This document shows positions 1-64,000 of a DNA stretch of 64,000 nucleotides, piece by piece. The notes beneath the pieces were generated by a model, which did not search any database, was not told the DNA's origin, and saw nothing but the letters and a program-made list of their open reading frames with translations. The translations under genes and the position numbers were made by a program. How positions within the stretch are numbered: position 1 is the first letter of the stretch; the number at the start of each line of letters is the position of its first letter. Origin of the DNA: Cellulosilyticum lentocellum DSM 5427 (GTDB lineage: Bacteria > Bacillota > Clostridia > Lachnospirales > Cellulosilyticaceae); NCBI RefSeq assembly GCF_000178835.2, contig NC_015275.1, forward strand, positions 1,943,001 to 2,007,000. Reading direction: 5' to 3'.

Positions 1-143
1 TGAGATTTTTGGATAAAAAGATAACAGATGCTGCGGGAAATGAATATAAAAATACGCTTCAGATTAGTTTGAAAAATGATCAATCCAAGTTAGAGATAGT
101 ATTTTATACAACAACGGGGCACTATGAAATTAGTGTGCCATAA
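1..143 (+). CDS. C-terminal end of a protein encoded upstream, probably pilin-like (partial)
   Basis: An open frame enters from the left edge and ends at the TAA at 141-143; about 46 residues are visible. They are polar and beta-prone (ending ...TTGHYEISVP) with no recognisable motif. The stop lies 17 bases before the next gene, a prepilin-like protein with its own AGGAGGG ribosome site, so the two are probably co-transcribed. Position in the pilus cluster suggests a minor pilin or pilus-associated protein, but that rests on context only. Confidence 0.55.
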   Translation, partial: RFLDKKITDAAGNEYKNTLQISLKNDQSKLEIVFYTTTGHYEISVP

Positions 144-160
144 GTAGAGGAGGGAGGTTT

Positions 161-730
161 ATGAAAAAAAGAGAGAAAGGTTTTTCCTTATTAGAAGCCG
201 CTATTGCGCTTTTGCTATTTGGCTTAATTCTACAAAGTTTATTGAATTTCTTTTCACAAATGTATGTTAGTTCTAAAAGATTTGATCAAAGAACTTATTT
301 GGTAGATAATGCAAGAGCAGTCAATGATTTTGTAAGGGAAAAAATAAGAATAGCGGAGAAAGTACAGATTTTAGTGGGAACGGCTATGTCTAATGATACA
401 ATCACACCTATAAAAAGTGCATCGGATAATGTAGAGAAGCAGGGTAAGTTATATATGATTCAGTTTAAAACAGGAACAGATGTATCAGCGATTGAACTTA
501 TTGCGGTACCAGCACCTGATAAAACCAAAGGAAAGTATAAACTTGTTTATACAGTAGGACCAGATACAGCTTTAATATCTGATATGATAGAAGATATACA
601 AGTGAAGAGAAAGAAGAATTCCGATATTGTGGAGTTTACTTGTAGTTTTAATAAGCATGGAGAGACACTGGAAAAATTAAAAGTAGAAGAAACCTTCACA
701 GAGTCATTAGCTTATAAAGAAAAATATTAA
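161..730 (+). CDS. Prepilin-like protein with N-terminal methylation motif (PilW/GspJ type)
   Basis: A 189-residue protein with a type III signal peptide: a short basic leader (MKKREKG) followed by FSLLEA, cleavage expected after Gly7 and Glu at +5 (Glu12), then a hydrophobic helix to about residue 30. A prepilin peptidase would cut and methylate the N-terminus and the helix would pack into a type IV pilus or a pseudopilus. The rest (residues 31-189) is a polar globular domain, resembling the minor pilins of the PilW/ComGF/GspJ group in size and layout. The start is supported by GAGGAGGGAGG at 147-157. pilM follows after a 68-base gap. The exact minor pilin class cannot be fixed without a profile search. 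Confidence 0.75.
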   Translation: MKKREKGFSLLEAAIALLLFGLILQSLLNFFSQMYVSSKRFDQRTYLVDNARAVNDFVREKIRIAEKVQILVGTAMSNDTITPIKSASDNVEKQGKLYMIQFKTGTDVSAIELIAVPAPDKTKGKYKLVYTVGPDTALISDMIEDIQVKRKKNSDIVEFTCSFNKHGETLEKLKVEETFTESLAYKEKY

Positions 731-798
731 GCTGATAAAAGTGAAAGGCTATAACATGCTAAGAGTATAAAGAAGAGGAAAATTAAAGAGGTGAGAGT

Positions 799-1806
799 AT
801 GGCAGAGCATATTATGGGGATTGAGATAGGTAGCAGTAATATTAAGATTATCGAAGTATCCAAGAAAGCTGCAACATTAACAGTACATAAGTTTTCTGTT
901 ATTAATACCCCGGCAGACTGTATTAACAATGGTGTAATTAGTAATGTTCAAGCAATAAAGAAGGTCATTGCACAGGAATTAAGCGAAAGAAAATACCGAG
1001 CAAGAAAAGTAGTGAGTGTAATACAAAGTAATGGCATTATTATAAGAAATGCTGTAATGGGTAAACAACCAGAGAAGTTAATTAAAGAGCTTTTAGAGGT
1101 TAAGACTGAAGAATACTTACCTGTAGAGCGCGGTCAATATCAAATCGATTTTAAGATTATCAGGCAGTTTGAAGAAGATGGAGTTGAAAAATACGAACTT
1201 TTATTAGTAGCAGCACCTAATAGTGTAGTTTTACCAGTAGCAAATTTACTTAAGTCTCTTAAGTTAGCACCTATTATGCTTACGATTCCTTCAGAAGCAT
1301 TAAGTAATGTATTTGGGAGTCAAAGGCGTCTGGTCTATGAGGCAGCCCCAAATGTACTAGTTTTGGATATTGGAGGCAATTCTACTACTGCTACAATTAT
1401 TTCAGATAGTCAAGCAGTACTAACTAGAAGTATAGAGTTTGGTGTAGAAAGCATTAATAGTGCATTGAATGATGTAGCGGCTAATAAAAGCTTATTAGAT
1501 AAAGAGGTTAGTGATGATCGTATTTCAGATTTGATTCGTCCTCAGATTGAATATAATATCATATCTGAAATTGAAAGAATCCTACAATTCTATTTCTCAA
1601 ACTTTAACAACGGTAGTATTAAAAAGATTTACTTAGTTGGTGGTGGAGCAAGTATTAAAGGGATGAGAACCTATATAAGAGACGCCTTGAATATTCCAAC
1701 TGAAAAGCTAAATGAATTTAGTACAGTTGTTGAAGCTCCTAATGTTGAATTTGAACCTTATAGGCGCTTTTTTGTAAATATATTAGGTGCCATTAATGGA
1801 CTATAA
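799..1806 (+). CDS. pilM: Type IV pilus assembly protein PilM
   Basis: A 335-residue actin-like ATPase-fold protein. The N-terminus GIEIGSSNIKIIEV is the phosphate-1 loop of the FtsA/PilM fold; VLDIGGNSTTATII (about 190-203) is the second phosphate loop and YLVGGGASIKGM (about 278-289) the adenosine motif. PilM sits on the inner face of the membrane and binds the short cytoplasmic tail of PilN, linking the pilus motor to the alignment complex. The length matches the family. It is followed after 11 bases by pilN and then pilO, the canonical order. RBS GAGGTGAGAGT precedes the ATG. Confidence 0.93.
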   Translation: MAEHIMGIEIGSSNIKIIEVSKKAATLTVHKFSVINTPADCINNGVISNVQAIKKVIAQELSERKYRARKVVSVIQSNGIIIRNAVMGKQPEKLIKELLEVKTEEYLPVERGQYQIDFKIIRQFEEDGVEKYELLLVAAPNSVVLPVANLLKSLKLAPIMLTIPSEALSNVFGSQRRLVYEAAPNVLVLDIGGNSTTATIISDSQAVLTRSIEFGVESINSALNDVAANKSLLDKEVSDDRISDLIRPQIEYNIISEIERILQFYFSNFNNGSIKKIYLVGGGASIKGMRTYIRDALNIPTEKLNEFSTVVEAPNVEFEPYRRFFVNILGAINGL

Positions 1807-1817
1807 GGAGGAACGGT

Positions 1818-2504
1818 ATGAAAGCAAGAGTAAAGGGGATTAACTTATTACCCAACGAATATATCATTGCTGAGAAAATTCGTTTTTATCAAATGATTGC
1901 TAGCCTCGTTCTTTTAGTGGAAGTCGTAGGATTTGTTAATTTTATAGTGATTCCACCTAAAAGAGAAGTAAAAGAAACTCAGCAGTTATTATTGCAAAAG
2001 CAAGAAGAATTATCATCTAGTCGCTATGCAGGTGTTAATAAGACACTAAATGACTTAGAAGTAGCTAAAACTGATATGCAGAAATGGTTAAATAAATACA
2101 GTAGTTTAAAACAAGAAGGTTATATTAATGGCAAATTGTTTGACGAGTTTGTTACGCGTTTACCAGAAGGAGTGAACATCACCTCCTTTAATATTGATGT
2201 TCCAGCACCTGCAGCAGATGGTAGCAGTGAAAAAACAATAGTAATAGAATGTCGATCAAATGAGCTTCAAGAATCAATAAATTATGTAACTATTCTAGAA
2301 ACCTTGTATCCATCTGACAGTATTACTCATGATATTACCTATGATAAACAAGAACATAAATATAAAGGAATCATTACAATAAAGATAAAAATAGCAGCCA
2401 TTCAACCTGTAGCTACTCCAGCAGCAGAGGGAGCACTTACAGAAGAAGGAACAACTCCTGCTACAGCTGAAGCAACACCAAATAGTGAGGAGGCGAATAA
2501 CTAA
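1818..2504 (+). CDS. pilN: Type IV pilus assembly protein PilN
   Basis: A 228-residue bitopic membrane protein. The cytoplasmic N-terminus contains INLLPNEY (residues 8-15), the PilM-binding motif of PilN. A single membrane helix lies at about 24-46, followed by a coiled-coil stretch (about 50-95), a small alpha/beta domain and a low-complexity Ala/Thr/Glu tail from about 195. PilN pairs with PilO to align the pilus machine. RBS AAGGAGGAA precedes the start; the TAA stop shares its last base with the ATG of the next gene (CTAATG), indicating translational coupling with pilO. Confidence 0.9.
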   Translation: MKARVKGINLLPNEYIIAEKIRFYQMIASLVLLVEVVGFVNFIVIPPKREVKETQQLLLQKQEELSSSRYAGVNKTLNDLEVAKTDMQKWLNKYSSLKQEGYINGKLFDEFVTRLPEGVNITSFNIDVPAPAADGSSEKTIVIECRSNELQESINYVTILETLYPSDSITHDITYDKQEHKYKGIITIKIKIAAIQPVATPAAEGALTEEGTTPATAEATPNSEEANN

Positions 2505-3679
2505 TGAAATCAATGAAGAATATTATCTTTGGCCTAGTTTTTGGTGTGATTATTTTAATGCAAGTCTTTTATTTGTTTAAATTTTACAAAGCAGACAAAC
2601 AGATGATTGCCAGTAATAGAGAAGAGATTGCTAATGTGCAAAGACGTATTGATCAGTTAGAGGAAAGACTAGCTAAGCATGAAGAAAGTAAGAAAGAGCT
2701 TGCTCAACTAGAAATTCAAAAAACAGCTCTTTTAAATACAATTCCTAGTCAAACAGCTGATTCAAAATTCTTAACAAACTTTTTTAGATACTTAGATCTC
2801 ATGAAATATACGGATGGTAGCATTAAGCAGACCAATGTAGAAGTGACAGAAGACGAACTAGGAAGTATTAGAAAGCAAGAGTATGAGATTTCTTTTATTA
2901 GTACCTATACTACATCAAGAAAGTTAATAGCGCATTTAAACAGCATGTATCAAGTGGGAAATATATCAAAATTTAACTTTAGTACAGAGCCTCAGAAGAA
3001 AGATGGCGAAGAGAGGGCGGCTTACGAAGCATTTTTCGGAAATGGTATGAATGAATTAGGGCAGACTACCTTTAATTTTAGCGTCTATTATCGTTCTGAG
3101 GGAACAGTGGAAGATGAAATTTATCAACCGGGTAGATCAGTTAAAATTAATAATGAAGAGCCTTTTAAAAATCAGAAAATTATAACAGCTACTTCAACTG
3201 GAGGTGAAGTAAGCCCCCCGGTTCAGGAACCTACTAGTGAACCAGTTTCAACACCTGCACTTAGCAATTCACAGTTTAATTTAAACATAGGAGACTTGTT
3301 AAGCTCTGGGGACACTTATCAATTAAGTGGACCTGGTGATGGAGATGAACGCTACGTAGGGTTAGTTTCTCAGACCAATGCACATATAACGATTATGGTT
3401 CGTGAGGACTATTATGAATTAAGTATTGAAGATGAGTCTGGTCAAGTCAAACAAACGAGCTTTTACATACCTATTGACAGGCCTGCTTTAAGAATTGTAT
3501 CAACTATGAGAGAAATACAGACTGTTATGCCTAATATTCATGTGTATGTATATAATTATTCTGGCAAAATAATGCGCGTATCTTTAGAGGGGACGCTTTT
3601 AGATAATATTCATATTTATAATGAGCAAGATCAAGAAATAACCAAAGGTCAAACTAAAGGAAATATAAGTCTTACTTAA
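2504..3679 (+). CDS. pilO: PilO-like pilus assembly protein with long C-terminal extension
   Basis: A 391-residue protein with one membrane helix (about 7-27), a coiled coil (about 32-75, rich in Glu/Lys/Gln) and a PilO-like ferredoxin-fold domain to about 205. PilO forms the periplasm-facing alignment partner of PilN; in a Gram-positive cell it would act on the outer face of the membrane. The family is usually near 200 residues, so the ~180-residue extension is unusual: it has a Pro/Ser/Thr linker (about 225-255) and a beta-rich domain. It starts on the last base of the pilN stop codon. Assignment rests on order and topology more than on residue identity. Confidence 0.75.
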   Translation: MKSMKNIIFGLVFGVIILMQVFYLFKFYKADKQMIASNREEIANVQRRIDQLEERLAKHEESKKELAQLEIQKTALLNTIPSQTADSKFLTNFFRYLDLMKYTDGSIKQTNVEVTEDELGSIRKQEYEISFISTYTTSRKLIAHLNSMYQVGNISKFNFSTEPQKKDGEERAAYEAFFGNGMNELGQTTFNFSVYYRSEGTVEDEIYQPGRSVKINNEEPFKNQKIITATSTGGEVSPPVQEPTSEPVSTPALSNSQFNLNIGDLLSSGDTYQLSGPGDGDERYVGLVSQTNAHITIMVREDYYELSIEDESGQVKQTSFYIPIDRPALRIVSTMREIQTVMPNIHVYVYNYSGKIMRVSLEGTLLDNIHIYNEQDQEITKGQTKGNISLT

Positions 3680-3702
3680 TTTCTAAGTAGGGATGTGAAA
3701 AG

Positions 3703-4929
3703 ATGGTGAAAACGTTAAATAAAAATCAAAAGGGACTTACTTTTGCTGAGGTTGTTATCTGTATATTTATTGTAGCTTTAGTTGTAGGACCTATTACAGC
3801 TTCATTTTCAAGTTCAACTAAGGATAGAGTATCGGCAGAACGTATCAATGAAGCAACCGTAAATGCAGAAAAATTAACAGAAGAAATAAAAAATGAATTA
3901 ACAACGGATATCATTGAAAAGCAGAGAAGAGATGGCAATCAAGTAGAAATAAATGCATTATCGACTGAAGATAAAAATCATTACGATAACATTGTAAATA
4001 AGTACTTGAATCCTACTAATCCTATTATTGACAGAGCTTTTACAGAAACACTTAGCGACTATCTACGTCATACAGAAGCTGAATTAAATCAAGCTTACAA
4101 TACAGATCAGTATGCTTATGAGGTATTATTATGGAATATTAATGATGCACCGATTGATGCTACAACAAAGACATTAACAGTTAATACGGCGGCACTTTCA
4201 ACTGCCACAAAGTTGTATACTTCTCCGAGCTATAAATTTAATGTAGGAGATTATACAAATCCTAATTTACCAGTGACCTTTAATATAAGTGATGAGATTT
4301 TAAAAGCATTTAAAGATGCAGAGGAAAGATATATTGTTAATTTACTACCTGCAGATAAAAACTATGAGGTTGTGGATATTAATAAGATAGATATATCAGA
4401 ATCTATGGCAGTAACTAAGACATCTAAACATAGCAAGATTGAACTAAGTGATCCTAGTACCAGTGAAATCACGGTTAAAGGCGTTTGTAAAGGATATAGA
4501 TTTGATATTAGTAAGCCTACAGGTGTGACAATTAATGCTACACCTACTCCGTTAAGTATAATAGAGGTAGATTTAACAAAGCTATTAAGAAATAAAGATA
4601 CTTTAGCTATTACAACAACTTATGATGAGTATACATTTAAGTTTGTCAATCATACGGATGTAGATCAAATTATTAGAATCAAGAGAACGGAAACCACAGC
4701 AGAGGATCTGTCAGCAGTGGATAAACGATATAATGTGATTGCAGAAACTATCCCTACTTCTACTGCTAAAACAACCATTGAGAGAATTAATGAAATAGAA
4801 CCCTATGATAATTTTATTATGGCTGTCATTGTAAGAGAAACAGCCCCTGTAACAGGTAAAAAAGGTAAAGTCGTAAAGAAAATGCTGGATATTTATAGTT
4901 ATGATGTAACAACTCATGAAAGGCGGTGA
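3703..4929 (+). CDS. Prepilin-like protein (PilV/GspI-type minor pilin)
   Basis: A 408-residue protein with a type III signal sequence: basic leader ending at Gly11, then LTFAEVV with Glu at +5 (Glu16), and a hydrophobic helix to about residue 33. Cleavage by prepilin peptidase and insertion into a pilus or pseudopilus is expected. The remaining ~370 residues are polar and Thr/Asn/Asp-rich without a recognised motif, making it much longer than standard minor pilins. It lies between the pilO-like gene and the PilX-like gene; its stop overlaps the ribosome-binding region of the latter. It may present an adhesive or exposed domain on the pilus, which is inference. Confidence 0.7.
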   Translation: MVKTLNKNQKGLTFAEVVICIFIVALVVGPITASFSSSTKDRVSAERINEATVNAEKLTEEIKNELTTDIIEKQRRDGNQVEINALSTEDKNHYDNIVNKYLNPTNPIIDRAFTETLSDYLRHTEAELNQAYNTDQYAYEVLLWNINDAPIDATTKTLTVNTAALSTATKLYTSPSYKFNVGDYTNPNLPVTFNISDEILKAFKDAEERYIVNLLPADKNYEVVDINKIDISESMAVTKTSKHSKIELSDPSTSEITVKGVCKGYRFDISKPTGVTINATPTPLSIIEVDLTKLLRNKDTLAITTTYDEYTFKFVNHTDVDQIIRIKRTETTAEDLSAVDKRYNVIAETIPTSTAKTTIERINEIEPYDNFIMAVIVRETAPVTGKKGKVVKKMLDIYSYDVTTHERR

Positions 4930-4933
4930 TAGG

Positions 4934-7435
4934 ATGAAGCGAAGAAGAGAACAGGCTAAGCATAAACAAAATGGGAATATTATGCTTATTACAACCATTA
5001 TCCTCTTAGTTTTAACTATCATAGTTGTAAGTTGCATTAATATATCTGGCATGCAGTTTAAACTATCTATATTAGAGAGAAATACAAGTAATACGTATTA
5101 TTTAGCTGAATCAGCTATTGAGAAACAAGTCGATGCAGTCAATAAATCACTTGAATCAGAAATATCTAATTTAGTGAAAGAAGTCAATGACAAGTATATC
5201 GATCAAATATCACAAATCAATAGTAAATCAAAAGCCGAAAAAATATTGGCAGCTCAAGGAAGTTCTACTATTTATGAGGATTTAGAGTATGATACAAGTG
5301 AAATAACAAATCCGAAAATTAGAATCAAGCAAGACAAATTAAAATTAGCGATGCAAGATGAACTCTATAAGTATGTAAAAAAACATTATGTAGGGAAGGA
5401 CTTAGTTTATACAGTAGAAGGAGATCGTACAGCAGGTAATAAGACGACCATCACTTTGAAAATGGAGGAATTAAGTCCACTTCCTGCAAACCCCAATGAA
5501 TTTAAGGTAACTGTTACAGCAGAAACTAAAAATGGCACGACTATTTACGATAGGCAAGAATTAGAAGCAAAAATAAAGATAGATGTACCAGATGCGCTTG
5601 ATAATCAAATTCATGAAAGATATGGTTGGGCATTTCATGCCTCAGAATTTGTAGATGCACCACTTACCTGTTTTTCAGATGTAGTGATTACATCCGATAC
5701 CTTAAATGTAATAGGTGACATGCTTGTAAAAGGGGATAAAAAAGGAACGACCTATACCAATGCTGCACCAGGAACAGGGATTGACTTAACGACCAGTCCA
5801 TTTGCAGATCCAGATCAGAATGGTGGAGTTATTGCTAATACAGGTGGAAAAATAGTGGTTACTGGTAATCTATATTGTCATAGTAATGTTATGGTAAGTG
5901 ATGGGTGGGGTGGCAGTTCACGTGCTAATGGAAGCTCTATCACTGTCACAGGAGATGTAATTGCCAACACAGTAGGGATTGTAGATGACTATTATGAAGG
6001 TGGGGCAAATCAATCACCATTTGGTACGTCTGGTCAAGTAAGTAATGCCTCTATATCTGTAACTAACAATGTGATGGTAGATAATGATGTGATGATTGAT
6101 CGCTGGGTGAATGGTTCGCCTATTACAGTTGGGGGTGTTATTTTTGGCACAAGTGGAGGAAATGAAACCCAGACGATTAATGGTGTCAATGTTGCAGATC
6201 CTAATCAAAGTAGTGGTGTGTTCTCACAAGGACCAGGCTCTATTATTACGGCAACAGGAGGTATTTTCGTTGCCGGTCAGCCCTATATTACTTTGCAATC
6301 AGGTACTTTACCAATGAAATTATATGAAAGTGTTGGAGAGCCTTTCAATGGAGTAGCTTCTTGGGCAGGTTATCAAACTAACACGGAAGATCCTATAGAA
6401 AATCCTAAATATTTAGATGCAGGGCCTTTTCAAACTTATATACAGAAGAATAAGGTTATTACTGCTTTAGCTAACAGTTATGCGCCAGCCAAAGTATCAG
6501 CTTCAGGAACGACAACCACCTGTCAAGCAGTATTTGGAGCAGTACAAACTGCTGCAACTGCATTCTTTTACCAAGGGGGGTCCACTAAAGTAATGTCTGA
6601 TTTTGGAGCTACTGGAGATTATTCAGGTGTAGCAGAACTTTTTAGTGATACAGGTATTGCGAAGTTTTATAGTGGAGACACTGAGTTTGTCGACAAAGCA
6701 TGGGCCTATAATAGAATTTTAGGAAGTACAAATAATAACTATAAGGGCCTAAAGGGATATATGACGGCTAAAAGAAACGTGTTTTATAAACAAGTTGCAA
6801 ATAGTGGGCTAACCACTCTCTCATTTGATGAAGCATTAATAGGATTAAGTGGGCTAGAAGTAAAAGAATGGACCTATAAAGATCCTATTCAAGTATTTGA
6901 TAATGGTGGAAGTGTTGATATCGGTAATTTATATGTAAAAGAAGGTATAAATGCAGAAAAACCATGGCCCTCAATTATTGTAAATAGGGGGAGTAATCCT
7001 CTAACGCTTACAACTACTGGAGGCAATGTTTTTGAAGGAATTATCATTAGTAAAGGAAAGGTTATTATTAATGGGGACATTACAATTAAAGGAAGTATAA
7101 TTATTGGTGGACCAGAACTAAGTAGTACTAATCGGGAGAGTATTATGACTGGTGGCAATAGTGGTTTAAGTATTAATGGAAATGTAACTATTGAAGCAGA
7201 TCCAAGTATGCTCCTAAAGGTGATTGTAAAGAATCATAAGCAATACAGAATCATTTTAGATGCTTTAAAAATAACCAATTATGCAGGAAATACAGATTTA
7301 AATAGTATTATGAAGCAGCATAATGGAAACGTAAAATATTCCGTTGGAAAGGTATTCTTTACCAAAGATTCCTATTTAGAGATAGATACAGAAAAGATTA
7401 AAGTAAATATTCAACAGATTTATAAAAAGAATTAA
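4934..7435 (+). CDS. Giant PilX-like minor pilin with beta-solenoid-like C-terminal region
   Basis: An 833-residue protein. The N-terminus has a basic, Gln/Lys-rich leader and a hydrophobic helix (about 15-37), followed by an amphipathic stretch (YYLAESAIEKQVDA) of the kind seen after the helix in PilX-type minor pilins. The ATG at 4934 is preferred over the in-frame ATG at 4916, which has no ribosome site; 4934 has GGCGG-GATAGG upstream. From about residue 240 onward there are many short Gly/Asn/Thr/Val repeats, including VTGDVIAN and INGDITIKGSIIIGG, resembling the right-handed beta-solenoid of bactofilins and other polymer-forming domains. Typical PilX proteins are under 200 residues. A tip-located or surface-exposed role is inferred from size and fold, not shown. 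Confidence 0.65.
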   Translation: MKRRREQAKHKQNGNIMLITTIILLVLTIIVVSCINISGMQFKLSILERNTSNTYYLAESAIEKQVDAVNKSLESEISNLVKEVNDKYIDQISQINSKSKAEKILAAQGSSTIYEDLEYDTSEITNPKIRIKQDKLKLAMQDELYKYVKKHYVGKDLVYTVEGDRTAGNKTTITLKMEELSPLPANPNEFKVTVTAETKNGTTIYDRQELEAKIKIDVPDALDNQIHERYGWAFHASEFVDAPLTCFSDVVITSDTLNVIGDMLVKGDKKGTTYTNAAPGTGIDLTTSPFADPDQNGGVIANTGGKIVVTGNLYCHSNVMVSDGWGGSSRANGSSITVTGDVIANTVGIVDDYYEGGANQSPFGTSGQVSNASISVTNNVMVDNDVMIDRWVNGSPITVGGVIFGTSGGNETQTINGVNVADPNQSSGVFSQGPGSIITATGGIFVAGQPYITLQSGTLPMKLYESVGEPFNGVASWAGYQTNTEDPIENPKYLDAGPFQTYIQKNKVITALANSYAPAKVSASGTTTTCQAVFGAVQTAATAFFYQGGSTKVMSDFGATGDYSGVAELFSDTGIAKFYSGDTEFVDKAWAYNRILGSTNNNYKGLKGYMTAKRNVFYKQVANSGLTTLSFDEALIGLSGLEVKEWTYKDPIQVFDNGGSVDIGNLYVKEGINAEKPWPSIIVNRGSNPLTLTTTGGNVFEGIIISKGKVIINGDITIKGSIIIGGPELSSTNRESIMTGGNSGLSINGNVTIEADPSMLLKVIVKNHKQYRIILDALKITNYAGNTDLNSIMKQHNGNVKYSVGKVFFTKDSYLEIDTEKIKVNIQQIYKKN

Positions 7436-7453
7436 TGGAAAGGGGAATACATA

Positions 7454-8815
7454 ATGAAAAAGATAGTAAGCCTTGGTTTAATGGTACTTTTAACAATGAG
7501 TGTAGGCTGTAATAAAACTAAAGAAGTACCTATAGATACCAATGCAGCTGGAACTACTACAGAAGTAGTAGAGACAGAGGCGGTTGAGGAAACTCAGCAA
7601 GATATAGCTCAGCTCACTGCTGAAGATTTCAAACCCTTTTTTGACGTGCTGTTTGCTTATAAGGAAAGTGATTTTATGACTTTTAATCAAAATAATGAAA
7701 TTTCCTATTCAGGATATTTTGATAACTTGAAGGCCTATAAAAAAGGTATTAAAGATGGTATAGGTGATTTTTTATCAAAAGATACTTTAAAAAAGTTAGA
7801 TAATGAAAATACAAAGCTTGATTTCGATTTACCTAAAAAAGTGTTAATTAATGATTATGTAGTAAACGCTTCAGGCAAAATAGAAAAAATAGAAATTGAA
7901 TCTAGCCGTCAAATGGGAGAATCCATAGTTTATGAGATGGCGGTTACGACAAATAATGATATTCAGAAAAGTTTTGAGTTTGCTGAGAACTATGGTTGGA
8001 GTGATCAATTAGGTTATTATACAGCTAAGAATTCTGGTTTAACCTTAGAAGCAGTTGAGGGTGGCTCAAAATTAATAAGTTATATTTATGCTAATAAAGA
8101 TAATGTACAGGATCAAATGAAGCTGGTAAGTCATTACTGGGTGCAGGTTACGAAAGATGATACAAGTGAAAAAACTTTCTTAGTTGAAGGATTGAAGCAA
8201 GCAGGAGCTTTTGAAGTAGATATTAATTTAAAACAAAAAATAATTAATACTGAGTATGTTACAAGGGTGCCTTACTATAGTGAAGTAACTGACAAACAAA
8301 ATGTATTACTCCATAAGATTTTTACGAAATTAATGCAAGTACCTAAAGAAACATACTATTATTATGAAAAAATCTATGGTTCAAATTTTGATTATGTAAA
8401 AACATTTTGGCGTGATATAGACTTAGAGAATGAAATAGCAGTAGATGAAACCACTTATAAGGAAGCCTTTAACATAACTATCAATCCTTATAAGGATAAT
8501 ATTACAAGCCTATCATTAAATGATAAAACCATGTCCATAGCACCAAGTATTTATAGTACCAAGTTACAGCCGACTTTTGTGGTAACTCTTCCTGTTAAGG
8601 CTTTACTAAAAGATAACTCAGTAGTATATTATAATTATAAGTATTTTGTAAGTACTGAGGATAATAAAGTTGAAGCTATCCAATTTATGAAGATTGAAGA
8701 AATCACCGAAGAAGAATATAATACAGTACCAGGAGCTGAACCTACTACATCACAAGAGGTAACACCAGTAGAAGGAGAAACTGCATCATCACCAGAAGCT
8801 ATACCAGCTCAGTAA
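7454..8815 (+). CDS. Putative lipoprotein of unknown function in the pilus cluster
   Basis: A 453-residue exported protein. Residues 1-18 are a signal peptide with a lipobox (MSVGC), so Cys19 would be lipidated and the protein anchored to the outside of the membrane. A Thr/Glu-rich linker (about 20-55) precedes the main body, which has no motif I recognise; the last ~30 residues are again Pro/Thr/Glu-rich. It starts 18 bases after the giant minor pilin behind AAAGGGGAA, so it is likely in the same transcript and may serve pilus assembly or anchoring. No function is claimed. Confidence 0.75.
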   Translation: MKKIVSLGLMVLLTMSVGCNKTKEVPIDTNAAGTTTEVVETEAVEETQQDIAQLTAEDFKPFFDVLFAYKESDFMTFNQNNEISYSGYFDNLKAYKKGIKDGIGDFLSKDTLKKLDNENTKLDFDLPKKVLINDYVVNASGKIEKIEIESSRQMGESIVYEMAVTTNNDIQKSFEFAENYGWSDQLGYYTAKNSGLTLEAVEGGSKLISYIYANKDNVQDQMKLVSHYWVQVTKDDTSEKTFLVEGLKQAGAFEVDINLKQKIINTEYVTRVPYYSEVTDKQNVLLHKIFTKLMQVPKETYYYYEKIYGSNFDYVKTFWRDIDLENEIAVDETTYKEAFNITINPYKDNITSLSLNDKTMSIAPSIYSTKLQPTFVVTLPVKALLKDNSVVYYNYKYFVSTEDNKVEAIQFMKIEEITEEEYNTVPGAEPTTSQEVTPVEGETASSPEAIPAQ

Positions 8816-8867
8816 CTTAAAGCAAATTAAAACTACTAGAAAACAACAGAAGATGAAGAGGCAATTA

Positions 8868-9389
8868 ATGATTAAAAAATTATATCCTACCCAATATATT
8901 CAATCAATTTATGAAATAGACTTACTACAATTAAAAAAAAATGGAATTAGGGGTATTATCTTTGATATAGATAATACCCTCGTTCCATATGACGAAGTTG
9001 AACCTAATACAAAGATTATAGATTTTTTTGAGATGTTAAGAAAAAATGGATTTATAATTACACTAGTATCTAATAATACAGAAGATCGTGTCGTTAAATT
9101 CAATGAAAAGCTAAAGGTATTTGCATTGCATAAATCTCATAAACCTTTAACAAGAAATTTTATAAAAGCTTTAAGGATGATGAAATGTGAAAAGAATGAA
9201 GCTATTATTGTAGGAGATCAGATTTTTACTGATGTGTTTGGTGGAAATAAAGCAGGTATTCAAACAATATTAGTTAGGCCAGTTAGTGATAAGGATGAAT
9301 GGAAAACCAAAATAAAAAGAGGTGTTGAGCGTAGAATAATTAGTAAATATGAAAAATATTTAGAGCAAAATCAATACAAAGGTGAATGA
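8868..9389 (+). CDS. yqeG: YqeG family HAD-IIIA phosphatase
   Basis: A 173-residue HAD-superfamily hydrolase. Motif I is FDIDNTLV (about 35-42) with the nucleophile Asp; motif II is the LVSNN stretch; motif III lies around Lys in the SHKP region; motif IV is VGDQIFTDVFGG. The family (YqeG/YqhG-like; also plant mitochondrial PGP phosphatase relatives) is predicted to dephosphorylate a small substrate; some members act on phosphatidylglycerophosphate. The ATG at 8868 is chosen because MIKKLYPTQY aligns with the usual YqeG N-terminus and GAAGAGG lies upstream; an ATG at 8853 would add five residues. It sits among pilus genes, an unexpected neighbour. Confidence 0.88.
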   Translation: MIKKLYPTQYIQSIYEIDLLQLKKNGIRGIIFDIDNTLVPYDEVEPNTKIIDFFEMLRKNGFIITLVSNNTEDRVVKFNEKLKVFALHKSHKPLTRNFIKALRMMKCEKNEAIIVGDQIFTDVFGGNKAGIQTILVRPVSDKDEWKTKIKRGVERRIISKYEKYLEQNQYKGE

Positions 9390-9449
9390 AACAGATAGAG
9401 TTTGTTAAAGCTTCCATATATAAGGCTTAATTTTGAGTAGGGAGGCAAT

Positions 9450-9884
9450 ATGAACTCTAAAGGCTATACTTTAGTAGAGATGATAGTAGTGATACTTCTC
9501 GTTGGAGTAGTTGGTAGTACGATTAGTATAAGTAGCAAGTTGATACAACAAGTTGCTTTTATGCAACTTGTTCAGGAAGTAGAGAAGGATATTATTTTTG
9601 CCAGAGATGCAGCAGTTGCTACGGGAAAACAATATAATATCTATTGTTTTTCTAATCGGGTACTTGTAAGACAAGGAGTAGAAAAACCTATTTATACGAC
9701 TAAACTTAGTAGAGGTATTTATATACCAGATTCTATTACAGGAAAATGGATTAAGTTCTATGGGACTATGGCATCACCTAAAACAGGAACTATTACATTA
9801 GTTTGTACATCGCTTCACATGCAAGCACGAATTACAGTAAGAATTGCAACAGGTAAAACAACTGTATATTATATAGCATTATAA
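9450..9884 (+). CDS. Pseudopilin-like protein (GspH/FimT type)
   Basis: A 144-residue protein with the type III signal MNSKG|YTLVEM: cleavage after Gly5 and Glu at +5 (Glu10), followed by a hydrophobic helix to about 30. The rest is a short beta-rich domain, as in GspH/FimT/ComGD minor pseudopilins, in which residues around FARDAAVATGK correspond to the helix-to-sheet transition. RBS AGGGAGGC at 9440-9447. A second prepilin gene follows after 30 bases. Confidence 0.8.
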   Translation: MNSKGYTLVEMIVVILLVGVVGSTISISSKLIQQVAFMQLVQEVEKDIIFARDAAVATGKQYNIYCFSNRVLVRQGVEKPIYTTKLSRGIYIPDSITGKWIKFYGTMASPKTGTITLVCTSLHMQARITVRIATGKTTVYYIAL

Positions 9885-9914
9885 AAAAGTGAAAGGCATA
9901 TAATGAGGTGGAAT

Positions 9915-10325
9915 ATGAAAAGGTTGGGGAATGAATTAGGTTTCACATTGATTGAACTGATTGTGGTGATAGCTATTATGGGGATTATAGGTGCGGTATT
10001 AATACCACAATTTAATACAATGACAGTAAGAGCAAGACTACGAACAGATGTGGATTCAGTGAAAACTGTACAAACACAAATGGAGATTTATTATGCGGAC
10101 AGAAACGAGATGCCTGGAACTACGGTATCTCATATTATGAGTACCTTACTTAAAGAAGATTATGTAAATCCTAAGTACTTATTAGGCAGTGATTTGAAAT
10201 TAGAAACAAGGGGAGTAAGTGTTGTTTTTGATACGACTAAAAGTCAACTTAAGCTTAAGGTAACACCGAGTCAATATAGTATATTTAATCATGAAGAGGA
10301 TAAATCTCAATGGTTAAGCCAATAA
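9915..10325 (+). CDS. Type IV pilin-like protein (major pilin or GspG-type)
   Basis: A 136-residue pilin. The leader ends at Gly9 and is followed by FTLIEL, Glu at +5 (Glu14), and a strongly hydrophobic helix (IVVIAIMGIIGAVLIP) continuing into QFNTMTVRARLRTDVDSVKT, the typical N-terminal spine of type IV pilins and GspG pseudopilins. The ATG at 9915 is preferred (AGGTGG seven bases upstream) over the in-frame ATG at 9903. It is the closest to a canonical major pilin among the pilins visible here. Shikimate kinase follows after 52 bases. Confidence 0.85.
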   Translation: MKRLGNELGFTLIELIVVIAIMGIIGAVLIPQFNTMTVRARLRTDVDSVKTVQTQMEIYYADRNEMPGTTVSHIMSTLLKEDYVNPKYLLGSDLKLETRGVSVVFDTTKSQLKLKVTPSQYSIFNHEEDKSQWLSQ

Positions 10326-10377
10326 ATTACTCCTTAATATTCTAGAATAAGTATAAAATTGAGCTAGAGGTGGACAT

Positions 10378-10914
10378 ATGAAAAAGGCTATTTGTTTAAT
10401 TGGATTTATGGGAAGTGGTAAGACTACGATAGGAAAAGCTTTAGCAAATATACTTCATTACTCATGGATTGATTTAGATCAGTATATCGAAGAAGCTTGT
10501 AGTGAAACGATTACTAATCTATTTGAGAATAAGGGAGAAGCTTACTTTAGAGATTTAGAAGTAAGCTATTTAAAAAAGGCACTTGACGAAGAAATAGGTG
10601 TTATTTCTACTGGTGGTGGCATTATCGTAACTACAGAAAACAGAGAAGTTTTGAAAAAACAAAATACTTTTTATTTATATTATGATTATGATACGTTATA
10701 TAAGCGCATTGCTGGAGACACAAAGCGTCCTTTAGCTTCTACTTATGAAGCAGTTAAAGAGCGTTACATACAAAGACAAGCTTTATACGAAGCTTCTGCC
10801 AAGTATATTATTAACGGCGAAGGCAAAAGTATTGAAGAAGTGGTAAACACTATTTTAGAAATACTTAAAGACAAAGAAGGTTTGTGTGAATTTGGTAGCA
10901 AAAAGGATGCATGA
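10378..10914 (+). CDS. aroK: Shikimate kinase
   Basis: A 178-residue enzyme that phosphorylates shikimate at O3 using ATP in the chorismate pathway. The Walker A loop GFMGSGKTTIGK is at about 8-19; the shikimate-binding DLD is in WIDLDQYIE (about 30-38); FRDLE and STGGGII (about 77-83) are the other substrate-binding motifs; the lid contains KRPLAS. RBS GAGGTGGAC precedes ATG. The length is normal. It stands between the pilus cluster and pepP, without other aro genes nearby. Confidence 0.95.
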   Translation: MKKAICLIGFMGSGKTTIGKALANILHYSWIDLDQYIEEACSETITNLFENKGEAYFRDLEVSYLKKALDEEIGVISTGGGIIVTTENREVLKKQNTFYLYYDYDTLYKRIAGDTKRPLASTYEAVKERYIQRQALYEASAKYIINGEGKSIEEVVNTILEILKDKEGLCEFGSKKDA

Positions 10915-10968
10915 TTTTTTCATTAAAATCTAAAAATAAGTACATAAAAAGAAAAGGAAGATGACAGC

Positions 10969-12051
10969 ATGAATAAGAGAATAGAACAATTACGTGAGTA
11001 CATGAAGAAAGAAAAATTAGATGCCGTTCTTATAGGAAGTGAAGCAAATCGTAAGTATTTAAGTGGATTTACGGGTTCAAATGCGATGCTTTACATTTCT
11101 TTTAATAAAATGGTGCTCGTAACAGACTTTAGATATCTAGAACAAGTAGCTAAAGAAGCGCCTGATTTCACCTGCATTGATCAAGGGCAAAAAGGTCTTT
11201 TAGCCACAACAGTAGCCATTGCAAAAGAAGAGGGTGTTAAGCGTATAGGCTTTGAAGCCCAACATGTGACATATAGTAGCTACTTAGAGCTTAGCCAGCA
11301 CTCTGCTTTTGAATGGATTCCTACTACTAAAAGTGTAGAAAACTTAAGGCAAATTAAAGATGAAGAAGAACTAGAGAAGCTTAGAAAAGCTGAAGCTATT
11401 GGAGACATGGCTTTTAAAGAAGTTATCCCTTTTATCGAAGCGCGTTGGAAAGAGGGACTTACAGAAAATGAAGTGACACTTCAACTAGAACAAAGCATGA
11501 GAAGACATGGTGCTTCTGGTTTATCTTTTGCTTCTATTGTAGCAGCAGGTGCTAAATCATCCCTGCCACACGCTCATCCTGGAGAAGAAAAGCTTCAAGC
11601 TGGTGACTTTGTAGTCATGGATTTTGGATGTATCTATGAAGGGTATTGTTCAGATATGACACGTACTATTGTCATAGGAGAAGCGAGCGAAAAGCATCTT
11701 AAGATTTATAAAACAGTACTACGTGCGCAAAAAGCAGCACTTGAAGGGATTCGTGTAGGAATGAAAGGCTGCGAAGTGGATGCTATTGCTAGAAATATCA
11801 TTAAAGAGGCTGGTTATGGCGATTACTTTGGACATGGTCTAGGACACTCTGTTGGTATTGAGATTCACGAGAATCCAAGATTTTCAGTGCTTGATCAAAC
11901 AGAGATTAAGCCAGGAATGGTGATGACTGTGGAGCCAGGGATTTATCTTCCTGGTTTTGGAGGGGTACGTATTGAGGATATGATTGTGGTGACAGAAAGT
12001 GGCATAGAAAACTTCACCTATTCGCCAAAAGACCTTATTATCATTAAGTAA
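10969..12051 (+). CDS. pepP: Xaa-Pro aminopeptidase, M24 family (YqhT type)
   Basis: A 360-residue cytosolic peptidase removing N-terminal residues that precede proline. The N-terminal creatinase-like domain (1-130) contains YLSGFTGSNA. The pita-bread catalytic domain has all five metal ligands: Asp in VMDFG, Asp in SDMTRT, His in GHGLGHSVG, Glu in VEPGIYLPGF and Glu in VRIEDM. It lies directly upstream of efp, a conserved pairing in Bacillota that may relate to proline-rich translation and turnover. RBS AAAAGGAAG upstream of ATG. Confidence 0.93.
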   Translation: MNKRIEQLREYMKKEKLDAVLIGSEANRKYLSGFTGSNAMLYISFNKMVLVTDFRYLEQVAKEAPDFTCIDQGQKGLLATTVAIAKEEGVKRIGFEAQHVTYSSYLELSQHSAFEWIPTTKSVENLRQIKDEEELEKLRKAEAIGDMAFKEVIPFIEARWKEGLTENEVTLQLEQSMRRHGASGLSFASIVAAGAKSSLPHAHPGEEKLQAGDFVVMDFGCIYEGYCSDMTRTIVIGEASEKHLKIYKTVLRAQKAALEGIRVGMKGCEVDAIARNIIKEAGYGDYFGHGLGHSVGIEIHENPRFSVLDQTEIKPGMVMTVEPGIYLPGFGGVRIEDMIVVTESGIENFTYSPKDLIIIK

Positions 12052-12064
12052 AACAAAAAAATCG

Positions 12065-12093
12065 TTGAAAATTTTAAAAATCTAGTTTACACT
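12065..12093 (+). promoter_or_regulatory. Probable sigma-A promoter of efp
   Basis: TTGAAA at 12065-12070 and TACACT at 12088-12093 are separated by 17 bases, in the gap between pepP and efp. The start codon follows about 31 bases later behind TAGGAGG. Confidence 0.55.
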
Positions 12094-12124
12094 ATATGAG
12101 AAAAGATAATTAGGAGGAAATGTA

Positions 12125-12682
12125 ATGATTTCAGCAGGTGATTTTAGAAATGGTGTTACAATCGAATTCGAAGGTAACATTTATCAAATTATTGAATTCC
12201 AACATGTAAAACCAGGTAAAGGTGCGGCTTTCGTTCGTTGTAAAATAAAAAATATCAAAACTGGTGGGGTAGTAGAAAGAACTTTCCGTCCAAGTGAAAA
12301 GGTACCTAAAGCGCATATTGAACGTAAAGATATGCAATATCTTTATTCAGATGGTGAGTTATTCCACTTCATGGATGTTAACACATATGATCAAATCGCT
12401 GTTAACGCTTCAACAGTTGGTGATAGCTTAAAATTTGTTAAAGAAAACGAAATGGTAAAAGTAGCTTCTCACCAAGGATCAGTATTTGCTATTGAGCCTC
12501 CACTTTCAGTAGAGCTTCAAATCGTTGAATCAGAACCAGGTATTAAAGGTGATACAGCACAAGGTGCTACAAAGCCTGCTATTCTTGAAACTGGTGCAAA
12601 AGTAATGGTACCATTATTCATCGAACAAGGTGAAGTGATTAGAATTGATACACGTACAGGTGAATATACAGGTAGAGCATAA
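12125..12682 (+). CDS. efp: Elongation factor P
   Basis: A 185-residue, tRNA-shaped translation factor that relieves ribosome stalling at consecutive prolines. The KOW-like N-domain carries the tip loop PGKGAAFVR (about 30-38), whose Lys is the position modified or exposed in bacterial EF-P; the OB domains follow, ending with [10 protein letters not shown] near the C-terminus, the EF-P signature region. Strong RBS TAGGAGGAAATGTA. Own promoter and terminator suggest single-gene transcription. Confidence 0.97.
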
Positions 12683-12696
12683 TCTCTAACCTTGCA

Positions 12697-12737
12697 AAAT
12701 GCTTCTCTAGGGAAAGTCCTAAGAGGAGCATTTTTTT
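12697..12737 (+). terminator. Rho-independent terminator of efp
   Basis: AAATGCTTCTCT pairs with AGAGGAGCATTT (one G-U pair), with inner AGG/CCT pairing, followed by a run of T. Located 15 bases after the efp stop. Confidence 0.85.
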
Positions 12738-12810
12738 GTGCCATTTTTAGGTTCTAACTCGTCCTTCTTTTGAATATATTAAATTAATCCATATACAAAG
12801 GAGGAATCAT

Positions 12811-13755
12811 ATGAACCAGGAAAACTTATTAAAAGTTTTACCAAGAAGCATTAAATTACCCATGCAAAAACTAAGTAAAACCAGCTATGAGTCTTTACAA
12901 GAAATTAGATTAAGAGCAGGGGGTCCTATTCTACTTAAAATGAATGGGGAAGAATGGGGAATTAATGAGGAGGGACTATGTCATGTTAGAGAGAGTTTAG
13001 CCTTATTACCTCAGGATATAACAGATGTTTTACATTGCATGAGTGATTTTTCTCTTTATGCTTTGGAGGATGAAGTAAGGCAAGGGTTTATTACTTTAGA
13101 GGGAGGACATCGTGTTGGACTGGTAGGTAAAGCTGTACTGGAGCAGAGTCATATAAAAACCCTTAAATACATAAGTGGTATGAATATTCGTATTGCCCAT
13201 GAAGTGATAGGGTGTAGCCAAAAAGTAATGCCTTATATTTTAAGTAGGGACAAGGTGTATCATACACTCATTATTTCTCCACCAGGTTGTGGAAAAACAA
13301 CACTTCTTAGAGATATGATTCGTTATTTAAGTGAAGGTTTTTGTGGTTATGGACCTTATACGGTAGGGGTTGTAGATGAGAGATCAGAAATTGCAGCTTG
13401 TTATCAAGGCGTACCTCAAAATAGGATGGGAAGTAGAACAGATGTCTTAGATGGTTGTCCAAAGGTGGAAGGCATGCGAATGCTTCTTAGGTCAATGGCA
13501 CCACAGGTAATAGCTGTAGATGAAATTGGTAAAGCTGATGATTGTACAGCATTAGAAGAGATTTTAAATGTAGGTGTGAGCCTGTTATGCACTGTGCATG
13601 GTAAAAATATAGAGGACTGCTTAAGGAGACCTATTCTGAAAGAACTCTTAGAGAAGGGGCTATTTGAACGTCTCATTGTTTTATCACATAAACAAGGGCC
13701 TTGTACCATAGAGACTATTAGAGATGGCATAAGGGGTATTAGTCTACTGGGATAG
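12811..13755 (+). CDS. spoIIIAA: Stage III sporulation protein AA
   Basis: A 314-residue ATPase related to secretion ATPases. Walker A is PPGCGKTT at about 156-163; the Walker B region is VIAVDEIGKADD (about 230-241). SpoIIIAA powers the mother-cell-to-forespore channel (the A-Q feeding-tube complex) during engulfment and acts in the mother cell at the outer forespore membrane. It opens an eight-gene operon with tight spacing (10 bases to spoIIIAB). RBS AAAGGAGGAA. In Bacillus the operon is sigma-E dependent; I could not place a convincing sigma-E promoter here. Confidence 0.96.
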   Translation: MNQENLLKVLPRSIKLPMQKLSKTSYESLQEIRLRAGGPILLKMNGEEWGINEEGLCHVRESLALLPQDITDVLHCMSDFSLYALEDEVRQGFITLEGGHRVGLVGKAVLEQSHIKTLKYISGMNIRIAHEVIGCSQKVMPYILSRDKVYHTLIISPPGCGKTTLLRDMIRYLSEGFCGYGPYTVGVVDERSEIAACYQGVPQNRMGSRTDVLDGCPKVEGMRMLLRSMAPQVIAVDEIGKADDCTALEEILNVGVSLLCTVHGKNIEDCLRRPILKELLEKGLFERLIVLSHKQGPCTIETIRDGIRGISLLG

Positions 13756-13765
13756 GAGGAGTGTA

Positions 13766-14287
13766 ATGATGAAACTATTAGCTATTGGTCTTGTATTAAT
13801 AGGGTGTATATTAGGCGGTATTTGGTTAGATGAGGATCAAAAAAAGCGTATAGAAGAGCTTGGAAAATTTATCTATTTGTTTGAACTTTTAAAAGCTGAA
13901 ATTGACTACAGGCTTACGCCTTTAAAAGAGGCGTGCTTAATAGTAGGGAAGAGAACAAACAACAAAAGCATAGACGCGGTCATGATGGGCTTTGCGAAAA
14001 GTTTAGAAGATAAAGAGAGTGTAAGAGTAGAAGAAATGTGGGAAAACGCTATTAATGCCCAAAAGCAAGCATTTCACTTACAAGCTGAGGATTATAAATT
14101 ACTGTATAGTTTTGGGGGAGCTTGTGGGTATTTAGACAAAAATATGGAGAAGCGAAATATTGAGATGGTTTTAGAACAATTACGACAAAGTACAAAAGAA
14201 GCTAAAGAAAAGTATCAAAAAACAAGCAAGCTCAATAGATCTTTAGGCGTTTTAGTAGGACTTGGTTTAAGTATCTTTTTATTATAG
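13766..14287 (+). CDS. spoIIIAB: Stage III sporulation protein AB
   Basis: A 173-residue protein with hydrophobic ends: an N-terminal membrane helix (about 1-20) and a short C-terminal one, with a helical domain between, related to the GspF-type membrane platform. It is a part of the SpoIIIA channel in the mother-cell membrane. RBS AGGAGGAGTG; the ATG at 13766 is followed by another ATG at 13769. Ten bases separate it from spoIIIAC. Confidence 0.92.
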   Translation: MMKLLAIGLVLIGCILGGIWLDEDQKKRIEELGKFIYLFELLKAEIDYRLTPLKEACLIVGKRTNNKSIDAVMMGFAKSLEDKESVRVEEMWENAINAQKQAFHLQAEDYKLLYSFGGACGYLDKNMEKRNIEMVLEQLRQSTKEAKEKYQKTSKLNRSLGVLVGLGLSIFLL

Positions 14288-14297
14288 GAGGAAGCAA

Positions 14298-14492
14298 ATG
14301 ATAGATTTTACTATTATTTTTAAATTAGCAGGACTAGGCATTTGTATCACAGTGATTAATATTCTACTTGATAAAGCAGATGCAAAAGAGTGGAAATTTC
14401 CTATATCTGTAGTAGGTGTCATTATGGGTTTATTTATTGTGATGCAATACATTCAGCAATTTTTTCAAGTGGTACAAACCTTTGCGCGCTAA
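14298..14492 (+). CDS. spoIIIAC: Stage III sporulation protein AC
   Basis: A 64-residue protein, essentially two membrane helices (about 5-22 and 35-58), as in the family. It is a small membrane component of the SpoIIIA channel and pairs with SpoIIIAD, with which it shares homology. The internal stretch DKADAKEWKFPI joins the helices. Located by operon position and length; RBS TAGGAGGAAGC. Confidence 0.92.
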   Translation: MIDFTIIFKLAGLGICITVINILLDKADAKEWKFPISVVGVIMGLFIVMQYIQQFFQVVQTFAR

Positions 14493-14504
14493 GGAGGAGT
14501 GATG

Positions 14505-14897
14505 ATGGACATCCTTAAATTAGTTGCTTTTGGACTAACAGCTACGTTACTCATTGGATTAGTAAGTTATTATGATGGCTACAGTAAAATGTATGGTAAT
14601 TTAATTCGTATAGCTGCGGTAACCATACTTATGATATTTATTGTGAGTCAGCTAGACAGTGTATTTATGGTGGTACGAGATTTAGCGAATAAAATGAATA
14701 TGGATAATACCTATCTTAATATTGTACTTAAAGTAGTTGGCATTGCCTATTTAGCTGAATTTGGAGCACAGCTTTGTGAGGATGCAGGAGAAAAAGCTAT
14801 TGGCAGTAAAGTTCAATTAGCAGGAAAAGTAATGATTTTTGTCATTGCTTCTCCCGTTATTCTAGCTCTAATAGAATTGATTACAGATTTGATTTAA
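14505..14897 (+). CDS. spoIIIAD: Stage III sporulation protein AD
   Basis: A 130-residue membrane protein with about four helices and the usual family length. The start is ambiguous among GTG 14499, ATG 14502 and ATG 14505; AAGGAGG at 14491-14497 best fits 14505. It contains the polar FGAQLCEDAGEKAIGSKVQLAGK segment region between helices, typical of the SpoIIIAC/AD family. It forms part of the membrane platform of the feeding-tube channel. Confidence 0.92.
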   Translation: MDILKLVAFGLTATLLIGLVSYYDGYSKMYGNLIRIAAVTILMIFIVSQLDSVFMVVRDLANKMNMDNTYLNIVLKVVGIAYLAEFGAQLCEDAGEKAIGSKVQLAGKVMIFVIASPVILALIELITDLI

Positions 14898-14914
14898 AAG
14901 CGAGGGGGAGGAAA

Positions 14915-16084
14915 ATGAGACCAAAGAAAATCTTGCTTAAAGTATGTATTGTACTGATCGCCTTTATCATCTTCGGCATTACTTTAAAGGCAGAAGAAAT
15001 CAATGAAGAGGAAGTACTTCATTATGGTATTAACTTATTTGACTGGAATGCTATCGAACAATTAGAAAGTGAGCTGAAAGCAGAGGCACCTCAATTAAAA
15101 CAATTTAGTTTAAAGCAAGAAGTAACGAACCTGGTAAGTGGTAAGGCAGACTTATCCATAAACTATATTTTAAAACAAATGGGTAATCTGTTTTTGGGAG
15201 AGATTGCTTTATTTCTTCAACTAGGTGCAAGGTTTATTCTCATTGTGCTTTTGTGTAATCTTCTTCAGACCTTGAGTAGTTCTTTTCAATCTAAGGATAC
15301 TATGAAAATAGGCTTTTTTGTATGCTATATGGCTATTTTACTCAGTGTTGTTCAAAGCTTTGTGGTGATGATTCAGCTAGCACAGCAGACAATAGATCAA
15401 GTGTTAAAGCTGATGTATATATGCATTCCGACATTACTTGCTTTTATGACGACTACAGGTTATGCGGTTTCAGCAGCAGCTATGGCACCCGTTATTATTA
15501 CTGCTTTAAGTTTAACGACTTATGTGATTCGTGTTATTGTACTACCTTGTATTATTTGGGTAATAGTCTTAGAAATAGTGAGCAGCATGAGTGAAGAATT
15601 TAAAGTAGATCAGTTTATTAAACTTTTTTATAAAGGTATCAAGTGGACTTTAAGAGGACTACTCGTTTTAAGTGTAAGTATTTTAAGTATTTATCGTATG
15701 ACGCTGCCGTATGCAGATGTTACGGTGAAAAAAGCTGCATTGAAGTTTTCTACAGCTTTTATTCCAGTAGTAGGAAATGCCGTAGGGGGTGCAGCAGATT
15801 TTTTAATGAGTTGCTCAGGACTTATCAAAAATACATTTTCCGCAGGTGTTATTATATGGCTGCTTCTCTTAGTAAGTGTTCCACTTATTAAGATCTTCTC
15901 ATATGTTGTTGTTTATCAGATAGCAGGTGCACTTATTGAACCTATTGGAGATAAGAAGATGGCCAGTATTGCACATAAGTTAGGCAAAGGCTGTGAGTTT
16001 ATTATGAGTGCTGTAGGAATTGTAGCTCTTTTGTGTGTATGTAGTTTAGCAATCTGTATGAGCGTAGGGTTAAATGTAACGTAG
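14915..16084 (+). CDS. spoIIIAE: Stage III sporulation protein AE
   Basis: A 389-residue polytopic membrane protein with an N-terminal signal-like helix (about 7-24), an extracytoplasmic segment of about 60-70 residues, then several membrane helices. The family's conserved region around VVGNAVGGAADFLMSC (about 290-305) is present. It is the largest membrane component of the SpoIIIA channel and resembles transporter-like permeases. RBS GAGGGGGAGG precedes the ATG; spoIIIAF follows after 10 bases. Confidence 0.94.
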   Translation: MRPKKILLKVCIVLIAFIIFGITLKAEEINEEEVLHYGINLFDWNAIEQLESELKAEAPQLKQFSLKQEVTNLVSGKADLSINYILKQMGNLFLGEIALFLQLGARFILIVLLCNLLQTLSSSFQSKDTMKIGFFVCYMAILLSVVQSFVVMIQLAQQTIDQVLKLMYICIPTLLAFMTTTGYAVSAAAMAPVIITALSLTTYVIRVIVLPCIIWVIVLEIVSSMSEEFKVDQFIKLFYKGIKWTLRGLLVLSVSILSIYRMTLPYADVTVKKAALKFSTAFIPVVGNAVGGAADFLMSCSGLIKNTFSAGVIIWLLLLVSVPLIKIFSYVVVYQIAGALIEPIGDKKMASIAHKLGKGCEFIMSAVGIVALLCVCSLAICMSVGLNVT

Positions 16085-16094
16085 GAGGAAAACA

Positions 16095-16649
16095 ATGAGA
16101 GGCTATTTACAAATGCTTATTTGGATGATGCTTTTTGTCATTATTATAGAAATGATTTTTCCAGACTCAGCGTATCGTAAATATATTAAATTGATACTAG
16201 GCTGCATTTTAATTTATACCATGTTGCAGCCGATTATAGGTTTAGTAAAAGGAGGACATAACAGTTATGATGACTATGTTAAATATTACGAGGCACGACT
16301 AAGTGGAGGAGAAACTGCTTTATTAGAATATAACAATCAACTTGAAAGTCAGCAACAAGTGCTTAAGCGTTATTACGAGGAAGGCATTAGAAGTACAGTA
16401 GAAAAAGAGTTTGATGTGAAAGTTCAGGCTATTAGCTTAAGTTATGAAGGTAATGAATTAGAGGAGATTACTTTAACAGTGGGGAAAAATAGAAGTGGAA
16501 AGATACATATTGGAACGATTCATATTGGAAACAAAAGCGATACCTTAGATGGTGATGAAGAAAATTTAAAAAATAAAATAAAAACTTGTCTCAGAGACTT
16601 CTATAATGTACAAGTCTGTAATATACATATTACAGTACAAAAGAATTAA
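16095..16649 (+). CDS. spoIIIAF: Stage III sporulation protein AF
   Basis: A 184-residue protein with two N-terminal membrane helices (about 6-24 and 33-50) and a soluble C-terminal domain with a ring-building-motif-like alpha/beta pattern (about 110-184). SpoIIIAF has an extracytoplasmic domain that can contribute a ring to the channel between mother cell and forespore. RBS TAGGAGGAAAAC; 12 bases before spoIIIAG. Confidence 0.92.
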   Translation: MRGYLQMLIWMMLFVIIIEMIFPDSAYRKYIKLILGCILIYTMLQPIIGLVKGGHNSYDDYVKYYEARLSGGETALLEYNNQLESQQQVLKRYYEEGIRSTVEKEFDVKVQAISLSYEGNELEEITLTVGKNRSGKIHIGTIHIGNKSDTLDGDEENLKNKIKTCLRDFYNVQVCNIHITVQKN

Positions 16650-16661
16650 AGGAGGGAAAGC

Positions 16662-17216
16662 ATGTCAGAGAAATTTGCAAAGTGGGCAAAAGAAGGTAAA
16701 AACAGCAAGTATATGTGGCTCATCATAGGGCTCGTTTTACTGGTACTAGGGATTACCTTTTGGCCTATGGGAAGCTCCAAGGGAAGTCAAACGCAAACAG
16801 TAGTCAGGCAAACAACAATTAAGGAAAGTCAAAGCTATGAAGATGCATTAGAAAAAAAGCTTGCAAGCATATTATCAAAGATGGAGGGGGTTGGTGAAGT
16901 TAATGTGATGGTTACCATTGTTTCTAATGAAGAAAAAGTCTTAGCCGAGGATACAACTACTAATGTGCAGCGCACGGAGGAAAAAGATCAGGCAGGAGGC
17001 ACAAGGGTAAGTGACACTAATAACACCACTCGTCAAGTTGTGCTTCAAAATAACAATACGCCGTATATCGTTAAGCAAAATGCACCTGTTATAAAAGGCG
17101 TACTTATATTAGCGCAAGGAGCAGGTGATAGTGGGGTAAAAGAAAGTGTTACAAATGCTGTTGCCTCACTCTTAGATGTTCCAGTACATAAAATCTCAGT
17201 TGAAAAAAGAAAATAG
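16662..17216 (+). CDS. spoIIIAG: Stage III sporulation protein AG
   Basis: A 184-residue protein with one membrane helix (about 19-36) and an extracytoplasmic ring-building domain. The segment ILSKMEGVGEVNVMVTI (about 68-84) and GVLILAQGAGD (about 145-155) match the conserved ring-building-motif halves; between them is a polar Thr/Asn/Gln-rich insertion, which in the family forms the upright beta-triangle of the large SpoIIIAG ring. RBS AAAGGAGGGAAAGC. Confidence 0.94.
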   Translation: MSEKFAKWAKEGKNSKYMWLIIGLVLLVLGITFWPMGSSKGSQTQTVVRQTTIKESQSYEDALEKKLASILSKMEGVGEVNVMVTIVSNEEKVLAEDTTTNVQRTEEKDQAGGTRVSDTNNTTRQVVLQNNNTPYIVKQNAPVIKGVLILAQGAGDSGVKESVTNAVASLLDVPVHKISVEKRK

Positions 17217-17226
17217 GAGGATTCAT

Positions 17227-17985
17227 ATGTTTAATTTAAAAAGAAATCAAGTTATTATTACTGTCCTAGTTTTTATGATTGCAATTGCAGCTTATCTTAA
17301 TACGCAGCAGGCACCTAATGTGAAAGATGGCAATTATGTAGCTGATAGTAGTATTACAGGAGATAACACAGCAGAGGAAACAGATTTATTCTCTGGTTAT
17401 GATGAAACCGCAAGTACTAATAGTCAAGTAGTAGCAACTAATGATCAAACAGTTGAGAATAAACAACCAGTAGCTCATACAGAAGAAATTGCTGTTCCAA
17501 GTGAAGAAGCACAACTGACAACAGCTGATGCCAATACAAGTGACAGCTTCACAGCTATTATCACTAAAAAAGCAGAAGAATTAACAGATACAGCCAATGT
17601 AGCAGCTAGCAAGAATTTAGATGTCAATTATTTTGCGGAAGAAAAACTTTTAAGAGAACAAAGCCGTGCTGCCCAAATTGAACAGTTGAGTCAATATGTA
17701 GCTAATGAAAATCTTGACCAAGATAGCAAATCAAAAGCAGCGGCTAATCTCTTACAAATTCAAGAGAGAATTGAAAAGGAAAGTAGTGCAGAAGCACTTC
17801 TTCGTGCTAAAGGATTCCAAGAAGTATATGTAAGAATTGATGATGATACTGTGGATGTAGTGGTTAATAAAGCAGAACTTTCTGATACAGATATTGCACA
17901 AATTGAAGAGATCGTTAACCGCAAAACAGGTTATAGTGTAGGTAAAATCAATATTACACCACTAAATGGGATTGCTAAAAAATAA
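17227..17985 (+). CDS. spoIIIAH: Stage III sporulation protein AH
   Basis: A 252-residue protein: membrane helix at about 8-24, a long acidic Thr/Asp/Glu-rich linker (about 30-120), a helical region, and a C-terminal ring-building domain (about 185-252) ending in GYSVGKINITP. In the mother cell it binds forespore SpoIIQ across the intermembrane space. The ATG at 17227 is behind AGGAGGATTCAT; a longer in-frame reading from 17176 overlaps spoIIIAG and lacks a ribosome site. A strong terminator follows, so this is the last gene of the operon. Confidence 0.94.
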   Translation: MFNLKRNQVIITVLVFMIAIAAYLNTQQAPNVKDGNYVADSSITGDNTAEETDLFSGYDETASTNSQVVATNDQTVENKQPVAHTEEIAVPSEEAQLTTADANTSDSFTAIITKKAEELTDTANVAASKNLDVNYFAEEKLLREQSRAAQIEQLSQYVANENLDQDSKSKAAANLLQIQERIEKESSAEALLRAKGFQEVYVRIDDDTVDVVVNKAELSDTDIAQIEEIVNRKTGYSVGKINITPLNGIAKK

Positions 17986-18034
17986 TGCATCATTACTTTA
18001 TCTAGTTGATAAATTTGAAAAATAGCATACTATA

Positions 18035-18072
18035 AAAAGGCACTTGTTAATAAGAAACAAGTGCCTTTTCCT
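18035..18072 (+). terminator. Rho-independent terminator of the spoIIIA operon
   Basis: A perfect 14-bp stem, AAAAGGCACTTGTT (18035-18048) with AACAAGTGCCTTTT (18056-18069), loop of seven bases, T-rich on both flanks. Confidence 0.9.
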
Positions 18073-18108
18073 ATATTTTCCTATTTGTTACTGAAGAAAT
18101 AAAATAAA

Positions 18109-18138
18109 ATTGCAAGCTATGGCATTTTTGTATATAAT
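18109..18138 (+). promoter_or_regulatory. Probable sigma-A promoter of the asp23-nusB-xseAB-ispA gene group
   Basis: TTGCAA at 18109-18114 and TATAAT at 18133-18138, with an 18-base spacer, about 43 bases before the Asp23-family start codon. It is the first vegetative-type promoter after the sporulation operon. Confidence 0.6.
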
Positions 18139-18180
18139 AAGACCATAAGATAGATGATAACCTATAGGAGGTATTTAAAT

Positions 18181-18564
18181 ATGGACGAGCAAAAAATTAT
18201 TGGGTTAGAAACCACTCATGATATGGATCAAGTTCAAATTGCTGATGATGTTATTGCAGTAATCGCAGAAATCGCAACTTTAGAGGTAGATGGTGTTGAA
18301 GCTACGGCTCCTACTAAAGCAGAGTTTGTACAACAAGCTATTAGTAGTAAGAAAAAACCAAAAGGTGTTAAAATAGAAGTAGGAGAAGAAGAAGTTTTCA
18401 TTGATATTGCGGTGATTGTAAAATATGGCGCAAAAATTCAAAAACTATGTTTAGAAGTACAACAAAAAGTTAAAAATTCAGTAGAAACAATGACTGGATT
18501 AAATGTAGCTTCTGTTAATGTTCATGTTGTAGGCGTACAATTTGACAAAGGACAAGAAGCATAA
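18181..18564 (+). CDS. Asp23/Gls24 family envelope stress response protein
   Basis: A 127-residue cytosolic protein of the Asp23/Gls24 (DUF322) family. Family landmarks are the early VIAVIAEIATLEVDGVEA helix-turn region and the closing VNVHVVGVQFD strand. Family members associate with the membrane or respond to alkaline and envelope stress; the product upstream of nusB in Bacillota (YqhY) affects lipid metabolism when mutated. The ATG at 18181 is behind TAGGAGGT (18165-18172); an in-frame ATG at 18154 precedes that site and is rejected. A second family member is at 56809. Confidence 0.92.
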   Translation: MDEQKIIGLETTHDMDQVQIADDVIAVIAEIATLEVDGVEATAPTKAEFVQQAISSKKKPKGVKIEVGEEEVFIDIAVIVKYGAKIQKLCLEVQQKVKNSVETMTGLNVASVNVHVVGVQFDKGQEA

Positions 18565-18577
18565 AACATGTAACGTT

Positions 18578-18608
18578 AGCTGACTTCCACTCGGAGGTTA
18601 GCTTTATT
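18578..18608 (+). terminator. Hairpin after the asp23-family gene, possible weak terminator or attenuator
   Basis: AGCTGACTTCC (18578-18588) pairs with GGAGGTTAGCT (18593-18603) through 11 pairs including two G-U, loop ACTC, followed by TTATT. It lies between asp23 and nusB and may reduce readthrough into nusB. Confidence 0.5.
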
Positions 18609-18623
18609 CATAAGGAGGACAAA

Positions 18624-19043
18624 ATGACTAGACGTAATGCAAGAGAGCTCATTATGCAAATGCTATATGAGGGAACTTTTCATCCAGAAGAGGAGAGAGA
18701 ACGTATTTTATACGACCAGTTAAATGCGATGGACAGCAAAGAAAAAAGTGCTAACAAAGCCATTGTAAAGTTTATTGAGGACACTTATTTTGGTGTTTAT
18801 GAGCACGTCAAAGAAATAGATGCACTTATTGCGGGAGCAGCTAAAAATTGGTCAATGGCTCGAATTGCTAAAGTTGACCTTAGTATTTTGCGTTTAGCTA
18901 TTTTTGAGCTGCAATATACAGATGTCCCTGTTAAGGTAGCTGTTAATGAAGCAGTAGAGATTGCAAAGATTTATAGTACGGATAAGTCACCTAAATTTAT
19001 TAATGGTGTTCTAGGAAGTGTAACTCAGGCAAATGAGGCGTAA
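18624..19043 (+). CDS. nusB: Transcription antitermination factor NusB
   Basis: A 139-residue all-helical RNA-binding protein that pairs with NusE (S10) on boxA of nascent rRNA to prevent early termination. Family motifs are the N-terminal RRNARELIMQMLYE and the C-terminal DVPVKVAVNEAVEIAKIYSTDKSPKFINGVLG region. Length is normal. RBS AAGGAGGACAAA. xseA starts four bases after its stop. Confidence 0.96.
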   Translation: MTRRNARELIMQMLYEGTFHPEEERERILYDQLNAMDSKEKSANKAIVKFIEDTYFGVYEHVKEIDALIAGAAKNWSMARIAKVDLSILRLAIFELQYTDVPVKVAVNEAVEIAKIYSTDKSPKFINGVLGSVTQANEA

Positions 19044-19046
19044 ATA

Positions 19047-20276
19047 ATGAAGAGAAAAATTGTATCGGTGTGGGAAGTGAATCAATATGTAAGTAGGCTT
19101 ATTGAGGAAGACTACATGTTAAATGATATTTGGATACAAGGTGAAATCTCTAATTGCAAATACCATCAGTCTGGCCATGTGTATTTTACAATTAAGGATC
19201 CTAAAGCAAGCATTAATGCTGTTATGTTTGAGCGAGATGTAAGACGTTTAACATTTAGACTAGAAGAAGGTATGAAAATCTATGCTAGGGTACGCATTAC
19301 CATCTATGAAAAAACGGGAGCTTATCAAGCTTATGTGCAGGATGTGGAAAAGCAAGGAAAGGGACTACTGTATGAGCGTTTTGAGCGCCTAAAAGCACAG
19401 CTGATGCAAGAAGGCCTTTTTGATGACACCTATAAAAAGTCTATCCCTACGTTTCCTAAGCATGTAGGTGTCATTACTTCTTTAACAGGTGCAGCGGTAA
19501 AAGATATTATGCAAGTTGCAAAAAGAAGAAATCCCAGCATTCCATTAACCATTTATCCTACCCATGTACAAGGTGAATTAGCTGTTCCTGAAATTGTGGC
19601 AGCTATTAGGTTAGCAAATGAGGAAAAAAGAGTAGATGTTATTATACTTGGCCGTGGTGGTGGTTCCATAGAAGACTTATGGGCATTTAATGAAGAAGCT
19701 GTGGCAAGAGCTATTTTTGAGTCAAAAATCCCTATTGTTTCGGCTGTAGGTCATGAGATAGATTTTACTATTTCAGATTTTGTAAGTGACAAAAGAGCTG
19801 CCACACCTTCTGCTGCGGCAGAAATGGTGGTTCCTTCTAAAAGTGAACTTCTAGAATTGCTTGGCAGCTACGAGCGTTCATTAAAAAAGCGAATGGAGGA
19901 ACGAACAAAAGCAGCAAGAAATCAATTAACCTACTTATTAAGCCGTCCAGTTTACGCTAAAAAAGATACCTTTTATAAAGTAAGGATGCAAGAAGTAGAA
20001 GATTATTGTAATCAGTTACGTGGTGCCTATAAGGATCATTTGACAAAAAGTGAAAGGCGTTATGAATTAGCCATTCATAAACTTGATCAATTATCACCTC
20101 TTAATACTTTAAAAAGAGGTTATAGTTTAGCTATGAAGGATAATCAGCTGGTTAAATCGGTAGCAGACATTAGTGAGGGTGATGAATTAAGTATTACAGT
20201 GACAGATGGCACATTTATGGCAAAAGTGTGTGAAAAGGAGAACTCAAATGGCAAGAAAAGCAGAAAAAAACTTTGA
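19047..20276 (+). CDS. xseA: Exodeoxyribonuclease VII large subunit
   Basis: A 409-residue catalytic subunit of exonuclease VII, which degrades single-stranded DNA from both ends. The N-terminal OB fold (about 1-100) includes WIQGEISNCKYHQSGHVYF; the catalytic domain has GRGGGSIEDLWAFNEE (about 201-216) and AVGHEIDFTISDFVSDKRAATPSAAAE (region 236-262), followed by a coiled-coil helix. It overlaps xseB by 29 bases, so the two subunits are made together. Confidence 0.96.
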   Translation: MKRKIVSVWEVNQYVSRLIEEDYMLNDIWIQGEISNCKYHQSGHVYFTIKDPKASINAVMFERDVRRLTFRLEEGMKIYARVRITIYEKTGAYQAYVQDVEKQGKGLLYERFERLKAQLMQEGLFDDTYKKSIPTFPKHVGVITSLTGAAVKDIMQVAKRRNPSIPLTIYPTHVQGELAVPEIVAAIRLANEEKRVDVIILGRGGGSIEDLWAFNEEAVARAIFESKIPIVSAVGHEIDFTISDFVSDKRAATPSAAAEMVVPSKSELLELLGSYERSLKKRMEERTKAARNQLTYLLSRPVYAKKDTFYKVRMQEVEDYCNQLRGAYKDHLTKSERRYELAIHKLDQLSPLNTLKRGYSLAMKDNQLVKSVADISEGDELSITVTDGTFMAKVCEKENSNGKKSRKKL

Positions 20277-20472
20277 AAAAGCAATCTCTGAGTTAGAAGA
20301 AAGTGTTAAGCGTTTAGAAAATGGCGAGATTACTTTGGAAGAAAGTATTGCAGAATATAAAAAAGGTATGGATTTAGCTGCTTATTGTATGGATGTCCTC
20401 AAAAAAGCGGAGCAAGAAATATATGTGTATGAAGAAGCACATTATAAAAAGCTTGAAGAGGGGGAAGACTAA
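20248..20472 (+). CDS. xseB: Exodeoxyribonuclease VII small subunit
   Basis: A 74-residue helical hairpin protein that coats the XseA helices. The motif FEKAISELEESVKRLENGE near the N-terminus is diagnostic. The ATG at 20248 has AAAAGGAGAACTCAA upstream and lies inside the 3' end of xseA; a longer in-frame reading from 20206 lacks support. The TAA stop shares a base with the ATG of ispA. Confidence 0.95.
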   Translation: MARKAEKNFEKAISELEESVKRLENGEITLEESIAEYKKGMDLAAYCMDVLKKAEQEIYVYEEAHYKKLEEGED

Positions 20473-21347
20473 TGGCAAAGACTTTTTCTGATTATGCAAA
20501 ACAAGTAAGTGAAAAGCTTGAACATGTTTTTCCGACCATAGCTGGTCCTTTTGAAAACCTTTATAAAGCTATGAACTATAGTTTATTAGCAGGAGGAAAA
20601 CGCATTAGACCAGTCTTAATGCAATTAGCATATGAAGCTGTCGGTGGCAAAGCAGAAATTGATGCTTATCTTTGTGGGATAGAAATGATTCATACGTATT
20701 CACTCATTCATGATGACTTACCTGCAATGGATGATGATGACTATCGCAGGGGCAAGCTTACAAATCATAAAGTATTTGGAGAAGCTACAGCTATTTTAGC
20801 TGGGGATGCGCTTTTAAATGACGCATTTTGCTTGATGCTAGAAGATGCACTAAAAAGTGATAGTATGGAAAAGGTACGTGCTATTCATGTGCTGAGTATG
20901 GCTAGTGGTTCAGCAGGAATGATAGGTGGACAAATCCTAGATATGGAAAGTGAGAATAAAGCTATTGATCAAGACACTTTAGATCTTATTCATTTAAATA
21001 AGACAGGTGCACTGATTTCGGCTGCCACAAAAATGGGGGCTATTTTAGGAGGAGGTTCACCTAGAGAAGTGAGTTTATTAGAGGCGTATGGTAAATACAT
21101 AGGTAAAGTTTTTCAAATTGTAGATGATATCTTAGATCAAACTTCTACAATAGAGGAACTTGGTAAACCTATTAATAGTGATGAAAAAAATCACAAAAAT
21201 ACGTACTTGAATTTTTATACCATAGAAAAGTGTTATGAGATTGCAGAAGAGTTAACCACAAAAGCAATTGGACTTCTAGATCAAATAGATGGAGATACCC
21301 AATTACTAAAGGATTTAGCACAGCAACTTATAATGAGAAGAAATTGA
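20472..21347 (+). CDS. ispA: Polyprenyl (farnesyl/geranylgeranyl) diphosphate synthase
   Basis: A 291-residue trans-isoprenyl diphosphate synthase condensing IPP with DMAPP or GPP to make farnesyl or geranylgeranyl diphosphate. The first Asp-rich motif is DDLPAMDDDDYRRG (about 82-95), the second is QIVDDILDQTS (about 215-225), and GGKRIRP (about 38-44) binds the diphosphate of IPP. It works with dxs, two genes downstream, in the MEP isoprenoid pathway. Length is normal for the family. Confidence 0.95.
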   Translation: MAKTFSDYAKQVSEKLEHVFPTIAGPFENLYKAMNYSLLAGGKRIRPVLMQLAYEAVGGKAEIDAYLCGIEMIHTYSLIHDDLPAMDDDDYRRGKLTNHKVFGEATAILAGDALLNDAFCLMLEDALKSDSMEKVRAIHVLSMASGSAGMIGGQILDMESENKAIDQDTLDLIHLNKTGALISAATKMGAILGGGSPREVSLLEAYGKYIGKVFQIVDDILDQTSTIEELGKPINSDEKNHKNTYLNFYTIEKCYEIAEELTTKAIGLLDQIDGDTQLLKDLAQQLIMRRN

Positions 21348-21357
21348 GGGTGGACAC

Positions 21358-21804
21358 ATGAATCCTATTGAACAGCTTTTGCAGAACAAAATTTTGTGGG
21401 TGGCTATTGTAAGTTGGTTTATTGCACAGCTATTTAAGGTTATTATTACTTTATTACAAGAACATCGTTTAGACTGGAGTAAGCTCTGGGCTTCAGGCGG
21501 CATGCCTAGTTCTCATAGTGCTTTTGTGATGAGTTTGGCCATAAGTGCAGGACAAGTATGGGGATATGATAGCACGTACTTCGCTATTGCAGCTGTGGTT
21601 AGCTTTGTGGTTATGTATGATGCAGCAAACGTACGTTTAGAAGCCGGGAAACAAGCAGCTGTTATTAATCAAATTATCGAAGTACTTGAAAATCCAGATT
21701 TAAATCCAGAAGAACGTTTAAAAGAAATATTAGGACATACGCCACTTCAAGTAGTAGCAGGTGGTGTATTAGGTTTTGTTATAGCTATTTTATCGTTTAT
21801 GTAA
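21358..21804 (+). CDS. yuiD: Divergent PAP2 family membrane protein (YuiD type)
   Basis: A 148-residue integral membrane protein with about four helices. The motif SGGMPSSHSAFVMSL (about 45-59) and DAANVRLEAGKQA (about 88-100) belong to the divergent PAP2 family (DUF212), related to lipid phosphate phosphatases; a role in dephosphorylating an isoprenoid or lipid phosphate is plausible beside ispA and dxs but not shown. It starts 10 bases after ispA behind GGGTGG. The OLE RNA promoter lies just behind its stop. Confidence 0.87.
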   Translation: MNPIEQLLQNKILWVAIVSWFIAQLFKVIITLLQEHRLDWSKLWASGGMPSSHSAFVMSLAISAGQVWGYDSTYFAIAAVVSFVVMYDAANVRLEAGKQAAVINQIIEVLENPDLNPEERLKEILGHTPLQVVAGGVLGFVIAILSFM

Positions 21805-21835
21805 AATATGCTTTGGAAATGAAATGGAAATAAGA

Positions 21836-21864
21836 TTGAAAAATAAAGTATACGTTGTTATAAT
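21836..21864 (+). promoter_or_regulatory. Sigma-A promoter of the OLE RNA
   Basis: TTGAAA (21836-21841) and TATAAT (21859-21864), exactly 17 bases apart, 32 bases after the yuiD-like stop. The predicted start (about 21871) falls at the AAGCGACT that pairs with the RNA's 3' end. Confidence 0.8.
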
Positions 21865-21870
21865 GAATGA

Positions 21871-22506
21871 AAGCGACTGATGACGCGCTTTTCAAAAAAC
21901 GAGATGCGGTATTCTAGTCAATCTGTTGTGTTTTGAAGACGGGCCTAAAAATCCGTTTAAGGGCATATCGATGAAGTTCCTGGTGTTGGCTTGTAACGCC
22001 CCGTTGTGGGCTGATACTGGGGGTTAAGGTTTGTGGGCGATCCATAAGGGCATATGGGCGTTGACCCGCTTACCGTGGAGACCTATGCTTGTGCTTATCC
22101 CTATGGGGATAATGTATGACTTAGGATGAAACCTGCCATGCGGTGTTAGCTGTGGGCAGAGTAGCCTTCCTTGAGTGAAGGAAGGGGGACATCCATTTAC
22201 TAGGGGGTTCTTTGGCCGAAGAACTTTCCTAGATTGTGGATAGAAACCTGATTCGCAAAAGAGGATAGGAACATTATAGATTGTTTGAGGAAAACTCCTA
22301 GACCGTTTGAAAAAGGTAGTGTTTGGATTACAGTGTGGTTTTTAAGGCGATCTGGCGCTAAGCCCTAGGCTTAGAAGTCTTTTTAAAGGGAAACCGCTCA
22401 TTTGGCGACAAAAGAGTAGGGACTTGGGAAAACCTGCTAGACTATATGCCACAAAATTTACAAACACTATCATCTCGATTTTTGAGAAGTGGGTGATGAG
22501 TCGACC
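21871..22506 (+). ncRNA. ole: OLE RNA (ornate, large, extremophilic RNA)
   Basis: A stretch of about 636 bases with no usable reading frame and far more G than its coding neighbours. It sits where OLE RNA is known to lie, between isoprenoid genes ispA and dxs and immediately before the gene for its membrane partner OapA. The ends are complementary (CGACT at 21874-21878 with AGTCG at 22499-22503). Clear local hairpins include TTATCCC/GGGGATAA (22095-22112), CCTTCCTT/AAGGAAGG (22165-22185), AAGCC/GGCTT near 22360 and TCATC...GATGA at the 3' end. OLE RNAs are about 600 nt, bind OapA at the membrane, and in Bacillus halodurans support growth under cold, alcohol and Mg stress. Identification is from context, size and structure, not an alignment. 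Confidence 0.9.
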
Positions 22507-22523
22507 ATGAAGGAGCAGTTTTA

Positions 22524-23099
22524 ATGCCTAAGAAGATTAAATTTAAAATGGTAAAAGTACGTCAGCAAAGTAAAAAGACTTTAGCACTTATCATTGGTAT
22601 GACTTTTACTATTGCTATGTTGTTTAGTTATATATTTGAGGTTTTATTAGCAGACGTACCTCTTTTAATAGCATTTTTGATGCTCATAGGGATTATTATT
22701 ATTGGCATTTTTTTTGATGGAATTGGTAATGCTGTAGTAGCAGTAGATGAAACGACTTTTCATTCTATGGCAGCTTCTAAAGTAAAGGGAGCCAAAGAAA
22801 GTATTACTTTAATTCGTAATGCACCTATGGTAGCCAATCTATTCAATGATGTCATTGGTGATATAGCTGGTATTATTTCCGGCAGTACAGCAACAGCTAT
22901 TGTACTAGCAATTGAAAAAGGTTTTGGTATTAAATCCATTTTGTTATCTATTGCCATGAGTGGCTTTGTAGCAGCACTTACTGTTGGGGGAAAAGCATTA
23001 GGTAAAGGATTTGCTATTGCAAGAGCTAGATATATTGTGTATTATACTGGCGTTGTAATGTACTATACAAAACAGTTATTTAAAAGAACAAAGAAGTAA
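22524..23099 (+). CDS. oapA: OLE-associated membrane protein OapA
   Basis: A 191-residue basic membrane protein with four predicted helices (about 18-38, 44-66, 113-132, 136-158). N-terminus (MPKKIKFKMVKVRQQSKK) and C-terminus (KQLFKRTKK) are rich in Lys/Arg, suiting RNA contact. Asp109-Val-Ile-Gly-Asp113 is a DxxxD motif of the type reported as important in OapA. The start at 22524 has AAGGAGCAG 10-15 bases upstream, 18 bases beyond the RNA. In characterised species OapA binds OLE RNA and brings it to the cell membrane; a short terminator-like hairpin follows the gene. Confidence 0.9.
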   Translation: MPKKIKFKMVKVRQQSKKTLALIIGMTFTIAMLFSYIFEVLLADVPLLIAFLMLIGIIIIGIFFDGIGNAVVAVDETTFHSMAASKVKGAKESITLIRNAPMVANLFNDVIGDIAGIISGSTATAIVLAIEKGFGIKSILLSIAMSGFVAALTVGGKALGKGFAIARARYIVYYTGVVMYYTKQLFKRTKK

Positions 23100-23101
23100 A
23101 T

Positions 23102-23128
23102 GGCAATCTGCTTGGATTGTCTTTTTTA
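23102..23128 (+). terminator. Terminator after oapA
   Basis: GGCAATC (23102-23108) pairs with GATTGTC (23115-23121, one G-U), six-base loop, followed by TTTTTTATT. Short stem, so readthrough into dxs is likely. Confidence 0.6.
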
Positions 23129-23203
23129 TTAAATAAACAAGCTTGATGGGTATATTTAATGAAAAAAATCAGATAGGATTTCGTAAAGAAAGAGGCAAAA
23201 TCA

Positions 23204-25066
23204 ATGTTAGACACATTAAAGACTATTCATAGTCCAGAAGATGTAAAAAAATTAAATACAGATGAATTAGGAGAATTAGCTCAAGATATACGAAGCTTTT
23301 TAATTCAATCACTTTCTCAAACAGGAGGACATTTAGCCTCTAATTTAGGAGTGGTAGAACTTACTATTGCACTTCACTATGTATTTGAATCTCCTAAAGA
23401 TAAGTTGATCTGGGATGTAGGACATCAAGCTTATGTACATAAGCTTTTAACAGGAAGAAGAAAAGGTTTTAGGACTTTACGTCAATTAGATGGTATGAGT
23501 GGCTTTCCAAAACGTGTTGAAAGTCCACATGACGTATTTGAAACAGGACATAGTTCAACTTCTATTTCAGCAGCGTTAGGTATGGCCAAAGCTAGGGATT
23601 TAAAAGGTGAGGATTATAAAGTTGTTGCTGTTATTGGAGATGGTGCTTTAACAGGGGGGATGGCTTTTGAAGCACTTAATAATGCAGGTAGAGGAAATAC
23701 AAATTTAATTGTCGTTTTAAATGATAATGAAATGTCCATTTCTAAAAATGTGGGAGGAATTGGTAAGTATCTTAATAAATTACGTTCAAGTCAAGACTAT
23801 TTAAAGGCAAAAGAAGATGTAGAAGATGTTCTTCACAAGGTACCTTTAGTAGGTGAGCATATGGTAAGTACTATTAAGCGTACTAAAGAAAGTGTGAAGA
23901 GCTTTGTCATGCAAAATACACTATTTGAGCAATTAGGTTTTACTTATATTGGTCCAGTTGATGGGCAAAAGTTACCTGAACTTATAGATTTATTTGAAAA
24001 TGCAAAAGCAATGAAAGGGCCATTACTGATTCATGTGAAGACAAAAAAAGGAAAAGGTTATTTGGCTGCTGAACGTAAACCTAGCTACTATCATGGGGTA
24101 GGTCCGTTTTGTATTGCTACCGGTGAAGGTGCTAGCAAAACAGGAGACTATACATTTTCAGAAGCTTTTGGTGAGGCTATGGTGGATTTAGCACATCAAG
24201 AAGAAAAGCTAGTGGGTATCACAGCTGCTATGCCAGAGGGAACAGGCTTATTACCTTTTGCAAAGGTTCACCCAAAGCGTTTCTTTGACGTGGGTATTGC
24301 GGAGCAACATGCTGTCACCTTTGCGGCAGGGTTAGCAACAGAAGGTTACAAGCCAGTAGTAGCTGTGTACTCCTCATTTTTACAGCGCGCTTATGACCAA
24401 ATTCTTCATGATGTTTGTCTTCAAAATTTACCGGTTATTTTTGCTGTAGATAGAGCTGGATTAGTAGGTGAAGATGGACCTACGCATCATGGTCTTTATG
24501 ATATGGCATTTTTAAGCAGTATGCCAAATATGACTATTTTGGCGCCTAAGGCACCAGGAGAAATGGCAGCAGCTATGAAATACGCTTTAAATGTTAAAGG
24601 GCCAGTTGCTATTCGTTATCCAAGAGGTGGCAATTGCATAGAACAAGTGTATTTTAATGATTATACGTCAACTGGTTTTAAAACTTTAAAAGCAGGCAAT
24701 AATATGGCTATCTTAGCTGTAGGGCGTATGGTAGAAGTCGCTTTACAAGTAAAAGAGCTACTAAGTATGCAGGGAGTAGAGCTGGCAGTTATAGAAGCAC
24801 CTTGTATTCAGCCACTTCCAAAAGAAGAAATAGTTGCTTTAGCTGAAGACTATGACTATCTCTTTACACTTGAAGATGGTATAATACAAGGTGGTTTTGG
24901 TGAAAAAGTATTTGCAACACTTGCTTTATCAAGTAAAGCTGTGAAGGGACACTGCTTTGCACATGAAAGTGGTTTAGTACCTCATGGTAAGGTTAGTGCT
25001 TTGTTTGAAAGAGAAAAGTTAGATGCCAAAGGAATTAGTGAGCGTATTTTAAATGATTTAAAATGA
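23204..25066 (+). CDS. dxs: 1-Deoxy-D-xylulose-5-phosphate synthase
   Basis: A 620-residue thiamine diphosphate enzyme that condenses pyruvate with glyceraldehyde 3-phosphate, the entry step of the MEP pathway. N-terminal motifs are ASNLGVVELTIALH, WDVGHQAYVHK and the ThDP-binding GDGALTGGMAFEALNNAG; the central pyrimidine domain has FDVGIAEQHAVTFAAGLA with the catalytic Glu, and DRAGLVGEDGPTHHG follows. Full length. It feeds ispA upstream; RBS AAAGAGGC. Confidence 0.96.
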   Translation: MLDTLKTIHSPEDVKKLNTDELGELAQDIRSFLIQSLSQTGGHLASNLGVVELTIALHYVFESPKDKLIWDVGHQAYVHKLLTGRRKGFRTLRQLDGMSGFPKRVESPHDVFETGHSSTSISAALGMAKARDLKGEDYKVVAVIGDGALTGGMAFEALNNAGRGNTNLIVVLNDNEMSISKNVGGIGKYLNKLRSSQDYLKAKEDVEDVLHKVPLVGEHMVSTIKRTKESVKSFVMQNTLFEQLGFTYIGPVDGQKLPELIDLFENAKAMKGPLLIHVKTKKGKGYLAAERKPSYYHGVGPFCIATGEGASKTGDYTFSEAFGEAMVDLAHQEEKLVGITAAMPEGTGLLPFAKVHPKRFFDVGIAEQHAVTFAAGLATEGYKPVVAVYSSFLQRAYDQILHDVCLQNLPVIFAVDRAGLVGEDGPTHHGLYDMAFLSSMPNMTILAPKAPGEMAAAMKYALNVKGPVAIRYPRGGNCIEQVYFNDYTSTGFKTLKAGNNMAILAVGRMVEVALQVKELLSMQGVELAVIEAPCIQPLPKEEIVALAEDYDYLFTLEDGIIQGGFGEKVFATLALSSKAVKGHCFAHESGLVPHGKVSALFEREKLDAKGISERILNDLK

Positions 25067-25090
25067 TGACAAGGGAAAGAGAGCAGATAG

Positions 25091-25978
25091 ATGGAAGGAA
25101 AAGAAAGAGAACAAAAAGCACTAGAAGAAGCATTAAGTGCTGAGACTGTAGAGGTAGTCATTGACCAAAAGCTTTTAGACAGTAAGGAAAGATTAGATGT
25201 ACTTATTGCAGAAAGACAACTAGCTGAGTCAAGAGAACGTGCTAAAGCTTATATCATGGCAGGTGTCGTTTTTGTTAATGGTCAAAGAGAAGATAAACCT
25301 GGTCTTAAAGTTAAACGTAGTAGTACTATAGAAGTGAGAGAAAAGATGAAATACGTGAGTCGAGGTGGATTTAAGTTAGAAAAGGCCATGACAAGCTTTA
25401 ATCCTCTTCTAAAAGGCAAAGTATGTATGGATGTAGGTGCTTCTACAGGAGGCTTTACAGATTGTATGTTACAAAATGGTGCTATAAAAGTGTATTCTGT
25501 AGATGTGGGTTATGGTCAGTTTGCATGGAAGCTTAGACAAGACCCTAGAGTCATTTGCATGGAGAAAACGAATATTCGTTATCTCACTAGAGAGCGCTTA
25601 GAGGAAAAAGTGGATTTTTGTTCAATTGATGTTTCCTTTATTTCATTAACGAAAGTTTTAGAACCTATTACAGCTTTATTGCAAGATGAAGCAGAAATTG
25701 TGGCACTCATAAAACCTCAGTTTGAAGCAGGCAGAGAACAGGTAGAAAAGCATGGTGTTGTTCGAAAAGCTAAAGTACATGAAGAAGTCATTCATCATGT
25801 ATGGAACTATAGTAAAAGTCTGGGGTTTGGTATAAGAGGTCTTGATTTTTCACCTATTAAGGGACCGGAAGGTAATATCGAATATCTCATTCACCTAAAA
25901 AAGCAAGGTGAAGATTTATTAATAGATCAGGAAGGGATTATTAAGAAGACAGTACAAGCATCGCATGAATGCTTATAA
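25091..25978 (+). CDS. tlyA: TlyA family S4-domain RNA 2'-O-methyltransferase (YqxC type)
   Basis: A 295-residue protein with an S4 RNA-binding domain (about 30-85, RLDVLIAERQLAESRERAKA) and an FtsJ-like Rossmann methyltransferase domain with SAM motif CMDVGASTGGFTDCMLQNGA (about 112-131) and SIDVSFISLTK. TlyA enzymes ribose-methylate 16S and/or 23S rRNA. The first ~22 residues are an additional acidic leader; RBS is weak (AAGGGAAAGAG). The stop overlaps a reading into nadK. The dxs-tlyA-nadK-argR-recN order is conserved across Clostridia. Confidence 0.92.
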   Translation: MEGKEREQKALEEALSAETVEVVIDQKLLDSKERLDVLIAERQLAESRERAKAYIMAGVVFVNGQREDKPGLKVKRSSTIEVREKMKYVSRGGFKLEKAMTSFNPLLKGKVCMDVGASTGGFTDCMLQNGAIKVYSVDVGYGQFAWKLRQDPRVICMEKTNIRYLTRERLEEKVDFCSIDVSFISLTKVLEPITALLQDEAEIVALIKPQFEAGREQVEKHGVVRKAKVHEEVIHHVWNYSKSLGFGIRGLDFSPIKGPEGNIEYLIHLKKQGEDLLIDQEGIIKKTVQASHECL

Positions 25979-25991
25979 ATGGGGGGATAGG

Positions 25992-26849
25992 ATGAAGCAT
26001 ATAGGCATTATTCCTAATAGGTTGAAGGATACTGATTTAAAAGTAACGGAGCGTATTGCAACATGGTTTAATAAAAGTAATTTATCAGCATATACAACAC
26101 CGGATATAGCAGAGCATATACAAGCACATACAATTGCTGTAAGTGAAAAAGAGCTTTATGAAATTTGTGATAGCTTAATTGTTATTGGTGGAGATGGTAC
26201 TATTTTAAGCGTAGCAGAAGCTGCCAGTATAAAAGACATACCTATTGTAGGGGTAAACCTAGGACGTCTTGGATTTTTAGCAGACATAGAACCGCAAGAA
26301 ATAGAAGTGTCATTGCAAAAGCTCTTAGAAGGGGTTTACGAAATAGAAGAGCGTATGATGCTTAAAGCAACTATTATAAGCCCAGAGGATGAAAAATATG
26401 TTTTTCATGCTTTAAACGATATTAATGTAACAAGAGGGAGTTTTGCGCGTTTAGTGGAGTTTGAAATTCGTATTAATAACGAATTGTGTGATGTTTATCC
26501 TGCTGACGGTATGATTGTATCATCACCTACAGGCTCTACTGCTTATAATCTTTCTGCTGGGGGACCAATTCTAGTACCTCATGCTAATACTTATGTGGTA
26601 ACCCCTATCTGTCCACATACCCTATATGCTAAATCTATTATTCTTTCGGATCATGATACAATTCAGATTGCAACATTAGAGGAAGCGAAGGATATGGCAC
26701 TTAGCATCGATGGTAGGCTGAAAATGTACTTAACACCGCAACATGTGGTGCACATTGAAAGAGCAACACAAGTCACTAAGCTCATCAAATTGTCTGAACG
26801 TAAATTTTTTGATATATTACGAGAGAAAATCGTAGAGAGGAGAAGATAG
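25992..26849 (+). CDS. nadK: NAD kinase
   Basis: A 285-residue enzyme phosphorylating NAD to NADP. It has the GGDGT catalytic motif (VIGGDGTILSVAEAA), the NLGRLGFLADIE loop and SSPTGSTAYNLSAGGPI, which binds the nicotinamide dinucleotide. The ATG at 25992 (MKHIGIIPN) is preferred, with GGGGGGATAGG directly upstream; a reading from 25965 overlaps tlyA and would add nine residues. Three bases separate its stop from argR. Confidence 0.95.
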   Translation: MKHIGIIPNRLKDTDLKVTERIATWFNKSNLSAYTTPDIAEHIQAHTIAVSEKELYEICDSLIVIGGDGTILSVAEAASIKDIPIVGVNLGRLGFLADIEPQEIEVSLQKLLEGVYEIEERMMLKATIISPEDEKYVFHALNDINVTRGSFARLVEFEIRINNELCDVYPADGMIVSSPTGSTAYNLSAGGPILVPHANTYVVTPICPHTLYAKSIILSDHDTIQIATLEEAKDMALSIDGRLKMYLTPQHVVHIERATQVTKLIKLSERKFFDILREKIVERRR

Positions 26850-26851
26850 GT

Positions 26852-27310
26852 ATGGGAATGAAAGAACAAAGACAGTCAAAAATTTTAAGCTTAATTCAGA
26901 AGTCGGAAATTGAGACACAAGAGGATTTAGCAGAAGCTTTGAAAAATGAAGGTTTTAATATTACACAAGCTACTGTTTCAAGAGATATTAGAGAACTAAA
27001 ATTAACAAAAGTGGCGACAAAAGCAGGTGGACAAAAATATGTAGCGCTTTCTAATGTAGAGCAACAAGTATCAGAAAAAGTGATTCGTGTTTTTAAAGAT
27101 GCTTTTGTGAGTATTGACTATGCAGGTAATACCATTGTTATTCGTACCTTGGTAGGTATGGGCAATGCTGTTGCAGCAGCTGTAGATGCCTTTAATATGG
27201 AAGAAATTATAGGAACATTAGCAGGAGATGATACGATTTTTTGTGTAGTAAAACATGAAGATCATATCAAGGCTGTTATTGATCAATTTAAAGAGATTCT
27301 GAATTCTTAA
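26852..27310 (+). CDS. argR: Arginine repressor ArgR
   Basis: A 152-residue hexameric repressor of arginine metabolism. The winged-helix DNA-binding domain includes ITQATVSRDIRELKLTKV (about 39-56) and the C-terminal oligomerisation and arginine-binding domain ends with GTLAGDDTIFCVVKHEDH, where the conserved Asp pair contacts arginine. RBS GAGAGGAGAAG. In Bacillota the argR-recN pair is conserved (Bacillus ahrC), a housekeeping location rather than an arginine operon. Confidence 0.95.
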   Translation: MGMKEQRQSKILSLIQKSEIETQEDLAEALKNEGFNITQATVSRDIRELKLTKVATKAGGQKYVALSNVEQQVSEKVIRVFKDAFVSIDYAGNTIVIRTLVGMGNAVAAAVDAFNMEEIIGTLAGDDTIFCVVKHEDHIKAVIDQFKEILNS

Positions 27311-27328
27311 GTCAAGGAGGAATCGAAT

Positions 27329-29017
27329 ATGTTAACTTATATAAAAGCCACTAACATAGCGCTTATAGAAGAAGTAGAGCTTAATCTTGATCCTAAACTA
27401 AATATCTTTACAGGAGAAACAGGCGCTGGAAAGTCTATGCTTATTGATTCAATTCAATTTGCAATTGGCAATCGTAGCTCAAAGCAGATCATCAGAAAAG
27501 GGGAAGACATGGCAAGTGTTACTCTTTGTTTTGAAGACCAAATAGGCATGGGTATAGAATACTTAAAACAACATGAAATTTCTGTTGAAGCGAATGAAAT
27601 TATATTAGAACGTGTGATTTATCAGTCTGGACGTACGATTTATAAAGTGAATGGTAGTGTAGCAACAAGACAAATGGTTAAGGAACTTTCTAGTTTACTT
27701 ATAGATGTCCATGGTCAGCATGAACCCCAATCTCTTTTAGATATTGCTAGTCATATTCGTCTTTTAGACAGCTTTGGTGAGAAAGATTTTTCACAAAAAA
27801 AGGAAGCTTATAGAAGATGTTACGAACGTTGGCAAAGTGTAAAAGCAGATATTCAAAAAATAGGAGATAATGATCGTAAAAAACTACAATTAAAAGATAT
27901 GTTGTCTTTTCAAATTAATGAAATAGGAAGTGCTAAGCTAAAAAAAGATGAAGAGGAAAATCTAAAAGAGCAATATGACATTTTATCTCATGCCGAAAAA
28001 ATTATGATGCAATGTCAAAAATCTTATGATTTTTTAGATGGAGAGACTGAAACGAGTGCTACTTTACTATTAGGACAAGCTATTCACGCACTTCAAGATA
28101 TTAGTGATATTACAACAGAAATTAAAACCCTATATGATCAATTTCTATCTATTCAGGCAGAACTTCAAGATGCGACTTATCAGATGAGACGCTTTGCAGA
28201 TCAAGTAGAGTATTCTCCAGAGCTTTTATTAGAAACTCAAAATAGATTAGATTTAATTTATCGTTTAAAACAAAAATACGGTAGTTCTGTTGAAGAGATT
28301 TTAGCTTACAAAGCAGAATGTGAAAAGGAATTAGCTGAATTAGAAGCTGGTGAACATAATAAAGAGAACCTAGAAAAAGAATTAGCTTCTTTAGAAAAAG
28401 AATTAAAGCGTCTAGGAGCAGAGCTTTCTAAGGAAAGGCGTACTATAGCAAGTAAGATAGAAGTCGCCATAGATAATCATCTTCATGACCTTCAAATGCC
28501 GTATGCTAAATTTGAAGTCGCTATTAATGATCTTGATACCTTTAATAGTTATGGTCAAAATGATGTTGAATTTTTAATCCGAACGAACCTAGGTGAGGAT
28601 TTACATCCTTTATCTAAGATTGCATCAGGAGGAGAGATTTCTAGGGTAATGTTGGCGATTAAAACAGTACTTGTATTAGGAGATACAATTAATACCGTTA
28701 TTTTTGATGAAATTGATACAGGTATTAGTGGAGTTGCAGCTCAGAAAGTAGCAGAAAAGTTAGCTGTTATTGCTAAAGCAAGACAGGTGCTTTGTATTAC
28801 GCATTTACCACAGATTGCAGCTATGGGAGATATTCATTTTCTTATTGAAAAACAGGTATCAGAAGCTAGTACAACTACTCATTTAGAAGAACTCAAGGAA
28901 ACTGCTATACATGAGGAGTTATGTAGATTAATGGGTGGCATTGTAACAGAAAGTACACTTAAGAGTGCAGTAGAGATTAAAACACGTGCCACGCTTTATA
29001 AAGAGCATTTGGCTTAA
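27329..29017 (+). CDS. recN: DNA repair protein RecN
   Basis: A 562-residue SMC-like ATPase for double-strand break repair. Walker A is FTGETGAGKSMLIDS (about 28-42); the two long coiled-coil arms span about 160-370; the ABC signature is KIASGGEISRVMLAIK (about 430-445) and Walker B is TVIFDEIDTGISG (about 454-466). Length is standard. RBS AAGGAGGAATC. A strong terminator follows, closing the operon. Confidence 0.96.
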   Translation: MLTYIKATNIALIEEVELNLDPKLNIFTGETGAGKSMLIDSIQFAIGNRSSKQIIRKGEDMASVTLCFEDQIGMGIEYLKQHEISVEANEIILERVIYQSGRTIYKVNGSVATRQMVKELSSLLIDVHGQHEPQSLLDIASHIRLLDSFGEKDFSQKKEAYRRCYERWQSVKADIQKIGDNDRKKLQLKDMLSFQINEIGSAKLKKDEEENLKEQYDILSHAEKIMMQCQKSYDFLDGETETSATLLLGQAIHALQDISDITTEIKTLYDQFLSIQAELQDATYQMRRFADQVEYSPELLLETQNRLDLIYRLKQKYGSSVEEILAYKAECEKELAELEAGEHNKENLEKELASLEKELKRLGAELSKERRTIASKIEVAIDNHLHDLQMPYAKFEVAINDLDTFNSYGQNDVEFLIRTNLGEDLHPLSKIASGGEISRVMLAIKTVLVLGDTINTVIFDEIDTGISGVAAQKVAEKLAVIAKARQVLCITHLPQIAAMGDIHFLIEKQVSEASTTTHLEELKETAIHEELCRLMGGIVTESTLKSAVEIKTRATLYKEHLA

Positions 29018-29076
29018 AATGCTTAACTTTCAAAATAGATAGTATTAAATGAATAGATAGATTAGATGAAGCTAAT

Positions 29077-29126
29077 AAGTAGGATGTATAAAAATCTTTT
29101 AGGATTTTTGTACATCCTACTTTTAC
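29077..29126 (+). terminator. Strong terminator after recN
   Basis: AAGTAGGATGTATAAAAATC pairs with GATTTTTGTACATCCTACTT (one mismatch), loop of about six bases, followed by TTACTTT. It separates the housekeeping operon from spoIVB. Confidence 0.85.
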
Positions 29127-29232
29127 TTTACATTTTCAAAACAAATTTCTATGAAAAATAGTTTAACTGTATAAATGACCTGAAAAAAGGATATTTTATG
29201 AGTAAGAGCGAAAAAACATAGGAAGTGGAAAA

Positions 29233-30519
29233 ATGAAACATAAAAAGAGAAAAACGATATTATGGATAGGTGTCTTAGCTGGGATAATTCTTTTGATAAG
29301 CACACCTTTAATTGTCTCCTATTTTTATTTACCCTCTGAAATTCGAATGATAGCAGGAGAAGAACATCTTTTCAATTTCGATGTTCCTCTAAAAGCCAAT
29401 ATTATGCAAGGTGGCAGTTTAATCATAAAAGATACGAAAAATGGATTAGTTGAAAGAGGAGCAGTAGATTTAAATAAGCCGTTATATGTCACTATGATGA
29501 ATGAGGGACGAGCAGATGTTACCCTCTCTTTTTTGGGAATCATTCCACTTAAGACTGTAGCTGTAGAAGCAATTCCCTATGAGGAGCTTATTCCTTGTGG
29601 TCAAGTAGTAGGCATTAAGGTCAATACAGCAGGTATTTTAGTATTAGGTGTAGGAGAATTTGAAGCTAAGGGTGAGCAAGTTTCACCTTGTAAAGGTGTT
29701 ATTGAGACAGGAGATTTAATTGTAGCTTGTAATGGAAAGGCGTTAGAAACAAAGGAGGATTTAAGAAATTATATAGAAGAGAATAAAGAAGGACCAGTAC
29801 AACTGAAATTAATGAGGAAAGGTGCGGAGAAAGAGGTTGAGATAGAGCCAATTTATTCAGAATCAGAAGAAACATATAAAATTGGACTTTGGATTAAAGA
29901 TAGTACTCAAGGAATAGGAACCATTACGTATATCCATCCTAAAACTGGTGCTTTTGGCGCTTTAGGACATGGCATAACAGATGCAGATACGCACCGTTTA
30001 ATTCCTGTTAAAAATGGAGAAGTGATGGAAGCATCGATTACTCATATTAAAAAAGGACAAAAGGGAACACCAGGAGAGATTAGTGGTGTAATTGACTATG
30101 AAAAAGAAAGTATTATTGGCCAGATTGATCAAAATAGTGCATTAGGGATTTATGGTAAGGTTAAACAAAATCTGCTTAATAGCCAAGTGTGTGAGGCTAT
30201 ACCTATTGCTTTTCAAGATGAAGTACATGAAGGAAGAGCAAGTATCTTAGTTGACTTAACTGGCACAGGTGTCAAAGAATATGAAGTAGAAGTTCAGAAG
30301 GTTTCTAAATACAGCAATGAGCCATCTAAAAGCATGGTTATTAAGATTGTAGATGAAGAGCTCTTAAAGCTAACAAGTGGTATTGTTCAAGGAATGAGTG
30401 GAAGTCCTATTTTACAAGATGGAAAGTTAATCGGTGCAGTGACTCATGTATTTATTCAAGACCCTACAAGAGGCTATGGAATTTTTATTGAAAATATGCT
30501 TAATAATGAAAAAAGATAG
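29233..30519 (+). CDS. spoIVB: SpoIVB peptidase (S55 family)
   Basis: A 428-residue serine peptidase secreted from the forespore that triggers pro-sigma-K processing. It has an N-terminal membrane helix (about 10-28), a PDZ domain (about 125-205), and the S55 catalytic domain with GHGITD (His about 246) and the nucleophile motif GMSGSP (387-392). The segment between recN and spo0A is its conserved address in endospore formers. RBS AGGAAGTGG. The 215 bases before it contain the recN terminator and no other gene. Confidence 0.95.
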   Translation: MKHKKRKTILWIGVLAGIILLISTPLIVSYFYLPSEIRMIAGEEHLFNFDVPLKANIMQGGSLIIKDTKNGLVERGAVDLNKPLYVTMMNEGRADVTLSFLGIIPLKTVAVEAIPYEELIPCGQVVGIKVNTAGILVLGVGEFEAKGEQVSPCKGVIETGDLIVACNGKALETKEDLRNYIEENKEGPVQLKLMRKGAEKEVEIEPIYSESEETYKIGLWIKDSTQGIGTITYIHPKTGAFGALGHGITDADTHRLIPVKNGEVMEASITHIKKGQKGTPGEISGVIDYEKESIIGQIDQNSALGIYGKVKQNLLNSQVCEAIPIAFQDEVHEGRASILVDLTGTGVKEYEVEVQKVSKYSNEPSKSMVIKIVDEELLKLTSGIVQGMSGSPILQDGKLIGAVTHVFIQDPTRGYGIFIENMLNNEKR

Positions 30520-30560
30520 AAATATATGTAAAATAAAAATAAAAATTACAAAAAATGGTA

Positions 30561-30589
30561 TTGCTATTTTTGGAAATATTTAATATAAT
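30561..30589 (+). promoter_or_regulatory. Probable promoter of spo0A
   Basis: TTGCTA (30561-30566) and TATAAT (30584-30589), 17 bases apart, in the 117-base gap between spoIVB and spo0A. It resembles a vegetative promoter; a sigma-H promoter could overlap and was not resolved. Confidence 0.55.
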
Positions 30590-30636
30590 ACATTTAGTCG
30601 CAAGATTAAAAAAATAATTGTTTGGGGGGATTTCTT

Positions 30637-31464
30637 TTGTTCGATCAAAAAATGAAAATATTGATAGCAGATGACAACAAAGATTTTTCTGATATCTTAA
30701 TGGAATTTATCAATAGACAAGAAGATATGGAAGTTGTAAATGTAGCAGGCAACGGAGAAGAAGCTTGTAAGTTGATTCAAGAGGTAGTACCAGATATTGT
30801 TATCTTAGATGTTATTATGCCATATTTGGATGGAATCGGCGTATTAGAACGTGTTGATTCTATGCAGCTTGAGAAAAGACCATTATTTGTCATGCTTTCA
30901 GCAGTAGGACAAGATAAAATTACAGAGAGGGCACTTGCTCTAGGTGCAGAGTATTATATTGTTAAACCTTTTGATATGGAGACTTTAGTTAATCGTATTC
31001 GTCAACTTAAGAATATGGCATTATCTAGTAGCAATGCTAGCAAAAACAGTACTTCAACATTAACATCTTCAAGACAGCTTCTTCCAAAATCAAAAGGCAT
31101 GCCAACAGCACATAGTCTAGAAACAGAGGTAACTAGCGTTATTCATGAAATTGGTGTACCAGCACATATTAAAGGCTATCAATATTTAAGAGATGCTATC
31201 ATTATGGTTATTAATGATATGGAAATTCTTAATTCTATTACCAAGCAACTATATCCTAATATTGCAAAACAATACAATACGACACCAAGTCGTGTAGAAC
31301 GTGCGATTCGTCATGCAATCGAAGTAGCATGGAGCCGTGGTAAAATGGATACCATTGATAAACTCTTTGGTTATACAGTAAACAATGGTAAAGGAAAACC
31401 AACGAATTCAGAATTTATTGCACTTATCGCTGATAGATTAAGATTAGAGATGCAGGTGGGTTAA
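30637..31464 (+). CDS. spo0A: Sporulation transcription factor Spo0A
   Basis: A 275-residue response regulator that commits cells to sporulation. The receiver domain has the acidic pair in ILIADDN, the phosphorylated Asp in VILDVIMPY, Ser in MLSAVGQD and Lys in IVKPFD; after an Ala/Ser/Thr hinge (about 130-150) comes the C-terminal DNA-binding domain with [20 protein letters not shown], nearly invariant in Spo0A. The start is probably TTG at 30637, six bases after GGGGGGA; ATG 30652 (MKILIADDN) lacks a well-spaced ribosome site and TTG 30622 overlaps it. Confidence 0.95.
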
Positions 31465-31495
31465 AGCTTTGGGGAGCAAGAGTTTGCATTGATTC

Positions 31496-31543
31496 GCAAA
31501 TAGTTACATTTTCATATGTTTATTACACTATTTGCTGATTTTT
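31496..31543 (+). terminator. Terminator after spo0A
   Basis: GCAAATAGT (31496-31504) pairs perfectly with ACTATTTGC (31527-31535), then TGATTTTT. A second small hairpin GGGG-TTTTA-CCCC follows at about 31544-31556. It marks the left border of the accessory island. Confidence 0.6.
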
Positions 31544-31637
31544 GGGGTTTTACCCCTATAAATTTCTTAAGATAAAAGTTATAAATCCTTTTAATTTATT
31601 GGTTAGAACAATTGCCATAAGTTAGGAGGATTTTTGC

Positions 31638-31964
31638 ATGTTTAATGAGTTTTTCTTTCAGATTGAAGAGTATTTAGTATATTGTAAAACAAAGGGGTTA
31701 TCAGTAAAAACCATTAAGTCTTATGAGTAGAGATTAAGGTTATTTGATTTATCCAAGTATGTAGAATATAGAGATTATGTAATAACCAATCTATTAATGG
31801 ATACAGGAATGAGAATTTCAGAATGTCTTTTTATTAAAACGGAGGATATTGATTTAGTGAAGAGAGTTATCTTCCTTCCAGCACAAAATACAAAAAGTAG
31901 AAAAGATAGAATGGTTTATTTTTCAAATGAAATGAATTTACAAGATATAGATGTAAGTCATTAA
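31638..31964 (+). pseudogene. Degraded tyrosine recombinase (integrase) remnant
   Basis: Read in one frame from the ATG at 31638 (behind TTAGGAGGA), the sequence gives an integrase SAM-like N-terminus ending KTKGLSVKTIKSYE, an in-frame TAG at 31728, then TNLLMDTGMRISECLFIKTE and TKSRKDRMVYFS up to TAA at 31964. The middle, and the C-terminal box with HxxR and the Tyr nucleophile, are missing; the Arg of box I (GMRISE) and the beta-hairpin Lys are kept. An internal deletion that preserved the frame plus a nonsense mutation explains this. It would have encoded phage or ICE-type site-specific integration. Confidence 0.75.
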
Positions 31965-31965
31965 C

Positions 31966-32008
31966 ACTCCCAAGATGAGTCCTTAACAGAAATGTTGGGA
32001 GTAATTTT
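31966..32008 (+). terminator. Hairpin after the integrase remnant
   Basis: ACTCCCAA (31966-31973) pairs with TTGGGAGT (31995-32002) across a 21-base loop, followed by AATTTTTA. Confidence 0.45.
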
Positions 32009-32028
32009 TATGGGTCAATATAAAAATA

Positions 32029-32057
32029 TTGGAAATATTAAATATACTTGTTATAAT
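32029..32057 (+). promoter_or_regulatory. Probable sigma-A promoter in the accessory island
   Basis: TTGGAA (32029-32034) and TATAAT (32052-32057), 17 bases apart. It precedes the HNH remnant and the GNAT gene and could drive both. Confidence 0.55.
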
Positions 32058-32076
32058 ATTTAGAATAAGGATACAT

Positions 32077-32346
32077 ATGAAAAAAATATACAGTAAATGT
32101 GGTAAGACAATTGAATATAACAAAACATGTACTTGTAGAAATGGCATTAAATTTAACAGAAATATTTCACCTGAGAAATGTAAATTTTACTCATCATACG
32201 TTTGGCAGAAATTAAGAAATAGAATAGTTAAAGAACATCCTTATTGTGAGAGATGTTGGAGTAAGTGGAAGGGCATTACTAGTGAAAATTTGCTAGAATT
32301 TATAGGAGTGATTGAGAATGTTGTATTTGAAAGAGGCAAACTTTGA
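32077..32346 (+). pseudogene. Truncated HNH endonuclease-like remnant
   Basis: From ATG 32077 the 89-residue reading begins like phage HNH endonucleases: a zinc-ribbon-like start (YSKCGKTIEYNKTCTCRNG) and then KFYSSYVWQKLRNRI followed by CERCW, which is the usual lead-in to the HNH motif. The reading then loses the expected His-Asn-His residues (continues KWKGITSENLLEF), so the nuclease core is absent or out of frame. The 3' end overlaps the GNAT gene by 29 bases. Most likely a relic of the phage packaging module. Confidence 0.55.
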
Positions 32347-32833
32347 AGATATAGAAAATGAGTACTTGTTTGTTCGAGACATACCTGTAGATGAGAATGG
32401 ATTTACCAATGAATGGAGTGGCATTTTGCAGGAAGAATTTAAAGAAAAGGCATTGAAAACAATGATTGCTTATTCAAGAGGAGACAATCTACCAATAGGA
32501 TACGTTCCAGAGACTTATCTATTCCTTTGGAATAAAGGTGAAATTATTGGTCAATTTCGCATACGCCATTATTTATGTGAGACATTGAGAAGAGGAGCTG
32601 GTCATATAGGATATTATATTAGCGATAAGTATAGGGGAAAGGGATACTGCACAGAGGGGCTTCGTTTGGCCTTACAGGTAGCGAAAAAAATTATTCCGGA
32701 AGATGAAATTTATTTAAGAGTAAATAAAGATAATCCAGCATCATTACATGTAATGTTAAATAATGGTGGCTATATTCATCACGAAGATGAAAACAAATAT
32801 TATGTAAGAATTAAAAAGAGCAATTTAAATTGA
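32318..32833 (+). CDS. GNAT family N-acetyltransferase
   Basis: A 171-residue acetyl-CoA-dependent acetyltransferase. The acetyl-CoA loop is GYYISDKYRGKGYCTEGL (R-G-K-G-Y pattern, about 98-115); LRVNKDNPASLHVMLNNGG near the C-terminus is the typical GNAT motif B region. The substrate is unknown; the best comparison is with predicted acetyltransferases of the YjcK/RimJ-like group. The ATG at 32318 lies nine bases after AGGAG; an upstream in-frame TTG would add two residues. It is intact although surrounded by relic genes, and is followed by a ~55-nt direct repeat. Confidence 0.8.
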   Translation: MLYLKEANFEDIENEYLFVRDIPVDENGFTNEWSGILQEEFKEKALKTMIAYSRGDNLPIGYVPETYLFLWNKGEIIGQFRIRHYLCETLRRGAGHIGYYISDKYRGKGYCTEGLRLALQVAKKIIPEDEIYLRVNKDNPASLHVMLNNGGYIHHEDENKYYVRIKKSNLN

Positions 32834-32880
32834 TAATATTAATGTATTTTGTAGGGTGTGTAACTGCAGATTGGTGATAG
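32828..32880 (+). repeat. Direct repeat, copy 1
   Basis: A 53-base segment starting AATTGATAAT and containing TTTGTAGGGTGTGTAACTGC and AGATTGGTGATAG. It matches copy 2 at 33350-33405 with one mismatch in the TTTGTAG block, a one-base indel and a few differences elsewhere. It begins inside the GNAT stop region. Confidence 0.75.
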
Positions 32881-32921
32881 TAGTGTGGTGGATTGATAAA
32901 TCAGAAATTGGAGGATTTTAA

Positions 32922-33308
32922 ATGAAGAGGAAAGTTACTATATCTCTTACAGTGATTACTGCATTAGTGGTAATTTATTTGGTCATTAGTAGTTTTATCC
33001 AAAGGACAGATGTATTTTTGGGAGAGTATACAGTGTCAGGTGATGGAACCCAAATAGACATGGAAGTCGGAGTTGCTAGTTCAATGGGATACATTGGAAG
33101 ATATTCAACAAAGCAAGATAGAAACTGTTTGTATATGACTTTCTATTCAGCAAATAGAGGGAGAAACAATCCTTCTGGTGGAAATAGGATTACAATGAAT
33201 CTTTTTCCGGAATGTGATGCAATTTACTTTAATCGATCTGGAGGAAAATTTCAAATGATGCTACAGAAAAATAGTGAAACAAATGAGTGGGAACGAGTTT
33301 TACATTAG
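32922..33308 (+). CDS. Small membrane-anchored or secreted protein, function unknown
   Basis: A 128-residue protein with a basic N-terminus and one hydrophobic helix (about 6-26), followed by a ~100-residue extracellular part with GEYTVSGDG and a Gly/Asn/Arg-rich loop. I recognise no family. RBS GGAGGATTTTAA is good. The gene is bracketed by the two copies of the ~55-nt repeat, so it may have arrived as a unit or been duplicated with its flanks. Confidence 0.6.
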   Translation: MKRKVTISLTVITALVVIYLVISSFIQRTDVFLGEYTVSGDGTQIDMEVGVASSMGYIGRYSTKQDRNCLYMTFYSANRGRNNPSGGNRITMNLFPECDAIYFNRSGGKFQMMLQKNSETNEWERVLH

Positions 33309-33349
33309 TAAATTTCAAATTATTTATTAGTTTTGCAGTTAATAAGATG

Positions 33350-33405
33350 AATTGATAATGTAACTGTGCTTTGTAGAGTGTGTAACTTGCAGATTGGTAA
33401 TATAG
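33350..33405 (+). repeat. Direct repeat, copy 2
   Basis: A 56-base segment starting AATTGATAAT and containing TTTGTAGAGTGTGTAACTTG and CAGATTGGTAATATAG, matching copy 1 at 32828-32880. The distance between copy starts is 522 bases and includes the 128-residue gene. Confidence 0.75.
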
Positions 33406-33507
33406 GATTAAAGCATGATTTGTTCAGTTAAATGTTAAGGAGATTTTTAAGAGAAAATTAGATATTTATAGACTTATAAATTTGAATTTGATTAAATGGA
33501 GTTTATT

Positions 33508-34074
33508 ATGGAAAAGATGAATATTAAACCTGATTGGGTATTTAGCCCACAACCAATGTACATAATAGGAACAAAAAACGAGAATGGTACACCTAATTTT
33601 TGCATTATTACTTGGTTAGGATTTTCTTTTGATAAAACACCACACTTAATGATGACCATAGGTGGAAGTAAACTAACTAAGACAAATATACTTCGTGAGA
33701 AGAAATTTTCAGCCAATATGATTACTGAGGATAATCTTTGGATTGCTGATTATTTTGGTACTACAACCGGTGAAGCAAAAGAAAAAAATGATTTGTCTTA
33801 TGGCTATAAATGGGGAGAATACGTAGAGGTTCCTGTGATTAACGAATGCCATTGGACATATGAATGTAAAGTAAACAAAGTAATTGAACTTGACGGTGCT
33901 CATCTATTTTTGGCTGAAATAGAAAATATTCAGATTGATAAAGAATATGAAAGTATGGATATGAAAAAAATCGATTTAACGAAATTAAAACCTGTTATTT
34001 ATGCACCTTACAATTATTTTTCAATAGGAGAAAAATTAGGAGAGATGGGTGAGTGGCAACAACATTTAAAATAG
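33508..34074 (+). CDS. Flavin reductase family protein (FMN-binding split barrel)
   Basis: A 188-residue protein of the flavin reductase-like/FMN-binding split-barrel type. It has the early PMYIIGTKNENGTPNFC strand pair and ITWLGFSFDKTPHLMMTIGG, then NILREKKFSANMI, which in the family line the flavin site. A role as NAD(P)H:flavin oxidoreductase or a related flavoprotein is likely. The ATG at 33508 is six bases after GGAG; ATG 33496 lacks a site. It lies in the accessory island, apparently intact. Confidence 0.82.
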   Translation: MEKMNIKPDWVFSPQPMYIIGTKNENGTPNFCIITWLGFSFDKTPHLMMTIGGSKLTKTNILREKKFSANMITEDNLWIADYFGTTTGEAKEKNDLSYGYKWGEYVEVPVINECHWTYECKVNKVIELDGAHLFLAEIENIQIDKEYESMDMKKIDLTKLKPVIYAPYNYFSIGEKLGEMGEWQQHLK

Positions 34075-34094
34075 GAATTTAACAAAAGATGTTA

Positions 34095-34660
34095 TGTAGT
34101 AATATAGGGATGTATGAAATAATAAAGTTAGCTTATGATGGAGCTGGAAAACAGAATAAAAAGAAATACCATATTACCATGAAGCAAGGTAGCTTTGCGT
34201 AGAAGAAGTAGGAAAAGAGGTACTAGACTATACCCTAAAAGCAGACTCCAATATTCTAGAGAGTACCTATTCAGAGAATGCTGAGGGTATGGTTAATAAG
34301 GTTAAGATTTATGATGAAGAATATCATTATTTAGGAGCAGTACAGAATGATGGGTTAATAGGTTTAGTTGGTGTTTTTCAAGAGATTTATGCCAAGGAAG
34401 AAGAGAAGCAGGCAAATACTGTGGCAAGTGGTATGCTTCAAGGTATTACTAAAGAGGCTACGGAAATAGTAAAAGGAAATACAAGTTGTCTTAGTAGTAA
34501 GGTAATTAAAGTTGAGGACTCACTTATAAAAATAGTGTTTTTTTATATTGAATGGATGAACATGAGTGGAGTAATGGACAATATAGAACGATGTTAAATT
34601 ATGTCACCTCATATATCGATGTATTAGCTCTTCTGATTTATTGAATGGGATAAAATCCAA
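34095..34660 (+). pseudogene. Frameshifted remnant of an XkdQ-like phage tail protein
   Basis: Three reading pieces make one phage protein. Around 34112-34200 one frame gives IKLAYDGAGKQNKKKYHIT and stops at a TAG. From 34199 another frame gives VEEVGKEVLDYTLKADSNIL and, from 34289, VNKVKIYDEEYHYLGAVQND and IYAKEEEKQANTVASGML, typical of the XkdQ/YqbQ contractile-tail hub. A further shift near 34555 recovers HEWSNGQYRTMLNYVTSYID, the usual C-terminal part. An uninterrupted gene would be about 300 residues or more; the 5' half is gone. It is a relic of a PBSX-like tail module. Confidence 0.7.
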
Positions 34661-34678
34661 AATCAGAGGAGATTTTTT
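34628..34678 (+). terminator. Terminator after the XkdQ remnant
   Basis: CTCTTCTGATTT (34628-34639) pairs with AAATCAGAGGAG (34660-34671; one G-U), 20-base loop, then ATTTTTTAT. A strong stem that separates the relic island from the cellulase gene. The 190 bases beyond hold no recognisable gene. Confidence 0.75.
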
Positions 34679-34809
34679 ATGTTCAAGGAGTTTCGAGTAA
34701 AAATGATATGGTTTGTTCTTGATTTAGAATTAAGATTTAAGTTATATTTTCAAATAAAGCTATAAAAAGCAGGATATGTCATAAAAACCCTCAATAAAAT
34801 CATCTGTTA

Positions 34810-34847
34810 TTGAATACTAGGGGCTATGAATTTACAATAGTATTCAA
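34810..34847 (+). promoter_or_regulatory. Cellulase promoter overlapped by a 10-bp inverted repeat (possible operator)
   Basis: TTGAAT (34810-34815) and TACAAT (34833-34838) are 17 bases apart. The perfect inverted repeat TTGAATACTA (34810-34819) / TAGTATTCAA (34838-34847) starts at the -35 and ends at the predicted start site, as an operator would. AGGAGG follows at 34855. Confidence 0.55.
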
Positions 34848-34866
34848 AATAGATAGGAGGAATTTT

Positions 34867-37800
34867 ATGAAAAAGCACAAGAAAAGTTTATACACTAAAT
34901 TGACAGCTATGTTGACTTCTTTAGTAATGATGTGCAGTATAGTGTCAGGTAATGCAATGACTCTCAATGCGCTTAACCTAGGAGAAAGGAGCTCTGTATT
35001 TTTCCAGTTTTATGCTCAAAATCAAGAGGGTAGTTGGGAATGGATGTCTACTGCTAGTGAAAATCTTGTACTAGGGGAAGCAATCACTTTGGATTTAAGT
35101 ACAATTGATGAGCAAGGTGAAAGTATTTTTACTTCAGCAACAGATACTGCAGCTTTTGGAGTACAATTTGGAGATGGTGCTTTAAAGGTAGGAGATAGTA
35201 GTAAGGTAGATATTTCAATTGATACAATTACAATCAAAGCAACAGGATATGAGGATTTAGTGATCGATTTAGAACCAAAAACATTTAATGAAAGTTATTT
35301 AGCGAAAGAAGTAGAATGGGGTATTACAGATAATGCAACAACAATAGCTTTAAAAGACTATTTAGGAGAAGATTTTTTAGCACATCTTCAGGCTATTACC
35401 TCTATTCAAACAACAGTCACCTTAAATAGCTATAGTTATACAGCGAAACAAACAGAGGAGATAGAAGAACCAACTGATGAAGTCATATTTTTCGAAGGCG
35501 AAGCTAGTTCTGCTGGTAGTTGGGGACAAGCTGTTTCTCTTAATGCAGGCACAGACTTTAAAGTAAGTCAGTTAGTACTAGGTACACAAATTGCTGTAAC
35601 CTATGAAGGTGAAAGAGAACCAGAGCTTATACTTGCAAGTTGGTCTGGTGGAGCAAGTTGGGCAAAGGTAGCACCAACAAAAGTTTCAAATGGGGTGGCT
35701 TATTTTAGTTATGAAGATTATTTAGCTGCTTATGCTGCAGGAACAGAAGATTATGCACAGTATAATGAAGCTTTTCCCTATTTAAATGTTATACATATTG
35801 GGGACACAGGTTCACCACTTGTTGTAAAAAAAATTGTCCTTAAAAAAGAAGGAGAAGTAACAGTACCAAGTTATGAGCAAGGTGAAGAAACGACTGTGTT
35901 TTGTCAGTTTTATGCCCAAAATCAAGGTGGTAATTGGGAGTGGATGGCACCGGCTAGTACGAATTTGAAGTTTAATGAAGGACAAGAATTGCACTTTTCT
36001 CCAATAGCTGCAGATGGTTCAAGTATATTTGCTTTGTCTAATGAAGGAGCTGTCTTTGGTTTCCAATTTGGAGACGCAGGCATTAAAGGGGGAGAAAGCA
36101 GTGTAGTTGGCGTAACAATTGATGAAATGATTATTAAAGCTGAGGGGTATAATGATGTCATTATTCATCCTGAACCAGCTAGCTACAGTGAGAAGTATTT
36201 AGCTGAAGAAGTAGCTTGGGGAATTCAGGGGAATGCTACTTTTATTGTGCTGAAAGAATATTTAGATACTGATTTTTTAAGTCATTTAAATGCTATTACA
36301 GATATGAGTGTAAAACTAACCTTAACGGATTATGCAAAGGTAGTTAAAGAAGATGATGGACCAGAATTTGACCCTAACTATACACATCCTACGGAAATGA
36401 GAAATTTAAAAGCAACTGAGTTAGTAGAAGAAATGGGTATGGGTTGGAATTTAGGAAATACATTAGAATCTCTAGGTGGAGAAACAGCTTGGGGAAATCC
36501 GAAAACTACTAAGAAAATGATTGATGCAGTAGCAAAAGCAGGCTTTAAAACCCTTAGAATTCCTATTAGTTGGGATGATAGTTTAGGGGAGAACTATACT
36601 ATTGATCCTGAATTCATGGATCGTGTAGAAACTGTTGTTAATTATGCACTTGCAAATGATATGTATGCCATTATTAATATTCATCATAGTTATGGCTGGA
36701 ATGCTGCTAATGTAGAAAATCAAGAAAAGGGTACTGAAGGATATAAGAGACTATGGGAGCAGATTGCAGAACGTTTCAAGGATTATGGAGATTATTTAAT
36801 ATTTGAGACCATGAACGAGCCACGTGATGGAGATAATTGGATAGGATATGAAGAAGCATATGAGGTCGTTAATGCTTATAATGCTGCTTGTATAGAAACG
36901 ATTAGAAAAAGTGGTGGTAACAACAAAGAAAGATTAGTGATGTTTCCAGGATATGCAGCTTCCTCAGATTCTAAATGTATTGCAGCAATAAAAATACCAG
37001 AGGGAGATGATCATTTAGCAGTTTCAGTACATGCGTATTCACCTTATAGTTTTGCTATGGATACATCAGAAACAAGTCAAACGACATGGAGTACACAAGA
37101 TAAACGTGCTCTTGAAAATATATTTAGCTTATTGGATAAAACATTTATTCAAAAGGGGATACCTGTTGTAATGGGTGAATTTGCCTCAACTAATAAAGAT
37201 AATCTAGAAGCTCGCGTGGCACATGCTAAAGACTATGTAAGTATCGCTGCTAAATATGGCGTGCCATGTATTTGGTGGGATAATGGTGCATGGAGAGCTT
37301 ATAGTAATGATGCTATGGGAATTTTTAATAGAAGAACACTCGAATGGGTATCTCCTGAGATTGTAGATGCTGCATTTGAAGGATATAATAACCCAGCAAC
37401 TGATGAAGAATTTAATCCATTAGTGATTTTTAAAGGAAAGGCAACATCTAATGGGGCGTGGGGACAAGCTTTGAATTTTAAACCTGATACAGATTTTATG
37501 CTGAGCGATTTAATAGATAATAGTCAAATCGCCGTGACTTATGAAAGCCAGAATGCTCCAGAATTAATATTACAAAGTTGGTCAGGTGGACCTAACTGGG
37601 TGAAGATTGCACCTAATGAAGTAAAAGATGGCGTTGCTTATTTTGACTATGAAGATATGATTGCAGCGTATAGTGCACAGATGCCTAATTATAACGAATA
37701 TAATGAGGATTTACCATGTCTTAATGTTATGTATGTAGGTGATACAGGTGCTGCATTAAAGGTGACAAAAGTAATGATTATTCAAAGTCCTATTAAAGGA

Positions 37801-38412
37801 GAAATAACTTTTAATGGGAAATGGCAAGATGGATCAAATGGCGAATTGATTTTAACCAATATAAGTAGTGAAACCCTCCATAATTGGATTGTAAGTTTTG
37901 AGTATGCTGGTGAAATAACGACTATATGGAATGCTACTATTGAAAGCCATGAAGGAAACCGTTATGTTATCAAAAATTTAGGATGGAATCAGGATTTAAT
38001 AGCAGGAGCAAGTGTAAAAATAGGTTTTGTAGCAGCCGGAAAAGAAAGTGCAAGTGAGCCAAGTAAATACCATGTATTAAGTACACAAAAGATAAGCGAG
38101 ATAGCTCATTATGAAATAGTATTTAATAAAACGAATAGTTGGGATAATCAAATGACAGGAGAAATTAAAATAACCAATCAATCAAGTACAAATATAGAAG
38201 ATTGGCAAGTGGTATTTGAATTTGATGGAGAGATTACTCAGCTTTGGAATGGTGAAGTTAGTAAAGGTCAAGGAATAAGTTATTGCGTGAAAAATAAAGG
38301 ATATAATGCAAGTATTGCACCAGGGGAAACGATTAGCCTTGGCTTTACTGCAACAGTAGCTGATATGTCAGTAGGACCTCATTCCTTTGAGATGATACAA
38401 CTTAGTTATTAG
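34867..38412 (+). CDS. Secreted modular GH5 cellulase with two CBM2-like domains
   Basis: A 1181-residue secreted enzyme. A signal peptide occupies about 1-35. The order is: module A1 (about 40-195), module B1 (206-330), A2 (341-495), GH5 catalytic domain (505-838), B2 (851-976), and two CBM2-like domains (977-1075 and 1080-1181). GH5 residues seen: WNLGNTLE, RIPISWDD, INIHHSYGW, acid/base Glu651 in MNEPR, nucleophile Glu771 in MGEFAS, and IWWDNG. This points to a beta-1,4-endoglucanase (cellulose or xyloglucan). A and B modules are internal duplicates with conserved Trp (SWEWM/NWEWM and SWSGG); B resembles carbohydrate-binding beta-sandwiches but I cannot assign a family. ATG 34867 has AGGAGGAATTTT upstream. 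It is alone, without dockerin or SLH motif. Confidence 0.92.
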   Translation: MKKHKKSLYTKLTAMLTSLVMMCSIVSGNAMTLNALNLGERSSVFFQFYAQNQEGSWEWMSTASENLVLGEAITLDLSTIDEQGESIFTSATDTAAFGVQFGDGALKVGDSSKVDISIDTITIKATGYEDLVIDLEPKTFNESYLAKEVEWGITDNATTIALKDYLGEDFLAHLQAITSIQTTVTLNSYSYTAKQTEEIEEPTDEVIFFEGEASSAGSWGQAVSLNAGTDFKVSQLVLGTQIAVTYEGEREPELILASWSGGASWAKVAPTKVSNGVAYFSYEDYLAAYAAGTEDYAQYNEAFPYLNVIHIGDTGSPLVVKKIVLKKEGEVTVPSYEQGEETTVFCQFYAQNQGGNWEWMAPASTNLKFNEGQELHFSPIAADGSSIFALSNEGAVFGFQFGDAGIKGGESSVVGVTIDEMIIKAEGYNDVIIHPEPASYSEKYLAEEVAWGIQGNATFIVLKEYLDTDFLSHLNAITDMSVKLTLTDYAKVVKEDDGPEFDPNYTHPTEMRNLKATELVEEMGMGWNLGNTLESLGGETAWGNPKTTKKMIDAVAKAGFKTLRIPISWDDSLGENYTIDPEFMDRVETVVNYALANDMYAIINIHHSYGWNAANVENQEKGTEGYKRLWEQIAERFKDYGDYLIFETMNEPRDGDNWIGYEEAYEVVNAYNAACIETIRKSGGNNKERLVMFPGYAASSDSKCIAAIKIPEGDDHLAVSVHAYSPYSFAMDTSETSQTTWSTQDKRALENIFSLLDKTFIQKGIPVVMGEFASTNKDNLEARVAHAKDYVSIAAKYGVPCIWWDNGAWRAYSNDAMGIFNRRTLEWVSPEIVDAAFEGYNNPATDEEFNPLVIFKGKATSNGAWGQALNFKPDTDFMLSDLIDNSQIAVTYESQNAPELILQSWSGGPNWVKIAPNEVKDGVAYFDYEDMIAAYSAQMPNYNEYNEDLPCLNVMYVGDTGAALKVTKVMIIQSPIKGEITFNGKWQDGSNGELILTNISSETLHNWIVSFEYAGEITTIWNATIESHEGNRYVIKNLGWNQDLIAGASVKIGFVAAGKESASEPSKYHVLSTQKISEIAHYEIVFNKTNSWDNQMTGEIKITNQSSTNIEDWQVVFEFDGEITQLWNGEVSKGQGISYCVKNKGYNASIAPGETISLGFTATVADMSVGPHSFEMIQLSY

Positions 38413-38426
38413 TCTAAGGTACTATA

Positions 38427-38468
38427 AAAAGGTCATGTGCTTATTATCTAGGCACATGACTTTTTTAT
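38427..38468 (+). terminator. Terminator of the cellulase gene
   Basis: GTCATGTGC (38432-38440) pairs with GCACATGAC (38452-38460), flanked by A5 and T6, so it can work on both strands between the convergent cellulase and citrate synthase genes. Confidence 0.85.
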
Positions 38469-38585
38469 ACTTTTAGGGATAATAATGAGTAGGGGAATAG
38501 AAAGAAGGTATAAGCTGAGAAAGATTAGATTCAAAACATGAGCTATTAATGTTATAGCAGTAGAATATTTAGGTCATTGTATAAC

Positions 38586-38636
38586 AAAAGGGAATACTGC
38601 CAACTGGTTAAATACGAGTTAGTAGTATTCCCTTTT
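38586..38636 (-). terminator. Terminator of citrate synthase (minus strand)
   Basis: AAAAGGGAATACT (38586-38598) pairs perfectly with AGTATTCCCTTTT (38624-38636) around a 25-base loop, just past the minus-strand gltA stop. Confidence 0.75.
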
Positions 38637-38648
38637 AGATAGAGATGA

Positions 38649-40031
38649 CTATTTAGCAGCTTCTTCTATATCGGAACGTTCATGGAGAGGAATATATTCC
38701 GTATGCTTTGCAACACTTTTATAAGCAGGACGGATAATTTTACCTCTATTAACAAGTTCTTCGATACGGTGAGCACTCCAGCCAGAAATACGTGCAATGG
38801 CAAAGATAGGTGTGTAAAGCTCAAGAGGCAAGCCTAACATATTATAAACGAATCCGGAATAGAAATCTACGTTAGCACTGACACCCTTATACATTTTGCG
38901 TTCACGCGCAATAACTTGAGGGGCTAAGGCTTCAATTTTAGTATAGAAGTGGTATTCATCATCTAATCCTTTTTCATGTGCTAGTTTTTCTGCATATTCT
39001 TTTAGAATAATAGCACGTGGATCCGAAATAGAATAAACAGCATGACCAATGCCGTAAATAAGACCTGCTTTATCAAAGGCCTGTTTATTAAGTAATTTAC
39101 CAAGATAATCTTCAATAGCAGCGTCATCTGTCCAGTCTTTAATTTGCGCCTTCATGTCCTCGAACATATGTACAACCTTGATATTAGCGCCACCATGTTT
39201 TGGTCCTTTAAGAGAGCCAAGGGCAGCAGCCATAACAGAATAGGTGTCTGTTCCAGAAGAAGTTACTAAGTGAGTGGTAAAGGATGAGTTGTTACCACCA
39301 CCATGTTCAGCATGTAAAATGAGGGCTAGGTCTAAAAGAGTAGCTTCAAGATGAGTGTATTTACAATCTGGTCTAAGCATATGAAGAATATTTTCTGCAG
39401 TGCTTAGTTCTGGTTTAGGTGAATGAACGTAAAGGCTTTGACCAAGATGAGAATGGGCATATGCTTGGTAGCCATAGACAGCAAGCGTTGGAAAACGTGA
39501 AATTAAAGATAAGCATTGTCTAAGAACATTATAAGTTGAGGTATTGTCAGCTTCATCATCGTAGCTATATAGAGCTAGAACACTACGTGCTAAAGAATTC
39601 ATAATATCCTTAGTAGGAGCCTTTAGAATCATATCATTAAAGAAGTTATCAGGTAGATCACGATAACTACCTAAGAGACTTTCGAAACTTTTAAGTTCTT
39701 CTTCGTTAGGAAGATGACCAAAAAGTAAAAGATAGGTGGTTTCTTCAAAACCAAATCGTTTATCTTTTAGATATCCCTTAGTAATTTGTTCTACATTAAT
39801 ACCGCGATAGCGTAATTGACCTGGAACAGGAATCATCTCATTATCATCTACGATATAGGAATGTACTTCACCAATTTCAGTAAGTCCTACAAGTACACCA
39901 CGTCCATCTAAATCGCGGAGACCTCTTTTGACGGAGTATTTACTAAATAATTCAGGATCAATTATACTACTCATTTCACACATTTCAGTTAAAGCTATTA
40001 ATTGTTCTCTAAGTTCCTTATTTTCTTGCAT
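38649..40031 (-). CDS. gltA: Citrate synthase
   Basis: A 460-residue citrate synthase condensing acetyl-CoA and oxaloacetate. Motifs visible are PVPGQLRYRGINVEQI, LHAEHGGGNNSSFTTH with the first catalytic His, ALGSLKGPKHGGAN, GIGHAVYSISDPRA with the second His, and FYSGFVYNMLGLP, with the catalytic Asp. The ATG at 40031 follows AAAGG by eight bases; ATG 40037 and 40064 are alternatives. No other TCA-cycle genes adjoin it, as is common in Clostridia where it supports glutamate synthesis. An inverted repeat overlaps the likely promoter. Confidence 0.93.
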   Translation of the reverse strand: MQENKELREQLIALTEMCEMSSIIDPELFSKYSVKRGLRDLDGRGVLVGLTEIGEVHSYIVDDNEMIPVPGQLRYRGINVEQITKGYLKDKRFGFEETTYLLLFGHLPNEEELKSFESLLGSYRDLPDNFFNDMILKAPTKDIMNSLARSVLALYSYDDEADNTSTYNVLRQCLSLISRFPTLAVYGYQAYAHSHLGQSLYVHSPKPELSTAENILHMLRPDCKYTHLEATLLDLALILHAEHGGGNNSSFTTHLVTSSGTDTYSVMAAALGSLKGPKHGGANIKVVHMFEDMKAQIKDWTDDAAIEDYLGKLLNKQAFDKAGLIYGIGHAVYSISDPRAIILKEYAEKLAHEKGLDDEYHFYTKIEALAPQVIARERKMYKGVSANVDFYSGFVYNMLGLPLELYTPIFAIARISGWSAHRIEELVNRGKIIRPAYKSVAKHTEYIPLHERSDIEEAAK

Positions 40032-40079
40032 TCGCATCACCTTTCCTTTATCTACATATTTCAATATATTAAACTAATA

Positions 40080-40113
40080 TGATTAATTTACCATATAAAC
40101 TGCAATTAATCAA
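40080..40113 (-). promoter_or_regulatory. Inverted repeat overlapping the probable gltA promoter
   Basis: TGATTAATT (40080-40088) and AATTAATCA (40104-40112) form a 9-bp inverted repeat. On the minus strand TTGATT, 17 bases, then TAAATT make a weak promoter whose two hexamers lie in the two arms. This could be an operator. Confidence 0.4.
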
Positions 40114-40203
40114 TAATTCAGCAAAATATACAAAATAATGGTTAATGGTATAAAATTAGATAATTAATAAATCTTAAACCTTTGAAATGTCGATAAAATG
40201 AAG

Positions 40204-40247
40204 AAAAGGACTTTTTAACTCTAGATAGTGAGTCAAGAAGTCCTTTT
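40204..40247 (-). terminator. Terminator of rqcH (minus strand)
   Basis: AAAAGGACTT (40204-40213) pairs with AAGTCCTTTT (40238-40247), with an inner ACTC/GAGT pairing; T run on the minus strand. Just past the rqcH stop. Confidence 0.75.
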
Positions 40248-40262
40248 ATAAAGCTAACTATT

Positions 40263-42023
40263 TTAAGGTAAAAGTTTTTTGATAAAAGCCTCTGTAGGAG
40301 TAACGTATAGCGTTTTAAATTGTGTATAAATGACCATTCCAGGCTTTGCATTAGGTACCTTTTTTACATTTTTACGGAATGTATAGTCAATAGGGACATG
40401 ACTAGACATTTTACCGCTGCTATAGTAAGCAGCTAAAGTAGCAGCTTCTAAGATGACTTCATCATCTATCGGACTACTTTCTAAGTACTTCACGATAACA
40501 TGGGAGCCTGGGCCATCCTTAATATGAAGCCATAGATCATTTGTTTTCGCAAATTTCATTGTGAGCTCATCATTTTGATAGTTGTTTTTTCCTACGTAAA
40601 TATCATGACCTTTAGAAGATTTAAAATGTAGGTAAGGTAAGCTTTTCTTTGAACGATTTTCTTTCTTAGTATTTTTTTTCTTTTTTAAATAGCCCATCTG
40701 TACTAGCTCTGTTCTAAGTTCTGCAATATCTTCTTTGGTCTCTAGTAAATCTAGAGAAAGCAGAACAGAAGCTAAATACTGAAGATCCTCTTCGATACTA
40801 ATAAGTTGCTCTGTAGCAGCTATTTCTGTACGTTTAGCTTTATTATAGAGTTTAAAATAAGCTTGAGCATTTTGAATAGCTGTTTTATTTATTTCAAGAG
40901 GAATAGTAATCTCTTCGTAAGGTTCAGTATAATAATTTAAAGTAGTAAAGCTATCGGCTTCTGCTGGAATTTGATGCGCATAAGCTGTTAGGAGTTCACC
41001 ATAAATTTTATAAAGCTCTTTATGCGTACATTCTTCTAAAGCTTTTTCTTGAATAGCCTTTTTTCGAACGCTACGGTCTATAAAAGTATGAATAAGCTTT
41101 TTGATATCGGCTGTTTTTTGAGCTACATTAAATCGTGTACTTTTTTCAAAGAAGTAGTATTCTAATAGTTCACTCATGCTAGGATAAGCTTTAGCTTCTA
41201 GCTCCTTATAAAGGGACACCGGTAAACAATAGAAATCTTCAGGTATTTCTGAAGTGTTTTGATATAGGGTAGGTCTAAAATGTCCTGAGTCAATGGGTTC
41301 CAAAATATTGACGAAGCTTGTAAAAAGCTTTGTGTAATGCTCATGTGAAGTTGTATGTGTAGAAGCTTCATCATCTACGCCAGCTGTATGACAGATTTCA
41401 TGGCAAATCATAGGACTAAGCCCATTAAAGTTCATATAAAGACTTTTAAATAAGGGCAAATCACTGGTTTTAAGTTTTTCTATAAAGTTTGCTTCTGAAA
41501 TATGAAGTGGGTTAAGTTTATCTTGACTTGGAGGTCTTTGATAAACACGATTAGGAAGGATTTCTCTAACACTACTTTTGTCATTTGATATATGTTTAAT
41601 ACTATCCAAAATGAGATGATCTTCCTTAGTCAAGATGATATTACTGTGTCTCCCCATAATTTCAATAATAAGTTTTTTGGTTTCCTTATCTCCAAGCTCA
41701 TTAGTAGCCTCAATATGAAATTCTACAATACGTTCTAAATCAGGTTGAACAATATCGAGTAATCTCCCACCACCTAGATGTTTACGTAGGAGCATACAAA
41801 ACATAGGGGGATCTTGGGAAGGATTTTTTGCAAGGGTAGAAAGATGTACGCGAGGATAGTTGCTATTTGCTGTTAAAAGTAATTTATAAACATTTCCATT
41901 ATTTCTAATAGTAAAAAGGATATCTTCTTTTTCAATTTGATATATTTTATCAATGCGTCCACCAATAAGTACATCTTTTAATTCATGTACAATATTAGCT
42001 AAAACGAGACCATCTAATGCCAT
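40263..42023 (-). CDS. rqcH: NFACT-family ribosome quality control protein RqcH (FbpA-like)
   Basis: A 586-residue NFACT protein. The N-terminal NFACT-N domain begins ALDGLVLANIVHEL and contains PPMFCMLLRKHLGGGRL and EIMGRHSNIIL; a coiled-coil M region follows (about 300-430); the C-terminal NFACT-R domain has HDIYVGKNNYQND, NDLWLHIKDGPGSHVIV and YYSSGKM. RqcH binds obstructed 50S-peptidyl-tRNA complexes and directs C-terminal alanine tailing; older names are fibronectin-binding protein A. It is divergent from yicC. RBS AAAGGAGGCAAC. Confidence 0.93.
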   Translation of the reverse strand: MALDGLVLANIVHELKDVLIGGRIDKIYQIEKEDILFTIRNNGNVYKLLLTANSNYPRVHLSTLAKNPSQDPPMFCMLLRKHLGGGRLLDIVQPDLERIVEFHIEATNELGDKETKKLIIEIMGRHSNIILTKEDHLILDSIKHISNDKSSVREILPNRVYQRPPSQDKLNPLHISEANFIEKLKTSDLPLFKSLYMNFNGLSPMICHEICHTAGVDDEASTHTTSHEHYTKLFTSFVNILEPIDSGHFRPTLYQNTSEIPEDFYCLPVSLYKELEAKAYPSMSELLEYYFFEKSTRFNVAQKTADIKKLIHTFIDRSVRKKAIQEKALEECTHKELYKIYGELLTAYAHQIPAEADSFTTLNYYTEPYEEITIPLEINKTAIQNAQAYFKLYNKAKRTEIAATEQLISIEEDLQYLASVLLSLDLLETKEDIAELRTELVQMGYLKKKKNTKKENRSKKSLPYLHFKSSKGHDIYVGKNNYQNDELTMKFAKTNDLWLHIKDGPGSHVIVKYLESSPIDDEVILEAATLAAYYSSGKMSSHVPIDYTFRKNVKKVPNAKPGMVIYTQFKTLYVTPTEAFIKKLLP

Positions 42024-42069
42024 ATTTGTTGCCTCCTTTAATTATAGGAGAAAGTATATCATAATTTTT

Positions 42070-42098
42070 TTGAAAATAAAAGGAAGGTGTGTTATAAT
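42070..42098 (+). promoter_or_regulatory. Sigma-A promoter of the yicC-remA-gmk-rpoZ operon
   Basis: TTGAAA (42070-42075) and TATAAT (42093-42098), 17-base spacer, in the divergent gap between rqcH and yicC. Confidence 0.8.
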
Positions 42099-42148
42099 AA
42101 AAAGCAAATGTCTAAGAAACAATGCTGAAAAAGAAAGTAGGAAAATGC

Positions 42149-43030
42149 ATGATTTATAGTATGACAGGCTATGGCAGATGTGAAGTAGAAGAAAACGCAA
42201 GAAAAGTAAGTGTTGAAATTTCCGCTGTGAACCATCGTTATTTAGACCTTAATATTCGTATGCCTCGTATGCTCATGCATCTAGAGGAAAATGTACGTAA
42301 TGTCATTAAAAATGAAGTAGCTAGAGGTAAGATAGAAGTTAGTATTATGTGTCATTCTTCAGCTAAGGAGGATCTTGAAGTAACAGTAAATGAAGCTTTG
42401 GGACAAGCTTACCTCGGGGGAATACGTCAATTAGGTGCAACTTTTCATCTAGAAGATGACTTAAAACTTTCTGATTTACTGGGAGTAAATGATCTTATAA
42501 CCATTCAAAAACAAGCAGGTAATTTAGAAGCAGTAAGTGAAACGATAGAGAAAGCACTTAAAGGCGCGCTTCAAACATTTCTTGAAATGAGAGGTAAGGA
42601 AGGGACTGTACTTCAGCAAGATATTTTATGTAAAAATGAAGGTTTAAAAGTACTTTTAGCTGAAATCAATCAGCGTAGCCCTTTGGTAGTTGAGTGTTAT
42701 CGTCAACGTTTACAAAGCAGGTTAGAACAGCTTTTAGGTGATGGCATGAACATAGATGAAAGTCGTTTGGCAATGGAAGTAGCTGTTTTTGCGGATAAAT
42801 GTGCTATTGACGAAGAAGTAACACGATTGGGTAGTCACTTCGGTCAATTAGAAAGTATTTTAAAAGAAGGCGGCATTGTAGGACGTAAGCTTGATTTCCT
42901 TATGCAGGAAATGAATAGGGAAGCTAATACTATTGGCTCAAAAGCTAATGATTATGAGATTACAAAGGTAGTAGTAGCGCTTAAAACTGAAATCGAGAAA
43001 ATGAGAGAACAAGTTCAGAATTTAGAGTAG
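42149..43030 (+). CDS. yicC: YicC family endoribonuclease-like protein
   Basis: A 293-residue protein. The N-terminus [12 protein letters not shown] is the YicC_N signature and the C-terminus [20 protein letters not shown] is the DUF1732 signature, with the conserved acidic and Arg residues. YicC proteins (YloC in Bacillus) are endoribonucleases linked to sRNA or mRNA decay. The ATG at 42149 is chosen from the family start; a reading from 42122 would add nine residues. The gene opens the standard yicC-remA-gmk-rpoZ-priA cluster. Confidence 0.92.
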
Positions 43031-43038
43031 GTGACAAG

Positions 43039-43284
43039 ATGAGTCAATTTATTAATATCGGTTATGGAAACATTGTAGCAGTTGAGCGTATTGTAGCGAT
43101 TGTTACAGCTGAGTCAGCACCTATTAAAAGATTAATTACAAAAGCAAGAGAAGAGTCACAGCTTATAGATGCGACCCAAGGGCGCAAAACAAGAGGAGTG
43201 ATTATTACAGATAATCATCAGGTCATCTTGTCGGCTCTTCAACCAGAGACCATGGCAAGTAGATTGGGAAGTCCTAAAGAATAA
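43039..43284 (+). CDS. remA: RemA family regulator (DUF370)
   Basis: An 81-residue DNA-binding protein of the RemA/YlzA family. It has the [19 protein letters not shown] and [29 protein letters not shown] signatures over its whole length. In Bacillus subtilis it activates matrix and osmoprotection genes. Position before gmk is conserved. RBS AGGTGACAAG overlaps the yicC stop region. Confidence 0.93.
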
Positions 43285-43302
43285 AGAAAAAGGAGTACGG
43301 CA

Positions 43303-43905
43303 ATGAAAGAAGGATTAAAAATCGTTTTATCAGGACCATCAGGGTCAGGAAAAGGGACAATTGTAAAGGAACTGATTAAAAATGAGCAATTTTTACTTTC
43401 TATTTCCGTTACAACACGTCAGCCTAGACAAGGGGAAGAAGAAGGTGTACACTATTTCTTTAAGACAAAAGAAGCGTTTGAAAAAATGATTGCACAAGAT
43501 GAGCTTTTAGAATATGCTTGTTTTTGTGATAACTATTATGGTACACCTAAAGCTTTTATTGAGGAAAGTGTAAAAAAAGGAAAAGATGTTATACTAGAAA
43601 TAGAAGTACAGGGAGCACAGCAAATTAAGGAAATTTACCCTGATGCTATTTTTATCTTTGTTATTCCACCTTCATTAGCAGAACTTGAAAGTCGTTTAGT
43701 TGGAAGAGGAACAGAGGAAAGAAATATAATTGATCAAAGATTAAAACGTGCCAAAGAAGAACTTGCGCTTTATACAACGTATGATTATATTGTAGTAAAT
43801 GACCGTTTGGTTGAGGCTATAGAAGACATTAATCGTATTGTAGGTGCGGAAAAGTTAAGAAGCTGTCATTACGCAGCAGAAATAGAAGAAATTATTCATA
43901 ACTAG
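43303..43905 (+). CDS. gmk: Guanylate kinase
   Basis: A 200-residue kinase converting GMP to GDP. Walker A is LSGPSGSGKGTIVKEL (about 8-23); the GMP-binding region has SVTTRQPRQGEEEGVHY (about 34-50) and the lid RGTEERNIIDQRL follows. RBS AAGGAGTACGGCA. Eleven bases before rpoZ. Confidence 0.96.
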   Translation: MKEGLKIVLSGPSGSGKGTIVKELIKNEQFLLSISVTTRQPRQGEEEGVHYFFKTKEAFEKMIAQDELLEYACFCDNYYGTPKAFIEESVKKGKDVILEIEVQGAQQIKEIYPDAIFIFVIPPSLAELESRLVGRGTEERNIIDQRLKRAKEELALYTTYDYIVVNDRLVEAIEDINRIVGAEKLRSCHYAAEIEEIIHN

Positions 43906-43916
43906 GAGGATTTAAA

Positions 43917-44255
43917 ATGTTACAACCATCTTATACCCAAATCATGCAAAAGCTTAATAAAGAAGGTACTTCAAAGCTTACAAGTCGTTATTCTATTGTT
44001 ATTGCTGCTTCAAAAAGAGCTAGAAATATTATTGATGTGATTAATGAGCAAGCAGCAGCTACTAAAGAAGCAGACAAAACAGGTGAAAGAATCATTGACC
44101 CAGAAAAGATTAAAGAAGCTGCTAGACTTAATGAAATGTTAAAATCTAAGAAACCTATTTCTATTGCAGTTGATGAAATTTATGAAGGCAAAATGCGTAT
44201 GAGAGAATTTCATCCACCAGTAGAAGAGGCAGAAGAGGTAGAAGAAAGTAACTAA
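43917..44255 (+). CDS. rpoZ: RNA polymerase omega subunit
   Basis: A 112-residue omega subunit. It has the N-terminal LQPSYTQIMQKLN, the SRYSIVIAASKRARNIID helix and a later KKPISIAVDEIYEGKM motif; the C-terminus is acidic. Omega binds beta-prime and helps assembly of RNA polymerase. A striking palindrome follows directly behind its stop. Confidence 0.94.
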   Translation: MLQPSYTQIMQKLNKEGTSKLTSRYSIVIAASKRARNIIDVINEQAAATKEADKTGERIIDPEKIKEAARLNEMLKSKKPISIAVDEIYEGKMRMREFHPPVEEAEEVEESN

Positions 44256-44263
44256 GGAAAAAG

Positions 44264-44305
44264 ACTTAAGAAGTCTGTCAACAATTGTTGGCAGACTTCT
44301 TAAGT
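44264..44305 (+). repeat. 42-nt near-perfect palindrome behind rpoZ
   Basis: ACTTAAGAAGTCTG (44264-44277) pairs with CAGACTTCTTAAGT (44292-44305), and the inside CAACAATTGTTG (44279-44290) is itself palindromic; only the T44278/G44291 pair is not Watson-Crick. No T run follows on the plus strand; the minus strand has CTTTTTCC. It may act as terminator or processing hairpin between rpoZ and priA. Confidence 0.8.
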
Positions 44306-44349
44306 ATAGATGAAAGAACAACTATTGATAGAGGAAGAAGTGAAAGAAG

Positions 44350-46608
44350 ATGCCTTGCTATGCACAAATTATTATTCAGTTTGCAACAGTGAATGAGATC
44401 GACCGTCCTTTTACTTATGAGGTAGCACCTGAAATAAGTTCACGCATCCAAGTAGGGCAACGTGTAAAAGTACCTTTTGGTAGATATAATCACTTACAAC
44501 TAGGTTATGTGGTTAAGCTTATGAATGAGGTTCAAGAAACAGGGTATCGTCTAAAAAAAGTAGCGGTTCTAATTGACGAAAAACCGATTTTAGATAATAA
44601 GCAGTTAGAACTCATAAGCTTTATTGTAGATTATTATGCAACGAGCTATGCAGCCGCAATAGATGTTGTTTTGCCACCAGGTTTAAAAGAACAGCCTATT
44701 GCAGTAGAGGAAATGAGTGAAAAGAAGGTAAGACTTGTAGAGGATCGTATTAAACTTAAAGCTTATTGTAATGCCAATGCTCATAAGCAAATTTTTGCAA
44801 AGCAAAAATGGTTAATTGATTACTTAAGAGAGCATACTGACATCAATCAAAAGGAGTTATTGGCTTTACCTGAGGTAAGCGCTTCTTCTTTAAAAACACT
44901 AGAAAAAAATGGATGTATTTATATAGAGGAAGAAAAAGTTGTTTATCGTCCAGATCCTATTTGTGAAATGCGTTTTAAAACTTTAAATGATCAACAAGAG
45001 CAAGCAGTGCAATATTTAAAGGCTTTAAATGAAGCAAATGTATATCGTACCATTTTACTAGAAGGTGTTACAGGAAGTGGGAAGACGGAAGTTTTCTTAC
45101 ATGCTATTAGAGAAGTTCTTATGCATGGAGGAACTGCTTTAGTGTTGGTACCGGAGATTGCATTAACAGACCAAACCTTATTTCGATTTAAAGAACGCTT
45201 TGGTAACCGAGTTGCATTAAGCCATAGTAGAATGAGTGCCAAAGAACGTCAAAGACTTTACATGAGAGCTAAAAATAATGAGGTATCTATTATAATAGGA
45301 CCTAGAAGCGCTGTATTTATGCCTCTTGATAATCTTAAACTTATTGTAGTGGATGAGGCACATGAGAGTAGCTATAAATCTGAAACAACGCCTAAATATC
45401 ATGCCATCGATATTGCAAAGAAACGCATGATGCAAAATAAGGGGCAAGTTTTACTGGCTACTGCTACACCTAGTATCGAAAGTTATGCTGCAGCACGAAG
45501 TGGTGAATATAGTTTGCTTACTTTGAATAAGCGAATAGGTGAAGCCGTGTTACCTGAGGTAGATATTGTAGATATGCGCCTGGAGATACAAAAAGGAAAT
45601 AATTCGGTGTTAAGTCATACTTTATTTGAAGCCATTAAGGATGCACTTGAAGCTGATGGTCAAGTTATGTTATTACTTAATAGAAGAGGCTATTCTACTT
45701 TTATTAATTGTAGAAGTTGTGGACATGTGATTAAATGTGATCATTGTGATGTATCTATGACCTATCATGCTTCCCAGCAGATATTGCAATGTCACTATTG
45801 TGGTAAAACCAGTGATGTACCGGAGGTTTGTCCTGAATGTGGCAGTAAATATATTCGTTTTATGGGAAGTGGTACAGAGAAGGTAGAAGCTTACTTAAAG
45901 GAGTGCTTTGGAAATTATGGTGTGGCTAGGATGGATATGGACACTACCACAGGTAAAGAAGGACATCAAAAAATCTTATCTGCTTTTAGAAAAAAGGAAG
46001 TAAGATTACTTATTGGCACACAAATGATTGCTAAAGGGCATGATTTTCCAGCGGTTACGCTAGTAGGAGTTTTATCAGCTGATTTATCTCTTTTTATGCA
46101 AGATTTTAGAAGCAATGAGCGTACTTATCAACTCCTTACTCAAGCTATGGGAAGAGCGGGGCGAGGAAAAGAAAAAGGACGTGTTGTTATTCAAACCTAT
46201 AATCCAAATCATTTAGTGATGGAAGTGATTAGAAACAATGCCCAAGAAGCTTTTTATGAGCAGGAATTAGCTAATAGAGAGATGTTAGGATATCCACCCT
46301 ATACCCATATTTTCTCAATATTAGTCTCAGGTCTAGATGAAGGGGAGGTCATTCGTACTATTCAACTCCTAAGTCAATATTATCGTTATTACAGTCAAAA
46401 AGGCCAAAGTCACTTTAGAGTGATTGGACCTACTAGTGCCGTTATTAGCAAAATAGGTGATGAATATCGGTGGCGATTACTTATTGTAGGAGAAGAAAGA
46501 GAAAAATTATTAATTTACGGTAAATTTTGCTTAGAAAAGTTTTATAATAAAGAAAAAGTAAGTGGCACGAAAATACAATGGGATGTAGACCCACTGGCCA
46601 TGTTATAA
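44350..46608 (+). CDS. priA: Primosomal helicase PriA
   Basis: A 752-residue replication-restart helicase. The N-terminal 3'-DNA-binding domain covers about 1-105; Walker A is LEGVTGSGKTEVFLH (about 236-250), the DEAH box is IVVDEAHESSYKS (about 332-344); a zinc-binding insertion has eight Cys in CRSCGHVIKCDHC and CHYCGKTSDVPEVCPECG; the helicase C motif is QAMGRAGRG. It reloads the replisome at stalled forks. RBS is poor (GAAGAAG). Standard length. Confidence 0.95.
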   Translation: MPCYAQIIIQFATVNEIDRPFTYEVAPEISSRIQVGQRVKVPFGRYNHLQLGYVVKLMNEVQETGYRLKKVAVLIDEKPILDNKQLELISFIVDYYATSYAAAIDVVLPPGLKEQPIAVEEMSEKKVRLVEDRIKLKAYCNANAHKQIFAKQKWLIDYLREHTDINQKELLALPEVSASSLKTLEKNGCIYIEEEKVVYRPDPICEMRFKTLNDQQEQAVQYLKALNEANVYRTILLEGVTGSGKTEVFLHAIREVLMHGGTALVLVPEIALTDQTLFRFKERFGNRVALSHSRMSAKERQRLYMRAKNNEVSIIIGPRSAVFMPLDNLKLIVVDEAHESSYKSETTPKYHAIDIAKKRMMQNKGQVLLATATPSIESYAAARSGEYSLLTLNKRIGEAVLPEVDIVDMRLEIQKGNNSVLSHTLFEAIKDALEADGQVMLLLNRRGYSTFINCRSCGHVIKCDHCDVSMTYHASQQILQCHYCGKTSDVPEVCPECGSKYIRFMGSGTEKVEAYLKECFGNYGVARMDMDTTTGKEGHQKILSAFRKKEVRLLIGTQMIAKGHDFPAVTLVGVLSADLSLFMQDFRSNERTYQLLTQAMGRAGRGKEKGRVVIQTYNPNHLVMEVIRNNAQEAFYEQELANREMLGYPPYTHIFSILVSGLDEGEVIRTIQLLSQYYRYYSQKGQSHFRVIGPTSAVISKIGDEYRWRLLIVGEEREKLLIYGKFCLEKFYNKEKVSGTKIQWDVDPLAML

Positions 46609-46623
46609 ATTAAGGAGGCAATT

Positions 46624-47073
46624 ATGGCAATTAGAACAGAAAAAGAAGAAGTTTTAAGAAAGATATCAAAACCTGTAAAAAGTTTTGATGAAAGTTTATG
46701 GACCTTATTAGATGATATGAAAGAAACAATGTATCTTGCTGAAGGTGTAGGCATTGCAGCACCTCAAGTAGGCCTACTTAAACGAGCTTTTATTGTAGAT
46801 ATTGGAGAAGGTCCAGTAGAGTTTGTTAACCCTGAAATTCTTGCAGTTGAAGGCGAACAATTAGGGGAGGAAGGATGCTTAAGTGTACCTAAAAGATACG
46901 GCACAGTAAGACGCCCTAACTATGTAAAAATGCGTGCGCAAGATCGAAATGGGAATGTGTTTGAGATAGAAGGAAAAGAATTTATGGCAAGAGCAATGCT
47001 TCATGAATTTGATCATTTAGAGGGTAAATTATTCGTTGACTTAGTAGAAGGCGATTTATTCGAAGTAGAGTAA
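46624..47073 (+). CDS. def: Peptide deformylase
   Basis: A 149-residue metalloenzyme removing the formyl group from nascent proteins. Three motifs are intact: GVGIAAPQVG, EEGCLSVP (metal-binding Cys) and LHEFDHLEGKLFVD (HExxH metal site). Followed after 24 bases by fmt, the conserved pair. RBS TAAGGAGGCAATT. Confidence 0.96.
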   Translation: MAIRTEKEEVLRKISKPVKSFDESLWTLLDDMKETMYLAEGVGIAAPQVGLLKRAFIVDIGEGPVEFVNPEILAVEGEQLGEEGCLSVPKRYGTVRRPNYVKMRAQDRNGNVFEIEGKEFMARAMLHEFDHLEGKLFVDLVEGDLFEVE

Positions 47074-47097
47074 CAGGTAGGAAAAGAGGAAAAGGTT

Positions 47098-48033
47098 ATG
47101 AACGTTGTATTTATGGGTACACCAGATTTTGCAGTACCAACTTTAGAAATGCTAATTGATGAAAAATATACGGTGAGTGCTGTAGTGACACAACCCGATA
47201 AGCCAAAAGGTAGAGGGAAGAAGGAAAGCATGCCGCCTGTAAAAGAAGTAGCTCTTGCACATGGACTATCAGTTCTGCAACCAGAGAAGATAAGAGGGGA
47301 TGAAGCATTTTACAACCACATACAATCTTTAAATCCGGATGTTATTGTAGTAGTAGCATTTGGACAGATTTTACCTGAAAGTATATTAAATATCCCTAAA
47401 TATGGTTGCATTAATATTCATGGCTCATTACTTCCTAAGTATAGAGGAGCTGCACCTATTCAATGGTCTATTATTAATGAAGAGCTAATCACAGGTGTTA
47501 CGATTATGTACATGGATAAAGGCATGGATACAGGGGATATGCTGCTTAAGAAAGAAATAGTGATTGATGAAGCAGATACTTATGCTTCACTTCATGATAA
47601 AATGAAAATAGTAGGAGCAGAGGCTCTTAAAGAAGCTATGCCTATGATTATTGCCGGTGGTAAAGAAAGACAAAAGCAAGAAGAAAGTGAAGCTACTTAT
47701 GCGGCACTTATTCAAAAAAGTTTAGGTGAGATTAAGTGGCAAGCTTCTACAAGTAGCATCGATGCCTTAGTTAGAGGACTTAATCCTTGGCCAGGTGGCT
47801 ATACTTACTATAAAGGTGAGGTAATGAAAATCTGGAAAGCAGTGAAAACGCTGAAACAAGGAGAAGGTGCGCCAGGGACCATTTTAGAAGTAAGTAAAGA
47901 GGGGATTTTTGTTAAAACTTTAGATGGAAGCCTATGCATTCAGGAAATTCAAATGCCTAATAAAAAACGTATGCCAGTTTCTGAATATATTAAGGGGAAT
48001 ACGCTTGATATAGGGGTGATACTAGGTATATAA
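47098..48033 (+). CDS. fmt: Methionyl-tRNA formyltransferase
   Basis: A 311-residue enzyme that formylates initiator Met-tRNA with 10-formyl-THF. N-terminal MGTPDFAVPTLEML, GRGKKESMPPVKEVA, catalytic INIHGSLLPKYRGAAPIQWS (Asn, His) and the DTGDML Asp are all present; the C-terminal OB-like tRNA-binding domain includes RGLNPWPGGYTYY. It is paired with def and precedes yugP, rsmB and rlmN as in other Bacillota. Confidence 0.96.
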   Translation: MNVVFMGTPDFAVPTLEMLIDEKYTVSAVVTQPDKPKGRGKKESMPPVKEVALAHGLSVLQPEKIRGDEAFYNHIQSLNPDVIVVVAFGQILPESILNIPKYGCINIHGSLLPKYRGAAPIQWSIINEELITGVTIMYMDKGMDTGDMLLKKEIVIDEADTYASLHDKMKIVGAEALKEAMPMIIAGGKERQKQEESEATYAALIQKSLGEIKWQASTSSIDALVRGLNPWPGGYTYYKGEVMKIWKAVKTLKQGEGAPGTILEVSKEGIFVKTLDGSLCIQEIQMPNKKRMPVSEYIKGNTLDIGVILGI

Positions 48034-48051
48034 GTTGAAGGAGTGAAGCGT

Positions 48052-48747
48052 ATGCTCTACAGTTATGGAGGTAATTCCGGGATTTTATGGATTACTTTAG
48101 CTATGATGATTATACCCCTTTATGCTAGTTTAAAGGTACAAAATACTTTTAATGTTTATTCTAGAAAGCGGACCCTTTCAGGATATACAGGAGAAGAAGC
48201 AGCAAGACGTATTTTAGCAATGAACAATATTAATATTTCTATTCAACCTGTACGTGGATCAATGACAGATTTTTATGATCCTGTTAACAAGACATTGGCA
48301 CTTTCTGAAAGTGTTTATAGCATGGATTCCATAGCTGCATTAGGGGTAGCTGCCCATGAAGCAGGTCATGCTATTCAAGATGCTAACGATTATGCTTTTT
48401 TACGCTTTAGACATACTATTTATCCAGTTGCTAATTTTGCGAGTCGTATATCTATGCCACTGGTATTTATTGGTTTATTCTTTGGAAGTATGCCATTCTT
48501 AGTAGATATAGGTATTTGGTTGTTTGCTATTACGACAGTATTTGCCATTGTTACATTACCGGTAGAATTTAATGCTTCTAAGAGGGCATTAGCTACGTTA
48601 GAATCAAGTGGCATTCTGGCACCAGAGGAATTAGTGGGTGCAAAAAAAGTATTAGATGCAGCAGCATTAACCTATGTGGCAGCAGCCATGGCATCTATTT
48701 TATCTTTGATTCGTTTAATTATGATTAGTAACCGTAATAATGATTAA
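48052..48747 (+). CDS. yugP: Zinc metallopeptidase, YugP family
   Basis: A 231-residue membrane peptidase. There is an N-terminal membrane segment (about 8-26), the HEAGH motif in VAAHEAGHAIQDAN (about 97-110) and three C-terminal hydrophobic helices. It belongs to family DUF/peptidase_M YugP; the substrate is unknown. The ATG at 48052 is nine bases after AAGGAG, whereas a GTG at 48043 overlaps that site. Confidence 0.88.
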   Translation: MLYSYGGNSGILWITLAMMIIPLYASLKVQNTFNVYSRKRTLSGYTGEEAARRILAMNNINISIQPVRGSMTDFYDPVNKTLALSESVYSMDSIAALGVAAHEAGHAIQDANDYAFLRFRHTIYPVANFASRISMPLVFIGLFFGSMPFLVDIGIWLFAITTVFAIVTLPVEFNASKRALATLESSGILAPEELVGAKKVLDAAALTYVAAAMASILSLIRLIMISNRNND

Positions 48748-48751
48748 AAAT

Positions 48752-48792
48752 GGGGAGTGCTTTAACTCGAAGGAGGAGGCACTCTCTTTTTG
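48752..48792 (+). terminator. Terminator after yugP
   Basis: GGGAGTGC and GCACTCTC pair around an 18-base loop (arms near 48753-48760 and 48779-48786), followed by TTTTT. It separates yugP from rsmB. Confidence 0.7.
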
Positions 48793-48891
48793 GGTTGATG
48801 ACCACTTTTTGCTAAAAGGATGGTTAAATGTTAGAATTAGTGGTACATTATAGTATGAATAATAAGCATAAGTAAAAGAGAGGTTTTAGGT

Positions 48892-50229
48892 ATGAATAAA
48901 ACGGTACGCGAGCAAATCGTAGACTTATTAATAGAAATAGAAAAAGAAGCTAGTTATGCACAGCTAGTGTTGAAACGTGCCCTTCAAGATATAGATGCAA
49001 AGGATAAAGGCTTTGTCACAGAAGTCGTTTATGGAACACTAAAGTACCAGATTAAGCTAGATTATATTCTTAATCAGTTTTCAAAAACACCTGTGCATCG
49101 GATGAAACCCCTCATTAGAAATGTAATGCGTATGAGTTTGTATCAAATGTTATATCTCGATAAAGTACCTACTTCGGCAATTATTAATGAAGCAGTAAAG
49201 ATTGTTAAAAAAAGAAAGTTCCAAAACCTATCAGGATTTGTGAATGGTCTTCTTAGAAATATAGATCGTCAAAGAGAACAAATTATTTATCCAGATGAAA
49301 CAAAAAATTTAGTATTAGCAATGAGTATTCATTATGCCATTCCAGAATGGATGATAGAAGAGTGGCTTAAGGTTTATAAAGAGGAAGAGGTAAAATCTAT
49401 TTGTGAAGCACTTAATGAGAGAGCTGAGGTATGTGCACGTTATAATACGCTAAAAACAAATAAGCTAGAATTTGAAGAGACCCTTAAAGTAGAGGGCATT
49501 CAGTTAAAAGAAGGCGCTTTTTTAGAGGAAGCCTTTTATCTTAAAGGCGTAGATAACCTTCAAAATAGTCCTTCTTTTAAAAAAGGCGAATGGACAGTAC
49601 AAGATGAAAGTGCTATGCTTGTAGCACATGTTATGGCGCCCCAAAAGGGTGATTGTATCTTGGATATGTGCAGCGCCCCAGGAGGTAAATCCATTCATAT
49701 GGCAGAGCTTATGGAGAATGCAGGGCGCATTGTAAGTTGTGATATTCATCCACATAAGTTAGAATTAATCAAGAAGAATGCCGAGCGTATGGGGATAACC
49801 ATTATTGAGCCAACCTTGCAAGACGGTACACTAAAGAATGAATGTTACGTGGAAGCTTTCGATAAAGTCTTATTAGATGCACCATGCTCTGGGTTAGGTA
49901 TTATGAAGCGTAAACCAGATATAAGAACACATAAATCAAAAGAAGGGTTACTTGAGATTGTAGCCTTACAGAAAAAGTTAGCTTTGGCAGCTATAAGCTA
50001 TCTCAAGCCAGGAGGGCGATTGGTTTATAGTACGTGTACTATTTCTCATGAAGAAAATGAAGGAATGGTAAGCTATATCAAAGCGTTAGGTTTAGAATTA
50101 GAAAATATAGTAGATACTATACCTAGCCCACTAAAGAGAGCCATTAAAGAAAAAGGTATGATTCAAATTTTACCTCATATGGCTGGCACAGATGGCTTTT
50201 TCATTGCTAGTTTTAAAAAAGGAGTTTAA
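48892..50229 (+). CDS. rsmB: 16S rRNA (cytosine-967-C5)-methyltransferase RsmB
   Basis: A 445-residue enzyme with an N-terminal NusB-like RNA-binding domain (about 1-140) and a SAM-dependent C5-cytosine methyltransferase domain. Motifs are MCSAPGGKSIHMAE (about 262-275), LDAPCSGLGIMKRKPDIR with one catalytic Cys (about 323-340) and YSTCTISHEENE with the second. It modifies C967 of 16S rRNA. rlmN starts three bases after its stop. Confidence 0.95.
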   Translation: MNKTVREQIVDLLIEIEKEASYAQLVLKRALQDIDAKDKGFVTEVVYGTLKYQIKLDYILNQFSKTPVHRMKPLIRNVMRMSLYQMLYLDKVPTSAIINEAVKIVKKRKFQNLSGFVNGLLRNIDRQREQIIYPDETKNLVLAMSIHYAIPEWMIEEWLKVYKEEEVKSICEALNERAEVCARYNTLKTNKLEFEETLKVEGIQLKEGAFLEEAFYLKGVDNLQNSPSFKKGEWTVQDESAMLVAHVMAPQKGDCILDMCSAPGGKSIHMAELMENAGRIVSCDIHPHKLELIKKNAERMGITIIEPTLQDGTLKNECYVEAFDKVLLDAPCSGLGIMKRKPDIRTHKSKEGLLEIVALQKKLALAAISYLKPGGRLVYSTCTISHEENEGMVSYIKALGLELENIVDTIPSPLKRAIKEKGMIQILPHMAGTDGFFIASFKKGV

Positions 50230-50231
50230 GT

Positions 50232-51269
50232 ATGAATGAAATTTTAAATCATACCATAGCAGAGTTAGAAGAAATAATACTGGCTTATGGAGAAAGTAAA
50301 TTTAGGGCAAAGCAGCTTTTTGAGTGGTTCCACAAAAAGATGGTTTGGGATTATGATGAAATGAATAATTTACCATTGAAGCTTAGAGATAAACTCAAGG
50401 AAAATTATCCTATCCAGTCCCTTAGAATCGTAGAAAAGCTTTGTTCAGAAATAGATGGGACAATAAAATACTTGTTTGAGTTATCAGATTCACATATAAT
50501 AGAAAGTGTTTTAATGCGTTATAAACATGGTAATTCCGTATGTATTTCTTCTCAGGTAGGATGTCGTATGGGATGCAAGTTTTGTGCATCTACTGTAGAA
50601 GGACGTGTTAGAAATCTTTTACCAGCAGAGATGGTAGGGCAAATTTATGCCATTTCCAAAGATACAAATGAACGCGTATCCAATATTGTTATTATGGGAA
50701 GTGGAGAACCCTTAGAAGAATTAGGGGTAACCTTAAGATTTGTGGAGCTTATTAATCATCCATCAGGACAAAATATTGGGCAACGTCATATCACTGTATC
50801 CACCTGTGGTCTTGTACCAGAAATAAAAGCCTTAGCAGAAGAGAAACTTCAAATTAATTTGGCACTTTCTCTTCATGCCACAACAGATGAGAGGCGCCAA
50901 GCAATCATGCCTATTGCTAGAAAATACAGCTTAGAAGAGGTATTGGCAGCTTGTCACTATTTCATTGAAAAAACCAACCGAAGAGTTACATTTGAATACG
51001 CATTAATTGAAGGCGAAAATGATAAGGAAGAAGATGCCAGACGTTTAGGTGGCCTTTTAAAAGGGATGCTTTGTCACGTTAATCTCATTCCTGTTAATCA
51101 AATAGATGAAAGAAGTTATAAAAGTAGTAAAGCTTCAAGTATTGAAAGGTTTAAAGGTGTTTTAGAGCAGTACGGTGTGCCTACAACATTACGTAGAACA
51201 TTAGGCGCTGATATAGATGCAGCTTGTGGACAACTACGACGTAGGTATCTTAAAAAGCGAGGTGAATAG
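50232..51269 (+). CDS. rlmN: Dual-specificity 23S rRNA/tRNA adenine-C2 methyltransferase RlmN
   Basis: A 345-residue radical SAM enzyme methylating A2503 of 23S rRNA and A37 of tRNAs. The 4Fe-4S cluster motif is CRMGCKFC (CX3CX2C) within SSQVGCRMGCKFCASTVEG; the methyl-carrier Cys is in CGQLRR near the C-terminus, and the other functional Cys in VSTCGLVPEI. The C-terminal end is standard. RBS GGAGTTTAAGT overlaps the rsmB stop. Confidence 0.95.
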   Translation: MNEILNHTIAELEEIILAYGESKFRAKQLFEWFHKKMVWDYDEMNNLPLKLRDKLKENYPIQSLRIVEKLCSEIDGTIKYLFELSDSHIIESVLMRYKHGNSVCISSQVGCRMGCKFCASTVEGRVRNLLPAEMVGQIYAISKDTNERVSNIVIMGSGEPLEELGVTLRFVELINHPSGQNIGQRHITVSTCGLVPEIKALAEEKLQINLALSLHATTDERRQAIMPIARKYSLEEVLAACHYFIEKTNRRVTFEYALIEGENDKEEDARRLGGLLKGMLCHVNLIPVNQIDERSYKSSKASSIERFKGVLEQYGVPTTLRRTLGADIDAACGQLRRRYLKKRGE

Positions 51270-51270
51270 C

Positions 51271-52014
51271 ATGCAAGCTATTGGCAAGGTAGACATTGGT
51301 AGAAAAAGAGTGCGAAACGAAGATGCCATCTTCGTTTCTAATTCACCTATTGGTATTCTGCCTAATTTATATATTGTGGCAGATGGAATGGGTGGACACA
51401 AAGCAGGAAGTATTGCAAGTGGATTAGCTATTTCATCTTTTTGTGAGTATTTAGAAGCACATAAGCATATTGATATAAAGACCCGAGAAGATGTAACTAT
51501 TTTACTGAAACTAGGAATAAGAAATGCTAATCATGTTATTTATGAAAAGTCAAAGCAAGATGAAGCCTATAATGGCATGGGAACAACAATGACGGTAGCA
51601 ACTGTCATAGAAGATATTGTCTATTTAGCTCATGTAGGTGACACAAGACTTTATTTAATGAATGAAGGTAGTATTTTTCAAGCCACAACAGATCATTCTT
51701 TAGTACAAGAAATGTTAGAGCAAGGTTATATTTCTGAAAATGAGACAAGGGCACATCCACAACGACACATCATTACTCGCGCAGTTGGTACATATGCAAA
51801 AGTCAAAATTGATACAGTGATGTTTGATCTAAGTAAAGTTCAGTATATGTTACTTTGTTCAGATGGATTAACATCTATGTTATCAAACGAGGAAATTCAT
51901 GAGTGTGTACGTCGCAGTAGCGGGGAAGCGGAAGAAATCGTTGATTCACTCATAGAAACAGCAAACGCAAAAGGCGGAATGGATAATATAGCAGTAATTA
52001 TTGTGAAAAAATAA
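51271..52014 (+). CDS. prpC: PP2C-type protein phosphatase PrpC (Stp)
   Basis: A 247-residue Mn-dependent Ser/Thr phosphatase opposing the PrkC kinase encoded next. PP2C motifs: RVRNEDA, VADGMGGHKAGSIAS, GMGTTMTVA, AHVGDTRLYLM, CSDGLTSML and GGMDNIAVI hold the metal-binding Asp residues. The ATG at 51271 lies behind GAGGTGAATAGC, one base after the rlmN stop; a longer in-frame reading inside rlmN is discounted. Confidence 0.95.
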   Translation: MQAIGKVDIGRKRVRNEDAIFVSNSPIGILPNLYIVADGMGGHKAGSIASGLAISSFCEYLEAHKHIDIKTREDVTILLKLGIRNANHVIYEKSKQDEAYNGMGTTMTVATVIEDIVYLAHVGDTRLYLMNEGSIFQATTDHSLVQEMLEQGYISENETRAHPQRHIITRAVGTYAKVKIDTVMFDLSKVQYMLLCSDGLTSMLSNEEIHECVRRSSGEAEEIVDSLIETANAKGGMDNIAVIIVKK

Positions 52015-52027
52015 GAGGTGAAAAAAC

Positions 52028-54115
52028 ATGTTAACGCCAGGGACCCTATTGGGAGAACGTTATGAAATCATTGAAAAAATTGGTGCAGGTGGAATGTCTA
52101 TTGTTTATAAAGCAAAGGACAATAGATTACAACGCTATGTCGCTATTAAAGAGTTAAGAGAAGAGTTCGTACAAGATGAAGAGTTTGTAGCGAAATTTAG
52201 AAAAGAAGCACTTTCAGCAGCTAGCCTTTCACATCCTAATATTGTAGGTATTTATGATGTAGGTAGTGATAAGGATTTACATTATATTGTTATGGAATAT
52301 GTTGAAGGGAAAACATTAAAAGAAGTCATTGCGGAAAAAGGACCATTTCCAGCTAAAACCGTATTAGAGTTAGGCGTGCAAATGGTATCAGCGTTAAAGC
52401 ATGCCCATAGCAAGAAAATTATTCATCGTGATATTAAACCACAGAATATTTTATTAACCAATGAAGGTGTATTAAAGGTAACAGATTTTGGAATAGCTAA
52501 AGCTGTAGATTCATCTACTATTGTTGCCACCGGTAATGCCATTGGTTCTGTTCATTATTTTTCACCTGAACAAGCTAAAGGTAAGTATGTTAATGAGAGT
52601 AGTGATCTTTATTCTTGTGGTATTGTACTTTTTGAATTAGCTACTAAGAAGCTGCCTTTTGAAGCAGATTCACATATTTCTATAGCGCTCAAGCACATTA
52701 ACGAAGAAATTCCTAGACCATCAGAATTCAATAAGGCTATTCCTAAAAATTTGGAGCAACTTATTTTAAAAGCAACAAGCAAAGGTCAAATGGATCGTTA
52801 TCAAAATGCAGATGAGATGCTTTATGACATGAAAGGGATCTTACAAAATCCTAACTATGAAATTAAAGGCGTAGAAATTACAGAGAAAACTATTTTATTG
52901 TCACCAGCGGATACCCAGCTGTTAAGAGAGCAAAGCAAAGAGGTAGAGGCAGACCAAGAGCCTTCTGAAAAAGAGTCTAGTATTTACGAAGAAGAAACCA
53001 GTTTTTTGCAAGATGAAGAAGAGGATGAAGAGGTTTCAAAGTTATATAAAATACTAGTGGGAGCAGGGGGTGTTTTCGCCACATTAGCCCTGGTAGTGGC
53101 TATTTCCTTAGCATGTATTTTTTGGATTCCTTCTTTAGGCAAAAATATGAATATGGTTTCTGTACCAGATTTAACGAATAAAAGTTTAGAAGAAGCGACA
53201 CAGCTACTTAAAGAACGCAATTTAAAAATTAAAATTGCAACAGGTAGTGATGAGACGGGAGTCGTTATTAATCAAAATCCGATATCAGGAAAACAAGCTA
53301 AGAAAAATTCTATAGTAGAAGTAGAGTTAGCTTCAGATGAGAATCAAGCTCTACCAGAAGGCGAAACTGTAGAATTACTTGATTTTACAGGAGAATATCA
53401 AACAGATGTATTAATTAGAATTAAGGAGTTAGGCTTAGATACTAGTGCAGTAGAGATTAGACCACAACCAGATGAAATCGTTGAAATTGGCAAAGTTATT
53501 AGTCAAACACCAGCGGGTGGCAGCATGGTTGCCTCAGGAGATCCTATTGTTTTGTACGTTAGTTCAGGTCCAGACAAGAAGATTCAAATGACAACTGTTC
53601 CAGATGTTAAAGGAAGAACACCGGAGGAAGCAAGAAGTATTTTATCACAGTCAAATCTTAAATTAGGTAGTGAAAAACCACAAAGTAGTGAGACTGTAGC
53701 AGAGGGGCTAATCATTGATCAAGCTTTAGCTGTAGGTACAGAAATTGAAGAAGGCAGCAGTATCAATGTTATCGTAAGTACAGGTCCAGCTACGCCTGAA
53801 CCATCTCCAGAACCAACACCAAGCCCAGAACCAACACCAACTACTGATCCCAATCAGCCTACAGCACCAACAGAGGTAACAAAAACATATGCATTGTCAC
53901 TTCCTGTACAAATAGAGGAGGATAAGGAAAGTTATCATGTGGTAGCAGTGCTTACTTTAGCTAGTGGTTCAGATCCGGTTTTCGATGGTGTTGTGACAAA
54001 GGATCAATTTCCTATACAGCTTTCTTTAAAAGGTTCAGGTAAAGGTATCCTATCTGTAACGATTGATGGTGAGCCTAAATATGAAGACCCTATTGATTTT
54101 AATGAGGTGCAGTAA
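52028..54115 (+). CDS. prkC: PASTA-domain Ser/Thr protein kinase PrkC
   Basis: A 695-residue membrane kinase. The kinase domain (about 10-275) has GAGGMSIVYKA, Lys in VAIKELREE, HRDIKPQNILL, DFGIAK and the SPEQAKG loop. A membrane helix lies at about 340-362. Outside, three PASTA repeats start near 375, 447 and 520 (VPDLTNKSLEEATQLL, VELLDFTG, VPDVKGRTPEEARSIL) and bind peptidoglycan fragments; a Pro/Glu/Thr linker (about 590-620) leads to a C-terminal domain. It senses cell-wall material for growth and germination control. RBS GAGGTG. Confidence 0.95.
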   Translation: MLTPGTLLGERYEIIEKIGAGGMSIVYKAKDNRLQRYVAIKELREEFVQDEEFVAKFRKEALSAASLSHPNIVGIYDVGSDKDLHYIVMEYVEGKTLKEVIAEKGPFPAKTVLELGVQMVSALKHAHSKKIIHRDIKPQNILLTNEGVLKVTDFGIAKAVDSSTIVATGNAIGSVHYFSPEQAKGKYVNESSDLYSCGIVLFELATKKLPFEADSHISIALKHINEEIPRPSEFNKAIPKNLEQLILKATSKGQMDRYQNADEMLYDMKGILQNPNYEIKGVEITEKTILLSPADTQLLREQSKEVEADQEPSEKESSIYEEETSFLQDEEEDEEVSKLYKILVGAGGVFATLALVVAISLACIFWIPSLGKNMNMVSVPDLTNKSLEEATQLLKERNLKIKIATGSDETGVVINQNPISGKQAKKNSIVEVELASDENQALPEGETVELLDFTGEYQTDVLIRIKELGLDTSAVEIRPQPDEIVEIGKVISQTPAGGSMVASGDPIVLYVSSGPDKKIQMTTVPDVKGRTPEEARSILSQSNLKLGSEKPQSSETVAEGLIIDQALAVGTEIEEGSSINVIVSTGPATPEPSPEPTPSPEPTPTTDPNQPTAPTEVTKTYALSLPVQIEEDKESYHVVAVLTLASGSDPVFDGVVTKDQFPIQLSLKGSGKGILSVTIDGEPKYEDPIDFNEVQ

Positions 54116-55012
54116 ATGAGACTAGAAGGTACGATTATTAAAGGTATAGCAGGCTTTTACTATGTAGAAGCTAATAAGACTATCTATGAATGTAAAGCAA
54201 GAGGTAAATTCAGAAATAAAAACATTATCCCCGTCATAGGGGATAATGTGCTTATTAGCTTGAAAAAGGAAGAAAATTCAAACGATCGTTATTTAGAGGG
54301 AACTATAGAAGAAATTCTAGAGCGAAAAAACAGTTTAATTAGACCAGCCGTGGCTAATGTAGATCAGGCCATGGTAGTATTTTCAGTGAGTTATCCTCAG
54401 CTTCACATAGATCTTTTGGATCGCTTTTTGCTACACATTGAAAAAGAAGACATCGTCCCTTATATATTACTGAATAAAATAGACGAAGGTAATGAAAATG
54501 AATATGCTGAGCTTGTAGAACGCTACACTAAAATAGGCTATGAAGTGATTTGTTTATCAGCGAAAATGAAAATTAACACAGAACTTCTGATGCCTAAGCT
54601 ACAGAATAAAACAACTGTTTTCGCAGGACCATCAGGTGTTGGAAAATCTACACTTATTAATACTATAGAAGAGAATTTGAAATTAGAAACAGGAGAGGTA
54701 AGTGATAAGATAAAAAGAGGTAAACATACCACAAGACATGTAGAGCTTATCCCATTAAGTGAAGGTGGCTTTGTACTAGATACACCAGGATTTACTTCAT
54801 TACAATTAGAGGGTATGGAAGCGGATCAGCTTCAATACTATTTTCCAGAGTTTGATGCTTTCTTAGGCTCATGTAAGTTTAGAGGATGTACCCATTTACA
54901 TGAACCGGGATGTGAGGTCATTAAAGCTTTAGAAAAGGGAGAAATATATGAGGAGCGCTATGAAGCATATGCAGCGTACTACAAACAATTAAAAGAGATA
55001 AGGAGATGGTAA
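54116..55012 (+). CDS. rsgA: Ribosome small-subunit-dependent GTPase A
   Basis: A 298-residue circularly permuted GTPase that helps 30S maturation. The OB fold covers about 1-65; G4 LLNKIDE, then G1 GPSGVGKSTLIN (about 171-182), and G3 DTPGF follow in the permuted order; the zinc motif is CKFRGCTHLHEPGC near the C-terminus (Cys, Cys, His, Cys). It begins one base after the prkC stop. Bacillus orders prpC-prkC-rsgA-rpe-thiN in the same way. Confidence 0.96.
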   Translation: MRLEGTIIKGIAGFYYVEANKTIYECKARGKFRNKNIIPVIGDNVLISLKKEENSNDRYLEGTIEEILERKNSLIRPAVANVDQAMVVFSVSYPQLHIDLLDRFLLHIEKEDIVPYILLNKIDEGNENEYAELVERYTKIGYEVICLSAKMKINTELLMPKLQNKTTVFAGPSGVGKSTLINTIEENLKLETGEVSDKIKRGKHTTRHVELIPLSEGGFVLDTPGFTSLQLEGMEADQLQYYFPEFDAFLGSCKFRGCTHLHEPGCEVIKALEKGEIYEERYEAYAAYYKQLKEIRRW

Positions 55013-55013
55013 T

Positions 55014-55676
55014 GTGATTCATTTGAGTCCTTCAATACTTGCAGCGGATTTTGCTAATTTGCAGAAGGAGATAGAGAGTGTACAAGAGGGAGGCGCTACT
55101 TATATCCATGTGGATGTTATGGATGGTGCTTTCGTTCCTAATATTTCATTAGGTGCACCTGTAGCTAAAAGTATTCGCCCTCATATTAAGGGAGTAATGG
55201 ATGTCCATTTAATGATTGAGGCACCAGAACGTTATTTAGAAGATTTTAAGGTGGCAGGTGCAGATATATTAACAGTTCATCTTGAAGCAACTCATCATAT
55301 TCATAGAGTTGTTCAACGTATTCATGATTTAGGAATGAAAGCTGGGATTTCACTTAATCCAGGAACACCTGTAAGTTTATTAGAACCCATTATAGAGGAT
55401 ATTGATTTAGTGCTGATTATGTCCGTTAACCCAGGCTTTGGTGGTCAAAAATTTATTCCTTATTCACTAGAGAAATTGATGCAAGTTAAAGCTCTAGCAC
55501 AAAAACATAATCGATTGGATTTACTTATTGAGGTAGATGGTGGTGTAACAATGGATAATGCAGAGGCAATTATTAAAGCAGGTGCTAATGTACTGGTGGC
55601 TGGTTCATCTGTATTTGATGGTAAAGCAGCTACGGCAAATGCAAAGGCTTTTGTAAAACTTTTTGAAAGCTGCTAA
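55014..55676 (+). CDS. rpe: Ribulose-phosphate 3-epimerase
   Basis: A 220-residue TIM-barrel enzyme interconverting ribulose 5-phosphate and xylulose 5-phosphate. Motifs: SPSILAADFANL, HVDVMDGAFVPN (metal His/Asp), MDVHLMIE, HLEATHH, MSVNPGFGGQKF and EVDGGV. The start is GTG at 55014, four bases after AGGAGATGGTAAT and one base after the rsgA stop. Length is normal. Confidence 0.95.
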   Translation: MIHLSPSILAADFANLQKEIESVQEGGATYIHVDVMDGAFVPNISLGAPVAKSIRPHIKGVMDVHLMIEAPERYLEDFKVAGADILTVHLEATHHIHRVVQRIHDLGMKAGISLNPGTPVSLLEPIIEDIDLVLIMSVNPGFGGQKFIPYSLEKLMQVKALAQKHNRLDLLIEVDGGVTMDNAEAIIKAGANVLVAGSSVFDGKAATANAKAFVKLFESC

Positions 55677-55681
55677 GCCCT

Positions 55682-56314
55682 ATGAAAGTACTTATTTTAA
55701 CAAATGGAGAATATGGAGACTATAGTTTTTGTCAAGAGGAAAGTCACTATGACCGAGTTATTTGTGCAGATCGTGGTATATGTCATGCTAGAGCATTAGG
55801 AATCACACCAGATTTAATAGTCGGAGATTTTGACAGTGGAAGTGAAGAGGACTTAACTTATTTTGAGAGTCAGGGCATTCGTGTGTTGCGTTTTAAACCT
55901 GAAAAAGATGAAACAGATACAGAAATTGCAGTTCAGCAAGCTATTGAAATGGGTGCAAAAGAAGTGGATATATATGGTGGGTTAGGAAGTAGATTAGATC
56001 ATAGCCTAGCTAATATTCATCTTTTATACCCTCTATTAAAAAGAGGAATAAGTGGACGTTTGTTAAATCCCAATAATAGTGTATCTTTAGCGATGCATCA
56101 GTGCATCATTAAAGGGGAAAAAGGAGATTTGGTAAGTCTTATTCCTTTTGCGGGTGATGTAGAAGGGGTGACAACAACAGGACTGGCTTATGCGCTTCAC
56201 AATGCTACTATACCTATAGGGACAAGTCTTGGAATTAGCAACTATTTACTAGGTCAGGTAGCAGAAGTAACAATGAAAAAAGGTGTTTTGATAGTCATTA
56301 AAGCAAATGATTAA
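55682..56314 (+). CDS. thiN: Thiamine pyrophosphokinase
   Basis: A 210-residue kinase that converts thiamine to thiamine pyrophosphate. Motifs seen: CADRGICHAR, PDLIVGDFDSGS, EKDETDTEIA and YGGLGSRLDHSLANIHLL, which form the ATP/Mg and thiamine sites; the C-terminal beta-domain has GVTTTGLAYAL. It lies five bases after rpe, with a weak ribosome site, so it may be translationally coupled. Confidence 0.94.
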   Translation: MKVLILTNGEYGDYSFCQEESHYDRVICADRGICHARALGITPDLIVGDFDSGSEEDLTYFESQGIRVLRFKPEKDETDTEIAVQQAIEMGAKEVDIYGGLGSRLDHSLANIHLLYPLLKRGISGRLLNPNNSVSLAMHQCIIKGEKGDLVSLIPFAGDVEGVTTTGLAYALHNATIPIGTSLGISNYLLGQVAEVTMKKGVLIVIKAND

Positions 56315-56358
56315 AATTTAAGTCATAGAGAATAGATTTTAGAAATATGATAAAAATA

Positions 56359-56386
56359 AAAGCGATTACCGAAAGGTAATCGCTTT
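56359..56386. terminator. Bidirectional terminator between thiN and rpmB
   Basis: AAAGCGATTACC and GGTAATCGCTTT form a perfect 12-bp stem with a GAAA loop; A-rich on the left and T-rich on the right, so it serves both convergent genes. Confidence 0.9.
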
Positions 56387-56405
56387 ATTTATAGCAAGCT
56401 TGTAA

Positions 56406-56591
56406 CTACGCACGTGCTACTAAGTTTGAACGTAAGCAACGTGTACAAACATTCATAGTTTTAACAGCTCCGTTTTGGTTAACTCTAACTTTTCTAACAT
56501 TAGACTTCCACATTTTGTTAGATCTTCTATGAGAGTGGCTCACTTTAATACCAAAATGTACGTCTTTTGAACAAATTTCGCATTTTGCCAA
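56406..56591 (-). CDS. rpmB: 50S ribosomal protein L28
   Basis: A 61-residue protein. AKCEICSKDVHFGIKVSHSHRRSN and the late CTRCLRSN give two CxxC zinc pairs, as in the Zn-binding form of L28. The start is probably TTG at 56591 (in front of GCAAAATGC), eight bases after AGGAGG; a GTG at 56600 lies in the ribosome site itself. It is on the minus strand next to an asp23-fakA pair, the usual arrangement in Bacillota. Confidence 0.94.
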   Translation of the reverse strand: MAKCEICSKDVHFGIKVSHSHRRSNKMWKSNVRKVRVNQNGAVKTMNVCTRCLRSNLVARA

Positions 56592-56634
56592 TTTGAACAC
56601 CTCCTTGTCTTAAATCCGTGACATAACAAGGGTT

Positions 56635-56663
56635 ATTGTAACAGATAATAGGACATATTGCAA
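56635..56663 (-). promoter_or_regulatory. Sigma-A promoter of rpmB (minus strand)
   Basis: On the minus strand TTGCAA (56663-56658) and TACAAT (56640-56635) are separated by 17 bases. About 44 bases upstream of the start codon. Confidence 0.7.
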
Positions 56664-56808
56664 GTAGTAGGACGTTTAATTTTTTGGAAAAATTCACTTT
56701 CCGATGATTTGGATGTATAAAGGCTTTTTTATTTGACAATGATGTGATATAATGATAAAAAATTTAATTAAATTGAAATGAGTATGGACTAGATGAGGAG
56801 GTCTATTT

Positions 56809-57168
56809 ATGCCAAGTAATTTTTCAAATGAATATGGTCATATAATAATCAACGAAGAAGTTATTGCACAGATTAGTGGTGTAACAGCTATGGAGTGTTA
56901 TGGCGTTGTTGGCATGGCCGCTAGAAACGTAAAAGACGGCATTGTACATCTATTAAAGGGTGAAAGCTTAACCAAAGGGATAGCCGTGCGTTTAAATGAA
57001 AATAAAGCCAATATTGACTTTCATGTTATAGTCGAATACGGTACTAAGATTTCTGCTGTAGCAGATAACCTAATGAGTACAGTAAAATACAAAGTAAAAG
57101 ATGCACTTGGTATTGAAGTCGAAAGTATTCGTATCTTCATTGAGGGTGTAAGAGTAGATAAAGAATAA
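56809..57168 (+). CDS. yloU: Asp23/Gls24 family protein (YloU type)
   Basis: A 119-residue Asp23/Gls24 family protein. Family features are GHIIINEEVIAQISGVTAME at the N-terminus and VESIRIFIEGVRV at the C-terminus. In Bacillota this paralog sits upstream of fakA (yloU-yloV) and is distinct from the nusB-linked one at 18181. RBS GATGAGGAGGTC upstream. TTGACA at 56733 is the best promoter candidate but lacks a good -10. Confidence 0.93.
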   Translation: MPSNFSNEYGHIIINEEVIAQISGVTAMECYGVVGMAARNVKDGIVHLLKGESLTKGIAVRLNENKANIDFHVIVEYGTKISAVADNLMSTVKYKVKDALGIEVESIRIFIEGVRVDKE

Positions 57169-57211
57169 TAGTTTGTATAAGAACCTTGATGGGTTTGAGG
57201 AGGCATATAAA

Positions 57212-58861
57212 GTGGAAGTTAGAAAAATAGATGCAGCTCAGCTTCAAGCAATGTTTATTGCAGGAGCTCAGCTACTAGATGAAAAGAAGCAGATGGTTAA
57301 TGAAATGAATGTCTTTCCAGTGCCAGATGGTGATACAGGAACTAATATGTCATTAACAATCTTAGCGGCTGCAAAGGAAGTAGAAGCTGCTACTAAAGTA
57401 GATTATAGCTCTATTGCTAAGGCAGCAGCAACAGGTTCTTTAAGAGGAGCTAGAGGAAACTCAGGTGTTATTTTATCTCAGCTTATTAGAGGCTTTTCAA
57501 AAAGTATTACGGAAGCTACAGAGAATGGAGAAGAAATTGATACTGTAGTACTTGCTAATGCTTTCCAAAAAGGAGTAGATACAGCTTATAAAGCAGTTAT
57601 GAAACCTAAAGAAGGAACAATCTTAACTGTAGCAAGAGAGATTGCAATTAAAGCTCTTGAGATGAGCCTTGAAACAGCAGATATGAATGTGTTTATTGAA
57701 AGTGTGCTTCAACATGGTTATGAAACACTTAATAAAACACCAGATATGCTTCCAGTTTTAAAAGAAGCTGGTGTTGTAGATGCAGGTGGACAAGGATTAC
57801 TATGCATATTAGAAGGTGCAGCTCGTGTTATTATTGAAAACCTTCAAATTGAAATTAAAAAGCCGACAGTAGCGCCAAACGAAGCAGCATTTGCGGCACT
57901 TAAGAATTTTAATACAGAAGATATTACCTTTGGTTATTGTACAGAATTTATTGCAACTAAAAACCAAGGTTCTAAATATGAAGAAGAAAGTTTTAAAGCG
58001 TACCTTGAAAGTATTGGTGATAGTATTGTAGTCGTATCGGATGAGGAATATGTAAAGGTACATGTACACACAGATAATCCGGGACTAGCTCTTCAAAAAG
58101 CACTTGAATTTGGTGCACTTCATAACTTAAAAATTGAGAATATGAGAGAGCAACATTCTTCTATTTTTAATGAAGGTGAAGAAGCAAGTAGCGAACCTAA
58201 GAAAGACCTAGGTTTTGTTTCTATTGCTGCAGGTAGTGGTATTGCAGACATTATGAAAAGCTTAGGGGTTGACCAAGTGATTGAGGGTGGTCAAACCATG
58301 AACCCTAGTACAGAAGATATTTTAAAAGCGGTTAAAGCATGTCATGCTGAAAAAGTAGTTGTGCTACCTAATAATAAAAATATTATTTTAGCTGCAGAGC
58401 AAGCAGCAGCTATAGATGAAGAAACAAAAGTTTTTGTACTACCAACAACAACTATGCCTCAAGGTATTGCAGCTATGATTGCCAAGGATGGCCATGATGG
58501 AGATGTTGAAGAGTTAATGGAAGATATGAAGGAAGCTGTATCAGGTGTACAGACAGCTCAGATTACCATTGCTGTAAGAGATACAACTTTAGAAGGTGAA
58601 AATATTATAGATGGTGAATACCTAGGGATGTTAGAAGGACGTATTGTAGTACATCACAAAGATTTAAAAGTAACTTTCAATGAATTGCTTAAAAAAATGA
58701 AAGAAGATGCTGAAGTTATTACTGTGTATTACGGCGAAGAAATCACAGAAGAAATGGCTAAAGATTATCAAAAAGATGCAGAAGCTATTTTTGAAGATGC
58801 AGACGTTGAACTTTATCATGGGAACCAACCTGTATATTACTTTATGATTTCTGCAGAATAA
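57212..58861 (+). CDS. fakA: Fatty acid kinase catalytic subunit FakA (YloV; DAK-like)
   Basis: A 549-residue protein. The N-terminal DhaL-like kinase domain has NVFPVPDGDTGTNMSLT (metal-binding Asp residues) and GARGNSGVILSQLIRG; the middle and C-terminal DegV-like domains include VVVLPNNKN and VLPTTTMPQGIAA. FakA phosphorylates fatty acids delivered by FakB (DegV) proteins. The likely start is GTG at 57212 after GGAGGCATATAAA; an in-frame upstream reading begins with TTG at 57173 and lacks a site. No FakB is visible here. Confidence 0.93.
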   Translation: MEVRKIDAAQLQAMFIAGAQLLDEKKQMVNEMNVFPVPDGDTGTNMSLTILAAAKEVEAATKVDYSSIAKAAATGSLRGARGNSGVILSQLIRGFSKSITEATENGEEIDTVVLANAFQKGVDTAYKAVMKPKEGTILTVAREIAIKALEMSLETADMNVFIESVLQHGYETLNKTPDMLPVLKEAGVVDAGGQGLLCILEGAARVIIENLQIEIKKPTVAPNEAAFAALKNFNTEDITFGYCTEFIATKNQGSKYEEESFKAYLESIGDSIVVVSDEEYVKVHVHTDNPGLALQKALEFGALHNLKIENMREQHSSIFNEGEEASSEPKKDLGFVSIAAGSGIADIMKSLGVDQVIEGGQTMNPSTEDILKAVKACHAEKVVVLPNNKNIILAAEQAAAIDEETKVFVLPTTTMPQGIAAMIAKDGHDGDVEELMEDMKEAVSGVQTAQITIAVRDTTLEGENIIDGEYLGMLEGRIVVHHKDLKVTFNELLKKMKEDAEVITVYYGEEITEEMAKDYQKDAEAIFEDADVELYHGNQPVYYFMISAE

Positions 58862-58873
58862 GCATAAACTCAT

Positions 58874-58912
58874 AGGCAATTCCATACAATGTGTGTGGAT
58901 TTGCCTTTTTTA
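58874..58912 (+). terminator. Terminator between fakA and recG
   Basis: AGGCAA (58874-58879) pairs with TTGCCT (58901-58906), with inner TCCA/TGGA, then TTTTT. It lies only 20 bases before the recG start, so recG probably has reduced readthrough or its own signal. Confidence 0.65.
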
Positions 58913-58932
58913 TGTGGAAAGGAGGAGGAAGG

Positions 58933-60996
58933 GTGCTTTTAAGTGATTCCATTAATGAACTTAAAGGGGTAGGAGACAAAGTAGGAGATAAACTTAGAAA
59001 ATTAGGGATTTATACCTTGAAGGATATGATAGAACACTATCCTAGAGAATATGAGGACCGTAGACAAATTACGCCTCTTGCTGCATGTGAATTAGATGAA
59101 CCGCAAAATGTGCTGGTAACGGTATGTAGTAAGCCACAAATTGCTAAGAAAGGGAATAAGATTTTAGTCAGTTTTCGAGTGAAAGATGAGACAAGTAGCA
59201 TTATGGTTACTTTTTTTGGACAAGCTTATATGCGTAACAACTTTGTTATGGGTGAAAAATATTTACTTTATGGGAAAATCAAACATAAGTATGGTCAATT
59301 AGAAATGGATTCTCCTGAATATCAAAAGGTAGCTGATCCCTCAAAATTAGGGACAGTAGCTAAAATTACCCCTATTTATCCTACAACGCAGAAGTTATCA
59401 CAAAAAGTGATTAGGGGTTTAATAGAACACTGTTTAAATGAGGTGCTACCAGAAGTCAAAGATCATCTTCCAGAACGCATTATTAAGCAATATCATCTTG
59501 TAAGTAAAGAGGAAGCCTTAAGGGGGATTCACTTTCCAAAGGATTCAGAGCATTTTTTTGAAGCAAGAAAACGCCTTGTATTTGAGGAGCTTTTTATGCT
59601 GCAGCTTTCCTTATATCAATTAAAAGCGGACTTTGCCACTAAGCTCATGGGAATTGCTCATGATGTAACATCAGAATTAAAAGCTTTTATGGCTTCTTTA
59701 CCATTTGAGCTGACTGGTGCACAGAAAAGGGTGATGCGTGAGATTGTAGGCGATATGAAAAGTCCTTATGCAATGAATCGTTTAGTACAAGGAGATGTAG
59801 GCTCAGGGAAAACGGTTATTGCAGCCATCAGTTTATTTTTAGTTGTTAAAGATGGCTTCCAAGGTGCACTTATGGCTCCGACTGAGGTATTAGTTGTGCA
59901 GCACTATGAATTCATCAAAGGAATTATGGAGCCATTTGGTATACAAGTTGGTCTTTTAACAGGCTCTACCACAGCTAAACAAAAAAGAGAATTGTTAGCG
60001 GCTATTAAAACCAATGAAATCCAGATTGTAGTGGGAACCCATGCCTTGATTGAAGATAATGTGGAAATACCAAACCTAGGATTAGTGATTACCGATGAAC
60101 AACATCGTTTTGGAGTAAGGCAGCGTTTAAAATTAACAGAGAAAGGTCATTTGCCAGATGTAATGGTTATGACAGCTACACCTATTCCTAGGACTTTAGC
60201 ACTTATTTTATATGGGGATATGGATATCTCCATTATTGATGAGTTGCCACCAGGAAGGCAACCTATTCGTACGAATGCTGTAGATTCAGCTTATCATCCA
60301 CGGATTTATCGCTTTATAGAAAAGCAAATCGAAGCAGGTAGACAATGTTATATTATTTGTCCTATGGTAGAAGAAAGCGAAAAGACTAGTGAGCTTAAAA
60401 ATGTAATAGAGTATACAGAGTATTTAAAAACACAGGTGTTTCCTCATATTCCTATAGCTTATTTACATGGTAAGATGAAGCCAAAAGAAAAAAATGAGAT
60501 TATGGCACAGTTTGCAAGAGCAGAGACTAAAATTCTTGTGTCTACTACCGTTATTGAAGTAGGGGTTAATGTGCCCAATGCAACGATTATCTTAATTGAA
60601 AATGCAGAAAGGTTTGGACTTGCTCAACTGCACCAATTACGTGGACGGGTAGGTCGTGGCAAACATCAATCTTATTGCGTTTTAGTAAGTGATTCAAAAA
60701 ATAAAGTGACGAAAAAAAGGCTCAAAATTATGGAAGAGAGTACAGATGGCTTTGTTATTGCAGAAACGGACCTTAAACTTAGAGGACCAGGAGAATTTTT
60801 TGGGACGAAGCAACATGGCCTTCCAGAAATGAAAATTGCCAATCTTTATACGGATGCTAAAGTGCTAGGTGAAGTACAAGGGTGTGTGAAAAATCTATTA
60901 GCAATAGATCCAAATTTAGGCGAAACCCAGAATAATCAATTGCTGCAGGAGATTCAAGCAAGGTTAAACGAACAATCATTGCATAATGCTTTATAA
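58933..60996 (+). CDS. recG: ATP-dependent DNA helicase RecG
   Basis: A 687-residue branched-DNA helicase for fork regression and recombination. The wedge OB domain covers about 1-160; Walker A is QGDVGSGKTVIAA, the DEAH-type box is VITDEQHRFG, and helicase motifs TATPIPRTLAL and QLRGRVGRG follow. The GTG at 58933 (MLLSDSINELKGVG) is seven bases after GGAGG and fits the family N-terminus; a longer reading starts at 58891 inside the terminator. Confidence 0.95.
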   Translation: MLLSDSINELKGVGDKVGDKLRKLGIYTLKDMIEHYPREYEDRRQITPLAACELDEPQNVLVTVCSKPQIAKKGNKILVSFRVKDETSSIMVTFFGQAYMRNNFVMGEKYLLYGKIKHKYGQLEMDSPEYQKVADPSKLGTVAKITPIYPTTQKLSQKVIRGLIEHCLNEVLPEVKDHLPERIIKQYHLVSKEEALRGIHFPKDSEHFFEARKRLVFEELFMLQLSLYQLKADFATKLMGIAHDVTSELKAFMASLPFELTGAQKRVMREIVGDMKSPYAMNRLVQGDVGSGKTVIAAISLFLVVKDGFQGALMAPTEVLVVQHYEFIKGIMEPFGIQVGLLTGSTTAKQKRELLAAIKTNEIQIVVGTHALIEDNVEIPNLGLVITDEQHRFGVRQRLKLTEKGHLPDVMVMTATPIPRTLALILYGDMDISIIDELPPGRQPIRTNAVDSAYHPRIYRFIEKQIEAGRQCYIICPMVEESEKTSELKNVIEYTEYLKTQVFPHIPIAYLHGKMKPKEKNEIMAQFARAETKILVSTTVIEVGVNVPNATIILIENAERFGLAQLHQLRGRVGRGKHQSYCVLVSDSKNKVTKKRLKIMEESTDGFVIAETDLKLRGPGEFFGTKQHGLPEMKIANLYTDAKVLGEVQGCVKNLLAIDPNLGETQNNQLLQEIQARLNEQSLHNAL

Positions 60997-61014
60997 TTGA
61001 AGAGCAATGAAGAA

Positions 61015-61190
61015 TTAAAAGGCAATAAAGAAGTAATAATGAATAGTGAAAAACTAAAAAGCAATTAAGAATGAGCCATTAGAAAGACTAGTGAGAAATT
61101 TTGACATAAAAATAATAAGTACTAATCCTGAGAAATGTTTTAATTAACACTTCTCCATTCTTTATTTTTTACTATTATTGCCTTAAAAAG
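61015..61190. repeat. Imperfect inverted-repeat element upstream of rsmD (MITE-like)
   Basis: The 205-base gap between recG and rsmD is purine-rich on the left and pyrimidine-rich on the right. The ends AAGGCAATA (61019-61027) and TATTGCCTT (61176-61184) are perfect inverted repeats, with ATAGTGAAAAA against TTTTTTACTAT further inside. No ORF. It could be a small mobile element or a decayed terminator. Confidence 0.45.
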
Positions 61191-61201
61191 GAGGATACAT
61201 T

Positions 61202-61756
61202 GTGAGAGTAATAAGTGGGCGTTGTAGAGGCACACATCTTGAAGCACCAGAGGGGATGAATACAAGACCTACAACAGATAGAATTAAAGAAACTTTATTT
61301 AATATGATTGCTTTTGATATACCAGAGTGTGAGTTCTTAGATTTATTTAGTGGCAGCGGTGCCATGGCCATAGAGGCCTTAAGCCGTGGTGGTAAACGAG
61401 CTGTTCTTGTAGAAAAAGATACTAAAGCTTTAGCCTGTATCGAACAGAATTTAGAAAAGACGCGTTTAAAGGCCGAAGCTAAAGTAGTGGCGTCTGATGT
61501 ATTTGAAGCATTAAAAAGATTAGAAGGAGAACAATTTGATATTATCTTTATGGATCCACCGTATGCCTTGGAAAATATACAAACTGTTCTAGAAATATTA
61601 GCTAAAAAGAAATTTTTAAAGGAAGACGGCTACATTATTCTCGAAAGAAGTACAAAGACTATTGTAAAGTTACCTCAAAATTTGGTATTATGGAAAGAAA
61701 AGCAGTATAAAACAACTACACTTAGTTTTATAAGAAGGGATATGGGCAGTGAATAG
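61202..61756 (+). CDS. rsmD: 16S rRNA (guanine-966-N2)-methyltransferase RsmD
   Basis: A 184-residue SAM-dependent methyltransferase acting on G966 of 16S rRNA. Motifs: RVISGRCRGTHLEAPEG, RPTTDRIKETLFNM, DLFSGSGAMAIEALSRG (SAM site) and FMDPPYAL, the NPPY-type catalytic motif. GTG start behind AGGAGGATACATT. It overlaps coaD by eight bases. Confidence 0.95.
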   Translation: MRVISGRCRGTHLEAPEGMNTRPTTDRIKETLFNMIAFDIPECEFLDLFSGSGAMAIEALSRGGKRAVLVEKDTKALACIEQNLEKTRLKAEAKVVASDVFEALKRLEGEQFDIIFMDPPYALENIQTVLEILAKKKFLKEDGYIILERSTKTIVKLPQNLVLWKEKQYKTTTLSFIRRDMGSE

Positions 61757-62237
61757 AGGGATTTATCCAGGAAGTTTTGATCCAATGACTAATGGACATC
61801 TAGATATTATTACAAGAGCAGCTAAAATAGTAGATGAACTCATTGTGGCAGTACTCCTTAATCCTAAAAAAGGGACAGGACTATTATCTGTTGAAGAGCG
61901 AATAGCTGTTATGAAGGAAGCGACTAAACATTTAGAAAATGTAAAAATTGATAGCTTTTCAGGTTTATTAGTAGATTTTGCTCATCAAAAACAAGCTAGA
62001 GTGATTATTAGGGGACTTCGCAATGGCTCAGATTTTGAGCAAGAGATGAATATGGCACAAATAAATAGTAGCTTATTAAAGGGTCTAGAAACAGTCTTTT
62101 TAATGACAGCACCAGAGCATGCTTATATGAGTTCCACTGCTGTAAGAGAAATTGTTTGTTTTGGTGGCGAATATGAAGCTTTTGTACCACCAGCTGTAGC
62201 CGATAAGTTAAAAATAAATAAGATGAGGGGTAGATAA
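61749..62237 (+). CDS. coaD: Phosphopantetheine adenylyltransferase
   Basis: A 162-residue enzyme that transfers AMP from ATP to 4'-phosphopantetheine in CoA synthesis. GIYPGSFDPMTNGHLDII contains the (T/H)xGH nucleotidyltransferase motif; RGLRNGSDFEQEMNMAQIN and YMSSTAVREI are the substrate and nucleotide regions. GTG start at 61749 within the end of rsmD, so the two are coupled. Confidence 0.95.
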   Translation: MNRGIYPGSFDPMTNGHLDIITRAAKIVDELIVAVLLNPKKGTGLLSVEERIAVMKEATKHLENVKIDSFSGLLVDFAHQKQARVIIRGLRNGSDFEQEMNMAQINSSLLKGLETVFLMTAPEHAYMSSTAVREIVCFGGEYEAFVPPAVADKLKINKMRGR

Positions 62238-62238
62238 A

Positions 62239-62781
62239 GTGGAAAATGCAAGATGTGGTGAAATCGCACTTTTATTAGACCAACTAGAAGACTTAATTGA
62301 TGAAGGCAAAACCAGCTTTTTATCTGGAAAGATTTCCATTGATAAGGATGCTATGATTGAGCTAGTAAGAGAGATTAGATTAAAACTGCCTACAGAAGTA
62401 CAACAATCGGTGTGGATTGTAGAAGAAAGAAATAAAATTCTTTCAGAAGCACAAAAAGAAGCACACCTTATTGTAGAAGAAGCTAGAGAACAAGCACAAG
62501 CGATGATTGAAAGAAATGAAATTACTCAGTTCGCAAGAGAGCGTGCAACTTCTATTGTAGAAACTGCAAAAGAGGATGCAAAACAAATTCATAGAGGGTC
62601 TATTGAATATGCACAAGATACTTGTCGTGATATGGAACAACATCTCAAAAATACATTAGAAGCTGTTCATGACGAGGTACAAAATTTTGAATCTTATATT
62701 ACAGATATGCTTCGTCAAGTATATGATAATAGACAAGAACTTAAAGAAATGGGTATTCAATTAGATAAAGAAGCAGAATAA
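62239..62781 (+). CDS. Coiled-coil protein of unknown function downstream of coaD
   Basis: A 180-residue hydrophilic protein with extended helices. Residues about 70-180 show heptad-like patterns rich in Glu/Ala/Gln (e.g. AQKEAHLIVEEAREQAQAM), resembling the stalk of ATP synthase b/E subunits or DivIVA-like proteins; there is no membrane helix. It begins with GTG one base after coaD and is probably co-transcribed. A gene like this often follows coaD in Clostridia, but I know no assigned function. Confidence 0.75.
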   Translation: MENARCGEIALLLDQLEDLIDEGKTSFLSGKISIDKDAMIELVREIRLKLPTEVQQSVWIVEERNKILSEAQKEAHLIVEEAREQAQAMIERNEITQFARERATSIVETAKEDAKQIHRGSIEYAQDTCRDMEQHLKNTLEAVHDEVQNFESYITDMLRQVYDNRQELKEMGIQLDKEAE

Positions 62782-62804
62782 TGCGCTTAAAATAAAATGA
62801 GAAA

Positions 62805-62832
62805 AATAGCACCTATGGTGTTATTTTTTTTT
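62805..62832 (+). terminator. Terminator after the coaD-linked gene
   Basis: AATAGCACC and GGTGTTATT pair (one G-U) with a three-base loop, followed by a long T run. Confidence 0.8.
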
Positions 62833-62963
62833 GATTTCATCACATAATAATAAAATAAGGATTGATAAGAAGCTACTTTTTATACATAGACAAATGGAAA
62901 ACAAATGCCTATAATAAAAGTATTGACAATATCAACCAATTACAAGTATTAGGAGGGGAAGCT

Positions 62964-64000
62964 GTGGCTTATCCAATTAAAGGATATTTATTACAACAAT
63001 CAGAATATATTAAGGAAATTGATAGCGAGGCAGATATTTATATACATGAAGCAACAAAAGCAAAGGTATTACTTATTGCCAATAAAGATCCACATAAAAG
63101 TTTTTGTATAGGTTTTCGTACACCACCCAAGGATAGTACAGGAGTACCACATATTATTGAGCACTCTGTGTTATGTGGTTCTAGAAAATATCCACTCAAA
63201 GATCCTTTCGTAGAGCTAGCTAAAGGATCGCTTAATACGTATTTAAATGCAATGACTTATCCAGATAAAACACTTTATCCAATTTCAAGCCAAAATGATA
63301 AAGACTTTCAAAATCTTATGGATGTTTATTTAGATGCAGTATTTTTCCCAAATATTTATAAGCAAAAAGAAATTCTTATGCAAGAGGGGTGGCGTTATCA
63401 CCTAGAGGATGCAAAGGCACCTATTGAGTATAAAGGTGTTGTTTACAATGAGATGAAGGGTGCTTTTTCATCTCCAGAGGAAATTGGATTTAGATTGATT
63501 AAAGAAACCCTATTTCCTCATACCACTTATGCACATGAGTCAGGTGGTGCACCTGCACATATTCCAGACTTAAGCTATGAAGCTTTCATAGATTTTCATA
63601 AGTCATATTATCATCCATCTAATAGCTATATTTGTTTGTATGGAGACATGGACCCTGAGAAAACATTAGAATATATTGATAAAGAATATTTATCAAAATT
63701 CAGTTATCTAGAGATTGATAGTCATATAGCTGAGGAGCTAGCTTTTAAAGAGGTAGTAACTAAGACAGCGTATTACTCTGCAACACCGGATAAAGATAAT
63801 GGTCTATTTTTATCTTATAACTTTGTAGTAGGAGATGTAGGTAATCGTCAGTTGATGTTAGCCATGTCTATTTTAGAATATGTGCTTTTAGACACACCTG
63901 CTTCACCACTTAAAAAGGCACTTATTGCAGAGGGCATTGGAGAAGATGTCTATGGAGCTTTTCAAACTCATTTAAAACAACCAGTGTTTACAATTGTAGG
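62964..64000 (+). CDS. M16C family zinc metallopeptidase (presequence-protease-like), partial at 3' end
   Basis: An open frame from GTG 62964 (behind AGGAGGGG) runs off the right edge; 345 residues are visible. It contains FRTPPKDSTGVPHIIEH, with the inverted zinc motif HIIEH (HxxEH), LAKGSLNTYLNAMTYPDKT and, later, GVVYNEMKG with the third zinc Glu. This is the M16C group (Cym1/PreP/HypA, YpwA-unrelated), normally near 970 residues, which digests short unstructured peptides. Only the first third is present in the window. Confidence 0.9.
   Translation, partial: MAYPIKGYLLQQSEYIKEIDSEADIYIHEATKAKVLLIANKDPHKSFCIGFRTPPKDSTGVPHIIEHSVLCGSRKYPLKDPFVELAKGSLNTYLNAMTYPDKTLYPISSQNDKDFQNLMDVYLDAVFFPNIYKQKEILMQEGWRYHLEDAKAPIEYKGVVYNEMKGAFSSPEEIGFRLIKETLFPHTTYAHESGGAPAHIPDLSYEAFIDFHKSYYHPSNSYICLYGDMDPEKTLEYIDKEYLSKFSYLEIDSHIAEELAFKEVVTKTAYYSATPDKDNGLFLSYNFVVGDVGNRQLMLAMSILEYVLLDTPASPLKKALIAEGIGEDVYGAFQTHLKQPVFTIV

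Follow-up and report, generated by a model that had tools for sequence, protein, structure and literature searches.

An OLE RNA gene with an unusually long terminal stem directly upstream of oapA in Cellulosilyticum lentocellum DSM 5427

The ole locus and its neighbourhood

The window analyzed here is a stretch of 64,000 nucleotides from the genome of C. lentocellum, and all positions below without a locus label are counted from its first base. When the entire 64-kb window is scanned with Rfam models, the sole match above threshold is OLE RNA (RF01071) at 21885-22492 on the plus strand, with 449.5 bits against a cut-off of 50, an E-value of 9.9e-129 and coverage of model positions 1-616 of 616; this score is in line with those of the other nine Cellulosilyticaceae OLE genes (420-467 bits). 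The initial annotation had placed an OLE RNA at 21871-22506, which the full-length match bears out, and its bounds agree with the ends of the terminal stem described below better than the Rfam bounds do. It had also described a region of strong local hairpins lacking a reading frame. No ORF of at least 70 aa lies between the yuiD-like upstream neighbor (DUF212 domain match, 21358-21804, plus strand) and the membrane-protein gene downstream, and no ORF that touches 21871-22506 exceeds 43 aa on the minus strand or 33 aa on the plus strand. The fold energy of 21871-22506 is -235.6 kcal/mol versus a shuffle mean of -187.4 (sd 6.6, n = 20; z = -7.4), and 0 of 20 shuffles fold as low. There is no second copy of ole in the 4,714,237-base genome. 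The gene has the full-length form with P7/P8 and the OapB site, not variant 1 or 2, and aligns to the model without a large gap. Compared with the Rfam OLE class and its type case in Halalkalibacterium halodurans, it shares the full-length sequence and structure, the oapA/dxs order, an own promoter and the conserved loop motifs, whereas the model hairpin with the loop GGUGAC (near model position 485) is replaced by a shorter hairpin. This replacement, at 22355-22380, varies in length and sequence across Cellulosilyticaceae.

The nusB-xseAB-ispA...dxs-recN surroundings named in the initial annotation also stand: Pfam or NCBIfam models identify nusB, xseA, xseB, ispA, DUF212/yuiD, dxs, tlyA and NAD kinase, as well as argR, a RecN/SMC-type gene, spoIVB and spo0A. 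All features that follow are on the plus strand. The ole gene, taken from the Rfam match and the stem ends to include the extended terminal stem P1, occupies 21871-22506, and is preceded by a consensus match to a sigma-A type promoter, TTGAAA-17-TATAAT, at 21836-21864 (11 of 12, with TG before the -10), from which a start near 21871 is expected. Directly downstream, as the proposed location and OapA association had implied, lies oapA (22524-23099) with its Shine-Dalgarno sequence AAGGAG at 22511-22516; a hairpin scan finds a terminator-like hairpin followed by a T-run 3' of oapA (23102-23121), and dxs is the next neighbor (23204-25066).

Motifs of the class can be followed along the RNA. A conserved 5' segment, GGTATTCTAGTCA, is recognized at 21908-21920 by the Rfam alignment and by motif. 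The region at 21941-21954, assigned by motif, has an A-rich loop matching the P4 loop, which is reported as part of the OLE dimer contact (PMC12265935). The J4a/5 motif ATCGATGAAG at 21967-21976, whose register was set from the OLE83-191 primer, would form one side of the OapC kink turn, in which J4a/5 is described as involved (PMC9723947). Loops with GCCC at 21996-22002 and GGGC at 22046-22053 were assigned by motif to P5.1 and P6.1, putative counterparts of the P5.1 GCCC / P6.1 GGGC kissing loops between OLE partners (PMC12265935). By motif, the P9 loop at 22212-22218 bears the palindrome GGCC and is a putative symmetric kissing loop, the role reported for it in PMC12286853, and the P13 loop GGCGAC at 22401-22412, again a motif assignment, is the putative OapB-binding area, which the same paper as for the dimer contact locates at P13 (PMC12265935).

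For a wider survey, 150 OLE loci were assembled from 110 of the 114 class matches (including C. lentocellum), the 9 other family members and 31 of the 33 order matches outside the family; the set omits G116, G182, G237 and G124 (cut at contig end) of the class and two partial order matches. By a crude pattern count, the J4a/5 motif is exact in 133 of the 150 loci, GCCC of P5.1 occurs together with GGC of P6.1 in 137, and GGYGAC close to the OLE 3' end in 145. The P9 palindrome was found in only 65 of the 150 by a strict pattern; GGCC at P9 is kept in all 10 Cellulosilyticaceae rows.

The terminal stem P1 and the transcription unit

The Rfam OLE model leaves both RNA ends unpaired. The complementary ends noticed in the initial annotation form in C. 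lentocellum a stem P1 between 21874-21906 and 22471-22503 (both plus strand), with 29 standard pairs in 33 positions, 22 inside and 11 outside the Rfam bounds; 7 bases separate the end of the 3' arm from the ribosome-binding site of oapA, and the helix closes the unconstrained minimum-energy fold of 21871-22506. All 10 Cellulosilyticaceae OLE genes, from 3 genera, have a P1 of 29-36 pairs, about three times the typical length, whereas the median is 11 pairs (5-95%: 6-24) among the 103 remaining class loci whose anchor was usable and 13 pairs (9-34) in 31 order loci outside the family (6 of the 150 loci were dropped from this survey for want of an anchor). OLE itself is a known large bacterial non-coding RNA that acts at the cell membrane, and the long P1 is a new detail relative to the open-access literature searched, which is no proof of novelty.

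The pairing of P1 is evident from changes on both sides of the stem. Over the 10 family sequences (alignment A2), 9 pairs have both sides changed versus 3.8 in shuffles, of which 0 of 500 reach 9, and slid registers give only 0-2 such pairs. In A2, 88.3% of the cells pair, compared with 85.7% for shuffles and 37-54% for slid registers, and the occurrence of further pair types is unexceptional (173 of 500 shuffles reach the same measure). When the 3' arm was exchanged with that of a non-family locus, median lengths were 2-7 pairs versus the own 29-36, and 1 of 400 swaps was as long, while exchange within the family kept the stem (medians of 25-30 pairs).

That the ends pair outside the Rfam bounds throughout the class is not supported. 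Flanks alone give an own mean of -9.9 versus -9.2 kcal/mol in swaps, and the own pairing is the best of 31 in just 8 of 119 loci, four of these in the family (L019, L020, L021 and L023); with the inner arms included it is the best of 31 in 39 of 119. Outside the family, 37 of 134 loci pair better with their own arm than in any of 12 swaps. Inside P1, each of the 10 OLE genes of the family has the G.G mismatch found at 21882/22495, and UGAUGA-like sequence flanks it on both arms. UGAUGA on both arms is what we take to be box C-like, and had suggested a second OapC site. A second OapC kink turn in the extended P1 was rejected, as the covarying register gives just a 1x1 G.G mismatch, and so was a sheared G-A register, which would leave a one-base bulge.

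The occurrence of long stems in 10 of 10 genes from 3 genera and the excess of two-sided changes speak against neutral drift, under which the promoter and the 3' boundary would have moved at random and the added pairs would serve no function. Drift is nevertheless a real possibility, if one that we rather doubt, because arms from other family members pair nearly as well, the 40-nt flanks of C. lentocellum outside the Rfam bounds, taken alone, are matched by 4 of 30 swaps, and long stems occur in some other lineages. Among the 103 other class loci, 5 have a P1 of at least 25 pairs; L026 and L130 are AT-rich, and L071, L076 and L109 look clean, so a long P1 is not unique to Cellulosilyticaceae.

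The promoter bears on where this stem begins. An exact TTGAAA-17-TATAAT is present in 8 of 10 family loci, the two others having weak promoters, and the promoter lies 9-10 bases ahead of the first P1 pair in 9 of 10 (the hexamers of L009 are weak and L008 has no match). Promoter-like sites in 2 kb number 7 versus 6.2 in shuffles, and the other six score just 9 of 12. The best promoter score has a mean of 9.8 across 118 loci, versus 6.5 in mononucleotide shuffles, and in 54 of them it exceeds all 20 shuffles. A score of at least 8.5 within 80 nt is reached by 81 of the 113 loci from class and family; in these, the spacing between the -10 and the conserved anchor grows with P1 length (Spearman 0.52; 0.40 in the 73 loci without the family), and the gap from the -10 to the stem has a median of 10 (10-90%: 0-27) and an sd of 12.6 versus 17.1 in shuffles (lowest of 1000: 13.6). 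These results suggest that the promoter tends to shift along with the stem. The ole gene of H. halodurans is reported to be embedded in an operon and yet to have its own promoter as well (PMC9723947), so that an own promoter of ole is not new. A terminator-like hairpin 3' of oapA is present in 7 of 10 family loci versus 7 of 116 others, in a scan window that was chosen after viewing the C. lentocellum locus and may miss others; 3 of the 10 family loci gave no match. By consensus matches, transcription in C. lentocellum likely starts near 21871, at the outer end of P1. RNase III-type processing had been considered at both ends; at the 5' end the idea was dropped, since the start set by the promoter already coincides with the stem, while at the 3' end such processing may take place.

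Partner proteins and distribution among relatives

An OapA frame lies within 900 bases downstream in 147 of the 150 OLE loci, the others being L081, L087 and L136 (L087 ends 337 bases after OLE). In C. lentocellum it is an open frame of 191 aa, 73-82% identical to its relatives, with DVIGD at residues 109-113, and this DxxxD motif is invariant in the 13 rows (10 distinct) of alignment A1. Where four membrane helices would be expected of an OapA, the hydropathy profile shows five membrane-like stretches that overlap, of which two stand out clearly in the N-terminal half and two or three fall around residues 110-154. The protein has no Pfam or NCBIfam match at E 0.001, and the CNNM model PF01595 reaches 22.1 bits, below its cut-off of 28.4. 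A structure predicted from 92 sequences has a pLDDT of 93.4 and was used in place of a poor model from 13 close relatives (pLDDT 46.5). Its five best Foldseek matches are CNNM/CorC Mg2+-transporter chains (probability 0.99-1.00, E 2.6e-3 to 0.43), none below E 0.001, and a search of PDB sequences with the profile of alignment A3 gave nothing at E 0.1. A CNNM-like fold of OapA has been reported (PMC11332333). By the DxxxD motif and the CNNM-like predicted fold, the downstream gene is oapA; in length, membrane character, motif, predicted fold and position directly downstream of ole we found no clear difference from known OapA. Compared with the MpfA/CorC family (CNNM + CBS + CorC_HlyC), the OapA model is nearest in fold to the CNNM domains, but OapA has no CBS or CorC_HlyC match. 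A search for OapA in named genomes yields 6 loci, 4 labeled Cellulosilyticum and 2 "uncultured Clostridia bacterium".

C. lentocellum also encodes two full MpfA-type CNNM-CBS-CorC proteins (L004 and L005), where the literature describes none or one as typical. The idea that MpfA replaces OLE in the family finds no support, as CNNM-domain proteins average 1.5 in 10 genomes with OLE and 1.5 in 14 without (CNNM-domain matches above cut-off; the CBS and CorC domains were checked for the two C. lentocellum proteins only), and the published OLE-MpfA anticorrelation is not seen among these 24 family genomes.

The genes for OapB and OapC lie elsewhere in the genome. OapB (L012:3251-3526, minus strand), with neighbors that we take to be map and infA, matches PDB 7k9b, OLE-associated protein B (E 1.9e-8), and OapC (YbxF; L002:1507-1788, minus strand), adjoining what is presumably rpsL, matches YbxF structures (E 2.8e-16). 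Of the 24 family genomes, 18 gave an OapB match; it was not found in G001, G004, G006, G015, G016 and G021, of which G001, G004 and G015 bear OLE (73-84% complete). Identity to C. lentocellum OapB is 78-93% in six relatives with OLE and 43-55% in ten genomes without, and Map identity over the same comparison falls from 79-88% to 63-76%; G005, of the same genus and with OLE not found, has an OapB of 95% identity. On a fixed tree, with G005 grouped with the OLE-bearing genomes, the rate of OapB (L012 and relatives L061-L070) relative to its neighboring ribosomal-operon genes is 3.0 times higher on branches without OLE, versus 0.40-1.95 for five control genes. OapB thus appears to evolve about three times faster where OLE is absent, a shift that may reflect a single event, because all taxa without OLE among the 18 are on one side of the tree. 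The novelty of this observation is again judged against the open-access literature searched, and is not proven by it.

OLE is present in 5 of 7 genomes of the genus, 10 of 24 of Cellulosilyticaceae, 43 of 392 sampled genomes of the order (two as partial matches) and 114 of 291 of the class, and absent from all 14 control genomes. Given these counts in order and class, the copy in C. lentocellum is no surprise, and with 2,822 Bacillota matches reported (PMC11332333), OLE in an anaerobic clostridium is ordinary. The contrast with extremophile hosts drawn in the initial annotation is thus unremarkable. An open-access literature search found no paper on OLE RNA in Cellulosilyticum, although the copy may still be counted in surveys.

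OapA matches are found in 11 of 24 family genomes, the ten with OLE and G006, where only residues 3-39 match. G006, a draft of the same genus (86% complete), shows yuiD and two out-of-frame oapA fragments but no OLE upstream of dxs (L155 1233-1500). In G016, a 75% complete draft, L156 3348-3627 (minus strand) still has the promoter together with a portion of the 5' arm of P1 and a 72-nt piece of OLE, with no OapA there. This genome has three CNNM-domain proteins at its 75% completeness. Thirteen dxs loci of the family lack intact OLE; in five of them (L155, L156, L163, L164 and L168) an Rfam search at E 0.01 gave nothing, and the evidence for the remnant in G016 is therefore a blastn match (72 nt, 93%) together with inspection of the sequence. 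These sequences suggest a joint loss of ole and oapA, of which two relatives still carry remnants; as both are drafts, assembly error may explain the remnants. Rare defective OLE genes without OapA have been mentioned earlier (PMC11332333). Elsewhere in the family, yuiD lies directly before dxs in G020, G021 and G022, neither ispA nor yuiD occurs within 1,500 bases upstream of dxs in G007, G008 and G010-G014, dxs is cut at a contig edge in G005, and G009 has no full dxs. Carriage of OLE on phages was rejected, as there is no OLE RNA match in 50,697 phage records and no OapA relative in 163 candidate stretches of viral contigs (0 of 163). One of 72,556 plasmid records bears OLE: a 504-kb Pusillibacter faecalis replicon, typed as a conjugative plasmid, has a full OLE locus (L212 3980-4644, 399.8 bits), accompanied by dxs, tlyA and a gene with a CNNM domain.

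Proposed working of the locus

We propose, with high confidence in the explanation as a whole, that ole of C. lentocellum is a genuine OLE RNA gene in intact form, which together with oapA makes up a two-gene unit with its own promoter inside the isoprenoid cluster, and that its long-stem RNA would work in a particle with OapA, OapB and OapC. Intact anatomy and conservation suggest that ole is functional in C. lentocellum. RNA polymerase would start near 21871 from the sigma-A promoter and read ole and oapA, probably stopping after oapA. The nascent RNA would fold into the OLE architecture, with the unusually long terminal helix covering both ends, and a nuclease may separate OLE from the oapA message just past P1. 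OLE would then dimerize through its conserved loops, with OapC at the kink turn, OapB at P13 and OapA in the membrane, and by analogy with the H. halodurans literature the particle may tune divalent-metal handling and stress tolerance. The full-length Rfam match, the single copy, the OapA frame downstream of nearly all OLE loci, the three encoded partners, the loop and protein-site motifs, the promoter, the long P1, the terminator and the joint loss of ole and oapA count in favor of this explanation. Counting against it are the number of promoter-like sites, hardly above that in shuffles, the weak promoters in 2 of 10 family loci, the two full MpfA-type transporters of the genome, the missing terminator match in 3 of 10, the lack of an OLE-CNNM anticorrelation, the OapA structural matches all above E 0.001 and the empty PDB profile search.

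Because the region lies directly before oapA, with its 3' stem so close to the ribosome-binding site, it could also be read as a long structured leader (attenuator or riboswitch) regulating oapA or dxs rather than a stable RNA. This is very improbable, since OLE in H. halodurans is described as an abundant RNA of about 630 nt (PMC9723947) and as acting with OapA (PMC12265935), and the long P1 leaves the ribosome-binding site uncovered. That the region is a decayed, non-functional OLE remnant kept by chance, as the decay of ole/oapA in the near relatives G006 and G016 might suggest, is hardly credible given the full-length match in line with its nine relatives, the compensatory changes in P1 and the well-conserved open frame of OapA.

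For the family around Cellulosilyticum, the intact ole-oapA unit may be an insulated one. Its promoter and 3' boundary would extend P1 into a stalk of about 33 bp that defines and protects both RNA ends and marks the site where OLE is cut from oapA, while OapB would be held slow by OLE and released upon its loss. We infer this function of P1 only tentatively, and the parts taken together have somewhat less than an even chance of being right. If the published transmembrane model is right, the stalk would project from the outer face of the membrane and could tag the topology of the RNA.

C. lentocellum thus offers an intact clostridial example of OLE in which the three established partners OapA, OapB and OapC are encoded, and relatives from its own genus and family that seem to have lost both genes, ole and oapA, are possible natural knockouts. 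Its P1 is long enough to ask where the RNA ends sit relative to the membrane, and how OLE leaves its message.
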